DNA from: Geobacteraceae bacterium
GTDB taxonomy: Bacteria > Desulfobacterota > Desulfuromonadia > Geobacterales > Pseudopelobacteraceae
Reading direction: 5' to 3'
Assembly: GCA_025355965.1 (NCBI GenBank)
Contig: JANXYR010000050.1
Coordinates: forward strand, 1 to 54,327
DNA length: 54,327 nucleotides
Position 1 is the stretch's first letter. Every line of letters starts with the position of its first letter. The translations under genes were made by a program, and so were the position numbers. The notes under the pieces were generated by a model that saw only the letters and a list, made by a program, of their open reading frames with translations, did not search any database and had not been told where the DNA came from. Positions 1 through 54,327 of this stretch are shown in pieces.

Positions 1-309
1 CGCTGGCGTGCCGAAGCCCCATCTGACGAAGTTCGCTATCTGGTCGAGTTTGGCGTTGATGTCACAAAGGAATTCTATACCCGCGCCAAGCTGGACGGGA
101 CTGTCAGTGTTAACAACGGCAACAAAACTGATACCAACGGCAACCCTACCTCCACCAATAACTTTGATCTGGGCAAACTGGATCTGACAGTCGGATATAA
201 GGCTGCGCCAAACTGGGGGCTGGAGGCCTCATATACTCCGGCAATTTATGGCAAGAACACTGCCTCCGGAGCAACTTGTTCCCTTGCGCTCTATCTCAAA
301 ACACCATAA
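1..309 (+). CDS. C-terminal fragment of an outer-membrane beta-barrel-like protein
   Basis: The frame is open from base 1 to TAA at 307-309, giving about 102 residues with no start inside the window. The sequence alternates polar and hydrophobic residues (for example KLDLTVGYKAAPNWGLEASY), separated by an Asn/Thr/Gly-rich loop. This is typical of beta-strands and an extracellular loop of a Gram-negative outer-membrane barrel. The tail SLALYLKTP lacks the usual terminal aromatic residue, so a frameshift or sequencing error near the end is possible. No family can be named. Confidence 0.55.
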   Translation, partial: RWRAEAPSDEVRYLVEFGVDVTKEFYTRAKLDGTVSVNNGNKTDTNGNPTSTNNFDLGKLDLTVGYKAAPNWGLEASYTPAIYGKNTASGATCSLALYLKTP

Positions 310-358
310 AACAGCTTGTGTATGTAATCCCGTAAACAGTTTTCACTATGGGCTTAGA

Positions 359-1153
359 ATGAAAACAACTCACCCTGAAATAGCAGTGATTATTCCCGCC
401 AGAAACGAAGAACTTTCGCTCGCTGGAGTTCTCAAGAACATACCACCACAGATTACGCGGGTAATGGTTGTTGATAACGGTTCGACGGATGGGACGGCCC
501 GAATTGCCGCTGCGTATGGTGCTCTGGTGGTTACCGAACCGGTGGCCGGTTACGGCAGAGCCTGTCTGGCGGGACTTGCAGCACTGCGCAGCCATCCCCC
601 TGATATTGTCGCGTTCGTAGATGCCGACGGCAGTGATGAGCTGGCGTGCCTGCCGGTGCTGATCGCCCCGGTTGCTGCGGGTGAACAGGATCTTGTGCTG
701 GGGCAGCGCATTCCGGTCGAACGCAAGGCACTCAGTTTTCAGCAGCGCTTTGGTCACCTGCTGGCTACCGGATTAATCAGGCTGTTCTGGAATCATAGCT
801 ACCACGATCTGGGACCGATGCGTGTTATCAGTTGGATGGCGTTGGAACGTTTGGCCATGGCTGATCAGGACTTCGGCTGGACGGTGGAGATGCAGGTGCG
901 GGCGCTTAAACATGGTTTGAAGATTCAGGAAATCAAGGTTCCATATCATAAGCGAACAGCGGGAAAATCAAAGATCAGCCGGACAATCTCCGGTACCGTC
1001 AAGGCCGGAAGCACAATTCTCTGGGTTATCGGCCGGGAACTGGCGCATGAACTGCGCCAGCGTAAACAGCAGACAGTAACAGCTTATCCAGCAGGTTGTG
1101 CTGAACAGAGCCATAGTGAACTTAATATTATTGACGTTGCATTATCTGACTAG
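359..1153 (+). CDS. Family 2 glycosyltransferase, DPM1/DPG synthase-like
   Basis: A 264-residue cytoplasmic transferase that moves a sugar from a nucleotide donor, probably to a polyprenyl phosphate or envelope glycan. The N-terminus has the GT-A hallmark IAVIIPARNEE, followed by VVDNGSTDGT and the metal-binding FVDADGSDE near residues 83-91. The C-terminal HKRTAGKSKIS is typical of dolichyl-phosphate-mannose/glucose synthase relatives, and there is no C-terminal membrane pair. I chose the ATG at 359 because the upstream in-frame extension from 248 overlaps the preceding barrel gene and does not look like protein of this family. The ribosome site is weak. It may share a transcript with the rhodanese gene 22 bp downstream. 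Substrate unknown. Confidence 0.85.
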   Translation: MKTTHPEIAVIIPARNEELSLAGVLKNIPPQITRVMVVDNGSTDGTARIAAAYGALVVTEPVAGYGRACLAGLAALRSHPPDIVAFVDADGSDELACLPVLIAPVAAGEQDLVLGQRIPVERKALSFQQRFGHLLATGLIRLFWNHSYHDLGPMRVISWMALERLAMADQDFGWTVEMQVRALKHGLKIQEIKVPYHKRTAGKSKISRTISGTVKAGSTILWVIGRELAHELRQRKQQTVTAYPAGCAEQSHSELNIIDVALSD

Positions 1154-1175
1154 TGCCATAAAAAGGAAATATTAG

Positions 1176-2066
1176 ATGCAAGTAATTACAAAAACTTTTA
1201 CAGAGTATAGAAAAATCAGCATGACCAGGTTGTTCGCATTAATGCTAGCTGCGATGGTGGTGATCATGTCACACTCTTCAATCACCATGGCTGCAGACCT
1301 TGGCTTAATTGAAGCGAATGCCCTGAAGAGCAATTCTCACAAGTGGGTCATTCTTGACTCCCGTCCCAAGTCCGACTGGGAAGCCGGCCACATTCCGGGA
1401 GCAATCCAGTTTTTTTGGGACAGCTACACCCGCACTGATGCCAAAGGGGTAAAATATAGTTCCTTTCCACCTCAGGAACTGGCGGTTGCTTTGGCCGGAC
1501 TGGGGATTGACGAAAAGAGCCCGGTATTGGTTTACGGCGATGCCGACAAGAGCTGGGGCAGCGAAGGATATACGGTCTGGTTGCTTGCATGGCTCGGGCA
1601 CAAGGGCCCTGTCCGGTTGCTAAATGGGGGCATCCAGTCATGGCGTGCCCAGAATTTCCCTCTGGCTAATGGCCCGGAAAAACCTGCCGCCAAAAAGGCC
1701 AGCTATAAGGTGGAACTGAAACCTCAGTTCGTAGTTTCTACAGAAGATATCCAGAATAATAAAGGCGCATATTCACTGGTAGATACCCGCTCAACTTTTG
1801 AATGGATCATGGGTAAAATTCCCGGTGCTATCCATATTCCCTGGGAAGAGTTCTACACCGGCAAGGATCATCGCCTGCTTTCTCCGGCAGAACACAAAAA
1901 GCTGCTTGTCAAGCATGGTGTAGATACAACCAAACCGGTCGTTTATTACTGCCTGGGCGGTGTTCGTTCAGCATATGCGTGGTTTGCTCACCAGTTGTCA
2001 GGTCTGCCTGAGGCGAAGAATTACAAGGGGAGCTGGGCTGCCTGGGAAAAACGGGCGGGGCAGTAA
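1176..2066 (+). CDS. Periplasmic two-domain rhodanese (sulfurtransferase)
   Basis: A 296-residue protein with an N-terminal hydrophobic segment ending in ITMAAD, which reads as a signal peptide. Two rhodanese modules follow. Both have the CH2-type motif (WEAGHIPGAIQF near residue 69 and WIMGKIPGAIHIP near residue 210). Only the second has an active-site loop with cysteine, CLGGVRSA near residue 262. The first has YGDADKSWGS at the equivalent position, so it is catalytically dead, as in classical TST/SseA proteins. The likely role is sulfane-sulfur transfer in the periplasm with unknown partners. The start at 1176 follows AAGGAAA at a suitable distance. Confidence 0.85.
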   Translation: MQVITKTFTEYRKISMTRLFALMLAAMVVIMSHSSITMAADLGLIEANALKSNSHKWVILDSRPKSDWEAGHIPGAIQFFWDSYTRTDAKGVKYSSFPPQELAVALAGLGIDEKSPVLVYGDADKSWGSEGYTVWLLAWLGHKGPVRLLNGGIQSWRAQNFPLANGPEKPAAKKASYKVELKPQFVVSTEDIQNNKGAYSLVDTRSTFEWIMGKIPGAIHIPWEEFYTGKDHRLLSPAEHKKLLVKHGVDTTKPVVYYCLGGVRSAYAWFAHQLSGLPEAKNYKGSWAAWEKRAGQ

Positions 2067-2111
2067 ATCGATGTTGAATTATTGATAAATTGTTTGCAGA
2101 CACATAGCCAT

Positions 2112-2594
2112 ATGAAAACTCAGCGTATTTTACAGATTCAGGTTTTGGCAGCTTTGCTTATCATGTTGACAGCCGTGGCATGCTACTCCGCAAGCGGAAA
2201 AAAGAAACTTCTCCTGTTTACCAAAAATCCTGCCACATGGGACATTGTCAAGAACGGTGTCAGCGGTAAGATGGTCTATCGTGAATTAACCGGCGCCTTC
2301 TCTCTAACTGCAGCAGGACTGACGCCACGCTCGTCATACACCCTGGTCAGGTACGCTGACACACCTCCGCAGGTGGAAATTCTGGCTACTAGAGTGAGTG
2401 ATACACGCGGCACTCTGGAACTGTCAGGTGTCTGGCGTAACTGGACCAAAAAGTTCTGGCTGGTGCCTTCCGAGGATGTGAAGGGAAAGGTCGGAGCGGC
2501 TGGCACTCTTGTCAACTGGCGGCCTGAAAGATATCTGTTTGAAGAAAAGCCGCTTGGCATTGCCTGCTCATGCCCCGAGCCGGAGGAACCGTAG
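2112..2594 (+). CDS. Small exported protein of unknown function
   Basis: About 160 residues. The N-terminus MKTQRILQIQ is followed by a hydrophobic stretch and TAVAC, so it has a signal peptide and perhaps a weak lipobox. The rest is beta-rich with no motif I recognise (TWDIVKNGVSGKMVYRE, SYTLVRYAD, VWRNWTKKFWLV). It ends in a Cys/Pro-rich tail, IACSCPEPEEP. I prefer the ATG at 2112 over the upstream TTG at 2082 because it places the signal peptide at the N-terminus. It lies between the rhodanese and a membrane glycosyltransferase, 34 bp before the latter, so co-transcription is plausible. Confidence 0.65.
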   Translation: MKTQRILQIQVLAALLIMLTAVACYSASGKKKLLLFTKNPATWDIVKNGVSGKMVYRELTGAFSLTAAGLTPRSSYTLVRYADTPPQVEILATRVSDTRGTLELSGVWRNWTKKFWLVPSEDVKGKVGAAGTLVNWRPERYLFEEKPLGIACSCPEPEEP

Positions 2595-2628
2595 TGAAGT
2601 CAGCCCGAAACCATCCCTGGAAATCTTG

Positions 2629-4089
2629 ATGATACAGTTTTTTACGTTGTTGCACTTCGCTTCATTGCTGGGACTCTGTTTGTATGGTCTGCACCGGCTC
2701 TGGCTTATCCGTTGCCTGTATTCACCGCCACGCACTACACAGCTGACTCCTGCAGCATATAGCGACGCCGAAAAATTCCCTATTGTCACGGTTCAACTCC
2801 CCCTGTTCAACGAGCGCTTTGTTGCTGAACGTCTGCTGGATGCGGCTGGCCGCCTCGACTGGCCGGCGGACCGGCTGGAAATACAGGTGCTTGATGATTC
2901 TGATGACGACACGGTCACTCTCGTGGACGAACGGGTTGCCTGGTGGCGCCGACAGGGTGTTGCCATTGTTGTTGTGAGACGGGTAGAGCGTGACGGCTAT
3001 AAAGCCGGAGCGCTTGCCAATGGGCTCACTCATGCACGGGGTGAGTTTGTTGCAGTTTTCGATGCCGACTTTATCCCCCCCGCCGACTTTCTTCGCGCCA
3101 CCATACCTTGGCTGAGAGACCCGGAGGTCGGTATGGTTCAGACCCGTTGGAGTTTCTGCAATGCCGACCATTCGTGGTTTACCGGCATTCAATCCCTGCT
3201 GCTTGGCCCTCATTTCAGTATCGAACATCGGGTACGCTATCAGAAGGGACTGTTTTTTAATTTCAATGGTACTGCCGGTGTCTGGCGTCGGAGCGCTATC
3301 GAATCTGCCGGTGGCTGGCAGTCCGATACCGTTACTGAAGATCTGGATCTGAGTTATCGCGCACAGTTGGCCGGATGGCGCTTCGTCTACCGCGAGGAGT
3401 GCCAGGTGCCGTCGGAACTGCCGGTTACCATGGCGTCACTGCGCAGCCAGCAACAGCGCTGGGCAAAGGGGTCCATCCAGACGGCCCGCAAAATCCTCCC
3501 CCGATTATTGACGGAACGGCTACCTCTGGGAGTCAAGATCGAGGCGGTGGCACACCTGATGGCTAACGTATACTGGCTGCTGGGGATGCTCGTCATGTTG
3601 ACACTGTATCCTGCAATTACCTGGCGGGTCGGTATCGGCATGCACCAGGTCCTCCGGGTCGATCTGCCGCTCTTTCTGGCCACGAGCGGTGCAATCATGA
3701 GCTATTTTATGCTGTACACCATTCGCAGCGGTTCACGGAAATACGGCCATGTGCTGCTGCTCCCGGCACTGACGATCGGTCTGGCACCGAGTATCTCGCT
3801 TTCGGTGCTGAAGGGGCTGTTCCGGTCCGGTGGGGAGTTTGAAAGGACACCTAAATTCGGGGTAAAGGGACGTGAGCGGATTCCGGGTATGGCGTTCCTC
3901 TATAAGCAGAAAAACGTTCCGTACATATTTTTGAACAGTCTGCTGTTCCTTTACTGTCTGCTGCCGATCTTTTTTGTCTGGCAGCGGGAGACCTGGTTTG
4001 CCGTGCCGTTATTTCTGCTCTTTCCGTTCGGTTTTGCTCTGGTGGTAGCCAAAGATGTTGGTGAGTCGTTGTCGTCTCACTACATCTGA
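2629..4089 (+). CDS. Membrane GT2 glycosyltransferase, cellulose synthase/ceramide glucosyltransferase-like
   Basis: A 486-residue processive-type family 2 transferase. It has an N-terminal membrane segment (FFTLLHFASLLGLCLYGLH), then the GT-A domain with VQLPLFNERFVAERLLDA, LDDSDDDT, FDADFIPP (DxD), TEDLDLSYR (the TED motif) and QQQRWAKGS (the QxxRW motif). Four or so hydrophobic helices follow in the C-terminal half. These motifs place it with inner-membrane beta-glycosyltransferases that polymerise or transfer hexose on the cytoplasmic face. I use the ATG at 2629 because the 40-residue upstream extension overlaps the previous gene and disrupts the family N-terminus. Its 3' end overlaps the convergent gene by 81 bp. 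Confidence 0.85.
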   Translation: MIQFFTLLHFASLLGLCLYGLHRLWLIRCLYSPPRTTQLTPAAYSDAEKFPIVTVQLPLFNERFVAERLLDAAGRLDWPADRLEIQVLDDSDDDTVTLVDERVAWWRRQGVAIVVVRRVERDGYKAGALANGLTHARGEFVAVFDADFIPPADFLRATIPWLRDPEVGMVQTRWSFCNADHSWFTGIQSLLLGPHFSIEHRVRYQKGLFFNFNGTAGVWRRSAIESAGGWQSDTVTEDLDLSYRAQLAGWRFVYREECQVPSELPVTMASLRSQQQRWAKGSIQTARKILPRLLTERLPLGVKIEAVAHLMANVYWLLGMLVMLTLYPAITWRVGIGMHQVLRVDLPLFLATSGAIMSYFMLYTIRSGSRKYGHVLLLPALTIGLAPSISLSVLKGLFRSGGEFERTPKFGVKGRERIPGMAFLYKQKNVPYIFLNSLLFLYCLLPIFFVWQRETWFAVPLFLLFPFGFALVVAKDVGESLSSHYI

Positions 4090-5457
4090 TTCTTCAGCCG
4101 GATTCTCCTTGTTTTTCAAGAATCTGCTCATCAGGTATGCTATCACCGGTGCTAGAAACACCGCAGCTGTAACAAAAGGGTTTTCAATCCAGAGCCCAAG
4201 AATGAAATAGGGAATTTGCACCTGATAAGTCAAAAAGACCGCCCAACAAAGTACCAATCCGGCCGGACCGGCGCAGAACGGCAGGAACGTTGCCAGAGTA
4301 AGCGCATACCAGGGCTGCAGGGTCGGGGTGAGCAGCAGGAACGCCATGACAACAACATAGCAGGCTTTCAGTGCATGAAGTGTTCTGGAAATCAATGTCG
4401 CGGGCTGTTTCATTTCTCGTGCTAGAATGTACGTGGTGACACAAAGTACCAACAGAAAACAGACAGACAACAGTAGACGTGCAATCGTCCCGGATCTTGT
4501 GATAGTGCGCAATGTATTAAAGGCAAAACCAGCGAACTCCCAGTTGTTGGCATAAGCACTCAAGCTTGAGTTGATGTTGGCCAGATGCGGCATGAACAGC
4601 GCTCCAAGCAGTACTGCCGTCACGGCACAGCTGACAAAAAAATAGCGCCGTCTTCCTGACGGAACGAGGAGCAGCAGCACCGGCGCAAAAACAAACGGAA
4701 TCAGCTTGACCAAGCCGGCGCATGCCAGCAATGCCCCGGACAGCAGGAACGGCCAACTGCGCGAAGCGGTCGCACCCGGTGTTTTACGTTTATGCAGCAA
4801 TAGATAAAAAGCAGCCATAACCAGAGCCAAGCCTGCACCATCCACATGTCCCGAGCCTGCTATTTCCAACACCGGCAGTGGGTTCCACGCGTAAAGAACT
4901 GCCCTCCATAGCGGCATCTCAAGCATTTTCAACAGCACAATTAATAGCGCACATAAGCCGATATCGATCAGTACAAGGAATGCTTTCAGGCCTGTAATTG
5001 AGCCGCCTAGAGCAGCACCTCCGCCAAACAAGACCTGGGCCATTGGCGGGTAAATGGTGACATAATCCGGATGATTGATCCGGGAATGAACGTGGGCAAG
5101 TGCTGGTGAAGGTTTAACAGCAGATGGCGCAGCAGCGTAGGGATTGGTACCACTTAAGGTGTTACTGCCGTCCCACAAATACCGGTAGATGTCATCAGAC
5201 AATTGCGGTGGAGCGAAGAGGAAGAGCAGGCGCATCAGCAGAGCCACGACCAGAATGACGGTTGGTGACCACGCAAGCCTGCCTCGCTCGCCAAAATAGA
5301 GTGCACATGAAAGCAGTATGGCTATAACTGCTGTGGTGCAAACCAGCAGTGGCACAGCTAGGCGCAGCTCTGTTTCCAGAGACAGAATTGCAAAGGCGAT
5401 CATGATCGAAGAGGCCAAAAGCGTGGCCGCATTTAAAATTTTGTGGATTGTGTTCAT
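4009..5457 (-). CDS. Polytopic GT-C/GT87-like mannosyl- or glycosyltransferase
   Basis: A 482-residue protein with roughly a dozen hydrophobic segments. It has the early acidic loop motif PPQLSDDIYRYLWDG, typical of GT-C enzymes that use polyprenyl-phosphate sugars, followed by NPYA and later GHVDGAGLALVMAAFY. These fit the DUF2029/GT87 group. The start at 5457 follows GGGAA; a GTG 36 bp upstream (5493) is the alternative. It is transcribed against the GT2 gene, with tail-to-tail overlap at 4009-4089. The likely role is sugar addition on the periplasmic face for a cell-envelope glycan. Acceptor unknown. Confidence 0.75.
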   Translation of the reverse strand: MNTIHKILNAATLLASSIMIAFAILSLETELRLAVPLLVCTTAVIAILLSCALYFGERGRLAWSPTVILVVALLMRLLFLFAPPQLSDDIYRYLWDGSNTLSGTNPYAAAPSAVKPSPALAHVHSRINHPDYVTIYPPMAQVLFGGGAALGGSITGLKAFLVLIDIGLCALLIVLLKMLEMPLWRAVLYAWNPLPVLEIAGSGHVDGAGLALVMAAFYLLLHKRKTPGATASRSWPFLLSGALLACAGLVKLIPFVFAPVLLLLVPSGRRRYFFVSCAVTAVLLGALFMPHLANINSSLSAYANNWEFAGFAFNTLRTITRSGTIARLLLSVCFLLVLCVTTYILAREMKQPATLISRTLHALKACYVVVMAFLLLTPTLQPWYALTLATFLPFCAGPAGLVLCWAVFLTYQVQIPYFILGLWIENPFVTAAVFLAPVIAYLMSRFLKNKENPAEESDVVRRQRLTNIFGYHQSKTERKEQK

Positions 5458-5525
5458 GGCGTTCCCAACTGAGGAATACCTTAGAAAGGGCACTTTCTCA
5501 ACCTACAAATACCGATCAGATTATT

Positions 5526-5556
5526 TTGTACTCCGGAAATGTCCAAGTGGTATAAT
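5526..5556 (+). promoter_or_regulatory. Probable sigma-70 promoter for msrB-msrA
   Basis: A perfect TATAAT at 5551-5556 is preceded by TGG (extended -10). TTGTAC at 5526-5531 could serve as a weak -35 with 19-bp spacing. It lies 50 bp upstream of the msrB start codon. Confidence 0.55.
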
Positions 5557-5605
5557 CCCAAGGGGTGTTAAATATTTCTGTATGTGTCAGTACGGGAGGC
5601 CAATA

Positions 5606-6157
5606 ATGAAAAAACATAGGTTACATGCGGCTTTGGTCATGGCGGTTTTAGTTTTATTCAGTATTTCTCCGGGATGTGCCGGTAAGCGTGAAGCGCCTGT
5701 CAACGCCGAAAAAGCGGGGCCGATAAAGGTGTATTCATATGAAAGGAGGGATTTTGTCATGAGTGAAAAAATAATTAAAACTGAAGCGGAATGGAAAAAA
5801 CAGCTGCCACCCGAGCAGTTCCACGTGCTGCGGGAAAAAGGTACAGAACAGGCCGGTACCGGAAAATATGCATATAACCACGAACATGGTGTCTACCGTT
5901 GCGCCGGGTGCGGGCTTGACCTGTTCCGTTCAGAGGATAAATATGAGTCCGGCACCGGATGGCCGAGTTTTTTTGCCCCCATTTCTCCGGAAAATATTGC
6001 AACAGCTGCCGATAACAGCCTTTTCTCAAGGCGGACTGAGGTGTTGTGTCGTCGTTGCGGTGGCCATCTCGGCCATGTTTTTGAAGACGGGCCTAAGCCG
6101 ACCGGGCTGCGCTACTGCATGAACTCGGCTGCTCTGGATTTTGCAGCGGCAAAATAG
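5606..6157 (+). CDS. msrB: Peptide methionine-(R)-S-oxide reductase MsrB, exported form
   Basis: A 183-residue MsrB that reduces the R-epimer of methionine sulfoxide. Residues 1-24 form a signal sequence ending SISPGC, with a non-canonical lipobox, so the protein is probably exported or lipid-anchored. The catalytic domain has two zinc CxxC pairs (CAGC and CRRC), the GTGWPSF motif, HLGHVFEDGP and the catalytic RYCMNSAAL near the C-terminus. The start at 5606 follows GGGAGG. A second in-frame ATG at 5759 has an AGGAGGG site 8 bp upstream and would give a leaderless cytosolic enzyme. msrA follows 13 bp later, so the two form a periplasmic repair operon. Confidence 0.93.
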   Translation: MKKHRLHAALVMAVLVLFSISPGCAGKREAPVNAEKAGPIKVYSYERRDFVMSEKIIKTEAEWKKQLPPEQFHVLREKGTEQAGTGKYAYNHEHGVYRCAGCGLDLFRSEDKYESGTGWPSFFAPISPENIATAADNSLFSRRTEVLCRRCGGHLGHVFEDGPKPTGLRYCMNSAALDFAAAK

Positions 6158-6170
6158 ATGGGAGGTGTTT

Positions 6171-6776
6171 ATGAAAAGTATTATTTCATTTTTGATAGGG
6201 GCGGTATTTACTCTGCTGGCGGTTGGGGTTGCGAGTGCGGCTAATCAAGAAAAGGCGATCTTTGCCGGTGGTTGTTTCTGGTGTATGGAGGCCCCTTTTG
6301 ACAAGCTTCCAGGTGTAGTCTCGGTCACCCCCGGCTATACAGGTGGGGATAAAAAGAACCCGACTTATAAGGACGTATCTGCAGGCGGTACCGGACACGC
6401 TGAAGCGGTTCAGGTTGTTTATGATCCATCCAAAATTTCCTACAGTGCGCTCCTCGCTGTCTTTTGGCGTAATGTCGATCCGACTGTTACTGATCGCCAG
6501 TTCTGCGATGTAGGCCACCAATACCGTGCCGCAATTTTTTATAGCGGAGAGGAACAGCATAGATCGGCGTTGCAGTCAAAATCAGTACTGGAAAAGAACA
6601 GGCCTTTCCGGGAACCTGTAGTGACTGAGATAGTGCCGGCGACAGAGTTTTATCCGGCCGAGGAGTATCATCAGCATTACTATAAAAAAAATCCGCTACG
6701 CTACAGTTATTACCGGAGCGGATGCGGTAGGGATAAAAGGCTGAAAGAACTTTGGGGTGCTGGTTCTGGTCACTGA
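6171..6776 (+). CDS. msrA: Peptide methionine-(S)-S-oxide reductase MsrA, exported
   Basis: A 201-residue MsrA that reduces the S-epimer of methionine sulfoxide, complementing the MsrB encoded just upstream. A signal peptide (residues 1 to about 23, ending GVASAAN) precedes the catalytic motif GGCFWCMEAPF, whose first Cys is the nucleophile. GYTGG, GHAEAVQVVYDP and QYRAAIFY are conserved family blocks, and YHQHYYKKNP is near the end. I chose the ATG at 6171 because GGAGG lies just upstream. Together with the preceding gene it would repair oxidised methionines in periplasmic proteins, plausibly the exposed cytochromes of this organism. Confidence 0.95.
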   Translation: MKSIISFLIGAVFTLLAVGVASAANQEKAIFAGGCFWCMEAPFDKLPGVVSVTPGYTGGDKKNPTYKDVSAGGTGHAEAVQVVYDPSKISYSALLAVFWRNVDPTVTDRQFCDVGHQYRAAIFYSGEEQHRSALQSKSVLEKNRPFREPVVTEIVPATEFYPAEEYHQHYYKKNPLRYSYYRSGCGRDKRLKELWGAGSGH

Positions 6777-7028
6777 AATGTGAACGGTATGTTACGGTAC
6801 CAGGTACGAATCTGGCGGGATAAAGTCAACAATTTGACAGATTCAACGCTTTGACACGCTTGGCGGGGAGATCTATACAGGCGCATGTTGCAGCGGTGAC
6901 GGCGGTATCTGCAGGCTGTACCTTGATCTGGCACTAAACGCAGAGAGTACGGGCTTCGGCGGCACGAAAAATGCATCAAAAGGCCGATTGATAATACGTG
7001 CAACAAGGTGGCTGACAGATACATTTTT
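6777..7028. other. Intergenic region between msrA and flhA, no gene seen
   Basis: About 250 bp with no convincing ORF on either strand. I looked for a sigma-54 promoter ahead of the flagellar run. TGGCAC at about 6929 has no GC at the required -12 position. No strong sigma-70 elements or terminator hairpin were identified. Confidence 0.4.
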
Positions 7029-9113
7029 ATGGCAAATGGTTCCGTAGAAGCAATAGAGTTAAGCGGATTTCGTAAAAACTCGGATATTTATGTAGCCGTG
7101 GGTTTGATCGGCATCCTGGCGCTGATGATTATTCCTCTGCCGGCGTTCATACTCGATATTTTTCTGGCTGCCAACATAACGATCGCCTTGTCAATTCTGC
7201 TGATTTGTCTCTATACGATCCAACCGCTGGATTTTTCGGTTTTCCCCTCCGTGCTGCTTGTTACGACCCTGTTCAGGCTGGCTCTCAATATTGCTTCAAC
7301 CAGGTTGATACTGTTGCATGGCAGCGAAGGGGCTGAGTCAGCTGGCGCCGTTATCAAGGCTTTCGGACAGTTCGTGGTTGGTGGTAATTACATTGTCGGC
7401 GCGGTGCTGTTCCTGATTCTAGTGATCATAAACTTCGTGGTTATCACTAAAGGTGCCGGTCGGGTTGCCGAGGTTGCCGCACGTTTTACACTGGACGCCA
7501 TGCCCGGCAAACAGATGGCGATTGACGCTGATCTTTCAGCCGGTCTGCTGACCGATAAAGAAGCGAAGCGGAGACGGATGAAGATATCCCGCGAGGCCGA
7601 CTTTTACGGCTCTATGGACGGTGCGAGCAAGTTTGTACGAGGGGATGCAATAGCCGGAATCCTGATTGTTCTGATAAATATTTTCGGCGGTTTGATCATC
7701 GGGGTATGGCAGCAGGGTATGCCGCTCATGAATGCTCTTACCAACTATACGCTGTTGACCATCGGTGAGGGGTTGGTCGCCCAGATTCCTGCCCTAATTA
7801 TCTCAACTGCTGCCGGTATTCTTGTAACCCGCTCGGCTGATGAAAACAGCTTTGGCCAAGAGCTCACAGGGCAGTTTTTGAATTACCCCAAGGCATTTTT
7901 TGTCTCCTCAGGTGTCATGTTTCTGTTTGCGCTCATTCCGGGACTGCCGCACTTTGCTTTTTTGCTGCTGTCGGGCGTTACATTTCTGATCGGCAAGATG
8001 GCTCGCGAAAAAGCAGAGATAGTTGAAGAAACTGCTGCTGCTGAAACAACCGCTGGCGAGGAGTCGATCGATCAGGCATCAAATATCAGGCCGTTGGATA
8101 TTCTGGAGCTGGAGGTCGGTTATGGTTTGGTGCCGATGGTTGATGCCGCTCAAAATGGTGAATTATTGGAACGAATCCGCTCTATCCGCCGCCAGACTGC
8201 TCAGAAAATGGGCTTTGTAGTTCCCCCCATACATATCCATGACAATCTGCAGCTAAAGCCTTATGAATACAACCTGTTGATCCGTGGTGCACGGGTTGGT
8301 GGAAGTGAACTAACCGGCCAGTATCTGGCAATGGATTCCGGTGCAGTCACGGTCAACCTGCCCGGCATGGCAACCAAAGAACCGGTGTTCGGACTTCCGG
8401 CGGTCTGGATCAAGAGCGAAGATCGCGATGAAGCCCAGATCAACGGCTACACGGTTGTAGACAGCACGACGGTTGTTGCTACCCATATCAGTGAAATTAT
8501 CAAACGTTATTCTCATGAACTGGTTGGTCGGCAGGAGATGCAACAGTTGCTGGACAATGTTGCTGTCACGGCGCCTAAAGTGGTGGATGAACTGATACCG
8601 AATCTGCTTAACCTCGGGACCGTTTTGCGGGTGGTCAAGAGCCTGCTTAAAGAAGGGGTCTCAATACGTGATATGCGCACCATTTTGGAAAGTCTGGCCG
8701 ACTATGCTTCGCTTACCAAAGATCCGGACGTGCTGACAGAGTTTGTCCGGCAGGGGCTGGGAAGGTTTATTGTTGACCAGTACAAGTTGGAAGATGAAGT
8801 TCTCTTTCTTGTAACTATTGACCGTGAAGTCGAGGATATGATTGCCGAAGCTATCCAGCCTTCTGATCAGGGGAGTTATCTGGCGATAGAGCCTTCTATT
8901 GCCCAGCAGATTATCGCGTCTGTCCGGAGTATGTCCGAGCGGTTTGGATCAAGCGGCGCTCAGCCGGTGCTTCTCGCTTCTCCTTCGATTCGTCGGCACG
9001 TCCGGAAACTGATTGAGCGCTTTGTTCCTCACATGGCGGTTCTGTCTCACAATGAAATACCTCAGAATGTAAAAATCCAGTCACTAGGGGTGGTAAGTTT
9101 AAATGCTGGTTAA
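7029..9113 (+). CDS. flhA: Flagellar biosynthesis protein FlhA
   Basis: A 694-residue ring-forming component of the flagellar type III export gate. The N-terminal half has about eight membrane helices and the FHIPEP signature region (RVAEVAARFTLDAMPGKQMAID, then KEAKRRR). The C-terminal half is the cytosolic platform that receives chaperone-substrate complexes. The ATG at 7029 gives an N-terminus (MANGSVEAIEL) resembling the family. An in-frame GTG at 7008 would add seven residues; neither has a strong ribosome site. It is the first gene of a colinear run ending with flgL and overlaps flhF by 11 bp. flhB and the fli export genes are not in the window. Confidence 0.95.
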   Translation: MANGSVEAIELSGFRKNSDIYVAVGLIGILALMIIPLPAFILDIFLAANITIALSILLICLYTIQPLDFSVFPSVLLVTTLFRLALNIASTRLILLHGSEGAESAGAVIKAFGQFVVGGNYIVGAVLFLILVIINFVVITKGAGRVAEVAARFTLDAMPGKQMAIDADLSAGLLTDKEAKRRRMKISREADFYGSMDGASKFVRGDAIAGILIVLINIFGGLIIGVWQQGMPLMNALTNYTLLTIGEGLVAQIPALIISTAAGILVTRSADENSFGQELTGQFLNYPKAFFVSSGVMFLFALIPGLPHFAFLLLSGVTFLIGKMAREKAEIVEETAAAETTAGEESIDQASNIRPLDILELEVGYGLVPMVDAAQNGELLERIRSIRRQTAQKMGFVVPPIHIHDNLQLKPYEYNLLIRGARVGGSELTGQYLAMDSGAVTVNLPGMATKEPVFGLPAVWIKSEDRDEAQINGYTVVDSTTVVATHISEIIKRYSHELVGRQEMQQLLDNVAVTAPKVVDELIPNLLNLGTVLRVVKSLLKEGVSIRDMRTILESLADYASLTKDPDVLTEFVRQGLGRFIVDQYKLEDEVLFLVTIDREVEDMIAEAIQPSDQGSYLAIEPSIAQQIIASVRSMSERFGSSGAQPVLLASPSIRRHVRKLIERFVPHMAVLSHNEIPQNVKIQSLGVVSLNAG

Positions 9114-10437
9114 AACATTTCAAGCGGCAAGTATGCCGGAAGCACTGCGCATGGTAAAGGCTGAACTCGGGCCGGATGCCATGATCCTTTCGACAAAAAA
9201 AGAGAGGATTGGCGGTTTTTTCGGCTTTTTCAGTAAGCAGGTTTACCGTGTTACAGCGGCTATTGATCCTGTTCGCAAACCGGCCCCCCCGCCAGCCGCT
9301 CCGGTTGTTTACCGTGAGGCGGCGCCGCGCGAGCGGACAGCCCGTGAAGAGATGGAAAGCTCAATGTTGGCACCTCTGGCGCGGGAACTGAAAGATTTGC
9401 GCGAAAAGGTGGAGTCACTTACCCGGCGTGAAGAGGAAGCGCGCGCAGAGGCAAAGTCGGTTGATGGCGCTGACGCCGCAGAACAGCTGGATAGCGGCAT
9501 AAACCTTAAAAATATTCCCAGGTCTGACCTGGAGGAAATCAAAAAGCTACTTCTGGCTACGCTAGTAAAAAGTCAGGAGGGGGATGCAAAAGATGTTCAA
9601 TGGCAGACCGTCTCCGACGGGGGCACATTGGAGGGGCAGTCAGGCGCGGACCTCCTCCCGGACGATTCTCCTCTCGCCAGAGAGTTGGCAGCCAGTGGTG
9701 TTTCTACAGAACTGATCAGGAAAATTGTCGATACACTCAATGGTTTGCCATTGGAGAGCGGTAACCAGACCGTAAAAGGGCGACTTGGCGAGACACTAGG
9801 GCGTCTCATCAAGTTTGCCGGTACACTTAAGCTAAAAAAGAACTCTCCTCGTATCATTGCTCTGGTAGGGCCGACCGGCGTTGGCAAGACAACAACAACC
9901 GCTAAGCTGGCTGCAATGTATGCCCTCAATAAAGGCAACAAAGTGGCGCTGATTACTATGGACATCTTCAGGGTGGGGGCAGTTGAACAGCTCAAAACCT
10001 ACTCACGCATTATGGGGATTCCGTTGGAGGTTGCTTCGACCCCAAAAGAGCTTGAAAAGGCGGTTGAAAAGCATTCATCCTGCGATCTGATTTTTATCGA
10101 CACCGCCGGACGCAGCCACAAGGACAAGGAAAAACTTGATGAAATGAAGAACTTTCTTGAGGACAAAATCCCGATGGAAGTCTACCTCTGTCTTTCGGCA
10201 ACTACCAAGGATCGCGAACTGGAAGAGATCCTGAACCGTTTCAGAATATTTCAGGTAAGTAAGGTTGTTTTTACAAAAATCGATGAGTGTGAAAGTTTTG
10301 GGAATATGGTCAACCTATTGATGAAGGATAATTTGCAGATTGCATATTTTACAACTGGCCAGCGTGTACCAGAAGATATTGAAATTGCGACACCAGCCAA
10401 GTTGGCAGATATGATTTTTCGTGAGGGGGCAGAATGA
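9103..10437 (+). CDS. flhF: Flagellar placement GTPase FlhF
   Basis: A 444-residue SRP-type GTPase that specifies where and how many flagella are built. The N-terminal ~200 residues are variable, charged and rich in Ala/Glu. The NG domain has GPTGVGKTTTTAKLAA (P-loop, near residue 252), DIFRVGAVEQLKTY, DTAGRSHKD (G3) and TKIDE (G4). Translation is likely coupled to flhA (11-bp overlap) and flhG (4-bp ATGA overlap). FlhF normally works with FlhG, which stimulates its GTPase. Confidence 0.95.
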   Translation: MLVKTFQAASMPEALRMVKAELGPDAMILSTKKERIGGFFGFFSKQVYRVTAAIDPVRKPAPPPAAPVVYREAAPRERTAREEMESSMLAPLARELKDLREKVESLTRREEEARAEAKSVDGADAAEQLDSGINLKNIPRSDLEEIKKLLLATLVKSQEGDAKDVQWQTVSDGGTLEGQSGADLLPDDSPLARELAASGVSTELIRKIVDTLNGLPLESGNQTVKGRLGETLGRLIKFAGTLKLKKNSPRIIALVGPTGVGKTTTTAKLAAMYALNKGNKVALITMDIFRVGAVEQLKTYSRIMGIPLEVASTPKELEKAVEKHSSCDLIFIDTAGRSHKDKEKLDEMKNFLEDKIPMEVYLCLSATTKDRELEEILNRFRIFQVSKVVFTKIDECESFGNMVNLLMKDNLQIAYFTTGQRVPEDIEIATPAKLADMIFREGAE

Positions 10438-11360
10438 GTACCGTACCAGGAACGGGCGACCAGGCTGATACTCTCCGCCAGATGGCTCGCACAGCAAAAA
10501 AGAATCAGCAGCCCGATTCGTCTTCAACAGGTAAATTAGCCGATCAACAGGGCATCAGGGTCATATCAGTCACCAGTGGCAAAGGGGGGGTCGGCAAAAG
10601 CAATGTTGTCTCCAACCTGGCCATAGCACTTTCTGCTCAGGGTAAGAAAGTCCTGCTGATCGACGCAGACCTCGGACTTGGTAATCTTGATGTCCTGTTG
10701 GGGCTTTCTCCGGTTTACAATCTCAATCATGTGCTGAACGGTGACAAGAGCATTATGGACATCCTGATAGATGGGCCGGCCGGCATCAAAATTATCCCGG
10801 CCGGTTCCGGTGTTCAGGAATTGACCAGTTTGGGACAGCATGAAAAGCTGAAGCTGCTGGACGAACTGGATATGCTTGAAGAACATTTCGATATCTTGAT
10901 TGTCGATACCGAAGCGGGCATTTCGGAAAATGTCACCTATTTTACAGTTGCCGCGCAGGAAATCTTTGTAGTGGTTACTCCAGAGCCGACATCCATCACC
11001 GATGCCTACGCACTAATTAAACTTCTCGCTACCCGTTATTCTGAGCATCATTTCAAGGTGCTGGTCAATATGGCCAAGGATAGTGAGGAGGCGCTTGAGG
11101 TATTTCGTAAGCTGGCTAACGTGGCTGGCCGATTTCTGGACATCTCACTTGATTACCTGGGGTGTGTTGTCAAGGATGAAAAGGTCGTAGAGGCGGTCAA
11201 ACGTCAAAAAGCCGTCACTGAACTTTTCCCTGATTCTGAAGCGGCTCAATGCTTTAATACCCTAGCCAAGAGAGTTATTGAAAACAAGCGGCAGGGACGG
11301 GTCAAGGGGAATATTCAGTTCTTTTTCCGAAAAATGCTGGATAGTGCCGGAGGAATCTAA
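10434..11360 (+). CDS. flhG: Flagellar number regulator FlhG (MinD/ParA-like ATPase)
   Basis: A 308-residue ParA/MinD-type ATPase that limits flagellar number as the partner of FlhF. The deviant Walker A TSGKGGVGKSNVVSNLA lies near residue 45. DADLGLGNLDVLLGL and VDTEAGIS are the other nucleotide motifs. The first ~35 residues (DQADTLRQMARTAK...) match the short N-terminal activation helix that in FlhG stimulates FlhF. The start codon overlaps the flhF stop as ATGA. Confidence 0.93.
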   Translation: MSTVPGTGDQADTLRQMARTAKKNQQPDSSSTGKLADQQGIRVISVTSGKGGVGKSNVVSNLAIALSAQGKKVLLIDADLGLGNLDVLLGLSPVYNLNHVLNGDKSIMDILIDGPAGIKIIPAGSGVQELTSLGQHEKLKLLDELDMLEEHFDILIVDTEAGISENVTYFTVAAQEIFVVVTPEPTSITDAYALIKLLATRYSEHHFKVLVNMAKDSEEALEVFRKLANVAGRFLDISLDYLGCVVKDEKVVEAVKRQKAVTELFPDSEAAQCFNTLAKRVIENKRQGRVKGNIQFFFRKMLDSAGGI

Positions 11361-11364
11361 AACA

Positions 11365-12111
11365 ATGACTGACGGGATAGATTCTGGTGCAGGCGTGAGC
11401 CAAACTGCTGATCGCGAACAGCTGATACTTGAGCATATTCCGCTGGTGCGCTATCTGGTTGGCAGAATTTCAGCCAAACTCCCTCCTCACCTTGACCAGC
11501 AGGATCTGATGAGTTCAGCTATGATTGGCCTGATAAATGCAGCCGATCGTTATGACCCCTCCAGGGGTGTGCTCTTTAAAACCTTTGCCGAACAACATAT
11601 TCGCGGAACAATTCTGGATGAGCTTCGTTCATATGATGTCCTCAGCCGCTCCATGAGGGACAAGTACAAGCGGCTTGAACGGGAACTGCGCTTTCTTGAG
11701 AACCAGCTCGGTCGCCATCCGACAAGCGAAGAGGTTGCTGAGGCTCTACAGATCAGCCTTGATGACTATTTTGAATTGCTTGATGACGTACATGTGTTTA
11801 CTTTTATCAGTCTGGATGACAGTTGGGAGGGGGATGACGGAAGCCCGCTCTGTCTTGCAGACGTGCTATGTGAACCTGAAGCAAAAAACCCGCAGCAGCA
11901 GGTCATAACAATGCAGCTGACTGAGGCGCTTGGACTGGCCATTGACACATTGCCCGAGAAAGAACGCCTGGCTGTAACGCTTTATTACAACGAAGACTTC
12001 AATCTCAAGGAAATCGGTGAGATGCTTGGCCTGACCGAATCCAGAATTTCACAGATCATCAGCCAAGCGATGGTCAGGCTGCGTTCACGTCTCAAGTTGC
12101 ATCGGAGCTAG
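11365..12111 (+). CDS. fliA: Flagellar sigma factor FliA (sigma-28)
   Basis: A 248-residue sigma factor for late flagellar promoters. Regions 2 (LVGRISAKLPPHLDQQDLMSSA), 3 (LERELRFLENQLGRHPTSEE) and 4 (LTLYYNEDFNLKEIGEMLGL-like block ending in ESRISQIISQAMVRLR) are in the expected order and the length is typical. The ATG at 11365 follows GGAGGAATC four bases after the flhG stop. The ORF extends further upstream, but that part overlaps flhG and does not resemble FliA. Its anti-sigma FlgM is not encoded in the window. Confidence 0.95.
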   Translation: MTDGIDSGAGVSQTADREQLILEHIPLVRYLVGRISAKLPPHLDQQDLMSSAMIGLINAADRYDPSRGVLFKTFAEQHIRGTILDELRSYDVLSRSMRDKYKRLERELRFLENQLGRHPTSEEVAEALQISLDDYFELLDDVHVFTFISLDDSWEGDDGSPLCLADVLCEPEAKNPQQQVITMQLTEALGLAIDTLPEKERLAVTLYYNEDFNLKEIGEMLGLTESRISQIISQAMVRLRSRLKLHRS

Positions 12112-12129
12112 GAAAGAGGAGAAAAATAT

Positions 12130-12867
12130 ATGAACAGTGGTATATACCCGGCCGTATCAGGCAGTTTGGCTGCGATGCGCCGCCTGGATGTGATAAGCAA
12201 TAATCTGGCGAATATCAATACTCCAGGTTATAAAAAAGACAAAATGTCATTTGAAGGCTTACTGGCAGGCAACACCAATCCGCCGGCTGTTCCACAGGGT
12301 ACTACTGCCGATCCTATCCTGCAGAAGGAAAATATATATATCGATTATGCGAGTGGTCCGATCAGCCAGAGTAGCAATCCTCTTGATCTGGCGCTTGATG
12401 GCGACGGTTTTTTTGCTGTTACCACCCCTGAAGGCACCGCTTACACACGTCAAGGTAATTTTCGCACGTCTGCCGACGGAACTCTGGTGACGGTGGATGG
12501 CTACCCGGTACAGGGCGTGGGGGGAGCGGCAATCCGCTTGCAAGGAAGTCAGGTTGAAATCGATCCCAAAGGTGGCGTTACTGTTGATGGTACTCAGGCT
12601 GGAGCGATTTCAGTTGTTGATTTTGGGAAACCGTATAATTTGACCAAGATTGGCAGCGCGCTGTTTATTGCGGCGGACCCTCAGGATATTCCTCAAGAGG
12701 GCAAGGCCCAGATTCAACAGGGGCATATCGAAGGTTCAAATGTAGAGAGCATTTCGGAAATGGTACAGTTGATAGAAACCAACCGCTATTTTGAAGCGTG
12801 CTCAAAAGTCATAAAAGGATTCGACGATATTGCGGCAAAAGCTGCCAATGACTTGGGGAAAATCTAA
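12130..12867 (+). CDS. flgF: Flagellar rod protein FlgF
   Basis: A 245-residue proximal-rod subunit. It shows the N-terminal rod/hook signature (SGSLAAMRRLDVISNNLANINTPGYKKD, quoted in pieces) and the C-terminal VESISEMVQLIETNRYFEA helix. Both ends form the coiled-coil of axial proteins exported by the flagellar T3SS. Next to flgG, and shorter than it, it is best called FlgF. It is preceded by AAAGAGGAG and lies 18 bp after fliA. Confidence 0.9.
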   Translation: MNSGIYPAVSGSLAAMRRLDVISNNLANINTPGYKKDKMSFEGLLAGNTNPPAVPQGTTADPILQKENIYIDYASGPISQSSNPLDLALDGDGFFAVTTPEGTAYTRQGNFRTSADGTLVTVDGYPVQGVGGAAIRLQGSQVEIDPKGGVTVDGTQAGAISVVDFGKPYNLTKIGSALFIAADPQDIPQEGKAQIQQGHIEGSNVESISEMVQLIETNRYFEACSKVIKGFDDIAAKAANDLGKI

Positions 12868-12901
12868 AATTACGAATACTTGATAAATAAGGAGATACGC
12901 C

Positions 12902-13690
12902 ATGATTCGTTCACTCTGGACCGCAGCATCCGGCATGCAGGGACAACAAAAGAGCATTGACGTCGTTGCCAACAACCTTGCAAACGTAAATACAACCGGT
13001 TTTAAAAAAAGTCGGGCAGATTTTCAGGACCTGATCTACCAGAACCTTAAATCAACCGGTTCTCCGGCAACCAACGCTACCCAGGTTCCGACCGGAATCC
13101 AGATAGGTCTGGGAAGTCGCCTGGCTGCCGTTACAAAAATATTCACGCCTGGCGATTTTACCCAAACTGGTAACGAACTGGACATCGCGATCGAAGGGGA
13201 CGGTTTTTTCCCGATTACGCTGCCTGATGGTACTGTCGGCTATTCCAAAGCCGGCGCATTCAAGCGCGACAGCACCGGACAGATAGTCACGCCTGATGGT
13301 AATCCACTTTCTCCATCAATCACCATACCAACTACCGCAACCAAGATAAATATTGGCAGTGATGGCACGGTTTCAGTGCAGGTTGCCGGACAGAGCGCTA
13401 CGACTACTGTGGGAAACATCCAACTGGCGATTTTTTCCAATCCGGCCGGTCTTTCCAGCCAGGGGAAAAATATATACCTCCCCACTGATGCATCAGGGAC
13501 CGCTACAACAGGCACTCCAGGGACTAATGGGGCTGGCACGATCGCCCAGGGGCTTTTGGAGATGAGCAACGTCAACGTGGCCGAAGAGATGGTCAACATG
13601 ATCGTCGGCCAGCGTGCTTACGAGATTAACTCCAAGGCGGTCACCACTTCGGATGAGATGCTGCAGACAGCTAATAACCTGAAACGCTAG
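12902..13690 (+). CDS. flgG: Flagellar distal rod protein FlgG
   Basis: A 262-residue distal rod subunit. The N-terminus [16 protein letters not shown] with [24 protein letters not shown] is diagnostic of FlgG, including the LIYQNL segment. The C-terminus has [20 protein letters not shown] and ends TANNLKR. AAGGAG lies upstream. The length equals the E. coli type. Confidence 0.96.
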
Positions 13691-13708
13691 AACCGGATCT
13701 GACTATTC

Positions 13709-14413
13709 ATGAAACGTTTATTGCCACATATTTTTATTCTGTTTCTGGTTCTGATAGCACATAAGGCCCTGTCTGCAGTTGATAGAGAGTTAGAGGTTCG
13801 TGAGGCTGTTACCGCCTTTGTTACAACCCGCACTGCCGACATGGGGTGGGATGTCCGTATTCGCCGAATAACCATCTCTGACGCGTTGAAATTCCCTGAG
13901 GGGGACACTGACTACGAAATTGTCGCCCAGCAGCAGTGGGAGGGGTGGGGGAACATGAATATAATGGTTCTGGCTCGCCAAAAGGACCGGGTAATCCGTA
14001 ATATTCCGGTGAAGGTAGAGGTTGAGGCGTTGGCTGATACTGTTGTTGCACTTCGCCAGATAGAGCATGGCACCATCATAACAGCCGCTGACCTTGTTCT
14101 GCAGAGACGTGAAATCACTCAGAACTCCCATCTTGCCGCTCGGACGCTTGACGCGGTAATCGGTAAGAAAGCACGCATAACACTTAGGGGAAACCAACCG
14201 GTTAGAGCCGATCAGGTTGAGAAAGTACCGCTGATAAAAAGTGGACAGATGGTTACAATAGTTGCCGAAAACGGAGTGATGAAAATATCGGTAACCGGAA
14301 AGGCTCACAGCTCAGGTGCAGAGGGGGATATAATCAGAGTTCAGAACCTGACTTCTCTCAAGGAAATACCTGCCAGAGTCATTGATGCTACTACCGTTCA
14401 GGTGGCTTTTTGA
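13709..14413 (+). CDS. flgA: Flagellar P-ring assembly chaperone FlgA
   Basis: A 234-residue periplasmic protein with a signal peptide (MKRLLPHIFILFLVLIAHKALS). It has the SAF-domain region typical of FlgA (TVVALRQIEHGTIITAADL, then VIGKKARITLRGNQPV and VTIVAENGVMKISVTGKA). It assists FlgI polymerisation around the rod. The 3' end is followed 28 bp later by flgH, and flgI comes next. Confidence 0.93.
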   Translation: MKRLLPHIFILFLVLIAHKALSAVDRELEVREAVTAFVTTRTADMGWDVRIRRITISDALKFPEGDTDYEIVAQQQWEGWGNMNIMVLARQKDRVIRNIPVKVEVEALADTVVALRQIEHGTIITAADLVLQRREITQNSHLAARTLDAVIGKKARITLRGNQPVRADQVEKVPLIKSGQMVTIVAENGVMKISVTGKAHSSGAEGDIIRVQNLTSLKEIPARVIDATTVQVAF

Positions 14414-14441
14414 ACAGATCTATGGGGTTGAAGGAAGACCA

Positions 14442-15119
14442 ATGAAATCGACACTATTGTTATTACCACTACTGGCACTGCTACTGATAGGCTGTGCAGT
14501 TGAAAAAACCGATGTTAAGACCGCCGGTTTTGAAGATCCACAGCCAAAGATTGCTGACTATTCAAACGGTTCGATCTGGCAGTCAACTTCTGTTAATTTG
14601 ACCGATGATCTGAAAGCTCGCCGCAGAGGTGATATCATCACGATTATTATCTCGGAAACGGCCAGCGCTTCCAAGGAAGCCAAGACCGGTACATCGCGAG
14701 ACAGTTCGGTGGGTGCAGGTATACCGAATATGATGGGGTTGGAGAAAGCGGCAATATTAAAAAGTAATTTCAGCGACTTGGCAAATCTTATTAAAGCAAA
14801 TGCCAATTCCTCATTCAAAGGTTCCGGCTCCACTACACGCCAGGAAAATCTTAACGCGACTATCACCGCACGGGTAGTGGATGTACAACCGAACGGCAAC
14901 CTGATTATTGAGGGGCGCCGCAATATCAAGGTCAACGAAGAGGATCAGATTATTGTACTGGAAGGTACGGTGCGCTCCCGCGATATCTCACCAGACAATA
15001 CTGTAAATTCAATTTATGTTGCCGATGCGCGCATCAGCTATTCGGGGCGGGGTATCATCTCTGACAACCAAAGCCCTGGCTGGTTGATGAATATCTTTAA
15101 CAGAATATGGCCGTTCTAG
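14442..15119 (+). CDS. flgH: Flagellar L-ring lipoprotein FlgH
   Basis: A 225-residue outer-membrane lipoprotein forming the L-ring. The signal sequence ends in the lipobox LLIGC (Cys at residue 18). Family blocks include DDLKARRRGDIITIIISETA, ITARVVDVQPNGNLIIEGRR and VRSRDISPDNTVNS. I chose the ATG at 14442 because it follows AAGGAAGACC and puts the lipoprotein signal at the N-terminus. The longer frame from 14382 overlaps flgA. Confidence 0.95.
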   Translation: MKSTLLLLPLLALLLIGCAVEKTDVKTAGFEDPQPKIADYSNGSIWQSTSVNLTDDLKARRRGDIITIIISETASASKEAKTGTSRDSSVGAGIPNMMGLEKAAILKSNFSDLANLIKANANSSFKGSGSTTRQENLNATITARVVDVQPNGNLIIEGRRNIKVNEEDQIIVLEGTVRSRDISPDNTVNSIYVADARISYSGRGIISDNQSPGWLMNIFNRIWPF

Positions 15120-15152
15120 CAGATACCAAACGGCATTCAATAAGGTAAGAAT

Positions 15153-16253
15153 ATGAAAACTACGCTATCTGCAATACTTTGTGCTCTCGTCATTATGATG
15201 GCAACAAGTGCCCATGCTATCCGTATCAAGGACCTGGCTTCGTTCGAAGGTATCCGGGACAATCAGTTGATGGGGTACGGCCTGGTTGTCGGATTGAACG
15301 GCTCCGGCGACAGCGATCAAGCCAAGATTCAGACCCAGTCTGTGGTAAATATGCTTGAGCGGATGGGAATCACCACCTCCGTCAATGATATCAAGCTCAA
15401 AAACGTTGCTGCAGTTATCGTAACAGCGACTCTTCCCCCGTTTGCCAAACAGGGCAATCGCCTTGATGTTACGGTCTCATCTCTGGGAGACGCAAAAAGC
15501 ATTGCCGGTGGCACACTGCTTATGGCCCCCCTTAAAGGTGGTGATAATCGGGTGTATGCCGTAGCTCAGGGGTCGGTCCTGACTAACTCATTCGCTTTTG
15601 GCGGTCAGGGCGCTACCGTCCAGAAAAACCATCCGACCGCCGGGCGGGTCCCGAACGGTGCGCTGGTAGAACGTGAGTTGCCAAATACGCTGACAGGCAA
15701 GTCGGTATTAAATCTAAACCTCAATACGGCAGATTTCACCACCGCCTCGCGGATTGTCACTGCTGTAAATGATAAATTCAAGAGCCCGGTAGCCGCCAGC
15801 AGTGATCCCGGGTCGGTAACCCTGACAATTCCGGCAGGTTATGCTAACCGGACAGTCGAGTTTGTAGCAGATATGGAACGGCTTGAGGTCAAGCCGGATG
15901 TACAGGCAAAAGTAGTGTTGAATGAACGTACCGGTACAATTGTTATGGGAGAAAACGTGCGGATTTCAACCGTGGCAGTCACTCATGGCAGTCTGTCGCT
16001 GGTTATCAAGGAAACTCCGGTGGTGTCACAACCGGCCCCACTCAGCAAGACAGGCGAGACCAAAGTCGTGCCACGCACCGATTTGAAAGTTGAAGAAGAG
16101 AGCCGTCGCCTGATGGTCCTGCAAGAAGGTGCCAGTATTGGTGATGTTGTTAGGGCACTGAATATGCTGGGGGTAACACCGCGCGATTTGATCAGCATTC
16201 TTCAGGCGGTTAAGGCCGCCGGAGCACTGCAGGCAGATCTTTCCATAATTTAG
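15153..16253 (+). CDS. flgI: Flagellar P-ring protein FlgI
   Basis: A 366-residue periplasmic P-ring subunit with a signal peptide (ending SAHAIRIKD). It has the conserved blocks IRDNQLMGYGLVVGLNGSGD, VTATLPPFAKQGNRLDVTVSS and GGTLLMAPLKG (quoted in pieces). The C-terminus LGVTPRDLISILQAVKAAGALQ is typical. It is assembled with FlgA help and surrounds the distal rod. Confidence 0.96.
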   Translation: MKTTLSAILCALVIMMATSAHAIRIKDLASFEGIRDNQLMGYGLVVGLNGSGDSDQAKIQTQSVVNMLERMGITTSVNDIKLKNVAAVIVTATLPPFAKQGNRLDVTVSSLGDAKSIAGGTLLMAPLKGGDNRVYAVAQGSVLTNSFAFGGQGATVQKNHPTAGRVPNGALVERELPNTLTGKSVLNLNLNTADFTTASRIVTAVNDKFKSPVAASSDPGSVTLTIPAGYANRTVEFVADMERLEVKPDVQAKVVLNERTGTIVMGENVRISTVAVTHGSLSLVIKETPVVSQPAPLSKTGETKVVPRTDLKVEEESRRLMVLQEGASIGDVVRALNMLGVTPRDLISILQAVKAAGALQADLSII

Positions 16254-16257
16254 GGCT

Positions 16258-16284
16258 TAACGGAATGTCGTCTCGGGCCGATAA
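16258..16284 (+). promoter_or_regulatory. Candidate FliA (sigma-28) promoter before flgJ-flgN-flgK-flgL
   Basis: GCCGATAA at 16277-16284 is a perfect match to the sigma-28 -10 consensus. TAAC at 16258-16261 matches three of four bases of TAAA at exactly 15 bp spacing. Transcription would begin only a few bases before the flgJ ATG at 16294, so this promoter would mainly serve flgN, flgK and flgL. Confidence 0.6.
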
Positions 16285-16293
16285 GAGGGAAGT

Positions 16294-16671
16294 ATGGATA
16301 TAAAAATTACCTCAGCCGCACCGGATATTTCAGAAATAGCATCTGATAAGGCGCGCCTGCTTCAGCGTGCGTCATCAAACGGTACTACAGGGCTGACTGA
16401 AAAGCAGCGACAGCAGGCCAGGAAGGTATCCCAGGATTTTGAAGGGTTGCTGGTTGGCTTGATGATGAAGTCTATGCGCGCAACGGTAGGAAAAGATAAG
16501 TTAACCGGTGGCGGTCACGGCGAAGATGTTTACCGATCAATGCTGGACCAGGAATACGCCAATGCATCTGTGAAGCAGGGAAGAGGCTTGGGAATCGCCA
16601 AAATAATCGAAAAAGATATTATTCGTCAGGAGAGCCGTAAGGTAGCTCCAAAGGTTGATCATCAGGAGTAG
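16294..16671 (+). CDS. flgJ: Flagellar rod-cap protein FlgJ, rod-binding domain only
   Basis: A 125-residue protein covering only the N-terminal rod-binding domain of FlgJ (ARKVSQDFEGLLVGLMMKSMRATV, then GEDVYRSMLDQEYANASVKQ). The muramidase domain of the enterobacterial protein is absent, which is common in delta-proteobacteria. It scaffolds rod assembly in the periplasm, and a separate lytic enzyme must open the peptidoglycan. flgN follows 27 bp later with no room for flgM. Confidence 0.85.
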   Translation: MDIKITSAAPDISEIASDKARLLQRASSNGTTGLTEKQRQQARKVSQDFEGLLVGLMMKSMRATVGKDKLTGGGHGEDVYRSMLDQEYANASVKQGRGLGIAKIIEKDIIRQESRKVAPKVDHQE

Positions 16672-16698
16672 TAACCCATAGTTGGTGGAGTCATATTC

Positions 16699-17190
16699 AT
16701 GGAATTGAAAAAACTGATCGAAGAAATAAACGTCCAGACAGAGCTGTTGAATGATCTGCTCAAGTTGCTTGAGAGGGAAACGGCCGAGATGGGTGATATC
16801 AATATTACCGCCATGAATCTTTCCAACCAGAGCAAGGAAGAACTGATAGACAAAATAGCTGAACACTCCCCGCATATCCAACGGGTTATTTTGCAGTTGG
16901 CTGCTCGTGAAGGCCTGCCAATGACGGCATCCCTCGGTATGCTAGCAGAACATTTTGCAAAAAGAGGTAACAGGGAGTTGCTCAAGAAGCAGCAACAGAT
17001 TCAGAGGACCGCCGAACGTGTCCAGCAGGTGGCAGGATTGAACCGTGAGATTGCAGAGCGTTTTGCCGCATCTGTTACCTCTTCGCTCAATCTGATTACG
17101 CGCCTGATCAATCAATCGAATGTCTATGGTGCCTCAGGCGGCTATCAACAGCGGCCTGCGAGTGCCGTGATGGTAAATAGGGAGGCATAA
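16699..17190 (+). CDS. flgN: FlgN-like flagellar export chaperone
   Basis: A 163-residue, almost entirely helical protein with heptad-like regions (LKKLIEEINVQTELLNDLLKLLERE; QQIQRTAERVQQVAGLNREIAE). Its position directly before flgK and its size fit FlgN, the cytosolic chaperone for FlgK and FlgL. Sequence conservation in this family is low, so the call rests on context and helical character. The stop precedes the flgK ATG by one base, suggesting translational coupling. Confidence 0.8.
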   Translation: MELKKLIEEINVQTELLNDLLKLLERETAEMGDINITAMNLSNQSKEELIDKIAEHSPHIQRVILQLAAREGLPMTASLGMLAEHFAKRGNRELLKKQQQIQRTAERVQQVAGLNREIAERFAASVTSSLNLITRLINQSNVYGASGGYQQRPASAVMVNREA

Positions 17191-17191
17191 T

Positions 17192-18607
17192 ATGGGGCTC
17201 AGTACGGCTATGGAGGTCGGCAGGACCGCTCTTAATATTTTTCGTGTTGCTACTGAGGTGACCGGCGAGAATATTGCTAATGTCAATACACCAGGATATT
17301 CGCGTCAGCGGGTTATTTTCGAATCCGCGTCGCCTTTTAACAGTAGTGGTTTCCCGCTGGAAACAGGGGTGCGCATTGCTTCAATTGAGAGATATTACGA
17401 CGGTTTGCTGCAACAACAGCTTGTAAATGCACAGACTACACAAGGCTTTGACACAACAAAATCTACTGTATTGCAGCAGGTTGAGCCTTCATTTAACGAG
17501 ATTACCAATGATGGTATCGGAACAGCTGTCGCCAACTACTTCAGCGCGTGGCAGGACTTAAGCCTCAATCCGTCCGGTTCGTCTGAACGTCAGGTTGTTA
17601 TAACCCGCGCCCAGATATTGGTGGATAATTTTCATTCTGTCAGCAAGGCACTTAATGATACAATTTCGGTTCAGAACGCTTCTCTTGTCCCGCTAACGGA
17701 CAGTATCAATAACACCCTCACTAACATTGCCAAGCTAAACGGTCAGATCAAGGTCACTGAGGAGGTGAGTGGCAACGACAACGAAATACGCGATCAACGC
17801 GATCAGTTGGTGCGTGATCTCTCCCAGAAGATCGGTATTACTTTTACAGAAAACAGTGATGGCACCACTGACATCAAATACGCTGACGGTGGCGCAGCAC
17901 TGGTTACCGGCTCAACAGCCGGTGCTTTTTCACTCGACAAAACAAATCCGAACAGTTTTGTTGTCCAGTTGACGCCGGTTGGCGGTGCCCTGTCGGCCAT
18001 TACTCCTCTGACTGGGCAACTGGGTGCAACTGTGTCGCTACGTGATACGATCATACCAGACTACCTGACCCAGATTGATACATTAGCCAAGTCGGTTGCC
18101 GATGCCGTAAATACCCAACATTCAACAGGCTTTAGCCCAACAGGCGGAACCGGCCAGAATTTTTTTACACCCCTTGCTGCTGTTGCAGGTTCTGCGGCAG
18201 CCTTTTCAATTGACGCAGGCCTGAATATCACAACGATTGCCGCCGCAGGCCCGAATCCATCCGCACCGCCTCCGTCTTATCCCGGAGACAATAGCAACGC
18301 GCTGTCTATTGCCCAGTTAACCAACGCCAATACCGTACCGTCTGGCGCACCGATCGCTACGTTCAGCAGTTTTTACAGCAGCCTGGTAAGCAAGGTTGGC
18401 CTTGACGTACAAGCCAGCAAAACAACGGTGGCACAGGATGAGGCTTTCACCAAACAATTGTCTACACTCAGAGAGTCCAATTCAGGTGTGTCCCTCGATG
18501 AAGAACTGACCAACCTTATAAAATATCAGCGTTCGTACCAAGCTTCGGCCAAGCTGGTGACCACAGCGACTGAGATGATGGATACAGTAATTGGTCTGAT
18601 ACGTTAG
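17192..18607 (+). CDS. flgK: Hook-filament junction protein FlgK (HAP1)
   Basis: A 471-residue axial protein. The N-terminus has the hook/rod signature TEVTGENIANVNTPGYSRQRV and the C-terminus has SGVSLDEELTNLIKYQRSYQAS, both diagnostic of FlgK. The middle contains a Pro/Ser-rich insert (GPNPSAPPPSYPGDNS) that would be surface exposed. It links hook to filament together with FlgL, which is encoded next. Confidence 0.95.
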   Translation: MGLSTAMEVGRTALNIFRVATEVTGENIANVNTPGYSRQRVIFESASPFNSSGFPLETGVRIASIERYYDGLLQQQLVNAQTTQGFDTTKSTVLQQVEPSFNEITNDGIGTAVANYFSAWQDLSLNPSGSSERQVVITRAQILVDNFHSVSKALNDTISVQNASLVPLTDSINNTLTNIAKLNGQIKVTEEVSGNDNEIRDQRDQLVRDLSQKIGITFTENSDGTTDIKYADGGAALVTGSTAGAFSLDKTNPNSFVVQLTPVGGALSAITPLTGQLGATVSLRDTIIPDYLTQIDTLAKSVADAVNTQHSTGFSPTGGTGQNFFTPLAAVAGSAAAFSIDAGLNITTIAAAGPNPSAPPPSYPGDNSNALSIAQLTNANTVPSGAPIATFSSFYSSLVSKVGLDVQASKTTVAQDEAFTKQLSTLRESNSGVSLDEELTNLIKYQRSYQASAKLVTTATEMMDTVIGLIR

Positions 18608-18644
18608 TAAGTTAGAAGTTGCCCTGTTTATAAGGGCTAGGAGG
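18604..18644 (+). repeat. Dispersed repeat, short copy (flgL leader)
   Basis: A 17-base block at 18604-18620 is identical to 27323-27339. The block 18623-18644 matches 27386-27407 at 20 of 22 positions. In this copy the two blocks are almost adjacent, whereas the other copy has a hairpin between them. The end of this copy supplies the AGGAGG ribosome site of flgL. Confidence 0.7.
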
Positions 18645-18652
18645 AATACCCC

Positions 18653-19564
18653 ATGCGAGTCACTGCAAACATGTCTGCTGAAAATTCCCTTTATAATATC
18701 CAGCAGGGGCGAGCCAAGCTTGATAAACTGCAAGAATCAATATCTTCCGGGCAAAATGTCAACCGTCCGAGTGACGACCCTATTTCCAGCCGGGTCCTGT
18801 TGGAGATAAGCGACAAGCTCAAATCGATAGACCAGTATTCCAGTAACATCAGCAAGGCCACTTCCTGGCTCAAATTTACCAGCACTGCCATGGAGGGCAT
18901 GTCAGGAATCGTTAACCAGGCCAAGAAGCTGGCGGGTTCAATCAGCTCCGGCAGCAGTGACCCAACGATTCGTCAGAATGCGCATGACCAGCTTGTTAGT
19001 CTAAAAAAACAGCTTGTGGATATGGCAAATACACAGTACGGAGATCAGTATGTCTTTGCGGGAGCTAACAATAACGCCGCACCATTCAACAACACAGACA
19101 ATACATATGGCGGCGATAGCACCCAACTTTCGATCGAAATTGCTCAAAATTCTACACAAGGATTAAATGTTACCGGAGACAGACTTCTAAAAGGTAGCGG
19201 TGCAAATCCAAGTTACGGTTCGACTGATATCCTTAAAGCGTTTGATGATATGATTGCAGCGGTGGGAGATAGTACAACGCCAAGCAATGTTGCGGCGATT
19301 TCTACTGCGGCGACCGATCTTGAGAACGGAGCCAAGCAGCTAAACAATGCAACAAGCGATATTATCTCGCGGATGACCCGTCTGGATAACATTGGTAAAC
19401 TCAATGACAATAACAAAAACACTTTGCTCTCTATTGCAACTGGCGTTCAGGAGGTCGATTATGCCAAATTGGCGATTGAACAGAGCAACCAGAAACTTGC
19501 CTACGAGGCGTCACTATCGTCAACAGCCAAGCTTTCCCAGATGTCGTTGTTAGATTATCTGTAG
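18653..19564 (+). CDS. flgL: Hook-filament junction protein FlgL (HAP3)
   Basis: A 303-residue flagellin-like junction protein. The N-terminus MRVTANMSAENSLYNIQQ with SGQNVNRPSDDPI, and the C-terminal LSSTAKLSQMSLLDYL, are classical FlgL features. It is last in the flagellar run, followed by a strong intrinsic terminator. Many related genomes place csrA and fliW after flgL; here a lipid-metabolism gene follows instead. Confidence 0.95.
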   Translation: MRVTANMSAENSLYNIQQGRAKLDKLQESISSGQNVNRPSDDPISSRVLLEISDKLKSIDQYSSNISKATSWLKFTSTAMEGMSGIVNQAKKLAGSISSGSSDPTIRQNAHDQLVSLKKQLVDMANTQYGDQYVFAGANNNAAPFNNTDNTYGGDSTQLSIEIAQNSTQGLNVTGDRLLKGSGANPSYGSTDILKAFDDMIAAVGDSTTPSNVAAISTAATDLENGAKQLNNATSDIISRMTRLDNIGKLNDNNKNTLLSIATGVQEVDYAKLAIEQSNQKLAYEASLSSTAKLSQMSLLDYL

Positions 19565-19588
19565 GGAAAGAATGATTAACTGCATTTG

Positions 19589-19617
19589 AGGCGAGGCCGC
19601 ATGGTCTCGCCTTTTTT
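19589..19617 (+). terminator. Rho-independent terminator after flgL
   Basis: A 10-bp stem (19589-19598 with 19603-19612, one G-U pair) closes a GCAT loop and is followed by six T residues. It closes the flagellar operon. Confidence 0.9.
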
Positions 19618-19693
19618 GTGTCTGGAAATATAGCTGTATTCGTGCTACACAGGGCCTTTGATATCTTATTCTTACAGAGAGAGGCTCGTCGCC

Positions 19694-21334
19694 GTGTCCG
19701 AATTTGCCATTCCTAGAACCCAATCTGCCTACGATTACCAACTTCTTATCAAAAACCTTCTACTCTGCCCTGTTGTCAATGCCCCGGAACAGGAAATTGT
19801 CTACCGTGGTACATTCCGCTACACCTATCGTGAGCTGCGTCAGAGGGTACAGCGTTTGGCTAATGCCTTGACAAATCTTGGGGTCAAGCCGGGTGATACG
19901 GTCGCTGTTATGGACTGGGACTCACATCGCTACCTTGAATGTTTTTTTGCTGTGCCGATGATCGGAGCGGTGCTGCATACCATCAACGTGCGTCTTTCGC
20001 CGGAGCAGATCCTCTACACTATCGATCATGCCGAGGACGATGTTCTGCTTGTCAATACGGAGTTTTTGCCGATTCTGGAACAGATTCGCGGACGAATGGA
20101 TACGGTAAAAAGCTTTATCCTGCTGAACGATGAGCCAAACCCGCCGACTACCACAATCCCCTTTGCCGGTGAGTACGAGGCGCTGCTGGAAGCTGCGTTA
20201 CCTGAATTCAACTTTGCCGACTTCGACGAGAATACCCGCGCCACAACCTTTTATTCCACGGGAACCACCGGCATGCCCAAGGGGGTCTACTTCAGTCATC
20301 GTCAGTTGGTGTTGCATACCATGGGGGTAATGAGTGTGCTTGGAACAGCTTCGATGCAAGGCAGTTTCCACCGTCAGGACGTTTACATGCCGATCACACC
20401 AATGTTTCATGTTCATGCCTGGGGGTTGCCGTATGTGGCAACAATGCTGGGGGTTAAACAGGTATACCCGGGACGTTATGTGCCAGACCAGTTGCTGGAA
20501 CTGGTGGAAAAAGAGGGGGTGACTTTCTCCCACTGTGTTCCTACCATTCTGCACATGCTGCTCAAACACCCACATGCGGCGCGCATAGACCTCTCTGGAT
20601 GGAAGCTGATCATCGGCGGGGCCGCCATGTCCCGAACCCTTTGTATTGATGCCATGAGTCGCGGAATAGATATCTTTACCGGCTACGGCATGTCCGAAAC
20701 CTGCCCGATCCTGACCATCTCCCACCTGACCCCGGAAATGCTGGAACTGTCTCCTGAAGAACAGGCTGTTGTCCGCTGCAAGACCGGTTGTGCTCTGCCG
20801 CTGGTGGATCTACGGGTGGTGGGTGCATCTCTGCAGGAGCAGCCAAGCGACAACTCCAGTGCTGGCGAGATCGTGGTGCGGGCGCCATGGTTGACACAAG
20901 GCTATCTCAAAGATCACAAAGCCTCTGAGCGGCTCTGGGAAGGCGGCTGGCTGCATACAGGTGATGTCGCAGTGCGTGACGAACTAGGTTACGTGCGGAT
21001 TACCGATCGCACCAAGGACATCATCAAGGTGGCTGGAGAATGGGTCTCTTCGCTGGAGTTAGAGGACATTATCGTTCACCACCAAGGTGTTGCAGAGGTA
21101 GCAGTAATTGGCACAGCTGACGAAAAATGGGGTGAACGTCCGTTGGCTTTGGTAGTGCCTCGTCCGGGCAGTGCCCTGACCGAAAAAGATATAAGCCATC
21201 TCGTCAAGGAGTACGCCGACAAAGGGTTGGTCAACAAGCAGGTGGTGCTCCTGAAGGTGCGTTTTGTTGATGCCATCGACAAGACCAGTGTGGGGAAGGT
21301 AAGCAAAGTTGCATTGCGGGAAAAATATGCCTGA
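19694..21334 (+). CDS. Long-chain fatty acid-CoA ligase (AMP-dependent synthetase)
   Basis: A 546-residue adenylate-forming enzyme that activates a fatty acid to its CoA thioester. It has the P-loop TTFYSTGTTGMPKGVYFSH, GYGMSETCP, LHTGDVAVRDELGYV and DRTKDIIKVAGEW. The C-terminal lysine is in SVGKVSK. This arrangement fits medium/long-chain acyl-CoA ligases of the FadD/AlkK group. I chose the GTG at 19694, preceded by AGAGAGG; the twelve residues upstream in frame do not resemble the family. An acyl-ACP thioesterase gene follows, suggesting a thioesterase-ligase route from acyl-ACP to acyl-CoA. Confidence 0.88.
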   Translation: MSEFAIPRTQSAYDYQLLIKNLLLCPVVNAPEQEIVYRGTFRYTYRELRQRVQRLANALTNLGVKPGDTVAVMDWDSHRYLECFFAVPMIGAVLHTINVRLSPEQILYTIDHAEDDVLLVNTEFLPILEQIRGRMDTVKSFILLNDEPNPPTTTIPFAGEYEALLEAALPEFNFADFDENTRATTFYSTGTTGMPKGVYFSHRQLVLHTMGVMSVLGTASMQGSFHRQDVYMPITPMFHVHAWGLPYVATMLGVKQVYPGRYVPDQLLELVEKEGVTFSHCVPTILHMLLKHPHAARIDLSGWKLIIGGAAMSRTLCIDAMSRGIDIFTGYGMSETCPILTISHLTPEMLELSPEEQAVVRCKTGCALPLVDLRVVGASLQEQPSDNSSAGEIVVRAPWLTQGYLKDHKASERLWEGGWLHTGDVAVRDELGYVRITDRTKDIIKVAGEWVSSLELEDIIVHHQGVAEVAVIGTADEKWGERPLALVVPRPGSALTEKDISHLVKEYADKGLVNKQVVLLKVRFVDAIDKTSVGKVSKVALREKYA

Positions 21335-21372
21335 TACAAGGTCTCATGCAAACAATAGTAACGTGGGTAAGC

Positions 21373-22128
21373 ATGAATCCCGTTTTTAAAAAAGATTTTA
21401 TCGTTCAGTATTATGAGACAGATCAGCGTGGTTTTGCACGTCCGGTTGCGCTACTTAATTACCTGCAATCAGCTGCAGGAGATCACGCTGCACTGCTTGG
21501 GGTTGCGGTTGCAGACCTTCGCAAAAGCGGTCATACTTGGGTATTGTCACGGGTTCATCTTGCCATGGAACGTTACCCTCGAGCAGGTGACACTGTCCGG
21601 ATAAGAACATGGCCGGCTATCAGAGATAACCTCTTCACGGTACGTGATTTCGAGTTGCTTGACTTAGAAGGGGCTATGATAGGCAGAGCGACAACTTCAT
21701 GGGCGGTATTAAACATAAAAACCAGGCGACCGGTAAAACTGGTTGAGGTACTGTCAATTTATCCACTTAATCCCGAAAGGGCAGTAAATGATCCGTTTAA
21801 CACTCTCCCACAACTTGAAACCTCTGAATATGAATTGCGATTACCTGTTTTACGTGGGGATCTGGACATCAACAGGCATGTAAACAATACAGTCTACGCC
21901 GGATGGGCTTTGGAGACAATTCCGGAGGAGATGGATAGCAGATGTCGTCTTGCCTTCATAGAGATTGGTTTTCGGGCCGAGGCATTATATGGCGACACAA
22001 TCGTCGCTCGCTCGGCAAAAACAGCGCAGGCGGACTGTTACATCCATTGCATTGAGAACGAGAGTGACGGCCGTGAGTTAGCGCGACTGCGGACTCGCTG
22101 GGTACCGCAGGAAAACATGCATCATTGA
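21373..22128 (+). CDS. Acyl-ACP thioesterase (FatA/FatB-like)
   Basis: A 251-residue protein with two hot-dog folds in tandem, as in plant-type and bacterial acyl-ACP thioesterases. The first half has KDFIVQYYETDQRGFA and GHTWVLSRVHLAMERYPRAGD. The second half has the DLDINRHVNNTVYAGWALE motif, whose Asn and His are catalytic in this family. It would release free fatty acids from acyl-ACP, which the adjacent ligase could convert to acyl-CoA. The ATG at 21373 gives the standard N-terminus; a start at 21346 is possible but lacks support. Confidence 0.85.
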   Translation: MNPVFKKDFIVQYYETDQRGFARPVALLNYLQSAAGDHAALLGVAVADLRKSGHTWVLSRVHLAMERYPRAGDTVRIRTWPAIRDNLFTVRDFELLDLEGAMIGRATTSWAVLNIKTRRPVKLVEVLSIYPLNPERAVNDPFNTLPQLETSEYELRLPVLRGDLDINRHVNNTVYAGWALETIPEEMDSRCRLAFIEIGFRAEALYGDTIVARSAKTAQADCYIHCIENESDGRELARLRTRWVPQENMHH

Positions 22129-22190
22129 AAATTCACAAATATTCCCACCGCATCGCAGTAATTCTTTTGACCTCCTACCCTGATCTATGT

Positions 22191-22238
22191 TATATCAAGA
22201 AAAGTTGATTTATAGAAATTGGAATAACTGATATATCA
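22191..22238 (+). promoter_or_regulatory. Candidate operator(s) of the ArsR-type regulator
   Basis: ATCAA and TTGAT arms at 22194-22198 and 22205-22209, separated by GAAAAG and flanked by AT, form an inverted repeat. A perfect 10-bp palindrome, TGATATATCA (22229-22238), overlaps the first base of the downstream start codon. The placement suggests autoregulation by the ArsR-methyltransferase protein. Confidence 0.5.
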
Positions 22239-23173
22239 TGCTCGAAACTCTTAAAGCACTAGCTGACCCTTGCCGCCTGCGCCTGACGGCAATACTCCTC
22301 TCCGGTGAATTCACCGTGCAGGAATTGACCCGTATCATGGGTATGGGGCAATCACGGGTCTCCCGCCATCTGAAGATTCTGGCAGAGGCTGGAGTGCTGA
22401 CGGTCAAGCGCCAGGGGACCTGGAGCTACTTCCGTGTCGGAGATGGTGTAAGTTTCTTTGCCACAATTCGTACGGCTCTTGAGCGGGAGTTGCCAGCGTT
22501 GCCTGAGCGTACTAGAGACCTTGCTGCTGTGGCGGCTGTCCTTGAGGAGCGCCGACGCCGTAGTCAGGAATTCTTTGACCGTCATGCCCGAGAGTGGGAC
22601 GATCTGGCCCGCACACTATTGCCTGTTCCGGAGTACCGCCAGCGTCTTTTGGATCTGGTGCCGGAAGGCGTGGCTGTACTGGAGATCGGCACCGGCACTG
22701 GTGGACTACTGACGGAACTGGCGGCAAATTGTTCTAAAGTGATCGGCGTCGATCACTCCCCTGCTATGCTGGAAGAGGCACGTCGCCGATTGGCAAGCAA
22801 CTCTGTTAACGGTATTGAACTGCGTTTGGGAGAGATGACGCATCTGCCGCTTCCTGACTCATCTGTTGGGTGCGTGGTGGCCAACATGGTGCTGCATCAT
22901 GCTGCTGATCCGGCAGTCGTGCTGATTGAAATTCATCGCGTTCTAGCCCCTGGCGGTGTTCTGCTATTGGCCGACCTCGCCCGCCACGAGCGCGAAGCGG
23001 CACGGGAGCAGTTAGCCGATCAGTGGCTGGGGTTTGAAGAGGCAGAGCTCCAGTTTTGGTTGAAACTAGCCGGTTTTGCGAGCGTTAACGTCGAGCAAAT
23101 AGCTGCAGTCGCCGGACAGGAAACAGTATTGCTTGTTCGGGGAAAAACGGACGACTTGAATAAACTACAGTAG
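22238..23173 (+). CDS. ArsR-family regulator fused to a SAM-dependent methyltransferase
   Basis: A 311-residue fusion. Residues 1-85 form a winged helix (LADPCRLRLTAILLSGEFTVQEL, recognition helix GQSRVSRHLKILAEAGV). No metal-binding CxC is seen. Residues from about 125 form a class I methyltransferase domain with VLEIGTGTGGLLTEL (SAM motif I), GVDHSPAML and VVANMVLHH. It is followed 29 bp later by ahcY. The context strongly suggests a sensor of SAM or S-adenosylhomocysteine controlling the methyl cycle, as described for SahR-type ArsR regulators. Whether the methyltransferase domain is catalytic or only binds ligand is unknown. Confidence 0.85.
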   Translation: MLETLKALADPCRLRLTAILLSGEFTVQELTRIMGMGQSRVSRHLKILAEAGVLTVKRQGTWSYFRVGDGVSFFATIRTALERELPALPERTRDLAAVAAVLEERRRRSQEFFDRHAREWDDLARTLLPVPEYRQRLLDLVPEGVAVLEIGTGTGGLLTELAANCSKVIGVDHSPAMLEEARRRLASNSVNGIELRLGEMTHLPLPDSSVGCVVANMVLHHAADPAVVLIEIHRVLAPGGVLLLADLARHEREAAREQLADQWLGFEEAELQFWLKLAGFASVNVEQIAAVAGQETVLLVRGKTDDLNKLQ

Positions 23174-23202
23174 TACATCACATCTTAAAAGGAGCTTAAA
23201 CC

Positions 23203-24597
23203 ATGAATCAAGATTACATCGTAGCAGACCTAAAACTGGCCGATTGGGGGCGCAAGGAAATCAGGATCGCCGAGACCGAAATGCCGGGATTAATGGCCAT
23301 TCGCGAAGAGTTTGCCGGAGTTCAGTCGCTGAAAGGCGCTCGTATCACCGGCTCGCTTCATATGACCATCCAGACCGCTGTGCTGATCGAGACCCTGACC
23401 GCACTTGGGGCTGAAGTTCGTTGGGCTTCCTGCAATATCTTTTCGACTCAGGATCATGCCGCCGCTGCCATTGCTGCCGGGGGTGTGCCGGTCTTTGCTG
23501 TCAAGGGTGAGTCTCTGGAACAGTATTGGGACTATACACACCGTATTTTTGAATGGAGTGACGGCGGTTTCTCCAACATGATTCTGGACGACGGTGGCGA
23601 TGCCACCCTGCTGCTGCATCTGGGCGCCAGAGCAGAAAAGGACATCTCCGTACTCGCCAAGCCGGCTTCGGAGGAAGAGACTATCCTCTACGCCGCCATC
23701 AAGGCCAAGCTGGCTGTTGATCCGACCTGGTACTCCGTTCGTCTGGCAGAGGTAAAAGGCGTTACCGAGGAGACCACCACAGGCGTGCATCGCCTCTATC
23801 AGATGCATGAGCGCGGCGATCTGAAATTCCCGGCAATCAACGTAAACGATTCGGTTACCAAGTCCAAGTTCGACAACCTCTACGGCTGCCGCGAATCGCT
23901 TGTAGACGGCATCAAACGCGCTACCGATGTCATGATAGCCGGTAAGGTCGCCCTGATCTGCGGTTATGGGGATGTTGGTAAAGGTTCAGCGCAAGCCATG
24001 CGTGCACTTTCGGCCCAGGTATGGGTGACCGAAGTCGATCCGATCTGCGCACTGCAGGCCGCTATGGAAGGTTTTCGTGTCGTAACCATGGAATACGCAG
24101 CCGACAAGGCTGACCTTTTTGTTACCTGCACCGGCAACTATCACGTCATTACTCATGATCACATGATCAAGATGAAGGATCAGGCTATTGTCTGCAACAT
24201 CGGCCATTTCGACAACGAGATCGAAGTTGCTGCCCTTGAAAAATACCAGTGGGAGGAGATCAAGCCACAGGTAGATCACATCATCTTCCCGGACGGCAAG
24301 CGTATCATCCTGCTAGCCAAGGGACGTCTGGTCAACTTGGGCTGTGGTACCGGTCACCCCAGTTATGTTATGTCCTCCTCCTTCGCCAATCAGACCATTG
24401 CTCAGATCGAGCTGTTCTGTAATCCTGGCAAATATCCGGTCGGCGTTTATGTGTTGCCGAAGCACCTTGATGAGAAGGTCGCCCGTCTGCAGTTGAAGAA
24501 GCTGAATGCGCAGTTGAGCGTGCTGACAGACGAGCAGGCGGCATACATCGGCGTGCCGAAAGAAGGCCCGTATAAAGTCGAAATGTATCGCTATTAA
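23203..24597 (+). CDS. ahcY: Adenosylhomocysteinase (SAH hydrolase)
   Basis: A 464-residue NAD-dependent enzyme that splits S-adenosylhomocysteine into adenosine and homocysteine, removing the product inhibitor of methyltransferases. Typical blocks are [43 protein letters not shown], the Rossmann motif [17 protein letters not shown], and the C-terminal [10 protein letters not shown], whose Lys and Tyr contact NAD. AAAGGAGC lies upstream. It is co-directional with the ArsR-methyltransferase gene. Confidence 0.98.
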
Positions 24598-24602
24598 ACA
24601 TT

Positions 24603-24645
24603 AAATCCCTCCGGGCCTCTTTCAAAAAGGGGCCGAGGGGGATTT
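24603..24645. repeat. Imperfect palindromic intergenic repeat after ahcY
   Basis: Outer arms AAATCCCTCC (from 24603) and GGGGGATTT (to 24645) and inner arms GGGCC/GGCC form a long imperfect hairpin with a CAAA-like loop. It resembles palindromic repeats scattered in Geobacter genomes. It could also act as a 3' stem for ahcY mRNA, but it lacks a T-run. Confidence 0.6.
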
Positions 24646-24657
24646 GGGTGGGAAATT

Positions 24658-24921
24658 ATGGAATGTCGTGTGGGGTGCGCTGCTTGTTGTATCGCACCGT
24701 CAATAACCTCACCAATCCCTGGTATGGCTGATGGGAAACCGGCCGGAGTACGCTGCTTCCAATTGACGGTTGACAACCGCTGCCAGATTTTTGGTTGTGC
24801 CGAGCGACCGCCGGTTTGCCTGAGTCTGCGGGCAAGCGAGGAGATGTGTGGTTCCTGCGCTGATGAAGCGCTGGAGAGACTGACAGTGTGGGAGCAGTTG
24901 ACACGGCCTGATGAAGCCTGA
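24658..24921 (+). CDS. YkgJ-family cysteine-cluster protein
   Basis: An 87-residue small protein with eight cysteines. MECRVGCAACC, followed by the SPIPGMADGKPAG segment and CFQL, matches the YkgJ/UPF0153 Fe-S or zinc cluster family, and the length is right for the short form. Function unknown; cluster binding is inferred from conserved cysteines. Translation starts at the ATG at 24658, just beyond the palindromic repeat, with GGTGGGAAAT as a possible ribosome site. Confidence 0.85.
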   Translation: MECRVGCAACCIAPSITSPIPGMADGKPAGVRCFQLTVDNRCQIFGCAERPPVCLSLRASEEMCGSCADEALERLTVWEQLTRPDEA

Positions 24922-24938
24922 TTAGCCAAGAGTTTATT

Positions 24939-26744
24939 TCAGACTACAACACGCTCCAGATAACGACGCCGTAATGGACGATACAGCATAATAGCTGCCA
25001 GTAACAGCGTTGCAGCTGATGCAACCGGATGGACAACGGCGAAAATAATCGGAGTCAGGAACAGACGGGTCACACCGCGCAGGAACGGGTGCCGGGCAAT
25101 GAAGTCGGCCAGGGGTGGGCTGTAGCGATAGTAAAGCGTAACAAAAACCCGACCAGGAACATTGGTCAACAGGTAATTATCCCGGAAATGCCGCAGCAGT
25201 TGCACCTGCGGATGTAGATAGCTGCCGTAAGCTGCCGTAGCGATGAAACAACCGCTGCCGGAGTTGGTTGTCGTCGCCGGTTCGTATACTCCTGATGTTA
25301 AGCTATCGGTGCTGAAATTGGCTTGATGATTGTCAACGTCAGTGGTGTTAGCCACTAGCAGTACCGCCTCTCTGGAGGAACTGAAGCCTGGAATAGTAAC
25401 AGTAGTGCCATTGACAGTGGAGAAAGGATATTCGGTGATGGTGCCGACGCTGTTTTTAATGAAAGCGGTGGCTTTGATGCCGCTGGTACCGGTTACGGTA
25501 ATATTCAGATTGTTTGGTGAACTTGATGAGGGTAAAAACGTATAGTAGGCAAATGCGTAATGAGGAAGAGTAACTGAAGGTGCCGGGGTGCTGACGGTGA
25601 TGTTTACCGGGTAAGTTGAGTAAGTAGCGACTTGTAAATATGCATGAATCTTGTTTGTTTCAGAGGTGTGGGTTGTCCAGTCCCTTTGATAAACACGCTT
25701 GGCAAAACCGAAGAAATCGTTGCCAAGAGAAGTGCCGTATGAGGAATAAAGCAGACTCTCCAACACCGGAACCATCGGAATATCAGAATTGCCATCGGGG
25801 CTGGGTAGAGGAATAAGTTTTTCCCATGCAGTACGAATCATAGCATTGGTATGTTGCTCCGCCAGGTAGCGATTGAAGATCCAGCGACCATATCCGCCCC
25901 CCGTCGTTATGTCATCTGGAATATCCAGAGATAGTCTACTCTGAGTAAACCAGGTGGGGATGTAGCTGTATAATTGGTTAACACCATCAAAAAGCTCATC
26001 TTCCATCCACGTGGAGGTTGCTTCAGCATACCAGGTGTCGAAGTAATAATTGTAACCGTACTGGATGGCGTGGTGGTATTCATGGGCTGCGGTGACCTGC
26101 AGGTTTTGTAGTGGGGTATAGAACGAAAAGATTGAATCGGTAAAATTGTTATCCAGCTCCATCCAGCTGGTATAGGCGTTGGGATAGCTTGCTGAAGCAA
26201 TAGGTTGGTAGCTGGTGGTTACGCCGTAATATCTTTGCGGAGCGAGATCAAGAAGATATAAATCATACGGAGCACCGCCTGCGGTTGGAGCAGGGTGGTA
26301 ACCTAAAGAACTGTAATTTGCATAAACGGTTTCAAAAGTTGCGGCTACCGTCTCTACCCAATCTGGGATTCCGTTACCGTTCAAATCTGTCAGTGGCGGG
26401 GCGTCTGATCCGGTTGTGGCGTAATGGACTCTGAAATGTCCGGCACTGGATGTATAGGTTGCCGGACTTGCCAGTACCGGCGATGCCAGCTGTTTTGCCA
26501 GTACCTTTTGTGTTGATGCTTCCAAGAGAGCCCAGTCGCGCCGCAGACCCTTTTTGAGCGGCATTCCGCAGCGCGCAGATTCCTGAATATCAGCTGGAAC
26601 TGACAATACCGCTTTCTGGAGCTGGGCGCTTTTTGCCTCGCCGAATTGTTGCAGATAATAATCATCGAGAGGCCCGGCAGATACGGGCTTGGAAAAGAGA
26701 AGGGTGAATACGACGAGTAAAAGTCGAGCGTGGAAAAGGTTCAC
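24939..26744 (-). CDS. Secreted zinc metallopeptidase-like protein with a CFI-box C-terminal module
   Basis: A 601-residue exported protein with a signal peptide (ending SKPVSAG). The catalytic-type zinc motif [10 protein letters not shown] and the downstream acidic [12 protein letters not shown] resemble MXAN_6640-type putative metallopeptidases. [12 protein letters not shown] is a Ca2+-binding EF-like loop. The C-terminal 100 residues begin with [10 protein letters not shown] and continue into RHFRDNYLL and [12 protein letters not shown], then a hydrophobic segment and a basic tail. This is the CFI-box-CTERM arrangement, probably for sorting or processing. The GTG start overlaps the stop of the upstream gene by one base, so the two are coupled. 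Confidence 0.8.
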
Positions 26745-27250
26745 TAGTCCACCATCCTTTTTCCGACCCTCAGTGGGACGAGCGTGGCTATGCCACGTTC
26801 AACAGTTATTGATGGCCCACTGCCGACTGAATAGACCCCGGCTGGTAGAACCACGACGAAATAGCCATGATTATCAGTTTGCACCGTGACAAATTCTTTG
26901 CCTTCGTTGGAGATAAGAAGCGGCAGGCGTGGATAAGGTTTAAATCCGCCACCAACGCCAAGCTTGCCTCCTGAGCTTTGAATATAGCAGATCCCGGCAA
27001 TGGCGCCGGTTCCATCAGGGAGTGCGGTCTGCTCGATAGCTGCTGTCTGAACCGTCAAGACTACCGGGAGAAGTTTTTCCCTTATCGCCAGGAAAGGGCT
27101 CCCGTCAACAGCCGGACCTGATGTGAAGGCGATGCCGTCGAAGTGGTAAAAGTTCCAGACGTCGGGTGGACGGTTGCCCGCAGCAGATGCGGGTGCTGAA
27201 AGAGTTGAACAGATAAGAAAAACCAAGAAAAAGTAGATTGTTTTGGGCAC
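26744..27250 (-). CDS. Small exported protein with a carboxypeptidase-regulatory-like fold
   Basis: A 168-residue protein with a signal peptide ([19 protein letters not shown]). The second half contains [12 protein letters not shown] and [23 protein letters not shown]. This is the beta-sandwich signature of carboxypeptidase regulatory-like/prealbumin-like domains. It has a GTG start at 27250 with GAGGCGGT upstream. It directly precedes, and is translationally coupled to, the metallopeptidase gene. I infer a partner or accessory role; no family assignment is certain. Confidence 0.7.
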
Positions 27251-27322
27251 GGGTACCGCCTCAGATGCAATATGTTTTTTGACATACTGCCCAATTGGCG
27301 GCTATGAAGTCAAACGGAATAA

Positions 27323-27407
27323 TTAGTAAGTTAGAAGTTATTTTCTGCGTTTCTCTACAGAAAATAACTTCGTTAACGCACTTATCCTGTTTATAAGGGT
27401 TAGGTGG
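27323..27407 (+). repeat. Dispersed repeat, long copy with internal hairpin (upstream of metK)
   Basis: The outer blocks (27323-27339 and 27386-27407) match the flgL-leader repeat. Between them is a perfect 14-bp inverted repeat, 27334-27347 with 27358-27371, around a 10-base loop. The stem overlaps the end of the first conserved block. Confidence 0.75.
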
Positions 27408-27419
27408 TAGGCTCTTCGC

Positions 27420-27448
27420 TTGACAATTAAGATGCCGGGCGATACTTT
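27420..27448 (+). promoter_or_regulatory. Probable sigma-70 promoter of metK
   Basis: A perfect TTGACA (27420-27425) and TACTTT (27443-27448) are separated by 17 bp. The element lies about 60 bp upstream of the metK ATG. No SAM riboswitch fold was recognised in the leader. Confidence 0.6.
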
Positions 27449-27510
27449 TACGGACCAATAAAGCATTCAGGCAAGGTAATATAAACTATAAACAAGAGGA
27501 GTACAAAGTC

Positions 27511-28677
27511 ATGGCAGAAAAAATCATTTTTACCTCCGAATCCGTATCAGAAGGGCATCCAGATAAGGTCGCAGACCAGATTTCAGATGCTATTCTCGAC
27601 GCAATACTGGCCCAGGATCCTAAAGCACGTGTAGCGTGCGAAACTCTTGTTACCACCGGTATGGCCGTTATTGCCGGTGAGATCACGACTACCGCATACG
27701 CCGATATGCCTTCAATTGTCCGCGAAACCATTAAGGAAATCGGTTACACCGATTCGGCCATGGGCTTTGATTATGAGACCTGCGCCGTGCTGGTATCCAT
27801 CGACAAACAATCTCCAGACATCTCACAGGGTGTTTCTGAAGGTGAAGGTCTGCACAAAGAACAGGGGGCCGGAGATCAGGGCCTGATGTTCGGTTATGCC
27901 TGTAACGAGACTCCGGAGCTTATGCCGATGCCGATCCAGTTGGCTCATCAACTGGTAGCCAAGCTTGCTGAGGTGCGTAAGTCTGGCAAGCTGGATTTCC
28001 TCCGCCCTGACTCCAAGTCCCAGGTTTCGGTTGAATACGTTGATGGCAAGCCGAGCCGTATCGATACTGTTGTTATCTCTACACAGCATACTCCTGACGT
28101 GACTCACAAGAGAATTGAGGAAGAGGTAATTGCGGAAGTGGTCAAGAAAGTTATTCCGGCTCATCTGCTAGACGCTAATACCCGTTATTTCATCAACCCT
28201 ACCGGCCGTTTTGTAGTTGGCGGGCCAATGGGTGACTGCGGACTTACCGGTCGTAAGATCATCGTTGACACATACGGCGGTATGGGTCGCCATGGCGGAG
28301 GTGCTTTCTCCGGTAAGGATCCTTCCAAGGTTGACCGTTCGGCTGCATACATGGGGCGCTATGTCGCCAAAAATCTGGTTGCCGCTGGTCTTGCCGAGCG
28401 GTGCGAGGTTCAGGTCGCCTACGCTATCGGCGTAGCCCAGCCGGTTTCGATCAACGTCAATACATTCGGTACCGGCAAAGTGAGCGAAGAGCGCATGGCC
28501 GAACTGGTACGAGAAATATTTGATATGCGCCCGGCCGCTATCATTGAGCAGCTTGATCTGCTTCGCCCGATCTATCGCAAAACCGCTGCATATGGTCACT
28601 TCGGTCGTGAATTGCCTGAATTTACCTGGGAGCGGACTGACAAGGCCGCCATTCTAAAGCAAAAAGCGGGCTTATAG
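27511..28677 (+). CDS. metK: S-adenosylmethionine synthetase
   Basis: A 388-residue MetK that makes SAM from methionine and ATP. Conserved blocks are [20 protein letters not shown], the [12 protein letters not shown] motif, the P-loop-like [18 protein letters not shown] and the C-terminal [14 protein letters not shown]. The length is typical. It has its own promoter and terminator and lies 3 kb from ahcY and the ArsR-methyltransferase regulator. The window therefore covers both SAM synthesis and SAH removal. Confidence 0.98.
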
Positions 28678-28693
28678 TTTTCGAGAAATGATG

Positions 28694-28720
28694 GGGCGGC
28701 GCCAACCGCCCTATTTTTTT
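28694..28720 (+). terminator. Rho-independent terminator after metK
   Basis: GGGCGG (28694-28699) pairs with CCGCCC (28706-28711) around a 6-base loop, followed by TA and seven T residues. Confidence 0.9.
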
Positions 28721-28741
28721 ACCTAAGCGCCGGGAAACAGT

Positions 28742-30982
28742 ATGCCAAACAGCACAATCGGACATAACCCGCTGCTTTTTGGGCGTGACGAACGATCCGG
28801 CATCATCGCGGTGGAGTCAGTCGGGCACTTTATCCGGCTCTTTTTCAGAACGGACGGTCGCGTGCATTTTCATGATGAACGGTTTCAACCGTTCATCATG
28901 GTTAATGACCCAGGACTGGTTTCAGGTTGCAGGGTTCCGTGTTCTGTAAGGCAACTGGCCGGTGATGATTTCTTTAGTTGCCAGCTGCTGTTTGATTCCT
29001 GGAGCGACTGCCTGGCCGCCCGCGATTTTCTGGCAACAAAAACCGGCAAAGGCTATTCCTCTCACGATGCCCCCTACCTGTTCCTGCCTGATCTTTCTCA
29101 CCAATATATGCTGGCCAGCGGTACGACACTCTTTAAAGGTATGGAATTTTCCGAACTCCGTTGCCTGGCACTTGATATCGAAACGGACTGTGCCGAGGGT
29201 TATGACTTTTCGAATCCGGAACGACCGGAAGACCGAATTATCTCGATTGCGCTTAAATATTCTCACGGTGAGGAAACCGTGCTGAGGGGAGATTCACTGA
29301 CTGAACCGGAAATGCTGCTGGCACTGAACGATGCGATTCATCGTTGCGACCCGGACGTTATCACTGGGCACAACATTTTCCGGTTTGACCTGGACTACAT
29401 CGGCCGCCGTGCGCAGATGCACGGCATCTGCCTGAGTTGGGGTCGCAACGGATCTCCGCCTCATATTACAGCGCATGCCCGTTGGAGTCTGGCTGAAAAA
29501 ACTCTAGAATACCCGCGTTGGGATGTATATGGCCGGCACATTATCGATACATATTTTTTGGTACAGCTGTATGATATTTCCGGCCGCAACCTCGAAAGTC
29601 ATGGACTTAAGTCGGTTGCGCGGCATTTTGGCGTCGCTGCCGAAGATCGTACATATCTGGATGGGGCTGATATTTCAGTTGCATTCAAGAAGAACCCGGA
29701 ACAGTTGTATCGATACAACCTTGACGATACCCGTGAGACACTCTCCCTGTTTCGTTTGCTCGGCTATCCCTGGTTCCTGCAGAGCCGCATTTTCCCGTAC
29801 TCTTTCCAAAGCTGTGTCATTCGCGGCAACGCCACCCGCATCAATTCTCTTTTTCTGCGTGAATACCTGTATCGTGGGCACGCCATTCCCGCTCGTACTT
29901 CCTCTGCCACTCCTTTCGAGGGTGGCTATACGGAATCGTCGTTTTCAGGGATTGTCGGCCCGATTGTCCATTGTGACGTGGCATCGCTCTATCCGTCCTT
30001 AATGCTGGCATACCGTCTTGCTCCGGCCAAGGACACTCTGGGTCTGTTTCTTCCGATGTTGGCAGAACTGCGCCGTTTTAGGCTGAACGCCAAGCAATTG
30101 GCACGGGATGCGGTCGAGGATACGGAACGGCGTTATTTTGATGCGCTTCAGCAGGTATTCAAGGTGCTGATCAATTCGTTCTATGGTTATCTGGGAGCGG
30201 CACTGCACAATTTTTCCGACCCGGCCGTTGCTGCCGAAGTGACTCGTCTTGGTCGGGTCACGATAAGGAACATGATCGACCTGCTTGTCGCCGAAGGCGC
30301 CAGGCCGGTGGAGGTCGATACGGATGGCATCTATTTCAAACCGCCTGATGGATGTCCGACCGAGGAAGCGGAACAGGAAATAGTTGGGCGTATTTCTCAG
30401 AAGCTGCCGGAAGGGATTGAAGTTGAACTGGATGGCCGCTATCGATCAATGTTTGCCTATAAAACCAAAAACTATGCCCTGCAGGAGTATGGCGGCAGGA
30501 TCATTATCAGGGGGAGCGGACTTCGTTCAAGGCGAGTGGAGCCATATCTGCGTGAATTTATGCGGGATGTCATTGAACGTCTACTGACAGGTAAAGGGGA
30601 TACGGTTCGGCGTTTGTATGAGGAATATTGTGCCCGTTTGCGCTCAAAGAGCATGGATGTTGCCTGGGTGGCCCGCAGCGAGACACTTAATGATTCACCG
30701 GACAGTTACCTTGAAAAGCTCCGCCTGGGTAAACGTAATCATTCGGCGGCTTTCGAAATTGCCCTTGCATCGGGAAAACATTACCGTGCGGGTGACCATG
30801 TAAATTACTATGTCAGCGGTTCCGGCAGGGATGCCACAGCGTATGAACAGTGCCGTCCTGTGGCGGCTTTTAATCCGGCACATCCGGATATCAATGTGCT
30901 TTATTACATCGAAAAGTTACGTCACGTGCAAAAGCGATTTGAACAATATCTGCCACAAGAGCCGACTCTTTTTGACCTGTGA
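28742..30982 (+). CDS. DNA polymerase B family (DNA polymerase II-like)
   Basis: A 746-residue replicative or repair polymerase of family B with 3'-5' exonuclease. Exo I is ALDIETDC (Asp145, Glu147), Exo II is NIFRFDLDYIG and Exo III is YNLDDTRETL. The polymerase motifs are DVASLYPSLM (motif A), KVLINSFYGYLG (motif B) and VEVDTDGIYF (motif C, with DTDG instead of the usual DTDS). All catalytic carboxylates are present, so the enzyme should be active. It resembles the bacterial PolB found in Geobacter and is shorter than E. coli PolB. It sits alone between two terminators, with weak Shine-Dalgarno GGGAAA. Confidence 0.9.
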   Translation: MPNSTIGHNPLLFGRDERSGIIAVESVGHFIRLFFRTDGRVHFHDERFQPFIMVNDPGLVSGCRVPCSVRQLAGDDFFSCQLLFDSWSDCLAARDFLATKTGKGYSSHDAPYLFLPDLSHQYMLASGTTLFKGMEFSELRCLALDIETDCAEGYDFSNPERPEDRIISIALKYSHGEETVLRGDSLTEPEMLLALNDAIHRCDPDVITGHNIFRFDLDYIGRRAQMHGICLSWGRNGSPPHITAHARWSLAEKTLEYPRWDVYGRHIIDTYFLVQLYDISGRNLESHGLKSVARHFGVAAEDRTYLDGADISVAFKKNPEQLYRYNLDDTRETLSLFRLLGYPWFLQSRIFPYSFQSCVIRGNATRINSLFLREYLYRGHAIPARTSSATPFEGGYTESSFSGIVGPIVHCDVASLYPSLMLAYRLAPAKDTLGLFLPMLAELRRFRLNAKQLARDAVEDTERRYFDALQQVFKVLINSFYGYLGAALHNFSDPAVAAEVTRLGRVTIRNMIDLLVAEGARPVEVDTDGIYFKPPDGCPTEEAEQEIVGRISQKLPEGIEVELDGRYRSMFAYKTKNYALQEYGGRIIIRGSGLRSRRVEPYLREFMRDVIERLLTGKGDTVRRLYEEYCARLRSKSMDVAWVARSETLNDSPDSYLEKLRLGKRNHSAAFEIALASGKHYRAGDHVNYYVSGSGRDATAYEQCRPVAAFNPAHPDINVLYYIEKLRHVQKRFEQYLPQEPTLFDL

Positions 30983-31062
30983 TGTTGCAAGCGCTGTTTC
31001 TTTGTGGTAAGAGTTTGAAAAGGTCGCTAATCAGGGCAAGAAACATTAGAAAAGGAGACCGT

Positions 31063-31452
31063 ATGAAAAAAGTTATGTTGCTGTCAGCGTTTTTGTTTGC
31101 TTTTGTTGTCTTGGGTCCTGGTCTGGCGACCGCCGATCAGCAGCCGGAAATGATTGCGGAGAAGATGGCCATCAAGTTTACGAGAGGGATAACCAATACC
31201 TTTACCAGCATTGTTGAGCTCCCTAAACAGACGATTCTGACCGGGCGGGAGATGGGCACGGTTGGCTATGTCATTGGTCCGATCAAGGGGGTCGGGATGA
31301 CTTTTTATCGCGGCGTAATCGGGATTGCGGAAACGCTTTTCTGCATGGTTCCGCAGCCAGGTTATTACGATCCGATGATGGATCCCGAGTTTGTCTGGCA
31401 GGGATGGGCGCCGAAAAGAGATACGTCGAAGGCTATTGCTGAGCAAAAGTAA
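31063..31452 (+). CDS. Exosortase-system-associated protein, TIGR04073-like
   Basis: A 129-residue exported protein with a signal peptide (ending GLATADQ). The body IKFTRGITNTFTSIVELPKQ, followed by GPIKGVGMTFYRGVIGIAETL and the aromatic WQGW near the end, resembles the short TIGR04073 proteins found with exosortase systems and outside them. Function unknown. AAGGAG precedes the ATG at 31063. The upstream in-frame extension overlaps the polymerase gene and looks untranslated. Confidence 0.75.
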   Translation: MKKVMLLSAFLFAFVVLGPGLATADQQPEMIAEKMAIKFTRGITNTFTSIVELPKQTILTGREMGTVGYVIGPIKGVGMTFYRGVIGIAETLFCMVPQPGYYDPMMDPEFVWQGWAPKRDTSKAIAEQK

Positions 31453-31480
31453 CGACCGGGAAGATATCGGACAATAATTA

Positions 31481-31514
31481 ATAAAGGCGAGCCAAATTAT
31501 CGGCTCGCCTTTAT
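31481..31514. terminator. Bidirectional terminator between TIGR04073-like gene and galU
   Basis: A perfect 13-bp stem, 31481-31493 with 31502-31514, has A-rich and T-rich flanks on the two sides. It serves the convergent genes on both strands. Confidence 0.9.
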
Positions 31515-31538
31515 TCGTCTAACCTGCGGAGGTATACC

Positions 31539-32402
31539 TCAGGCCAATCGTTGACGCAAATAGGCCTCGAATTCTGCGCTAAATTCCTTCCGTTTCAGCG
31601 CCATGTCAACAGTCGCTTTCAGAAAACCGAGCTTATCACCGCAATCGTGGCGCATTCCCTCAAACAGACAGCCGTACACTCTTTCCTCTTTTGATAGTGT
31701 CAGGATGGCATCAGTTAACTGGATCTCCCCCCCTTTTCCCGGTTCCTGATCCTGGAGGATTTCAAAAATGCGGGGGGTCAGTACGTAACGACCGATGATC
31801 GCCATATCGGAGGGCGCTTCATCGCGGGACGGCTTCTCGATCATGTCTGTTACATGGAAGGTGTGGTGGTTTATCTGCTCCGCTGCTACACAGCCGTACG
31901 AAGAGATATTCTCCATCGGTACTTTTTCCAGCGCTAGTACCGATCCTCCTTGTTGATCAAAAACATCCAGTAACTGCCCAAGGCATGGACGTTCACTGTC
32001 AATAATGTCATCTCCCAGCAGAACGGCAAAAGGTTCGTTGCCTACAAAATCCCTGGAGCAAAGGATGGCGTGCCCGAGCCCCATAGCCTGCCGTTGCCGT
32101 ACGTAGAAAATGTTAACCATCTCGGCTATCTCACGCACACGTGATAGTTCCCGATCTTTCCCTTTGTCGTAGAGATGTGCTTCAAGTTCTACGGATATAT
32201 CAAAGTGATCCTCAATATTATGTTTGCCGCGACCGGTAATAAAAAGAATCTGCTCAATACCTGAAGCCACCGCTTCCTCAACAACATACTGGACGAGCGG
32301 CTTGTCAATCAGCGGCAGCATCTCTTTGGGGGATGATTTTGTTGCCGGAAGAAAACGCGTGCCGAGGCCGGCAACCGGGAAAACGGCTTTTTTGACCTTC
32401 AT
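31539..32402 (-). CDS. galU: UTP-glucose-1-phosphate uridylyltransferase
   Basis: A 287-residue GalU that makes UDP-glucose for envelope glycans. It has the nucleotidyltransferase signature FPVAGLGTRFLPATKSSPKEMLP at the N-terminus, then KPLVQYVVEEA, FAVLLGDDI and DMIEKPS. The length is typical of bacterial GalU. It follows the FmdB gene on the same strand with a 38-bp gap. UDP-glucose is a plausible donor for the glycosyltransferases at the start of the window. Confidence 0.96.
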   Translation of the reverse strand: MKVKKAVFPVAGLGTRFLPATKSSPKEMLPLIDKPLVQYVVEEAVASGIEQILFITGRGKHNIEDHFDISVELEAHLYDKGKDRELSRVREIAEMVNIFYVRQRQAMGLGHAILCSRDFVGNEPFAVLLGDDIIDSERPCLGQLLDVFDQQGGSVLALEKVPMENISSYGCVAAEQINHHTFHVTDMIEKPSRDEAPSDMAIIGRYVLTPRIFEILQDQEPGKGGEIQLTDAILTLSKEERVYGCLFEGMRHDCGDKLGFLKATVDMALKRKEFSAEFEAYLRQRLA

Positions 32403-32440
32403 AAATTATCCCTTCACAACATGATTTTGTAACGTTATGT

Positions 32441-32674
32441 TTACTCCCCTGAACAGGCGCAGCCGCTGCATGCGGCCGGTTTGGGAGCTTCAGTTTTTGG
32501 GCAGTACCCGGTATTAAACCAGCCATCACCTTTAAGGCTGAAAGCGGTGGATGAGATCATCTTCTCTACTGCGGCGCCGCATTGTGGACATTGGCTGGCT
32601 GGTGGATCTGAAAACTTCTGGCGCAGCTCAAATTGGTGATTGCATGTTGTACAGCGGTATTCGTACATCGGCAT
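32441..32674 (-). CDS. FmdB-family zinc-ribbon protein
   Basis: A 77-residue protein with the FmdB pattern MPMYEYRCTTCNHQFEL and CPQCGAAVEKMIS, whose two CxxC pairs bind zinc. A short Ala/Pro/Cys-rich tail follows (CSGCACSGE). Family members are presumed regulators or scaffolds, with no established biochemical role. It lies upstream of galU, probably on one transcript. Confidence 0.88.
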   Translation of the reverse strand: MPMYEYRCTTCNHQFELRQKFSDPPASQCPQCGAAVEKMISSTAFSLKGDGWFNTGYCPKTEAPKPAACSGCACSGE

Positions 32675-32703
32675 GACGTGTAAACTCCTCTGGTTTGTGT
32701 TAA

Positions 32704-32745
32704 TAGTGTGGCTACACTATAATAACGCAGAGGCTTGTTTGTCAA
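32704..32745 (-). promoter_or_regulatory. Sigma-70 promoter of fmdB-galU with overlapping inverted repeat
   Basis: On the minus strand TTGACA (complement of 32740-32745) and TATAGT (complement of 32716-32721) are 18 bp apart. TAGTGT and ACACTA arms at 32704-32709 and 32714-32719 form an inverted repeat over the -10 and start region, suggesting repressor binding. Confidence 0.6.
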
Positions 32746-32905
32746 TGTTGTGACAGGTTCTTTACTTTTTTTCTTGATATAGTGTATTTAACTTACGGAG
32801 AGGTTAATGCAATAAAACCGATCAAATCAGAGGCATCCACATCCGTGGTTTCTCTCTGTCTTACGCGGTTGAAATACCCCGCGCTAAATATCCTACCTTA
32901 CGAAA

Positions 32906-32934
32906 CTGTAATGTTGCTGTAATGCTACTGTAAG
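32906..32934 (+). promoter_or_regulatory. Pho-box-like triple direct repeat
   Basis: CTGTAAT at 32906-32912, CTGTAAT at 32917-32923 and CTGTAAG at 32928-32934 are spaced exactly 11 bp apart. This is the geometry of PhoB half-sites (consensus CTGTCAT with 4-bp AT-rich spacers). It would place the downstream small gene, or the ombB-omaB-omcB operon, under phosphate control. Confidence 0.55.
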
Positions 32935-33093
32935 AATCAATGGCGCAACGTACCTTAACCACCTCTATGACGAGAGTATAAATTAATGATATCTTATAAT
33001 GCAACTTGGAATTAAGTCAGCCTAATATCCAGCCAATACGACTATTTTAACTATGGCACTATCTGGGCTAATCAAATTGAATCAAATCGAATC

Positions 33094-33285
33094 ATGACCG
33101 ACCCAACTGCAATCCAAAACCAGACAACTAAACCATGCTTGTGTGAATTTTCAAGCCAACCTTTTGATGACTGTTACTGCAGCCATATCACCGGTAGGAC
33201 TACGCTCATGATTGCAACTTACTGCATGGATCGCTATCAGGACTGTCCAATTTATCAGAAGAGGGTAGCGGACAACAAAACGTAA
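33094..33285 (+). CDS. Small cysteine-rich protein of unknown function
   Basis: 63 residues with six cysteines in the block CLCEF, PFDDCYC, YCMDRYQDCPIYQKR. The spacing suggests a metal site or disulfides. There is no signal peptide and no strong ribosome site before the ATG. I recall similar small Geobacter proteins with a PFDDCYC core, but cannot confirm a family. It lies 160 bp downstream of the Pho-box-like repeats and may be their target. Confidence 0.55.
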   Translation: MTDPTAIQNQTTKPCLCEFSSQPFDDCYCSHITGRTTLMIATYCMDRYQDCPIYQKRVADNKT

Positions 33286-33565
33286 TTCTTTCTTAGTACT
33301 CTTGACAGTTGCATTTAAGAAGATAATCTATACAGAAGTGAAGCGGTCACCCGCGTAACGGAAATAAAATTGTGCAAGAGCTTTTAGTTTTAAAATTGGT
33401 AAAGGTGTTGTACTTAGAATGTGTAGTAGAACAAATCTTTTGAAAAGAGGGGTACGTTAAAGAAGCTTGTTATCCAACACGATCAGAAACAAATCTTATG
33501 AAAGGAGGACGGCAGCTTCCGGAGCATTGTGTTCTGTTTTAAATTTACGAAAGGAGGTCCGTTGA
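33286..33565 (+). promoter_or_regulatory. Leader and probable promoter of ombB-omaB-omcB
   Basis: TTGACA at 33302-33307 with AATCTA/ATCTAT about 17-18 bp downstream is a plausible promoter, giving a 5' leader of about 230 bases. The leader holds three similar A-rich ribosome-site-like blocks, each ending in GAAAAGAGG or GAAAGGAGG (about 33437-33446, 33497-33506, 33549-33557). Only the last precedes a start codon. No GEMM, SAM or cobalamin riboswitch was recognised. Confidence 0.4.
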
Positions 33566-34783
33566 ATGCGTATGAAACATATTTTCAGGACAATCATATG
33601 CGGCTCAGTTCTATTTTCTGCCGTATCTGCATGGTCTGCCGAATTTCATGGCCGGTCATCCACACAGTTTCTTTGGTTTAACAGCATATTCAATGACCAA
33701 AAACAGGCAGAATTAGCACAATTATTGAGATTTTCAGTAACCAAAATTGATGCAGAAAACAAGTTAACACTTAATGGTTATGGTCGCATCAGCCAGGATG
33801 TAAGAAACGGCGATGGTTTTGAAAACCGCCTTTTCTACTTGTATGCAGATTATGTCAATCTGTTTGAAAAGTTGGATATCCGTGCCGGACGACAATTTGT
33901 AAACAGCTCTGCCGGAAGCGCACTGATTGATGGCGGTATGGTAAACCTGAAAAACGTCGGTCCAGTGGCATTTACCCTGTTGGGTGGTCGTAACGTAGTT
34001 TACGGCATTGACCGGGAGTTGACACATGCGGGTGACACGGTTTTTGGTGCAGCAGCAACCCTGACAGGCTACCCTGCAACAGATGCCGAAATCAGTTATT
34101 TGTTAAAACATGATAAGGATGGGGTTGCCCGCGAAACGATCGGCGCCATGTTTAAACAGTATATGTTCAAAGGCCTGAAGTTTTACGGCAACACCAGGTT
34201 TGACACGGCCAGCGAAACCTTTGAAGAGGTACTGGCAGGGGTCAAGTACTTCGCCTCTGTCGATCTGGTAATTTCTGCGGAGTGGTTTCAAAGCTATCCA
34301 ACCTTTGATTACACCTCTATCTACTCTGTCTTTGCAGTAGACCGTTATCAGGAAGGTTCTGTTCGTGCCGATTATACTATCAACGACAAGTTTGCTGTTC
34401 GTGCTGCATACAAGCGGCAGGATTTCGGTGAGGAGACGGCCGGAAATGTATATGAAGTTGGCCTAAAGATCCGTCCGATCACAAACCTGATGGTTGATGT
34501 TGCCTATGATCGTCGTCAAGGTTATGCCGGGGATCTCGACGGTGCAACCCTTGATGTACAGTACGACTATACTCCCAAGCTGCAATTAGCAGGTGGTCTA
34601 GCCTATGATGTTTACCAAAAAGACAGCATGACCGGCGATACAACCGCCCAGACATACTGGCTTGGAACGCGCTACAAGCTTGATAAAGCCATGTCATTTG
34701 ATCTGCGGGTCCAGGACAATGTTGATGTCGGCCATTTCAAGCACGACTGGTCCGGTCGGACCGCCTTCAACTATGACTTCTAG
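33566..34783 (+). CDS. ombB: Outer-membrane porin of a porin-cytochrome conduit, OmbB-like
   Basis: A 405-residue protein with a signal peptide (ending AVSAWSAEF) and many alternating amphipathic strands ending in the aromatic FNYDF. This marks an outer-membrane beta-barrel. It is immediately followed by an octahaem and a dodecahaem c-type cytochrome gene. That order and those haem counts are the Geobacter ombB-omaB-omcB trans-outer-membrane electron conduit. The barrel would insulate the cytochromes as they pass electrons to extracellular acceptors. GAAAGGAGG lies upstream of the ATG at 33566. The call rests largely on operon architecture, since barrel sequences diverge. Confidence 0.8.
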   Translation: MRMKHIFRTIICGSVLFSAVSAWSAEFHGRSSTQFLWFNSIFNDQKQAELAQLLRFSVTKIDAENKLTLNGYGRISQDVRNGDGFENRLFYLYADYVNLFEKLDIRAGRQFVNSSAGSALIDGGMVNLKNVGPVAFTLLGGRNVVYGIDRELTHAGDTVFGAAATLTGYPATDAEISYLLKHDKDGVARETIGAMFKQYMFKGLKFYGNTRFDTASETFEEVLAGVKYFASVDLVISAEWFQSYPTFDYTSIYSVFAVDRYQEGSVRADYTINDKFAVRAAYKRQDFGEETAGNVYEVGLKIRPITNLMVDVAYDRRQGYAGDLDGATLDVQYDYTPKLQLAGGLAYDVYQKDSMTGDTTAQTYWLGTRYKLDKAMSFDLRVQDNVDVGHFKHDWSGRTAFNYDF

Positions 34784-34798
34784 AAAGGGGGGATTATT

Positions 34799-35527
34799 GT
34801 GAAAAAAGCTTTTTTCATCTGCGCACTGCTTATTTACGGCCTACTGGCATTCCAGCAGTCGTCCAGTGCGGAAAAGATGTCGCACAAAGAGTACGCCAAG
34901 ATGCCACTGAAAGTTTGTAACGAATGCCACAAGGATCAAGGTATCCCCCTGACCCACGATAACGACTGGGCCGGAAAGCACCACCAGAATACCGACTGGA
35001 TGGGTGAGCACCGGGCGTTAGCAGGGAAAGCCGGGACAAACTGCGTCGACTGTCATACGCAATCTTACTGTAATGACTGCCACATCGGCGGCGGTGTTGA
35101 TGCTGAACTTAACAGAATTACTTTCAAACAAAACTATTTACCGAAGAATCATCGTAGTGACTTTATCAGTATCCATCCGCTTAAAGCAAAGGACAACCCG
35201 CAAACCTGCTTACGTTGTCACAACCAGAAGTACTGTACTGATTGTCACAGCCGTTTCCCCACGGGATCGTTGCGAATTAAATCGCACAATCCGCTGGGAA
35301 GTGGAGCGCAGCAGTACGTAGCCAGCAACTGGAGATCAGATCATACGGAAGAGGTGCGGAGCAACCTGCAGTCGTGCCAGGTATGTCATCCCGAAGGGGA
35401 TGTCTGCATCAAGTGCCACAGCAGCGGCAAGGTACGTCCTCATCCGAGAAACTGGAAATCCGGCAATTTTAAAGACAAGTCCGGCGGCAAGGTTTGCCTG
35501 AAGTGCCATATGCCGGGAACTTATTAA
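34799..35527 (+). CDS. omaB: Periplasmic octahaem c-type cytochrome, OmaB-like
   Basis: A 242-residue protein with a signal peptide (ending QQSSSAEK) and eight CXXCH haem sites: CNECH, CVDCH, CNDCH, CLRCH, CTDCH, CQVCH, CIKCH and CLKCH. Size and haem number match OmaB/OmaC, the periplasmic side of the porin-cytochrome complex. The GTG start at 34799 follows AAAGGGGGG and lies 15 bp after the barrel gene. It would accept electrons from periplasmic cytochromes and hand them to the partner encoded next. Confidence 0.88.
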   Translation: MKKAFFICALLIYGLLAFQQSSSAEKMSHKEYAKMPLKVCNECHKDQGIPLTHDNDWAGKHHQNTDWMGEHRALAGKAGTNCVDCHTQSYCNDCHIGGGVDAELNRITFKQNYLPKNHRSDFISIHPLKAKDNPQTCLRCHNQKYCTDCHSRFPTGSLRIKSHNPLGSGAQQYVASNWRSDHTEEVRSNLQSCQVCHPEGDVCIKCHSSGKVRPHPRNWKSGNFKDKSGGKVCLKCHMPGTY

Positions 35528-35558
35528 TTTTTAAACTATAACCAAGGAGGAAAAGAGT

Positions 35559-37841
35559 ATGCAGATGCGAAAATTAATTATGCCGTTTTGTTTACTGTCC
35601 ATGGCGGCAATGCTGTACGGTTGCGGCTCGTCCAGCAAATCTGGTGGATCGCTCAGCAGTGTGGCGACTGTTGGTGACACGGCTTGTGCGCAGTGCCATG
35701 CAGCTACAGCCGACCCATTGACGGGTGAAACATTCATTACCCAGTATCAGCGTTCGCTGCATGCCGAACTCGGCTGTGAAAGCTGTCATGGCGGTGGCGC
35801 CCAGCACAACGGTGTTGGCCCCTTTCCGTATGAGCTGACAAGCGAGGTGAGTGATGCCTCAAAGGCTGCGCGCTGTGCCCAGTGCCACGACGGTGTTACC
35901 ACGTTTAACGGCAAGGTTGCTCCGCTGAGCAGCTCGATCAATTTCTCTAACGGCAACCATGCCAATCCGTTCGGTGCTGAAGAAGCACACGAAGCCAAGT
36001 GTGCGCGCTGCCACTCCCACGAAGGATCGATACTCTACGGTAAGGAAGGTTTCACCGGCGATGCATCCATCATCAATAACACCTCATACCAACCGGTGCT
36101 GCCTAGGGATCCGGAAACCTTCAACGCCATCAAATGCGCCACCTGCCATGAGCATGGCGGTAACGTCCGTCAGACTAAAACCCGTGATGTCGCGGGTAAT
36201 GTCGTGACTTGGGATCCGGATGGCAACAAGGTGATCGGCCAGTTTGACCTCTGTACCAGCTGCCATACCATGAACACCAACGCCGGCAAGCAGATCGGCA
36301 GCGGCAACGTCCTGGCGATCGCTAATACCGCCGGTGGCTTCACCAATGTATCAACCGCGGCTTTCTATCACAATACCCGCTGGTTCCGTACCCTCCCCTC
36401 TACCCATGTTGATCAGGTTGCTTCCGGAACTACTGCCGCTGGCACAATCATTGAGGGTTATGTAATCCGCAAAAATCAAAAAAACCCCTGCTTCGAGTGC
36501 CACGGTCACGAGTTCAAGGCCAACACCCGTGCACTGGTTGACCATCCCGAGCGACCGCAGACAAATTTCACTGATTGGGCTCAATCAGCTCATGCCGGCA
36601 AACTGCTGAGCCAGAAACTTGCTGCTGCTGCGACTGTTCCTGCAGGTGGCGCGGCTCAAGTTGACGCCGTCATGAAGGCCGGTGTTTCTGAAACAAGTGG
36701 AGCTGCATGGTCACATTATAACTGGGATGCAACCTTCACGGCTGCAGGAGCCAGCGACCGCGGTGCCTGCCAGCGCTGTCATACCTCTACCGGTGCTTCC
36801 AACTTCATGAAAAATCCGGCCGGCTATGATTACGCCAACAACGATTTTACCCACTTGCAAAACTGGAAGAAAGGCACTGCTAAACTTGGAGTTGCAGGCA
36901 CGGCAACCACATCATCCGGACAGAACGAATTGCTCTATTGCTGGGGCTGCCACAGCAACGCCGGTGCAGGCAAGCTGTATACCCCAGGTGCACGTGTTGA
37001 GACCTACGCTGTTGCAACTACCGGTGATACGCCGGTTACCATTGCCTACCCCGACGTCGCCGGTTCCAACGTCTGCATGACCTGCCACCTTGGCCGTGAA
37101 GTTGGCGATACGATCAAGAACGACAATGACGCCGATGGCGTACGTGGTTTCGTTAACTCGCACTATCTGTCGGCCGGTGGTCAGCTGTTCGGTAAATCGG
37201 GTTACACCTATGCCGGCAAGGATTACACCAACCCGACTTTCTTTGCGCACGACAAGATCGGTACGGCAGCAGCACCAGGGACCGGCTCTAATGGCCCCTG
37301 TGTTGGTTGTCACATGACCAGTCCCAACAAACACAAGTTCACCAACGTCAGCAGCAACAGCTCAGGCGTTATTACCAAAATCACCACCAGCCTCTGCGCA
37401 ACCTGCCACACAGGTTCGTTTGCCATGACACCGGAAAAACTGACGGCAGAAGAGGAAGAGTACTCAGCAGCACTTGACGCGCTTGCTGCTGCGCTGCGAA
37501 CAAAGAACATCTACTTCAATAAAGGCGCCAATCCGTACTTCTTTACGGCACCTTATGTCGTAGGTGGCACAAACACAAGTTACACCGCCTGGTCCACACC
37601 ATACGGCTTGGCTCTATGGAAGGACGTTATGGGGGCAGCCTTCAACCTCAATCTGCTGGCCCACGATCCGGGTGGCTTCGCCCATAACCGTTTCTATTCC
37701 AAACGGCTGATCTGGGATTCCATCGACTTTATCGACGATGGCATTCTGAATAACTCGGTACCGACTACGCTGACTACGGTTCTGCCAGCCGGTCAAACCT
37801 TGACGGACGCCCAGACGTATCTGGGTGCAACCCGTCCGTAA
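35559..37841 (+). CDS. omcB: Outer-membrane dodecahaem lipoprotein cytochrome, OmcB-like
   Basis: A 760-residue protein with a lipoprotein signal (LYGC, lipidated Cys22) and twelve CXXCH motifs: CAQCH, CESCH, CAQCH, CARCH, CATCH, CTSCH, CFECH, CQRCH, CWGCH, CMTCH, CVGCH and CATCH. The length and haem count equal OmcB/OmcC, the outer-surface cytochromes used for Fe(III) and other extracellular acceptors. Haem-poor Gly/Thr/Ala-rich stretches lie between the motifs. AAGGAGG precedes the ATG at 35559. It is the last gene of the operon, followed by two hairpins. Confidence 0.88.
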
Positions 37842-37861
37842 TCTTTACAATTGGAGTAAAC

Positions 37862-37924
37862 TGCGGGGCAGTTTAACGCCCCGCAGGCAACACACAAGAG
37901 CCCCGAGGAGATCCGGGGCTCTTG
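37862..37924 (+). terminator. Two tandem GC-rich hairpins after omcB
   Basis: TGCGGGGC (37862-37869) pairs with GCCCCGCA (37878-37885). CAAGAGCCCCG (37895-37905) pairs with CGGGGCTCTTG (37914-37924). The stems are perfect but there is no clear T-run, so this may be a 3' stabiliser or a factor-assisted terminator. Confidence 0.65.
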
Positions 37925-37976
37925 TCGTAGATAGATCCGTTATATGGCGGTTAGTAATTTATGCTATAAGGAAAAT

Positions 37977-39101
37977 ATGGGCAAGAAACAGCGTATCATA
38001 CTGCTTGGATCATACTTGGGGATTTCATTGGCAGGTCATATCATGCTTATGTCGGCATTCGGAGATCTCGGGGTTCTTGACTTCGGCATGCCGGTCAGCG
38101 CTCTTGAGCGAATTGAGGTTGATCTGAAGGCGCTACCGGTTCCTGATGCATCTACAAAAGCCAGTCCTTTGCAGAAACTACATACTGCTTCGCCAACGGA
38201 GCAGCGCATGACCATTCCAGCTGGCATCGAAACAGCACAAGCTGTCATAGCGCCTGAACTAGTAAAACAATCAGATGTTATTTCACAATCAGCCAGTGAC
38301 CTCAGAACCTCTGACGAGGAAACGCCAACCATCTCTAACAAACAGCCCGCCTTTGTGTCCGATTCTCCTTTGCGGACCTCCGGTGAATTTCTTGGGACCA
38401 ATCATGAAAAGCTGGTCTATCGGATCAGCCTGCTTGGGATGCCGGTTGGCAGCGCACAGCTGGAGGCATCAAACAAACTTGGAGAGCTGCGCATAATCAC
38501 CAGCATCCGTTCCAACAGTCTTATGTCTACCCTCTACCCAGTAAACGACTCCACCGATACGCGGCTGATCAATGGGCGCTACCTGTTGACCCGTATCCGT
38601 CAACAGGAAGGCTCTTTGGTGAGCGATACCGGCTTCAACCTGATGTTTCAAGAACGTAAAATATTCTGGGTTGACCGCCTTAAAAAGAGTTCAAGCACTG
38701 AACCACTGGAGCATCTGGATACACTTGACATTATTTCAGGTTTTTATTTCATACGGTTACAGCCGCTTACTATTGGCAAGACGCTTACCCTGCGTTTGTA
38801 TGACGGTGACAAAAGTTCTCTGGTGCCGGTGGAGATTATTCGAAGGGAAAAGCTGTCCCTGCCGGGCATGCGCTCTGCCGATACGCTTGTGATCAAGCCG
38901 ACGTTCAGCGAGAACGGTTTTTTCAAGAATAATCGCGATATATTGATTTGGTTGACCGATGATGAGAACCGAGTTCCAGTGAGGATTGAAGCTACAACTC
39001 CGGTCGGAAGGATTGCTGCTGAACTGGTGTCATCAGAACGGATTAACCGGCTTGAGGAAAAACAAGGGACTTCCCCCATATTTTCTGTTGATCCGTCATA
39101 A
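37977..39101 (+). CDS. DUF3108-domain protein with N-terminal membrane anchor
   Basis: A 374-residue protein. An N-terminal hydrophobic segment (LLGSYLGISLAGHIMLMSAFG) is followed by a long low-complexity Ser/Thr/Pro linker. From about residue 145 there is a beta-rich domain (EKLVYRISLLGMPVGSAQLEAS, SMFWVDRLKK-like blocks, ISGFYFIRLQPL, TLRLYDGDKS). This is the DUF3108 pattern of periplasmic proteins. Function unknown. The ATG at 37977 follows AAGGAAA. The gene is convergent with selA, with a 15-bp gap. Confidence 0.75.
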   Translation: MGKKQRIILLGSYLGISLAGHIMLMSAFGDLGVLDFGMPVSALERIEVDLKALPVPDASTKASPLQKLHTASPTEQRMTIPAGIETAQAVIAPELVKQSDVISQSASDLRTSDEETPTISNKQPAFVSDSPLRTSGEFLGTNHEKLVYRISLLGMPVGSAQLEASNKLGELRIITSIRSNSLMSTLYPVNDSTDTRLINGRYLLTRIRQQEGSLVSDTGFNLMFQERKIFWVDRLKKSSSTEPLEHLDTLDIISGFYFIRLQPLTIGKTLTLRLYDGDKSSLVPVEIIRREKLSLPGMRSADTLVIKPTFSENGFFKNNRDILIWLTDDENRVPVRIEATTPVGRIAAELVSSERINRLEEKQGTSPIFSVDPS

Positions 39102-39116
39102 TCACTTCTATGCGAA

Positions 39117-40502
39117 CTATCCCAGCTTGTTCATTACCTCTACAAGTGCCGGAATATCGGCATCCTGCAGGGTGCGAAGATCGAGCAGGTACTGCCCCTT
39201 GTTGATCCTCCCCAACACCGGAGTATTGCATAGCCTGAAAGCCGAATCTATCTGCTGGGGAGACCAGCCTTCGACCGCAATTGCCATGAGGAATGTTGGC
39301 AAATCCAGCAGCGGCAGAGAGCCGCCACCAACCTGAGAATTCCCGGCAACAACCGTGAGGATAATTGAAGAAGGTATTTTCGGTCGAATCCGGCGGATGT
39401 AGGACGAGGCTTTTGCCTTCAGCGCTCCGGGCTGCACCGTCAACATGCGCAATGTAGGTATCTCTACCACCGCCTCCCTTTCGTCCCGGTACAGTCTCAA
39501 TGTCGCTTCAAGTGCAGCAAGTGTCAACTTGTCAATCCTGAGAGCTCTCAGAAGCTGTTCCTTTCTCAGTATGGAGATTATCTTCCGCTTTCCGAGTATG
39601 ATGCCTGCCTGCGGACCGCCGAGCATCTTGTCACCGCTACAGGTAATGATGTCAACGCCTGCCTTGACATACTCCTGTACAGGAATTTCGCCGGGTATAC
39701 CATATTTGGAGAGATCCAGCAGGGAACCACTGCCGATATCGGCCATTACCGGAATTCCCTTCTCCTTTCCGCACTGAACGAGTTGATCAATTGAAACCTC
39801 CGCCGTAAACCCTACCACCGAAAAATTGCTGGTATGAACCTTGAGAAACAGTGCAGTTTCATCGGAAATGGCAGCCTGATAGTCCTTTAGATGGGTGCGA
39901 TTTGTAGTTCCGACCTCTTTCAGTATTCCGCCACTCATTCTCATAACATCAGGTATTCTGAATGATCCTCCGATCTCGACCAGTTCACCCCGTGAAACCA
40001 CAACCTCTTTGCCGGCAGCCATCCCTGAAAGAGCCAGCAGCACTGCTGCAGCATTATTGTTTACGACAATTGCCGCTTCAGCCCCTGTCAACTCACACAG
40101 GAGTGATTCAACATGAGTATACCGTTCTCCGCGTGCACCTGTAGCCATGTCCATCTCCAGATTTGAGTAGCGCTCAGAAACCTCCAGTATCTGACGACAT
40201 GCCGATTTTGAAAGAAGTGAGCGCCCAAGATTGGTATGAATCACCACTCCGGTACCATTCACAACAGGGTGGAGACTGGGAGCAACGAGCTGCTCAAGTT
40301 CTTTTACGATCAGCCCGCACAGATGGTTCTCGTCGACCGCTGCCGGCAGCGTACCGTTTAGCGAGCCAATTCTGAGTGCTGCAAGGACGTTCCGTACAGC
40401 TGCAAGGACAGTCGGCCTTGGATGCGTTTCAAGCAGTGAAACTACTGGGGAAAGAGACAATACTTTATCAACCTTGGGGATTGAGCTGATGTTTTTTTTC
40501 AT
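39117..40502 (-). CDS. selA: L-seryl-tRNA(Sec) selenium transferase
   Basis: A 461-residue PLP enzyme that converts Ser-tRNA(Sec) to Sec-tRNA(Sec) with selenophosphate. It has the conserved VVNGTGVVIHTNLGRSLLS, ATGARGERYTHVE, the PLP lysine in SGDKMLGGPQAG (Lys292) and the C-terminal GRINKGQYLLDLR. Length and motifs are complete. It is divergent from the UGA-containing sbtA gene and within 2.4 kb of selC, so the selenocysteine machinery and its users are clustered. selB and selD are not in the window. GGAG lies upstream of the ATG. Confidence 0.97.
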   Translation of the reverse strand: MKKNISSIPKVDKVLSLSPVVSLLETHPRPTVLAAVRNVLAALRIGSLNGTLPAAVDENHLCGLIVKELEQLVAPSLHPVVNGTGVVIHTNLGRSLLSKSACRQILEVSERYSNLEMDMATGARGERYTHVESLLCELTGAEAAIVVNNNAAAVLLALSGMAAGKEVVVSRGELVEIGGSFRIPDVMRMSGGILKEVGTTNRTHLKDYQAAISDETALFLKVHTSNFSVVGFTAEVSIDQLVQCGKEKGIPVMADIGSGSLLDLSKYGIPGEIPVQEYVKAGVDIITCSGDKMLGGPQAGIILGKRKIISILRKEQLLRALRIDKLTLAALEATLRLYRDEREAVVEIPTLRMLTVQPGALKAKASSYIRRIRPKIPSSIILTVVAGNSQVGGGSLPLLDLPTFLMAIAVEGWSPQQIDSAFRLCNTPVLGRINKGQYLLDLRTLQDADIPALVEVMNKLG

Positions 40503-40779
40503 TAGTAACTCCAGGGGTACTGTTATCTAGAAAATAGCGTTCATCTCGAAGAGTGACGATTAAATTAACTCATAGTCTGTATGGCGAATACCACAGATAT
40601 ATATCAGTACAACGAATGCAAGGCAAGAAACTGCATCAGGTTAAGTACAACTGTGCATGATTTTCTGAATTAAATATGATGGAGTAGTAAATAAATCGAA
40701 AAAAGCAATTGATTTGTAATTATATATTGGTAAAGTAAATCTTGTCGCAGCAATAAATAAACAGAAAGGTGGTAGAAAC
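40503..40779 (+). promoter_or_regulatory. Divergent selA-sbtA intergenic region with possible sbtA promoter
   Basis: About 280 bp of AT-rich DNA with no other gene. TTGATT at 40709-40714 and TAAAGT at 40731-40736, 16 bp apart, could be an sbtA promoter, about 45 bp upstream of the start codon. AAAGGTGG at 40764-40771 is the sbtA ribosome site. Confidence 0.35.
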
Positions 40780-41088
40780 ATGGACAAGGATCAGTTGAAG
40801 AGTTTTGTGGCAGGGCTTGGTATTGCCAGCTTGGTTGCAGGTGTTTCGATTGCTGCACCTGCTGGCGCGGCTCAAAGTGGTTGAGGTGGCGGAGCGGGCG
40901 CCGGGAGCGCCCCTAAGGACAAGGCTGAAGTGACTGAGAAGGCCGTGGAAAAGGTTGAGAAGAAGGATCTCAAAAAGGCAAAAAAAGTAAAAAAAGACGC
41001 TAAGAAAGATGCTGTAAAGGATCAGAAGGAAGGCGAGAAGCCTAAAGAGACGCCCGGTAAAAGTGGTTGAGGCGGTTCATCCAAATAG
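40780..41088 (+). CDS. sbtA: SbtA-like selenocysteine-containing RiPP precursor (two in-frame UGA codons)
   Basis: A 102-residue gene that normal ORF calling misses because codons 35 (TGA, 40882-40884) and 97 (TGA, 41068-41070) are read as stops. Both sit in the same context, Ser-Gly-U-Gly-Gly, coded AGT GGT TGA GG(T/C) GG(C/T). The frame is otherwise open from an ATG with a good ribosome site (AAAGGTGG) to TAG at 41086. Residues 1-34 form a leader with DKDQLKSF and a hydrophobic AGLGIASLVAGVSIAAP stretch. Residues 46-94 are a Lys/Glu-rich linker. selA is divergent, and the radical SAM maturase and tRNA-Sec genes lie downstream. This fits the predicted SbtA/SbtM thio(seleno)oxazole or 'selenobiotic' RiPP family. 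The modification and bioactivity are inferred. A pseudogene is unlikely given the repeated motif and context. Confidence 0.9.
40896..40912 (+). promoter_or_regulatory. Candidate bacterial SECIS for the first sbtA UGA
   Basis: GGGCGC (40896-40901) pairs perfectly with GCGCCC (40907-40912) around the loop CGGGA. The loop starts 18 nt after the UGA, within the usual bacterial SECIS distance, and has G in its second position, where SelB needs an apical guanine. Confidence 0.65.
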
Positions 41089-41100
41089 TGCGGTCGCGCT
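41087..41100 (+). promoter_or_regulatory. Candidate bacterial SECIS for the second sbtA UGA
   Basis: AGTGC (41087-41091) pairs with GCGCT (41096-41100), with one G-U pair, around a GGTC loop. The loop starts 22 nt after the UGA at 41068-41070 and resembles the GGUC apical loop of E. coli fdhF. The hairpin lies partly beyond the sbtA stop codon. Confidence 0.6.
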
Positions 41101-41238
41101 AACAGCATCCAGAAGGTACTTGATCATAGAGAAGATGTCCGATAATATCATGTCATGAATAGCTTGTCCGAAATTTTTCCTATCTGCCGAACAATTCTTG
41201 GCATCATGCTATGGAAACGTATTGCAGAGGGAAGTGAC

Positions 41239-42729
41239 ATGAATCCGGTCAGCTTCCCGGAATTTTTGGAACATCAGGGTGGGCTCGGAATACCACCGTT
41301 TTTGTCCGGGCTCGCCCACGTTGAATTATCGCGCCACAAAGCCATCACTGCAGAAAATGCACCCCTCGGAATAAATTCATTCAGCCTCAATCCTACTCTG
41401 CATATTACCCCTGTCAGATGGAAAAATCTGGCTCCTCTGTTCGTGCGAGCAAAGAAGCGGGACATAGACAAGGTCGTTCCCGGCAATGAAACCATCATCA
41501 TCTGGTGTTTGCCAGATAATGGAAAGCTAATGATCCGGGCTACGGAACCGGGTGATTTGCTGGCCATCAAACTGCTGGCCGAAGACATTGATCCCCTGGA
41601 TGCGGCCTGTGAGGCGGGAGTCCCGGTTGGGATTATCGATGCTGTTATGCGTGAGGCCATCTGGAAGGGACTGGTACTCTCGCCGCCTTCAATGCTTTGC
41701 CGCGAACAGGATATTACCGGCCCGTCTCCACGTGAGGACTTAATAGCGGCCGAGGTATTTTCCTTGCAATGGCACCTGACCCAGGAGTGTGACCTGCATT
41801 GCCGGCACTGCTATGACCGCTCAAGCCGCCGGGCATTTCCGTTCGAGCGTGCTCTCACCCTGCTCGATGAACTGCGCGCCTTTTGTCGCAGCCGGTTCAT
41901 TCGTGGACAAGTGTCCCTGTCTGGCGGAAATCCTTTGCTATACCCACAATTTCTGGATCTCTACCGTGCCGCCGCAGAGCGGGATTTCATGATCGCCATC
42001 CTAGGCAACGCCAGTGACCGTGCCACTATTGAAAAACTCGTGGACATACGGATGCCGGTCTATTATCAGGTCAGCCTGGAAGGGTTGGAACAGCATAACG
42101 ATGAAATTCGCGGGGCGGGGAATTATCGTCGCACGGTGGATTTCCTGAGGACTCTCACGGAAATGGGTGTGCCAAACATGGTAATGTTAACCCTGACCCG
42201 GCACAATTTGGGGCAGGTTATTCCTCTGGCAGAAAAGCTGGAAGGCATTACGGGTGGGCTGACCTTCAACCGCCTTGCATTGTTTGGAGAGGGCGCTTCT
42301 CTGGAATTGCCGACCCCCGATGAATACCGGGAGTTTCTCGAAGCATATGCATCGGCCCTGGACAGCCACCCGGTTTTGACCCTCAAGGACAGCCTGCTAA
42401 ACACAATATTTGAGCGGGACAACAGTGGGCTGTTCGGTGGATGTGCCGGCTATGGCTGCGGAGCAGCCTTCAATTTTGTTTCGATTCTTTCTGACGGCGA
42501 GGTGCATGCCTGCCGCAAGTTTCCTTCGCCCATCGGTAACATCCTCATCAACAGCCTGGAAGATGTGTACGCCTCCAAGGCTGCCGCTCGCTATCGCTCT
42601 GGCAGCGACGCCTGTTCCGGTTGTTCTCTGAATGCGGTATGCCGCGGCTGTCCGGCTGTTACCGCCAGTCTCGGGCTCGACCCATTTACTGATAAGGATC
42701 CATATTGCTTCAGACACCGGATTAGTTAA
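41239..42729 (+). CDS. sbtM: SbtM-like radical SAM/SPASM peptide maturase
   Basis: A 496-residue radical SAM enzyme. The N-terminal ~175 residues form a variable, probably peptide-binding region. The cluster motif CDLHCRHC (Cys184, Cys188, Cys191; CX3CX2C) is followed by SLSGGNPLLYPQF and VSLEGLEQHNDEIRG. The C-terminal SPASM region has cysteines in GCAGYGCGAAF, DGEVHACRKFPSPIGN, CSGCSLNAVCRGCP and PYCF, for auxiliary Fe-S clusters. It lies 150 bp downstream of the UGA-containing precursor and fits the SbtM maturase family. I chose the ATG at 41239 because GAGGGA precedes it; 41155 is an alternative. The modification chemistry is not shown by the sequence. Confidence 0.87.
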   Translation: MNPVSFPEFLEHQGGLGIPPFLSGLAHVELSRHKAITAENAPLGINSFSLNPTLHITPVRWKNLAPLFVRAKKRDIDKVVPGNETIIIWCLPDNGKLMIRATEPGDLLAIKLLAEDIDPLDAACEAGVPVGIIDAVMREAIWKGLVLSPPSMLCREQDITGPSPREDLIAAEVFSLQWHLTQECDLHCRHCYDRSSRRAFPFERALTLLDELRAFCRSRFIRGQVSLSGGNPLLYPQFLDLYRAAAERDFMIAILGNASDRATIEKLVDIRMPVYYQVSLEGLEQHNDEIRGAGNYRRTVDFLRTLTEMGVPNMVMLTLTRHNLGQVIPLAEKLEGITGGLTFNRLALFGEGASLELPTPDEYREFLEAYASALDSHPVLTLKDSLLNTIFERDNSGLFGGCAGYGCGAAFNFVSILSDGEVHACRKFPSPIGNILINSLEDVYASKAAARYRSGSDACSGCSLNAVCRGCPAVTASLGLDPFTDKDPYCFRHRIS

Positions 42730-42810
42730 CCGATTTATGAAAAACATCTTGTACTGACCGAATCCAACAGTGTATAAGTATTGCTGTGTGCAAACAGGGT
42801 TGACTCCAAT

Positions 42811-42840
42811 TTGAATTGTTTGACTGTAGATCCATATCAT
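42811..42840 (+). promoter_or_regulatory. Possible promoter of selC
   Basis: TTGAAT (42811-42816) and TATCAT (42835-42840) are separated by 18 bp. Transcription would start a few bases upstream of the tRNA at 42851. Confidence 0.4.
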
Positions 42841-42850
42841 CGTTGCCAAT

Positions 42851-42948
42851 GGAAGTACTTCAGTCGCTGGCGGGCTGCCCGGTCTTCAAAACCGGTGGAG
42901 GGGGTGAGAAACTTCCTCGGTGGGTTCGATTCCCATGTACTTCCGCCA
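42851..42948 (+). tRNA. selC: tRNA-Sec (anticodon UCA)
   Basis: An 8-bp acceptor stem, GGAAGTAC (42851-42858) with GTACTTCC (42937-42944), discriminator G and encoded CCA. The anticodon loop CTTCAAA (42884-42890) carries UCA at 42886-42888. There is a long variable arm (about 42896-42918) and the T-loop TTCGATT. The 98-nt length including CCA, the long 8-bp acceptor stem and the UCA anticodon identify tRNA-Sec rather than tRNA-Ser or Leu. Confidence 0.96.
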
Positions 42949-42958
42949 TTATATCGAG

Positions 42959-42988
42959 GCAGTTAGTTCAAAAGGGCTGACTGCTTTT
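42959..42988 (+). terminator. Terminator after selC
   Basis: GCAGTTAG (42959-42966) pairs with CTGACTGC (42977-42984), with one G-T pair, followed by four T residues. It ends the selC transcript 10 bp after the tRNA CCA. Confidence 0.7.
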
Positions 42989-43134
42989 CTGTATCCAAGT
43001 TATTGGGCAATGGCAGGACATCAAAATCTCTCAAATGAAGTCGCAGAAACAGTGATAAAGATCACGGCCGACATCCTTATATTCATATATTTACGTTGGC
43101 ACTAGTTGTGGTATTAAATCAAAGAGGAGAAGAA

Positions 43135-43308
43135 ATGAAAGAAATTTTGATAATGTTGGCAATAATTGTCGCCTGGTTTGTGTTGCAAAAATATATCCTC
43201 CCAGCTTTTGGTGTTCGTACCTGATTGTCAAATACTTGTGACCTCGGGGACCGGGGTACAAAAAATATTGATTCAAAGATAGAGCCAAAAGAGCAGATTA
43301 AGCCGTAA
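43135..43308 (+). CDS. Candidate small membrane-anchored selenoprotein with one in-frame UGA
   Basis: A 57-residue reading frame from an ATG with AGAGGAGAAG upstream to TAA at 43306-43308, interrupted only by TGA at 43222-43224 (codon 30). Residues 1-24 form a hydrophobic helix (EILIMLAIIVAWFVLQKYI), so the protein is membrane anchored. The core LPAFGVRT-U-LSNTC puts the putative Sec five residues before a Cys, a likely redox pair. A short polar tail ends QIKP. Just after the UGA lies a strong hairpin (43237-43260). It is 186 bp downstream of tRNA-Sec. The alternative is a 29-residue peptide ending at UGA. I recall Cys-type small Geobacter proteins with a TCxSxxC motif but cannot verify them. 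Confidence 0.75.
43237..43260 (+). promoter_or_regulatory. Candidate SECIS of the small selenoprotein gene
   Basis: ACCTCGG (43241-43247) pairs with CCGGGGT (43251-43257), 7 bp with one G-U, around a GGA loop. TGT and ACA extend it after one bulged G. The loop is 24-26 nt after the UGA and G-rich, as expected for SelB recognition. Confidence 0.65.
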
Positions 43309-43369
43309 GCAGCCTAGTGGGACGTTTTGCATTGAATAATGACAGTCATTGAAATCATGTAATCAAATC

Positions 43370-43402
43370 AACCCCGGCACTCACAATGAGCGGGGTTTTT
43401 AA
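43370..43402 (+). terminator. Rho-independent terminator before mtgA
   Basis: AACCCCG (43370-43376) pairs with CGGGGTT (43391-43397) around a 14-base loop and is followed by a T-run. It ends the small selenoprotein transcript. Confidence 0.8.
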
Positions 43403-43486
43403 TATTGTATGCTTGAAGTACAAGCAACATATTTAATTAGCTTTTTTCGGGATAAATTCTGTAGAAATACTTGAAGGTGCCCCATC

Positions 43487-44422
43487 GTGAAAAAAATAAT
43501 CCTCTACATATTTCTAGCGTTAATAGTTTACCTGCTTTATATCGGCATTTCCCTGGTGCTTATGCCACCGGTGTCCGATCTGGCCGATAAAAAGTTCAGT
43601 ACCACCATCCAGGTCAAAGATTGGCAGGGGGACTATCATCCGTTTGTGGTCGGGCCGAAGAACCGTAACTGGACACCATCCGGGCGGATCCCGGCCGAGA
43701 TGAAGTGGGCGGTGATTCTGGCGGAGGACTCCAACTTTTATAAGCACGAAGGTTTTGATGTCAAGGCCATCAAGAATGCTATCAAGTATGATCTGGAAAA
43801 GAAGAGCCTGAAACGTGGCGCTTCGACAATTACCCAACAGACCGCCAAGAACCTGTTCCTTTCCCGCGAAAAGTCAATAACCCGTAAACTTAAAGAGATC
43901 TACCTCGCTTACCGCATGGAGCAGGAACTGACCAAAGGACGTATTATCGAGTTTTATCTGAATGTGGTTGAGCTGGGACCGATGGTTTATGGCATCGGGC
44001 ACGGAGCACAGTATTATTTTGGCAAATCGGCTTCAAGCCTTACACCGCGTGAGTGCGCCTTTCTGGCTGCCATGCTTCCCGGTCCGCGAGTGGCTTACAA
44101 TCCCTACAAGAATCTGGGTAAAGTGCTAAAACGCTCCGATATGATTCTGCGCTTGTTGCGACAGAATGGGGTTCTTGGTGAAACTGAGTACCAGACCGCT
44201 TTGGCACAATCACCCAATGTAGGCCGGTTGCAGAAGAAAATTGATGAGGTCATCAGTACGCCGCCTGTGTTTACGTCGCTGTCTTCAGCCAGGCAAGAAT
44301 CGATAGAAAAAGCGTCGGAAACAGATGGTATAACAAAGGAAAATCCGGCGACTGCCGTACCAATGCAATCTGGTGATGCGGCTCCGGCAAACCAAAATGA
44401 GAGTCAGAATGATAAAAGATGA
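43487..44422 (+). CDS. mtgA: Monofunctional peptidoglycan glycosyltransferase
   Basis: A 311-residue GT51 enzyme that polymerises lipid II glycan chains. It has an N-terminal membrane helix, then the five GT51 blocks, including [16 protein letters not shown] (catalytic Glu), [16 protein letters not shown] (motif II), [44 protein letters not shown] and [16 protein letters not shown]. There is no transpeptidase domain, so it is MtgA rather than a class A PBP. The Ser/Glu/Asn-rich C-terminal tail of about 60 residues is longer than usual. GTG start at 43487. The stop overlaps the rlmN start as ATGA. Confidence 0.93.
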
Positions 44423-45576
44423 TAAATAAAACAGATCTTAAAAACTTGACACTGTCAGCCCTTGAAAAGTTTCTCCAGGGTCAGGGGAAAGAGCGCTTCC
44501 GCGCCCTCCAGGTCTTCAAATGGGTCTATCAGCAGGATGCCCACGGCTTCGAGGAGATGACTAATATCTCCAAGGCTCTACGTGCCGAACTGGACGAAAC
44601 GGCCTATATCAGCAACCTTGAACCGGAGGCTGTCGAGGAGGGGAATGACGGTACGCGCAAATACCTGTTCAACCTGGGAGATGGCCATGCGGTTGAATCA
44701 GTACTGATCCCGATTGAGGGGCGCAATACTCTCTGTATTTCATCACAGGTCGGATGTGCGATGGCGTGTGAATTTTGCCTGACAGGCACATTCAAGCTTG
44801 CCCGCAACCTGACTACGGCTGAGATAGTGAACCAGATTATGGCGGTCAAGCGGGATCTTGCCAGAAATCCTCCTGCCCTCACCCGGCCTTTGGCCACCCT
44901 CTCTCAGGGGGAGAGGGTAATGGCTCCCCTTCTCCCTCTGGGAGAAGGATGGGATGAGGGAGAGCTGGATGATCAGGAAGAGTCTCAGGCTGCTATCCGC
45001 AATATCGTGCTGATGGGTATGGGCGAGCCGCTGCACAATCTGGACAACGTTATTCCGGCCATCCAGATCATGATTGACGGCAATGGGCTGCAGCTCTCCA
45101 ACCGACGCGTGACTGTTTCCACATGCGGTCTGGTGCCGGAGATGGAGCGGCTGGGCCGGGAAATCCCGAACGTTAACCTAGCGGTGTCACTGAATGCCAC
45201 GACTGACGAATTACGGGATCGAATCATGCCGGTTAACCGGAGATATCCGCTTAAAGAACTTTTGAAAGCCTGCAAAGAATTTCCACTCCCCGGTCGCCGC
45301 AAGGTGACTTTCGAATATGTCCTGCTGGGGGGGGTAAATGATACACGGGAGGATGCCAAGCGGCTGCTGAAGCTGATCAGCGATATCCCCAACAAGGTCA
45401 ACCTTATTCCGTTCAACGAGCATGAAGGATGTGATTTCAAGGCACCGACACGTGCAGCTATCGATGCTTTTCACAAGTATCTGATTGACCGGTTCGTGAC
45501 CGTTATCACCCGTGACAGCCGTGGGGGGGATATATCAGCGGCGTGCGGGCAGTTGAAAGGGAAGCTCAGGAAGTGA
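44419..45576 (+). CDS. rlmN: 23S rRNA/tRNA adenine-C2 methyltransferase RlmN with an in-frame repeat insertion
   Basis: A 385-residue radical SAM enzyme that methylates A2503 of 23S rRNA and A37 of some tRNAs. It has the cluster motif [11 protein letters not shown] (CX3CX2C), [26 protein letters not shown] and the C-terminal catalytic Cys in [13 protein letters not shown]. It is longer than usual because about 29 residues (153-181) are encoded by an 85-bp palindromic element at 44876-44960. That insert sits between a conserved helix and the strand leading to LMGMGEP, probably a surface loop. All catalytic cysteines remain. It is translationally coupled to mtgA. Confidence 0.95.
44876..44960. 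repeat. Palindromic repeat element inserted in rlmN
   Basis: The outer arms CCCTCACCC and GGGATGAGGG are inverted. Two internal hairpins are visible: ACCCTCTC (44896-44903) with GAGAGGGT (44911-44918), and CCTTCTCCC (44928-44936) with GGGAGAAGG (44940-44948). It matches the common CCCTCTCCC-type bacterial intergenic palindromes, but lies in frame inside a gene. Confidence 0.85.
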
Positions 45577-45653
45577 TCAGACCGACAAGGCACGTTGGCA
45601 ATACAAAATACACATTAAACACACAATGTGCGTTCTTATAAGTTCTCGTGTGT

Positions 45654-47363
45654 TTAGTTGCGCGTTTTCAGCATGTAATACGAACCCCGCCCACTACCAT
45701 GAAGTTCTAACTCGTTATCTTTAGACATCTTTTTTAGTAAGTGGTATGCCTGAGCTGTGGTGATCTTACACAAGTCGGCAACGTCTTCCCGTGTGATTCG
45801 CTTGTCTTTTCTGGCAGCCAAAGCCGAAAGGACCATTTGGTGTTGTTGTATCTTGTCAAATCCTTTAGTTCTCACGTAGCCGGAAACATCTTCAAGGCGA
45901 TTGTAAAGGGCTGCCGCCAGATGATAAATCCTTGCACGCTTTTCGCCGCGAGCTTCGATCAATCCTCGCTCAAGAAGACGTTCCAGAACCCTTTTCCCTT
46001 CTGAGGCACCTTTCTGGATTGCCTTGGAGACATGGTCGGCATCAATTCTTCGCTCGACAAAGAGAGTATTTAAAACAATCAGCTCATCCAATATAAACGG
46101 TCTTCCCGCCTTATCCTCTTCATAAACAAACGATGCAAATTTCAGAGACGGCTCACCGCCATTCAGTGTGACACGGACTCCACTGGAATCGCTGCGTGCA
46201 TAATCGGGGGCCGGACGACCATAGCGTAGCTGTCCTTCAAATATCCTGTCAACGCCGCGTCCTGTCTGCTCAACCAGGCCAATTCGTTTGAACGCTGCCG
46301 CCAGTCTGGGGTTTCTCGGTTTTGGTTCATGGACAAGGAGATTGTCGATTGTCACTCCCTCCGGGAAACCACCGGGGCTGGCAATGAGCATATGGTCATG
46401 GTGCATCTGAATATACACATCATCAAGCCGGGTGTAGTCCCGATGCAAGACGGCATTGTTAACCGCTTCGCGGAAACCGCTGGGAGAATAGTCCGGAATT
46501 GGCAGACGGAGCATGCCGATAGTAATTTCTTTTTCTTCGTTGCGGGCTGCGAAGCGGGAGCCTATCTCCTGCAGGGTTTTGAGAAGTGGAGACCGAAACG
46601 GATCATTCACCTTCACATTGGCTTGGGCGTCGAGGACCTGGAAATGAACCTGATGGGTCGGGATCACGTCGGCGATAACATTCTCTCTGCCGAGGAGCAA
46701 TAGACCCGCGACATTGGGAACAAGTTTGCCATGGCGTGTTTCCACAAGTCGGAGTGCCTTGGCAACCTCTTCATTGGAAAGATCCAGCAGGCTTCTGTCA
46801 CCACGGAGGCGGACGATCTCCTGGCGCAACCGTTCAAACTCCAATGGGTCAAGGTCTGCAAAGGTCAGTTGTTCTAGCACCTGTGCCGAGAAATCCAACA
46901 GTCCCAGGTCAACCCTGCGAGAACGCTGATCACGAGGATAAAACGGTACACTTTCCGGTTTACCGTCCGATTTGATGGTCCGGTGAAGTGCCTTGCCGGA
47001 TTTCGTGGCGCATGGCTCCGGATAGGGATCAACCTCAATGGCAATGACCTGTCCCATGTCATGCCTGATAACAGAGATGCGGGTGTTGACACTCGGAACG
47101 GTATTGTTGAAAATTGCCGATTGGAGTTTTGGAGGATCAGTAACGTCGCCATGGCGTGGATGGGCTCCGGTTATTGCGCCGTCGTCCTCAACGCCGATCA
47201 GGAGAACGCCACCTTTACTGTTGGCCATGGAAACGACCTCTTCGTAAATCTCGCGGTCGGGCATTGTGCGGCGGTCTGACTTGAACTCCACGTCAAGCTG
47301 TTCGCCTTTGGCGATTATGTCATTAAGCTGTTCAACTGTAACCAACGAATACCTCCCATTCAT
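45654..47363 (-). CDS. AlbA_2 (Schlafen-like) protein with HATPase_c_4-type region
   Basis: A 569-residue protein. The N-terminal AlbA_2 domain has the marker LDVEFKSDRRTMP and VVSMANSKGGVLLIGVEDDG. The middle shows the ATPase-like FREAVNNAVLHRDYTRLDDVYIQM and the GFPEGVTIDNLLVHEPKPRNPRLA and EQTGRGVDRIFEG region. The C-terminus carries winged-helix segments (VLERLLERGLIE, ITREDVADLCKITTAQAYHLLKKM). Such proteins occur beside restriction and defence genes, and as regulators. It overlaps mcrC by 4 bp and is the last gene of the restriction operon, so a defence or regulatory accessory role is likely. Function unproven. Confidence 0.8.
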   Translation of the reverse strand: MNGRYSLVTVEQLNDIIAKGEQLDVEFKSDRRTMPDREIYEEVVSMANSKGGVLLIGVEDDGAITGAHPRHGDVTDPPKLQSAIFNNTVPSVNTRISVIRHDMGQVIAIEVDPYPEPCATKSGKALHRTIKSDGKPESVPFYPRDQRSRRVDLGLLDFSAQVLEQLTFADLDPLEFERLRQEIVRLRGDRSLLDLSNEEVAKALRLVETRHGKLVPNVAGLLLLGRENVIADVIPTHQVHFQVLDAQANVKVNDPFRSPLLKTLQEIGSRFAARNEEKEITIGMLRLPIPDYSPSGFREAVNNAVLHRDYTRLDDVYIQMHHDHMLIASPGGFPEGVTIDNLLVHEPKPRNPRLAAAFKRIGLVEQTGRGVDRIFEGQLRYGRPAPDYARSDSSGVRVTLNGGEPSLKFASFVYEEDKAGRPFILDELIVLNTLFVERRIDADHVSKAIQKGASEGKRVLERLLERGLIEARGEKRARIYHLAAALYNRLEDVSGYVRTKGFDKIQQHQMVLSALAARKDKRITREDVADLCKITTAQAYHLLKKMSKDNELELHGSGRGSYYMLKTRN

Positions 47364-48655
47364 GCAGACATTTTGATCCCCAATACTTTCCCGATCTCCA
47401 AACGGAATGCTGGACCATCTGCCTTTAAATCTCGATCTAATTTGACAAACTCAACTCTTATCTTGTGGCTGCAATAACCCTCTTTGATTGTATATGACTT
47501 GGCTGTTACTCCATCTACATACGGGAAGAGCAGAACATTTTCAGGGCATTTGTACCGATGAGCGTAGGCATAGAGTTGATATATATCAGCCTGCGATACG
47601 CCATTAGTACTGTCCTCTTCGTCAGACTTCAGATGCTTCCACTTTGTGTCTAGGATCAACCGCAGTCCACCCAGTTTGTCATCAATAATCAGGTCGGGCT
47701 TTAACCGGAATTTGTCACGGCTGTCATGTTCCCTTTTGAGTAGCCATTCCCTACGGCCTACAGCTTGTATATGTATATTCTCTCGTAAAAGATCGAAGTC
47801 CTCCGCATAACGATGAATGTAACGGGCGATGAACTCCTCAAACAATTGCTCCATTGGGAAAAGTAGTGAGAAAGAGACTTCCTTGCCCTTTGTCCATATA
47901 GGACTCATTCCCTTTATGACAAGCATTGAAAAGCCTATGAGCGGTTTAAACCTTTCAGTGTTGCGGTTGTAATGGATATCTGAAAAGTGATGGTCTGCAA
48001 TTTCCAGATCCTGTACTTCATCCAGAAGGAACACGATTTCTCTGAGTTTTTTCTGTGCGGTTGTTGAACTGGAGAGCAAGAGCAGCCTGCGGCATGCTGC
48101 CTTTAGGATTCTATTTAATGATGTGTCAGAAATAAAATCATCGTAGCGACAGTAGACACGCTCCTCATGAATTGCATTTTTGACCGCATGCTTACCAACC
48201 AGGAGTTTACCTTTGAGGCGATAAAGATTCTCTTCTCGGGTCACATAGGTATGGTCGATTCCCCGCTTCAGCTCTTTTAACGTTTTTTCTGCGAATAGTG
48301 CGATAAGTTGATCGAGGAGCGGCATCTTCTGTTTGCCGATAGCGGCCAAATCGCGCTCTTCACCAACGATCTTTCTTGTCATAGACAGCATATACAGAAG
48401 ATTCTGTTGCGCTCGCTCCTTACCCTCTTTATCCGGTTTGTCAATTTTAGGAAGGATTTCGATGGCACCACCGGGGACAGCAATGACTCCGACGTAATTC
48501 TTTGCCTTAACGAACCTTCGATCATTCCAATCAAAAATAGTATCTCCAGCAGAACCGCTCCACTGCTCATCAAAACCTTGCAGCTGCGTCAGGAGTTTTC
48601 TGTTTTGATCGGAGCGCAGAATACGCTCGTATTCTGCTACCTTGAGATAGCGCAT
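47360..48655 (-). CDS. mcrC: McrC, nuclease subunit of a type IV restriction system
   Basis: A 431-residue McrC-family protein. The N-terminal part contacts McrB (VGVIAVPGGAIEILPKI, YVTREENLYRLKGKLLV). The C-terminal PD-(D/E)XK nuclease has FRLKPDLII and LRLILDTKWK (Asp ... Asp-Thr-Lys), followed by the QADIYQLYAYAHRY helix typical of McrC and PD-(D/E)XK enzymes. Start and stop codons touch the neighbouring genes. It cuts DNA containing modified bases when assembled with McrB. Confidence 0.92.
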   Translation of the reverse strand: MRYLKVAEYERILRSDQNRKLLTQLQGFDEQWSGSAGDTIFDWNDRRFVKAKNYVGVIAVPGGAIEILPKIDKPDKEGKERAQQNLLYMLSMTRKIVGEERDLAAIGKQKMPLLDQLIALFAEKTLKELKRGIDHTYVTREENLYRLKGKLLVGKHAVKNAIHEERVYCRYDDFISDTSLNRILKAACRRLLLLSSSTTAQKKLREIVFLLDEVQDLEIADHHFSDIHYNRNTERFKPLIGFSMLVIKGMSPIWTKGKEVSFSLLFPMEQLFEEFIARYIHRYAEDFDLLRENIHIQAVGRREWLLKREHDSRDKFRLKPDLIIDDKLGGLRLILDTKWKHLKSDEEDSTNGVSQADIYQLYAYAHRYKCPENVLLFPYVDGVTAKSYTIKEGYCSHKIRVEFVKLDRDLKADGPAFRLEIGKVLGIKMSA

Positions 48656-51127
48656 TTATTCGTCTTGATTATCCGCGTTCTTAGAGTGGTACTTGTATAG
48701 TGATACGAGGAAACGCTCCAGCATTTCACCTGTTGATTCAATAAATTCAGGTTTAACCTCATAGCGGTAGCAATCGTCGTAATCTTGATGGTCGAAACCG
48801 AGAATGTCCTTTTCTACAAGTTTCTCAGCTTTGATTACAGGGTATGGATTCTTGGAAGAGCCTCCATTTCCATTATTACCGCAGCCGAGTAAAAGGCAGA
48901 TTTTTTCCCAGTCCCCATAGAAATATTCTTGTAGCAGCGGAATGATGTTTTTAAGGAGTGTATCCCTCAGGTCAACAAGTGACCGGCATTCAAGGAAATA
49001 TGAGTGGCCAATCATATGGTCCCGGTCGTAGAGGAATTCAATGCGTCGATTGATCGTACCAAGCAGTGCTTTCACATCTACACCACCGATTGTGCCAACA
49101 ATTTTCTCGATCAGATCAAGATCAGGCATCATCTCCTTGAACTGGAAACGGCGGCGTAGTGCAATATCAATAAAGGCTATTGATCGGTCAGCAGTGTTCA
49201 TTGTACCGATAACGGAAAGGTTGGCAGGAACCCCAAACTCGGGCTTGGAATAGGGGAGTTTTACTCTCAACTTATTTTTGGCTCCGATACGCTTATCAAG
49301 CTCAACAAGTGTAATCAGTTCGCCAAATATTTTGCTAATGTTGCCACGGTTAATCTCATCAATAAAAATGGCATAGTTGTTTGATGGATCTTTTTCTGCC
49401 CGCTGGCAAACTCTCTTGAACACTCCTGGCTCAATCCGGAACTTGATACCGCTTTCGTCATCATCTTCAGTGTCTGTAATCGGACGAATACCTTCAACAA
49501 ATTCTTCATAGCCATACGATTGATGGAACGTTACAAACTCATAGCGCTTAACTGTTTCAGTCGTAGGCACGTTCTCAGATTCTTTGTGTAGGTCAATAAT
49601 TTCTGGTGCTACCTCTGGAAGCTGTTCTGTCTTCACAGACCAAACCGAGCTTGCATCCTTCCAAAACACTTGTGGATAAAGCCTTTTTTGATAATTTACC
49701 TGTTCACACTCTTGCACGGTATGGCTTTGCAATGTTGCCCAAAGCCGTGCTCCAGGGTTTTTTATGTCGGATTGCGAAAGCTTTGCCAATACAAGCCGGT
49801 GTTTCAGCAAGTCCCGAACCTTGATTCTGTCCATCTCAAGTACCGCCGCACCGACAATCTGCCACCAGGGCTTATCAGCAACAAGTCGGGCGAGATAGCT
49901 CTCCTCTGATTCTCCGGAATTGCTCGTTGTGTAATCTTTGAAATATTTGGTCAGATTGTATGTTTTACCGGTGCCAGGGGGGCCGTACATAATGAGGTTT
50001 TCAGCGACTTTCTTTACGGGTGACTGCGTTGGTTGCGTTGCAGTGTATGTCTCGATATTTTCTGAAACTGTTCCCGGCGGTATTTCCTTCGGCTGTAAAG
50101 CTGCCAATTCTAAAAGGGTACAATTAAAATATGGCTTTAAAATTGAACTTTCAAACTGCTCAAGCTCTGTTGAAGGGACTAATTTGAGTGTTGAATTATA
50201 GCTTGGTGTCCACCCCTTCTTTTCACCTGAATAACTTCCTTTTTTACTAGAGGTTTTCAAAATTTCATATTTTCTTGCAATCCAACCGTCTTCAAAAGAA
50301 GAGTTATCAATTACATCTGAGATTACTTTTCCAACTAGCAATAAATTATTGTTACCGTTACAAAGATAGAAAAAATCATTTTGACGCAAATCACTTCTGA
50401 AAGCCGATCCTTGGCCTTTCTTTGTATCTTTGTGGATTGTAATAATTCTATCTTTTAAGTGTTTTTCTATGTCAGCTTCAGTAAAGTCAACAGTTCCATG
50501 AGAAATTTTCCAAATCCTTAATGCTGCTTTACAATTATTCCAAATGTCGTTGGCGTATTCGAAAATAGATTGTTCAAGGGGCTTTTTAGCTAACGCTTTG
50601 GAGTAAAGGTAGCTGAAGGGCTTGTCTGAGGTTGAAGTCTCATTAAGACAGTACACCATTGGATCTTTGATAAAAATATTCAAAATGTTCGGGTTACTTC
50701 TATCCTGATAATGAAAAGCGATCTTCCATCTGTAAGCATCACCAAGATCAATACCATCAATCGTTTCTAAATCGCCAATGCTGGCGGCCTCAACCACCTG
50801 TACGATGAGATTTTTTACCTTTTCAAATGCTTGCTCAGCAGAATCACCATATTTTGTATACCATGCAAATTTTGAATCATATGACCGGCCTCTGCCGCCT
50901 TCCTTTGCTTCAGTGTTGTTCCGCTCATAAACACCGAACTTGAAAGATGATCCACCCCAGATACTGCCCATTGATTCAAGTCGAGATTCTATCCAGTAGG
51001 TGAAAGTGTCCTTGTTACCCACATTTGTATATTCAGACAACGTCATTGACTTGATACGGTCTACTGGCCATTTTTCAAGAAATTCATCCCACAATTTATT
51101 AGCTTCATCAGTTTTAGTATTCACCAT
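48656..51127 (-). CDS. mcrB: McrB, AAA+ GTPase of a type IV restriction system with EVE-like reader domain
   Basis: An 823-residue McrB. The N-terminus (residues 1 to about 150) contains WIESRLESMGSIWGGSSFKFG, seen in many McrB N-termini. Residues ~220-335 look like an EVE/PUA-like modified-base reader (FFYLCNGNNNLLLVGKV). The motor has Walker A MYGPPGTGKTY (residues 380-390), Walker B YAIFIDEINRGNISKIFGEL, the McrB GTP signature GTMNTADRSIAFID and an arginine finger region ALRRRFQF. AGGAGG precedes the ATG at 51127; GTG at 51124 is equally well placed. It forms an operon with mcrC. Confidence 0.92.
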   Translation of the reverse strand: MVNTKTDEANKLWDEFLEKWPVDRIKSMTLSEYTNVGNKDTFTYWIESRLESMGSIWGGSSFKFGVYERNNTEAKEGGRGRSYDSKFAWYTKYGDSAEQAFEKVKNLIVQVVEAASIGDLETIDGIDLGDAYRWKIAFHYQDRSNPNILNIFIKDPMVYCLNETSTSDKPFSYLYSKALAKKPLEQSIFEYANDIWNNCKAALRIWKISHGTVDFTEADIEKHLKDRIITIHKDTKKGQGSAFRSDLRQNDFFYLCNGNNNLLLVGKVISDVIDNSSFEDGWIARKYEILKTSSKKGSYSGEKKGWTPSYNSTLKLVPSTELEQFESSILKPYFNCTLLELAALQPKEIPPGTVSENIETYTATQPTQSPVKKVAENLIMYGPPGTGKTYNLTKYFKDYTTSNSGESEESYLARLVADKPWWQIVGAAVLEMDRIKVRDLLKHRLVLAKLSQSDIKNPGARLWATLQSHTVQECEQVNYQKRLYPQVFWKDASSVWSVKTEQLPEVAPEIIDLHKESENVPTTETVKRYEFVTFHQSYGYEEFVEGIRPITDTEDDDESGIKFRIEPGVFKRVCQRAEKDPSNNYAIFIDEINRGNISKIFGELITLVELDKRIGAKNKLRVKLPYSKPEFGVPANLSVIGTMNTADRSIAFIDIALRRRFQFKEMMPDLDLIEKIVGTIGGVDVKALLGTINRRIEFLYDRDHMIGHSYFLECRSLVDLRDTLLKNIIPLLQEYFYGDWEKICLLLGCGNNGNGGSSKNPYPVIKAEKLVEKDILGFDHQDYDDCYRYEVKPEFIESTGEMLERFLVSLYKYHSKNADNQDE

Positions 51128-51133
51128 ATCCTC

Positions 51134-51637
51134 CTAAATCCAGAAAAGTCGGAAAACTACCTCTTCAATCATCGTCAGCTTTGTGAAGTCTGCCTTTTTA
51201 AGAACTCGAAGATTAGGTCGTTCGAGTTTCTCACCTTGGGCGTTTCCCTTGGTATGCGTGGCTACCTTTTTCCCGGTGATATCGGGGAGAGTATGCCCAG
51301 GGCCACTTCCGAACCAGAAGAATGGGCCAAGATCAAGGGACTTTTGGTCAAACTGCATCCATATCACACAGCCACTTGGTTTAGTGCCAAGAGAAAGCTG
51401 AACCTTTTGCGAGCTCGTTGAGGCACCATTGTAAGAGGCTTTTAGCTGTATATGCCGACTGATACCATTGCATGAAATGACAACGTCATATCCGCCACTA
51501 TCAACTTCGGCCTTCAGCACTTCTATGTCGCGGATATTCTTTTTCCAGAGGTGTTTAAGAATTTCTCCGATAAAGAGATGTTCGAGGATTTTTTCTCGAA
51601 GTGATGAATGTAAATAGTGGCTGGAATCAATCGGCAT
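51134..51637 (-). CDS. PD-(D/E)XK-like protein in the McrBC operon
   Basis: A 167-residue protein. The block EVDSGGYDVVIS followed by RHIQLKAS fits the PD-(D/E)XK core (Asp ... Gln-x-Lys), and a Glu sits in the preceding helix (GEILKHLWKK). This suggests a small nuclease or nuclease-related DNA-binding protein. It has a good ribosome site (GGAAGGATA) and ends 6 bp before mcrB. Specific family unknown; the nuclease call is motif-based and moderate. Confidence 0.6.
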   Translation of the reverse strand: MPIDSSHYLHSSLREKILEHLFIGEILKHLWKKNIRDIEVLKAEVDSGGYDVVISCNGISRHIQLKASYNGASTSSQKVQLSLGTKPSGCVIWMQFDQKSLDLGPFFWFGSGPGHTLPDITGKKVATHTKGNAQGEKLERPNLRVLKKADFTKLTMIEEVVFRLFWI

Positions 51638-51661
51638 GCGGTTATCCTTCCATTCAATAGA

Positions 51662-51949
51662 CTATTCCAGTCTGCTCTTGGCAATTCGAATTTCCTCATC
51701 AGTAAATAATTCAGCAAATTCAGGCAAGAGAACATGAGCCTCTACGGTGAGGTGCCTACAGTTGCACATAATGAGACGGGTGAGGCCTTCGTGGAAGTGG
51801 GAGCTGTGGAGAAGTTCCTTCGCCGTTGCAAGGCCACCCTTACTTTTGAGCATGATCAAAAAGCGCTTGGCATCGTAGGAGCATTCTTCCTTAGCTCTCC
51901 GGTAAATCTCATACATTGCGAGTTCGAAACGGTTTTCTAGATCAGGCAT
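51662..51949 (-). CDS. Small helical protein of unknown function upstream of McrBC
   Basis: A 95-residue helical protein (ELAMYEIYRRAKEECSYDAKRFLIML, then KGGLATAKELLHSSHFHEGLTRL, then LTVEAHVLLPEF and FTDEEIRIAKSRLE). This pattern recurs in small proteins of unknown function in many bacteria, often near restriction or defence genes. It starts with an ATG after AAAAAGGT and is co-directional with the restriction genes, 24 bp before the next. No catalytic motif is visible. Confidence 0.7.
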   Translation of the reverse strand: MPDLENRFELAMYEIYRRAKEECSYDAKRFLIMLKSKGGLATAKELLHSSHFHEGLTRLIMCNCRHLTVEAHVLLPEFAELFTDEEIRIAKSRLE

Positions 51950-52049
51950 AATTTACCTTTTTACCAAGTAAACGTCGCTAATCAAGTTTGGAAACTCCCT
52001 CAAAAAGTCAAAAAGTTATAGCAAAACCCCAGATTAAAAGCTACACAAA

Positions 52050-52076
52050 CAAAAAGAGCGGCATCGCTGCCGCTCT
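52050..52076 (-). terminator. Rho-independent terminator of the RhlE gene
   Basis: AGAGCGGCA (52055-52063) pairs perfectly with TGCCGCTCT (52068-52076) around a 4-base loop. On the minus strand it is followed by five T residues. Confidence 0.9.
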
Positions 52077-52107
52077 CGGTCTCTGTTACTGATGTATGTC
52101 GGTATTT

Positions 52108-53457
52108 CTACGCCTGTGGACGACGTGAGCGATACTCGATCACCGGTTCATGACGGGTCGCAGGTGCGCTGCGTGGAACATTTCCGGCAGGTTTTGCCGA
52201 TTTGCTCCATGACTTTGCCTGACCATCACGTCCGCCGGCAGGTTTGCCGAAGCGACCTGCAGGTCCGCCGGGGCCGCTTTTACGAGGACCGCCGCTACGG
52301 CCGGCTGGTTTCCTGATGGAGGTTGACGGCTCATGCCCGGCAATCTGCAGTTCCGGAAGTTTCTTGCCGATGAAGCGTTCAATGCGCTCCAGGTAATTGC
52401 GCTCGCCAGCCGATGCGAATGAGATGGCGATTCCGGTTGCCCCCGCACGACCTGTACGGCCGATACGGTGGACATAGTCTTCGGCAAAGCGTGGCAGGTC
52501 AAAATTGATAACGTGGCTGATGCCGTTTACATCCAGACCGCGAGCAGCAACGTCAGTTGCCACCAGCAAACGGATGCCGCCGCGACGCATACGATCGATG
52601 GTTTTGTTTCGGGCCATCTGGGTCATGTCGCCGTGAAGGGCCGCTGCAGGAAAACCGTTGCGGGAAAGTTCACGGGATAATTCATCGGCATCACGCTTTG
52701 TGGCAGAAAAAATAATGGCACGGGTCAGTTCGGAATCACTGACCAGGTGATTAAGGAGCTCTTTTTTGTGATTGAGGTTGTCGGTAACATGCAGACGCTG
52801 CTCTATCAGTGCGTGCGATGAAGTACTAACTGCAAGCTGAATCCGCTTCGGTTCACGCATCATTTTCTCGGCCAGTCGCGCTATGTCACCTTCCATAGTG
52901 GCGGTGAACATCAGGGTCTGGCGATTAGAAGGGGTACGCTCAACGATCTTGTTGATGTCTTCGCTGAAACCCATGTCAAGCATGCGGTCGGCTTCATCAA
53001 GAACCAGCATCTCCAGACGGTCGAGGCGGATGCTGCCGCGTTCAATGTGGTCCACCAGGCGTCCCGGTGTGGCAACAATGATGTCAACAGGTGCGGAAAG
53101 CAGGCGCAGTTGCTCACGATAAGGCATGCCGCCAAGAAGCGTACCGCAGCGTGGACGGATACCGCGACCGTAGTTGCGGGCGGATTCCATAACCTGGCCG
53201 GCCAGTTCGCGAGTCGGTGCCAGGACAAGAATACGTGGGCCTTTGCCCGGCAGTGCCGATTTTTTAGTCAGGAGTTCAAGGGCTGGCAGCACAAAGGCTG
53301 CAGTTTTACCGGTGCCGGTTTGGGCTGTGGCAATCACGTCGTGACCTGCCAATACCAGCGGTATGGATTGTTCCTGAATTGGGGTTGGGGTTGTGTAACC
53401 ACAGGCGGTAATCGCCGAGAGGATGGCCGGGTTAAGGCCCAGTTCTTCAAACGTCAT
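52108..53457 (-). CDS. rhlE: DEAD-box ATP-dependent RNA helicase, RhlE-like
   Basis: A 449-residue RNA helicase with all core motifs: Q motif PTPIQEQSIP, motif I AQTGTGKTAA, Ia PTRELAGQ, II DEAD, III TATM (in place of SAT), IV/V ATDVAARGLD and VI HRIGRTGRAG. The C-terminal ~65 residues form a basic Gly/Pro/Arg/Lys tail that would bind RNA. The start at 53457 follows AAGGAATT; an upstream in-frame start at 53499 adds a region unlike the family. The 5' leader is long and AT-rich. Confidence 0.92.
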   Translation of the reverse strand: MTFEELGLNPAILSAITACGYTTPTPIQEQSIPLVLAGHDVIATAQTGTGKTAAFVLPALELLTKKSALPGKGPRILVLAPTRELAGQVMESARNYGRGIRPRCGTLLGGMPYREQLRLLSAPVDIIVATPGRLVDHIERGSIRLDRLEMLVLDEADRMLDMGFSEDINKIVERTPSNRQTLMFTATMEGDIARLAEKMMREPKRIQLAVSTSSHALIEQRLHVTDNLNHKKELLNHLVSDSELTRAIIFSATKRDADELSRELSRNGFPAAALHGDMTQMARNKTIDRMRRGGIRLLVATDVAARGLDVNGISHVINFDLPRFAEDYVHRIGRTGRAGATGIAISFASAGERNYLERIERFIGKKLPELQIAGHEPSTSIRKPAGRSGGPRKSGPGGPAGRFGKPAGGRDGQAKSWSKSAKPAGNVPRSAPATRHEPVIEYRSRRPQA

Positions 53458-53839
53458 GTTAATTCCTTTTCTGGGAGCGGTGTAAAGACAAAAGCGCACA
53501 CGAACCGAGGAATCAAGCAGATGATTCCAGGAAAGGTAAATGCAGTAACGTGCGGGCAGACAATAAATCTTCGCCTGCCATACGGTCTGCTTGTTTCAAT
53601 CGGGATTGAATGCAGGAGGGGCAGAATGCGATGATCAAAAGAGAAACAACAGACACCATACTGCTGTTTCATGTGGTACAACAATCCAGCACAATAGATG
53701 ATTATTTTATTAGAAGCAAGCTTTTATTTGTTGCTAGATGCCCAAAATATGTATACGCCTGATTCTGCCACTGTACATTGATCCTTTATCGTGCTAATTT
53801 CGCCACGGTTTGTTATCCAGCAGCACCAAGGAGAAGCGC
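53458..53839. other. Intergenic leader region between rhlE and the last gene
   Basis: 380 bp without a gene on either strand. On the minus strand it is the rhlE leader, containing a small inverted repeat with GGAATC and GATTCC arms (about 53509-53528). On the plus strand it contains AAGGAG (53828-53833) for the last gene. No riboswitch or mobile element recognised. Confidence 0.5.
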
Positions 53840-54327
53840 GTGTCTAAACAGTTCGTCAATCTGATAAAAGATCGTGATCCGGTTAATTCCGTGTTTCTGG
53901 TCAAGGATAAAATTCTGGCCATGGCAAAGAACGGCAAGCCTTACATGAATCTGCGCCTGATGGACAAGAGCGGCGATATTGAAGCCAAGGTATGGGACAA
54001 TACGGAGTTGCTCGATAAGCAGTTTGATAAAGATGATTTTGTGCGCATACGTGGCAAGGCTTCGGTCTACATGAATAAAATGCAGGTTGTTATCGCAGAG
54101 ATTGTCAAGGTACCTGAGGAAGAGGTTGTACTGGCCGATTTTTTGCCCGAGTCCCCCCGTGCCGGTGCTGAGATGCGCCAGGAATTGACCGACCTCGGCG
54201 TCCGCGAGCTGCGCACGCCTGAGGAGGTCGACGCCGCCGTGACCGGCACTGCCGGCACCCTGATGATCGTTGTCAACTCGGTCTGCGGCTGCGCGGCGGG
54301 AAAAGCCCGCCCCGGCATCGCGCTCGC
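53840..54327 (+). CDS. Apparent fusion: OB-fold nucleic-acid-binding protein to bacilliredoxin, running off the end
   Basis: An open frame from GTG at 53840 (AAGGAG upstream) to the window end, about 162 residues. Residues 1 to about 105 fit the N-terminus of a YhaM-like 3'-5' exoribonuclease: NSVFLVKDKILAMAKNGKPY and VKVWDN-type OB-fold blocks, ending EEVVLADFLPESPR. After about residue 110 the sequence becomes MRQELTDLGVRELRTPEEVD and VVNSVCGCAAGKARPGI, the CGC active site of BrxA/BrxB-type bacilliredoxins. Codon GC rises sharply from about 54170. The fusion is more likely an assembly chimera than a real gene; the first half alone is a confident OB-fold gene. Confidence 0.7.
   Translation, partial: MSKQFVNLIKDRDPVNSVFLVKDKILAMAKNGKPYMNLRLMDKSGDIEAKVWDNTELLDKQFDKDDFVRIRGKASVYMNKMQVVIAEIVKVPEEEVVLADFLPESPRAGAEMRQELTDLGVRELRTPEEVDAAVTGTAGTLMIVVNSVCGCAAGKARPGIAL

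Follow-up and report, generated by a model that had tools for sequence, protein, structure and literature searches.

A two-UGA SbtA precursor beside its SbtM maturase in a Geobacteraceae genome, with predicted SECIS hairpins that appear to write the repeat motif of the peptide

Does the selC locus of this Geobacteraceae bacterium hold a selenopeptide precursor gene whose UGA codons are read as selenocysteine (Sec), and how much of the encoded peptide belongs to the peptide itself as opposed to the RNA signal that would recode it? Within the window (the whole 54,327-nt stretch of contig JANXYR010000050.1 that was analysed), the original prediction had proposed an SbtA-like precursor with two UGA codons beside a radical SAM maturase. 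The features relevant to this question are as follows.

39117–40502, minus strand: selA, divergent neighbour, Sec machinery (TIGR00474, 600.5 bits); outside the family's conserved locus
40780–41088, plus strand: sbtA, two-UGA precursor gene (TIGR04081 match and translation); 102 residues if both UGAs encode Sec
40780–40872, plus strand: signal-peptide-like SbtA leader, approximately residues 1–31 (TIGR04081 match to residues 1–27 and leader survey; the end point is our reading)
40882–40884, plus strand: first UGA (U35), in SG-U-GG, conserved in L044–L046
40896–40912, plus strand: predicted SECIS hairpin 1, within the coding region and translated as part of GAGSA, with covariation among relatives
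40897–40911, plus strand: GAGSA codons, the repeat motif apparently imposed by hairpin 1 (motif survey of precursors)
41068–41070, plus strand: second UGA (U97), in SG-U-GG, six codons 5′ of the stop, conserved in L044–L046
41086–41101, plus strand: hairpin 2, a predicted SECIS whose 5′ arm opens with the stop codon TAG and whose loop is 3′ of the stop
41155–42729, plus strand: sbtM, radical SAM/SPASM maturase of 524 aa (TIGR04082; PF04055 and PF13186; identity to T. lovleyi SbtM)
42851–42948, plus strand: selC, tRNA-Sec, Sec machinery (ARAGORN; Rfam RF01852, 71.9 bits)
43135–43308, plus strand: second hidden, likely selenoprotein gene of 57 codons with TGA at codon 30 (43222–43224); a side finding outside the SbtA/SbtM pair

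Translation bore out the predicted frame: from 40780 to 41088 on the plus strand, two TGA codons, each in an SGUGG context, are the sole interruptions before the TAG stop codon (41086–41088). The NCBIfam model for SbtA (TIGR04081) matches residues 1–27 of the product at 39.8 bits against a curated cut-off of 30.5 (42.2 bits in the genome search), and the leader has a hydrophobic core and an AxA-type end. After a gap of 66 bases follows sbtM, whose product matches TIGR04082 (SbtM), and not an unrelated radical SAM family, at 688.7 bits against a curated cut-off of 350 along the entire profile (1–516 of 516). The CX3CX2C motif expected of a downstream radical SAM/SPASM gene was found in this product as C212, C216 and C219, which show no variation among the 58 sequences aligned (the window's included); the same holds for C430, C435, C453, C487, C490, C496 and C499, and nearly so for C518. 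The enzyme shares its cysteine motifs and 59% identity across 511 residues with SbtM of Trichlorobacter (Geobacter) lovleyi (P0102), from which it differs in having 14 additional N-terminal residues (with the start chosen here); the T. lovleyi protein is reportedly the enzyme studied by Lewis et al. in 2021. Like SkfB and the maturases of the mycofactocin and ACGX systems, it combines radical SAM and SPASM domains, but it scores far under the cut-offs of those RiPP families (for example, 158 vs 400 for ACGX). With both proteins above curated cut-offs in a homology search, the SbtA/SbtM likeness first proposed is confirmed on sequence grounds: the window pair is an SbtA precursor gene with an SbtM maturase gene.

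The SbtA/SbtM family, two-Sec members included, is already known. Table 1 of a 2026 review (PMC13188914) lists TIGR04081 as 'selenobacteriocin' with the motif SGUG, 2 Sec and the accession WP_074187118.1; the window SbtA shares with such members the leader, the SGUG motif, two Sec and an adjacent SbtM gene, with no essential difference. Relatives fetched here extend the listed two-Sec form with up to four motif Sec codons per precursor (L068), a repeat tail that follows the hairpin, and an all-Cys paralogue. Of the refuting conditions set with the original prediction, neither of the two that sequence comparison can address applies: the motif has U in homologues and Cys throughout in the L068 paralogue, and the maturase belongs to the SbtM family. 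The expectation that standard annotation would skip the precursor needs correction: the gene is not simply skipped, as the database entries examined end at the first UGA or, in metagenome proteins P0002 and P0003, show Trp at the Sec sites, and 3 of the 12 entries bear the name 'radical SAM modification target selenobiotic family peptide'. A literature search on SbtA/SbtM gave unrelated homonyms only, among the matches listed (best 20 of 254), and one on 'selenobiotic' gave no match.

Both hairpins foreseen after the UGA codons were located in the window. The legend to Fig. 2 of PMC13188914 describes the bacterial SECIS (bSECIS) as a stem of at least 4 bp capped by a small loop that has a G near its start and lies 16–37 nt past the UGA; the sbtA hairpins share this loop, early G, spacing and stem, and the terminal ones depart from the consensus in their position 3′ of the stop (by the loop, 35 of 37). 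Hairpin 1 (GGGCGC-CGGGA-GCGCCC; 6-bp stem, −11.1 kcal/mol, loop 17 nt past the UGA) falls inside the published limits (position within 16–37 nt of the UGA, energy limit −7.5), and hairpin 2 (TAGTGC-GGTC-GCGCTA; loop 21 nt past the UGA) falls outside them in energy alone, at −6.1 kcal/mol. Folded alone, each 49-nt stretch did no better than dinucleotide shuffles (z = +0.82 and +0.90), so that support for the hairpins comes from comparison with relatives.

For this comparison, 51 distinct precursors were collected, 48 of them with U (precursors L094–L096 and the L091 piece were later finds and stand outside all counts). After exclusion of 6 of 117 UGA windows outside the motif (five in L079, one in L083), a hairpin score of at least 14 was reached at 106 of 111 UGA sites, compared with 12.5% of shuffles. 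The published bSECIS criteria, counted with L057 U77 and L058 U78 (possibly true stops) also omitted, are satisfied at 91/109 UGA sites, 279/2479 control codons and 4/22 Cys sites; besides window hairpin 2, 17 of the 109 UGA sites miss the −7.5 limit or have no hairpin. At terminal sites, counted with the same omissions, the loop lies 3′ of the stop in 35/37 and the whole stop codon falls inside the 5′ arm in 21/37. The stems covary, with 97.4% of cells paired (24–50% with the partner slid) and 73 double-change cells.

Across the 51 distinct precursors, the residues GA(G/V)S(A/T) that follow Sec are the translation of the predicted hairpin. Among 62 codon-anchored motifs, chosen by peptide only, all five stem pairs are present in 59, whereas 2000 rounds of synonymous-codon resampling gave a mean of 9.0 and a maximum of 19. 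The wobble base of motif codon 1 faces the first base of codon 5 as U-A in 33 cases, C-G in 27 and U-G in 2, with 0 mismatches; residue five is Thr in 33/33 U-A cases and Ala in both U-G cases, and residue five (Thr or Ala/Val) goes with the silent base of codon 1. With duplicate peptides entered once and the long L079 frame trimmed to 98 residues, the motif follows 66/72 internal U (6 lack it), 0/39 terminal U (L057 U77 and L058 U78 still included) and 0/22 non-lipobox Cys (Fisher p = 1.5e-15, a value that overstates independence because the sequences share ancestry). We further infer from these alignments that GA(G/V)S(A/T) arises from translating the hairpin and is not a feature of the peptide, which would leave a selected peptide core of only about five residues, (S/G)(G/S)U(G/S)G, and that the repeated module is probably one in-frame UGA-plus-hairpin unit of ~50 nt. 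The last unit in most of these sbtA genes instead retains its predicted hairpin 3′ of the stop codon.

Three alternative accounts bear on these codons and hairpins. That SbtM or a protease reads GA(G/V)S(A/T) as peptide, the hairpin being a by-product, would fit a frequent motif bordering the core, but we consider it quite improbable: residue five follows the silent base of codon 1, the motif is absent at terminal Sec and at Cys sites while hairpins persist 3′ of the stop, and the synonymous null peaks at 19/62 against 59/62 observed. Alternatively, the UGAs could be plain stops, leaving a 34-residue peptide and a remainder that is non-coding or a decayed gene. Window hairpins that do not by themselves exceed shuffles and database peptides that end at the first UGA speak for this account, whereas UGA occurs in 48/51 precursors, almost always within the motif, Cys takes its place in the L068 paralogue, and the hairpins covary. 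Moreover, both UGAs are retained in L044, L045 and L046, whose SbtM is the closest to the window's among the relatives fetched, and the five codons after U97 show 0–1 synonymous and 0 replacement changes relative to the window, a conservation that, as read from these alignments, is more than chance; plain stops are accordingly given very little credence. Decoding of UGA as tryptophan is suggested by W at the sites in P0002, P0003 and P0135 (the last from an unrelated small gene), but W placed exactly at the UGA sites in two genes with no relation to each other is the pattern expected from code-4 gene calling, and at protein level the Trp of P0002 and P0003 is taken for such calls. As the genome has selA, selB, selD and tRNA-Sec, and the hairpins lie at SECIS spacing, tryptophan is scarcely conceivable.

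The remaining neighbourhood was evaluated in the fetched loci. selA is divergent and selC follows in the window, as the original prediction had it, with selB and selD elsewhere in the genome; this arrangement is local and not a family feature, and linkage to selA/selC as part of the SbtA/SbtM system was rejected, since selA adjoins sbtA in 1/51 fetched loci (flanks of up to 5 kb, some ended by the contig) and tRNA-Sec lies nearby in 1/42 scanned loci (many with 1.5-kb flanks), L044 in both cases. Nor does SbtM track selA in the phylum (selA in 37/39 vs 318/356, p = 0.40, not significant), because nearly all phylum genomes have selA. A precursor was found in 45/51 SbtM loci; among the other six, the L051 contig starts at SbtM, three have SbtA elsewhere in the genome (SbtA and SbtM being unlinked in these three genomes), one has a leaderless precursor piece and one lacks any precursor that we could find. 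No third gene is conserved in more than 8/49 loci, SbtM antisense frames aside (open frames of at least 100 codons, BLASTP E 1e-15), and no exporter or peptidase recurs near sbtA/sbtM in these 49 loci.

Passages of a 2024 review (PMC11002830) report that an SbtM acting in vitro on Cys and SeCys peptides takes away four hydrogens, with NMR of the Cys product giving a thiooxazole, and attribute four-hydrogen loss and thio(seleno)oxazole formation to WP_083768621. We consider it highly likely that the window encodes an SbtA and SbtM pair in which the UGAs are read as Sec via likely SECIS elements and SbtM makes (seleno)oxazole-type rings. In this mechanism, the likely SECIS hairpin after each UGA would direct its predicted reading as Sec, SbtM would probably oxidise each Sec of SGUGG to a (seleno)oxazole-type ring, and SbtA may be exported via its signal-like leader; all three steps are inferred for the window pair. 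A free 'natural product' as the outcome is unproven: the neighbourhood offers no recurrent exporter or peptidase, and the leader is signal-peptide-like. The assignment to SbtA/SbtM could also be correct with a different product: a selenopeptide anchored in the envelope or located in the periplasm, perhaps with a metal-binding or redox role, that carries another Sec modification and is not a thio(seleno)oxazole natural product. Leaders that resemble signal peptides, with a lipobox-like motif in 13/51 precursors, the lack of an additional gene in more than 8/49 loci (antisense frames aside), and a strongly charged mature part with several Sec speak for this product, which we nonetheless judge unlikely, though a good deal less so than the accounts above, given the thiooxazole that an SbtM made from a Cys peptide in vitro (PMC11002830).

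Behind selC lies the second hidden gene (43135–43308), whose product has one membrane helix as predicted by eye and whose SECIS is predicted at ~43241–43257. The product has matches in 165/395 phylum genomes, and TGA occupies the site in 58/58 best-scoring loci; the relative P0135 has W there. NCBIfam gave no match for it and Pfam none above cut-off. The neighbours of its relatives vary (no gene cluster in more than 12/58 loci). We regard as probable a joint reading in which two genes with recoded UGA lie at the selC locus: sbtA, of known kind, assembled from self-contained cassettes, each a UGA with its own SECIS, in which the hairpins write most of the repeat residues, and the new 57-codon gene, founding an unnamed, phylum-wide family of membrane selenoproteins with a single helix (GVxT-U-[ML]S..C) and with Sec, never Cys, in all copies checked and a tail (DLGDRG, TPAERE, RVEDRS ...) that would be SECIS-written too. 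No prior publication on this dual coding or on the small selenoprotein family was found in our literature searches and in the table of PMC13188914.

The 57-codon gene suggests that small Sec proteins for which no Cys homologue has so far been found can escape methods based on Sec/Cys pairing. With the sbtA locus, a small RiPP family of unusual chemistry gains a member, and comparison across this family separates the likely peptide residues (about five around Sec) from the RNA-derived GA(G/V)S(A/T) tail, a division relevant to SbtM substrate design and to motif-based mining. The SbtA family offers a natural series of more than 100 predicted bacterial SECIS hairpins, in-frame and post-stop, with built-in Cys controls.

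The locus layout put forward by the original prediction, namely a frame interrupted by two TGA codons in identical SGUGG contexts (U, in-frame UGA read as Sec), with an adjoining radical SAM/SPASM gene, a divergent selA and selC behind it, was borne out by the coordinates of the following features, while selB and selD are found in the same genome away from this locus.

35559–37841, + strand: 760-residue secreted, CXXCH-rich protein upstream of the locus, judged by eye to be probably a multihaem cytochrome
39117–40502, − strand: selA, divergent from sbtA
40780–41088, + strand: sbtA precursor frame, open but for two TGA codons (102 residues with TGA as U)
40882–40884 and 41068–41070, + strand: in-frame TGA codons of sbtA, SGUGG at both
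41155–42729, + strand: sbtM, radical SAM/SPASM protein of 524 residues, the gene next after sbtA
42851–42948: tRNA-Sec (selC)
43135–43308, + strand: second hidden gene just after selC, 57 codons, TGA at 43222–43224, reading MKEILIMLAIIVAWFVLQKYILPAFGVRT-U-LSNTCDLGDRGTKNIDSKIEPKEQIKP

The proposed homology of precursor and maturase to SbtA and SbtM held in both cases, as the precursor leader scored 39.8 bits against TIGR04081 (SbtA; cut-off 30.5) and the maturase 688.7 bits against TIGR04082 (SbtM; cut-off 350). The maturase shares 59% identity with the NCBI-named SbtM of Trichlorobacter lovleyi (database protein P0102), and 58 aligned SbtM sequences show no variation at the three radical SAM cysteines or at seven cysteines of the SPASM region. 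PMC11002830 reports the loss of four hydrogens when SbtM (WP_083768621) acts on Cys and SeCys peptides, identifies a thiooxazole by NMR of the Cys product, and also remarks on a SECIS element directly 3′ of the precursor TGA; Table 1 of PMC13188914 lists “Selenobacteriocin, TIGR04081, SGUG, 2 Sec”, giving Lewis et al. 2021 as source. Based on the family scores, the published chemistry and this entry, the locus is a member of an already known family: the family itself is ordinary, the finding holds up, and it brings two useful additions. The expectation that annotation skips the precursor gene needs correcting. Among six of the 12 database proteins near the precursor (P0002–P0004, P0006, P0011 and P0013), four stop at the first UGA and two (P0002, P0003) have W at the UGA sites, and 3/12 are named “radical SAM modification target selenobiotic family peptide”. 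In annotation the gene is cut short, not missing.

SbtM scored above cut-off in 39/395 phylum genomes. The 51 surveyed loci comprised sets of 13 and 38 (the latter including L020) with some near-duplicates, and the leader profile recovered a precursor in 45. Among the remaining six, the L051 contig begins inside SbtM; SbtA lies on a separate contig in genomes G088, G339 and G376 (loci L075, L080 and L076, respectively); L091 holds a leaderless SbtA piece at the contig end; and the leader-profile search detected no precursor in L073. The distinct precursors (n = 51, window included) carry zero (3), one (4), two (23), three (18) or four (3) U, where the counts for L079 and L083 take in U outside the motif. 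At L068 (genome G202), a four-Sec SbtA adjoins an all-Cys paralogue (four SGCGG, no UGA, no GAGS tail), the two precursors starting at 427 and 851 on the reverse strand, such that one SbtM would meet Cys and Sec substrates in the same cell. In two further loci, L085 and L087 (G029, G181), the SbtA-like precursor has numerous Cys repeats and a lone Sec, placed at its extreme end in SGUGK(K).

Across this family, stem-loop scores were at least 14 at 106/111 UGA sites compared to 12.5% of dinucleotide shuffles, with the hairpin loop 17–22 nt past the UGA at 97/111. Published bSECIS limits, taken from PMC13188914, were satisfied at 91/109 UGA sites, 279/2479 control codons in the same genes and 4/22 Cys sites, two of these four being the hairpin of a neighbouring UGA. 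Another of the four is C95 in the last SbtA repeat of L056; a hairpin resembling a SECIS lies 20 nt further along, beyond the stop, and the site may have changed from Sec to Cys recently with that hairpin kept. The predicted hairpins after both window UGAs fared unequally: the first (40896–40912) lies within the bSECIS limits, whereas the second (41086–41101), at −6.1, falls short of the −7.5 energy limit, and neither is better than shuffles when folded singly, so the case for them relies on comparison with relatives. At terminal sites (Sec near the precursor end), all bSECIS limits were satisfied in 30/37, the loop lies beyond the stop in 35/37, and the stop codon sits entirely within the 5′ arm in 21/37, the window included.

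Internal Sec codons are usually followed by the peptide GA(G/V)S(A/T), whose codons form five stem pairs linking codon 1 with codon 5 and codon 2 with codon 4. All 62 stretches fitting the five-residue pattern, with no other U between, were taken on the peptide alone; pairing therefore had no role in their choice. Position 3 of codon 1, which is silent, pairs with the first base of codon 5 as U-A (33), C-G (27) or U-G (2) with no mismatches (n = 62). Where the pair is U-A, codon 5 always encodes Thr (33/33); in the remaining 29 motifs it encodes Ala or Val. All five pairs are present in 59/62 motifs (synonymous-codon draws at family usage: mean 9.0, maximum 19, 2000 draws). In the alignment of all 62 motifs (58 distinct), 97.4% of cells are paired, with two-sided changes in 73 cells, and sliding the partner along lowers pairing to 24–50%. 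The motif follows 66/72 internal Sec sites (misses: two in L079, L088, L089, two in L090), 0/39 Sec sites with fewer than nine residues before the stop and 0/22 Cys sites (excluding seven lipobox cysteines, one of which, in L055, precedes the motif of the following Sec). Because the sequences are related by descent, the p-values overstate significance; neither the Cys controls nor the past-stop hairpins rest on them. The plain reading of these sequences is that GA(G/V)S(A/T) would be a SECIS footprint and that the selected peptide core would be about five residues around Sec. A single hairpin may also serve two codons: UGAs lie 15 nt apart in L067, L068, L070 and L082 and 9 nt apart in L090, and in all of these save L068 the best hairpin of the first UGA is that of the second, 26–35 nt away. 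In L068 the first UGA has a hairpin of its own, within which the second UGA falls.

Regarding the fate of the product, no gene besides SbtM recurred in more than eight of 49 loci, antisense frames aside, and thus no dedicated exporter or peptidase is apparent. By simple pattern, leaders show a lipobox-like end (13/51) or an AxA-like stretch (20/51, some matches falling in the hydrophobic part). Modified SbtA would be exported via the general secretory route, as a lipoprotein in some species, which counts against assuming a diffusing bacteriocin. For the window, Sec recoding, ring formation and export are all steps that we infer.

We regard the second hidden gene as more novel than the rest of the locus; it likely represents an unnamed family of one-helix membrane selenoproteins (GVxT-U-[ML]S..C). 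Matches occur in 44/58 relatives (among those listed, all contain TGA except the weakest, G435:C402, E 0.006, with TAG) and in 165/395 phylum genomes (TGA in all listed except G228, whose match ends short of the site), and TGA occupies the predicted Sec site in 58/58 best-scoring loci from both searches (57 distinct sequences). A six-pair stem fixed 23 nt from the UGA is present in 41/57 distinct sequences (synonymous null 6.5, maximum 14, 500 draws), changes in the stem are accompanied by changes in the tail (DLGDRG, TPAERE, APEDRE, RVEDRS), and 40/58 loci satisfy the bSECIS limits. Carriers more often have selA (158/165 vs 197/230, p = 0.0011, overlap of lists read by hand), seven lacking a detected selA, including G069 and G272 at 98–99% completeness; co-occurrence with SbtM showed no link (19/39 vs 146/356, p = 0.39). 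At E values of 10 or below, the window protein matched no NCBIfam family, and none of the Pfam families reached its cut-off (best MWFE, 13.1 vs 27). Two of 18 aligned members weakly matched one NCBIfam model (ATP synthase subunit B, E 0.038) and the others none, and no row of Table 1 of PMC13188914 fits. A search of 5.8 billion proteins, which requires shared five-residue words, returned no Cys form and one match (P0135), with W at the site. In the metagenome proteins P0002, P0003 and P0135, which represent two unrelated genes, Trp falls exactly where the UGA codons lie; this probably reflects code-4 gene calls, and such W-for-UGA entries may offer a route to selenoproteins in metagenome collections.
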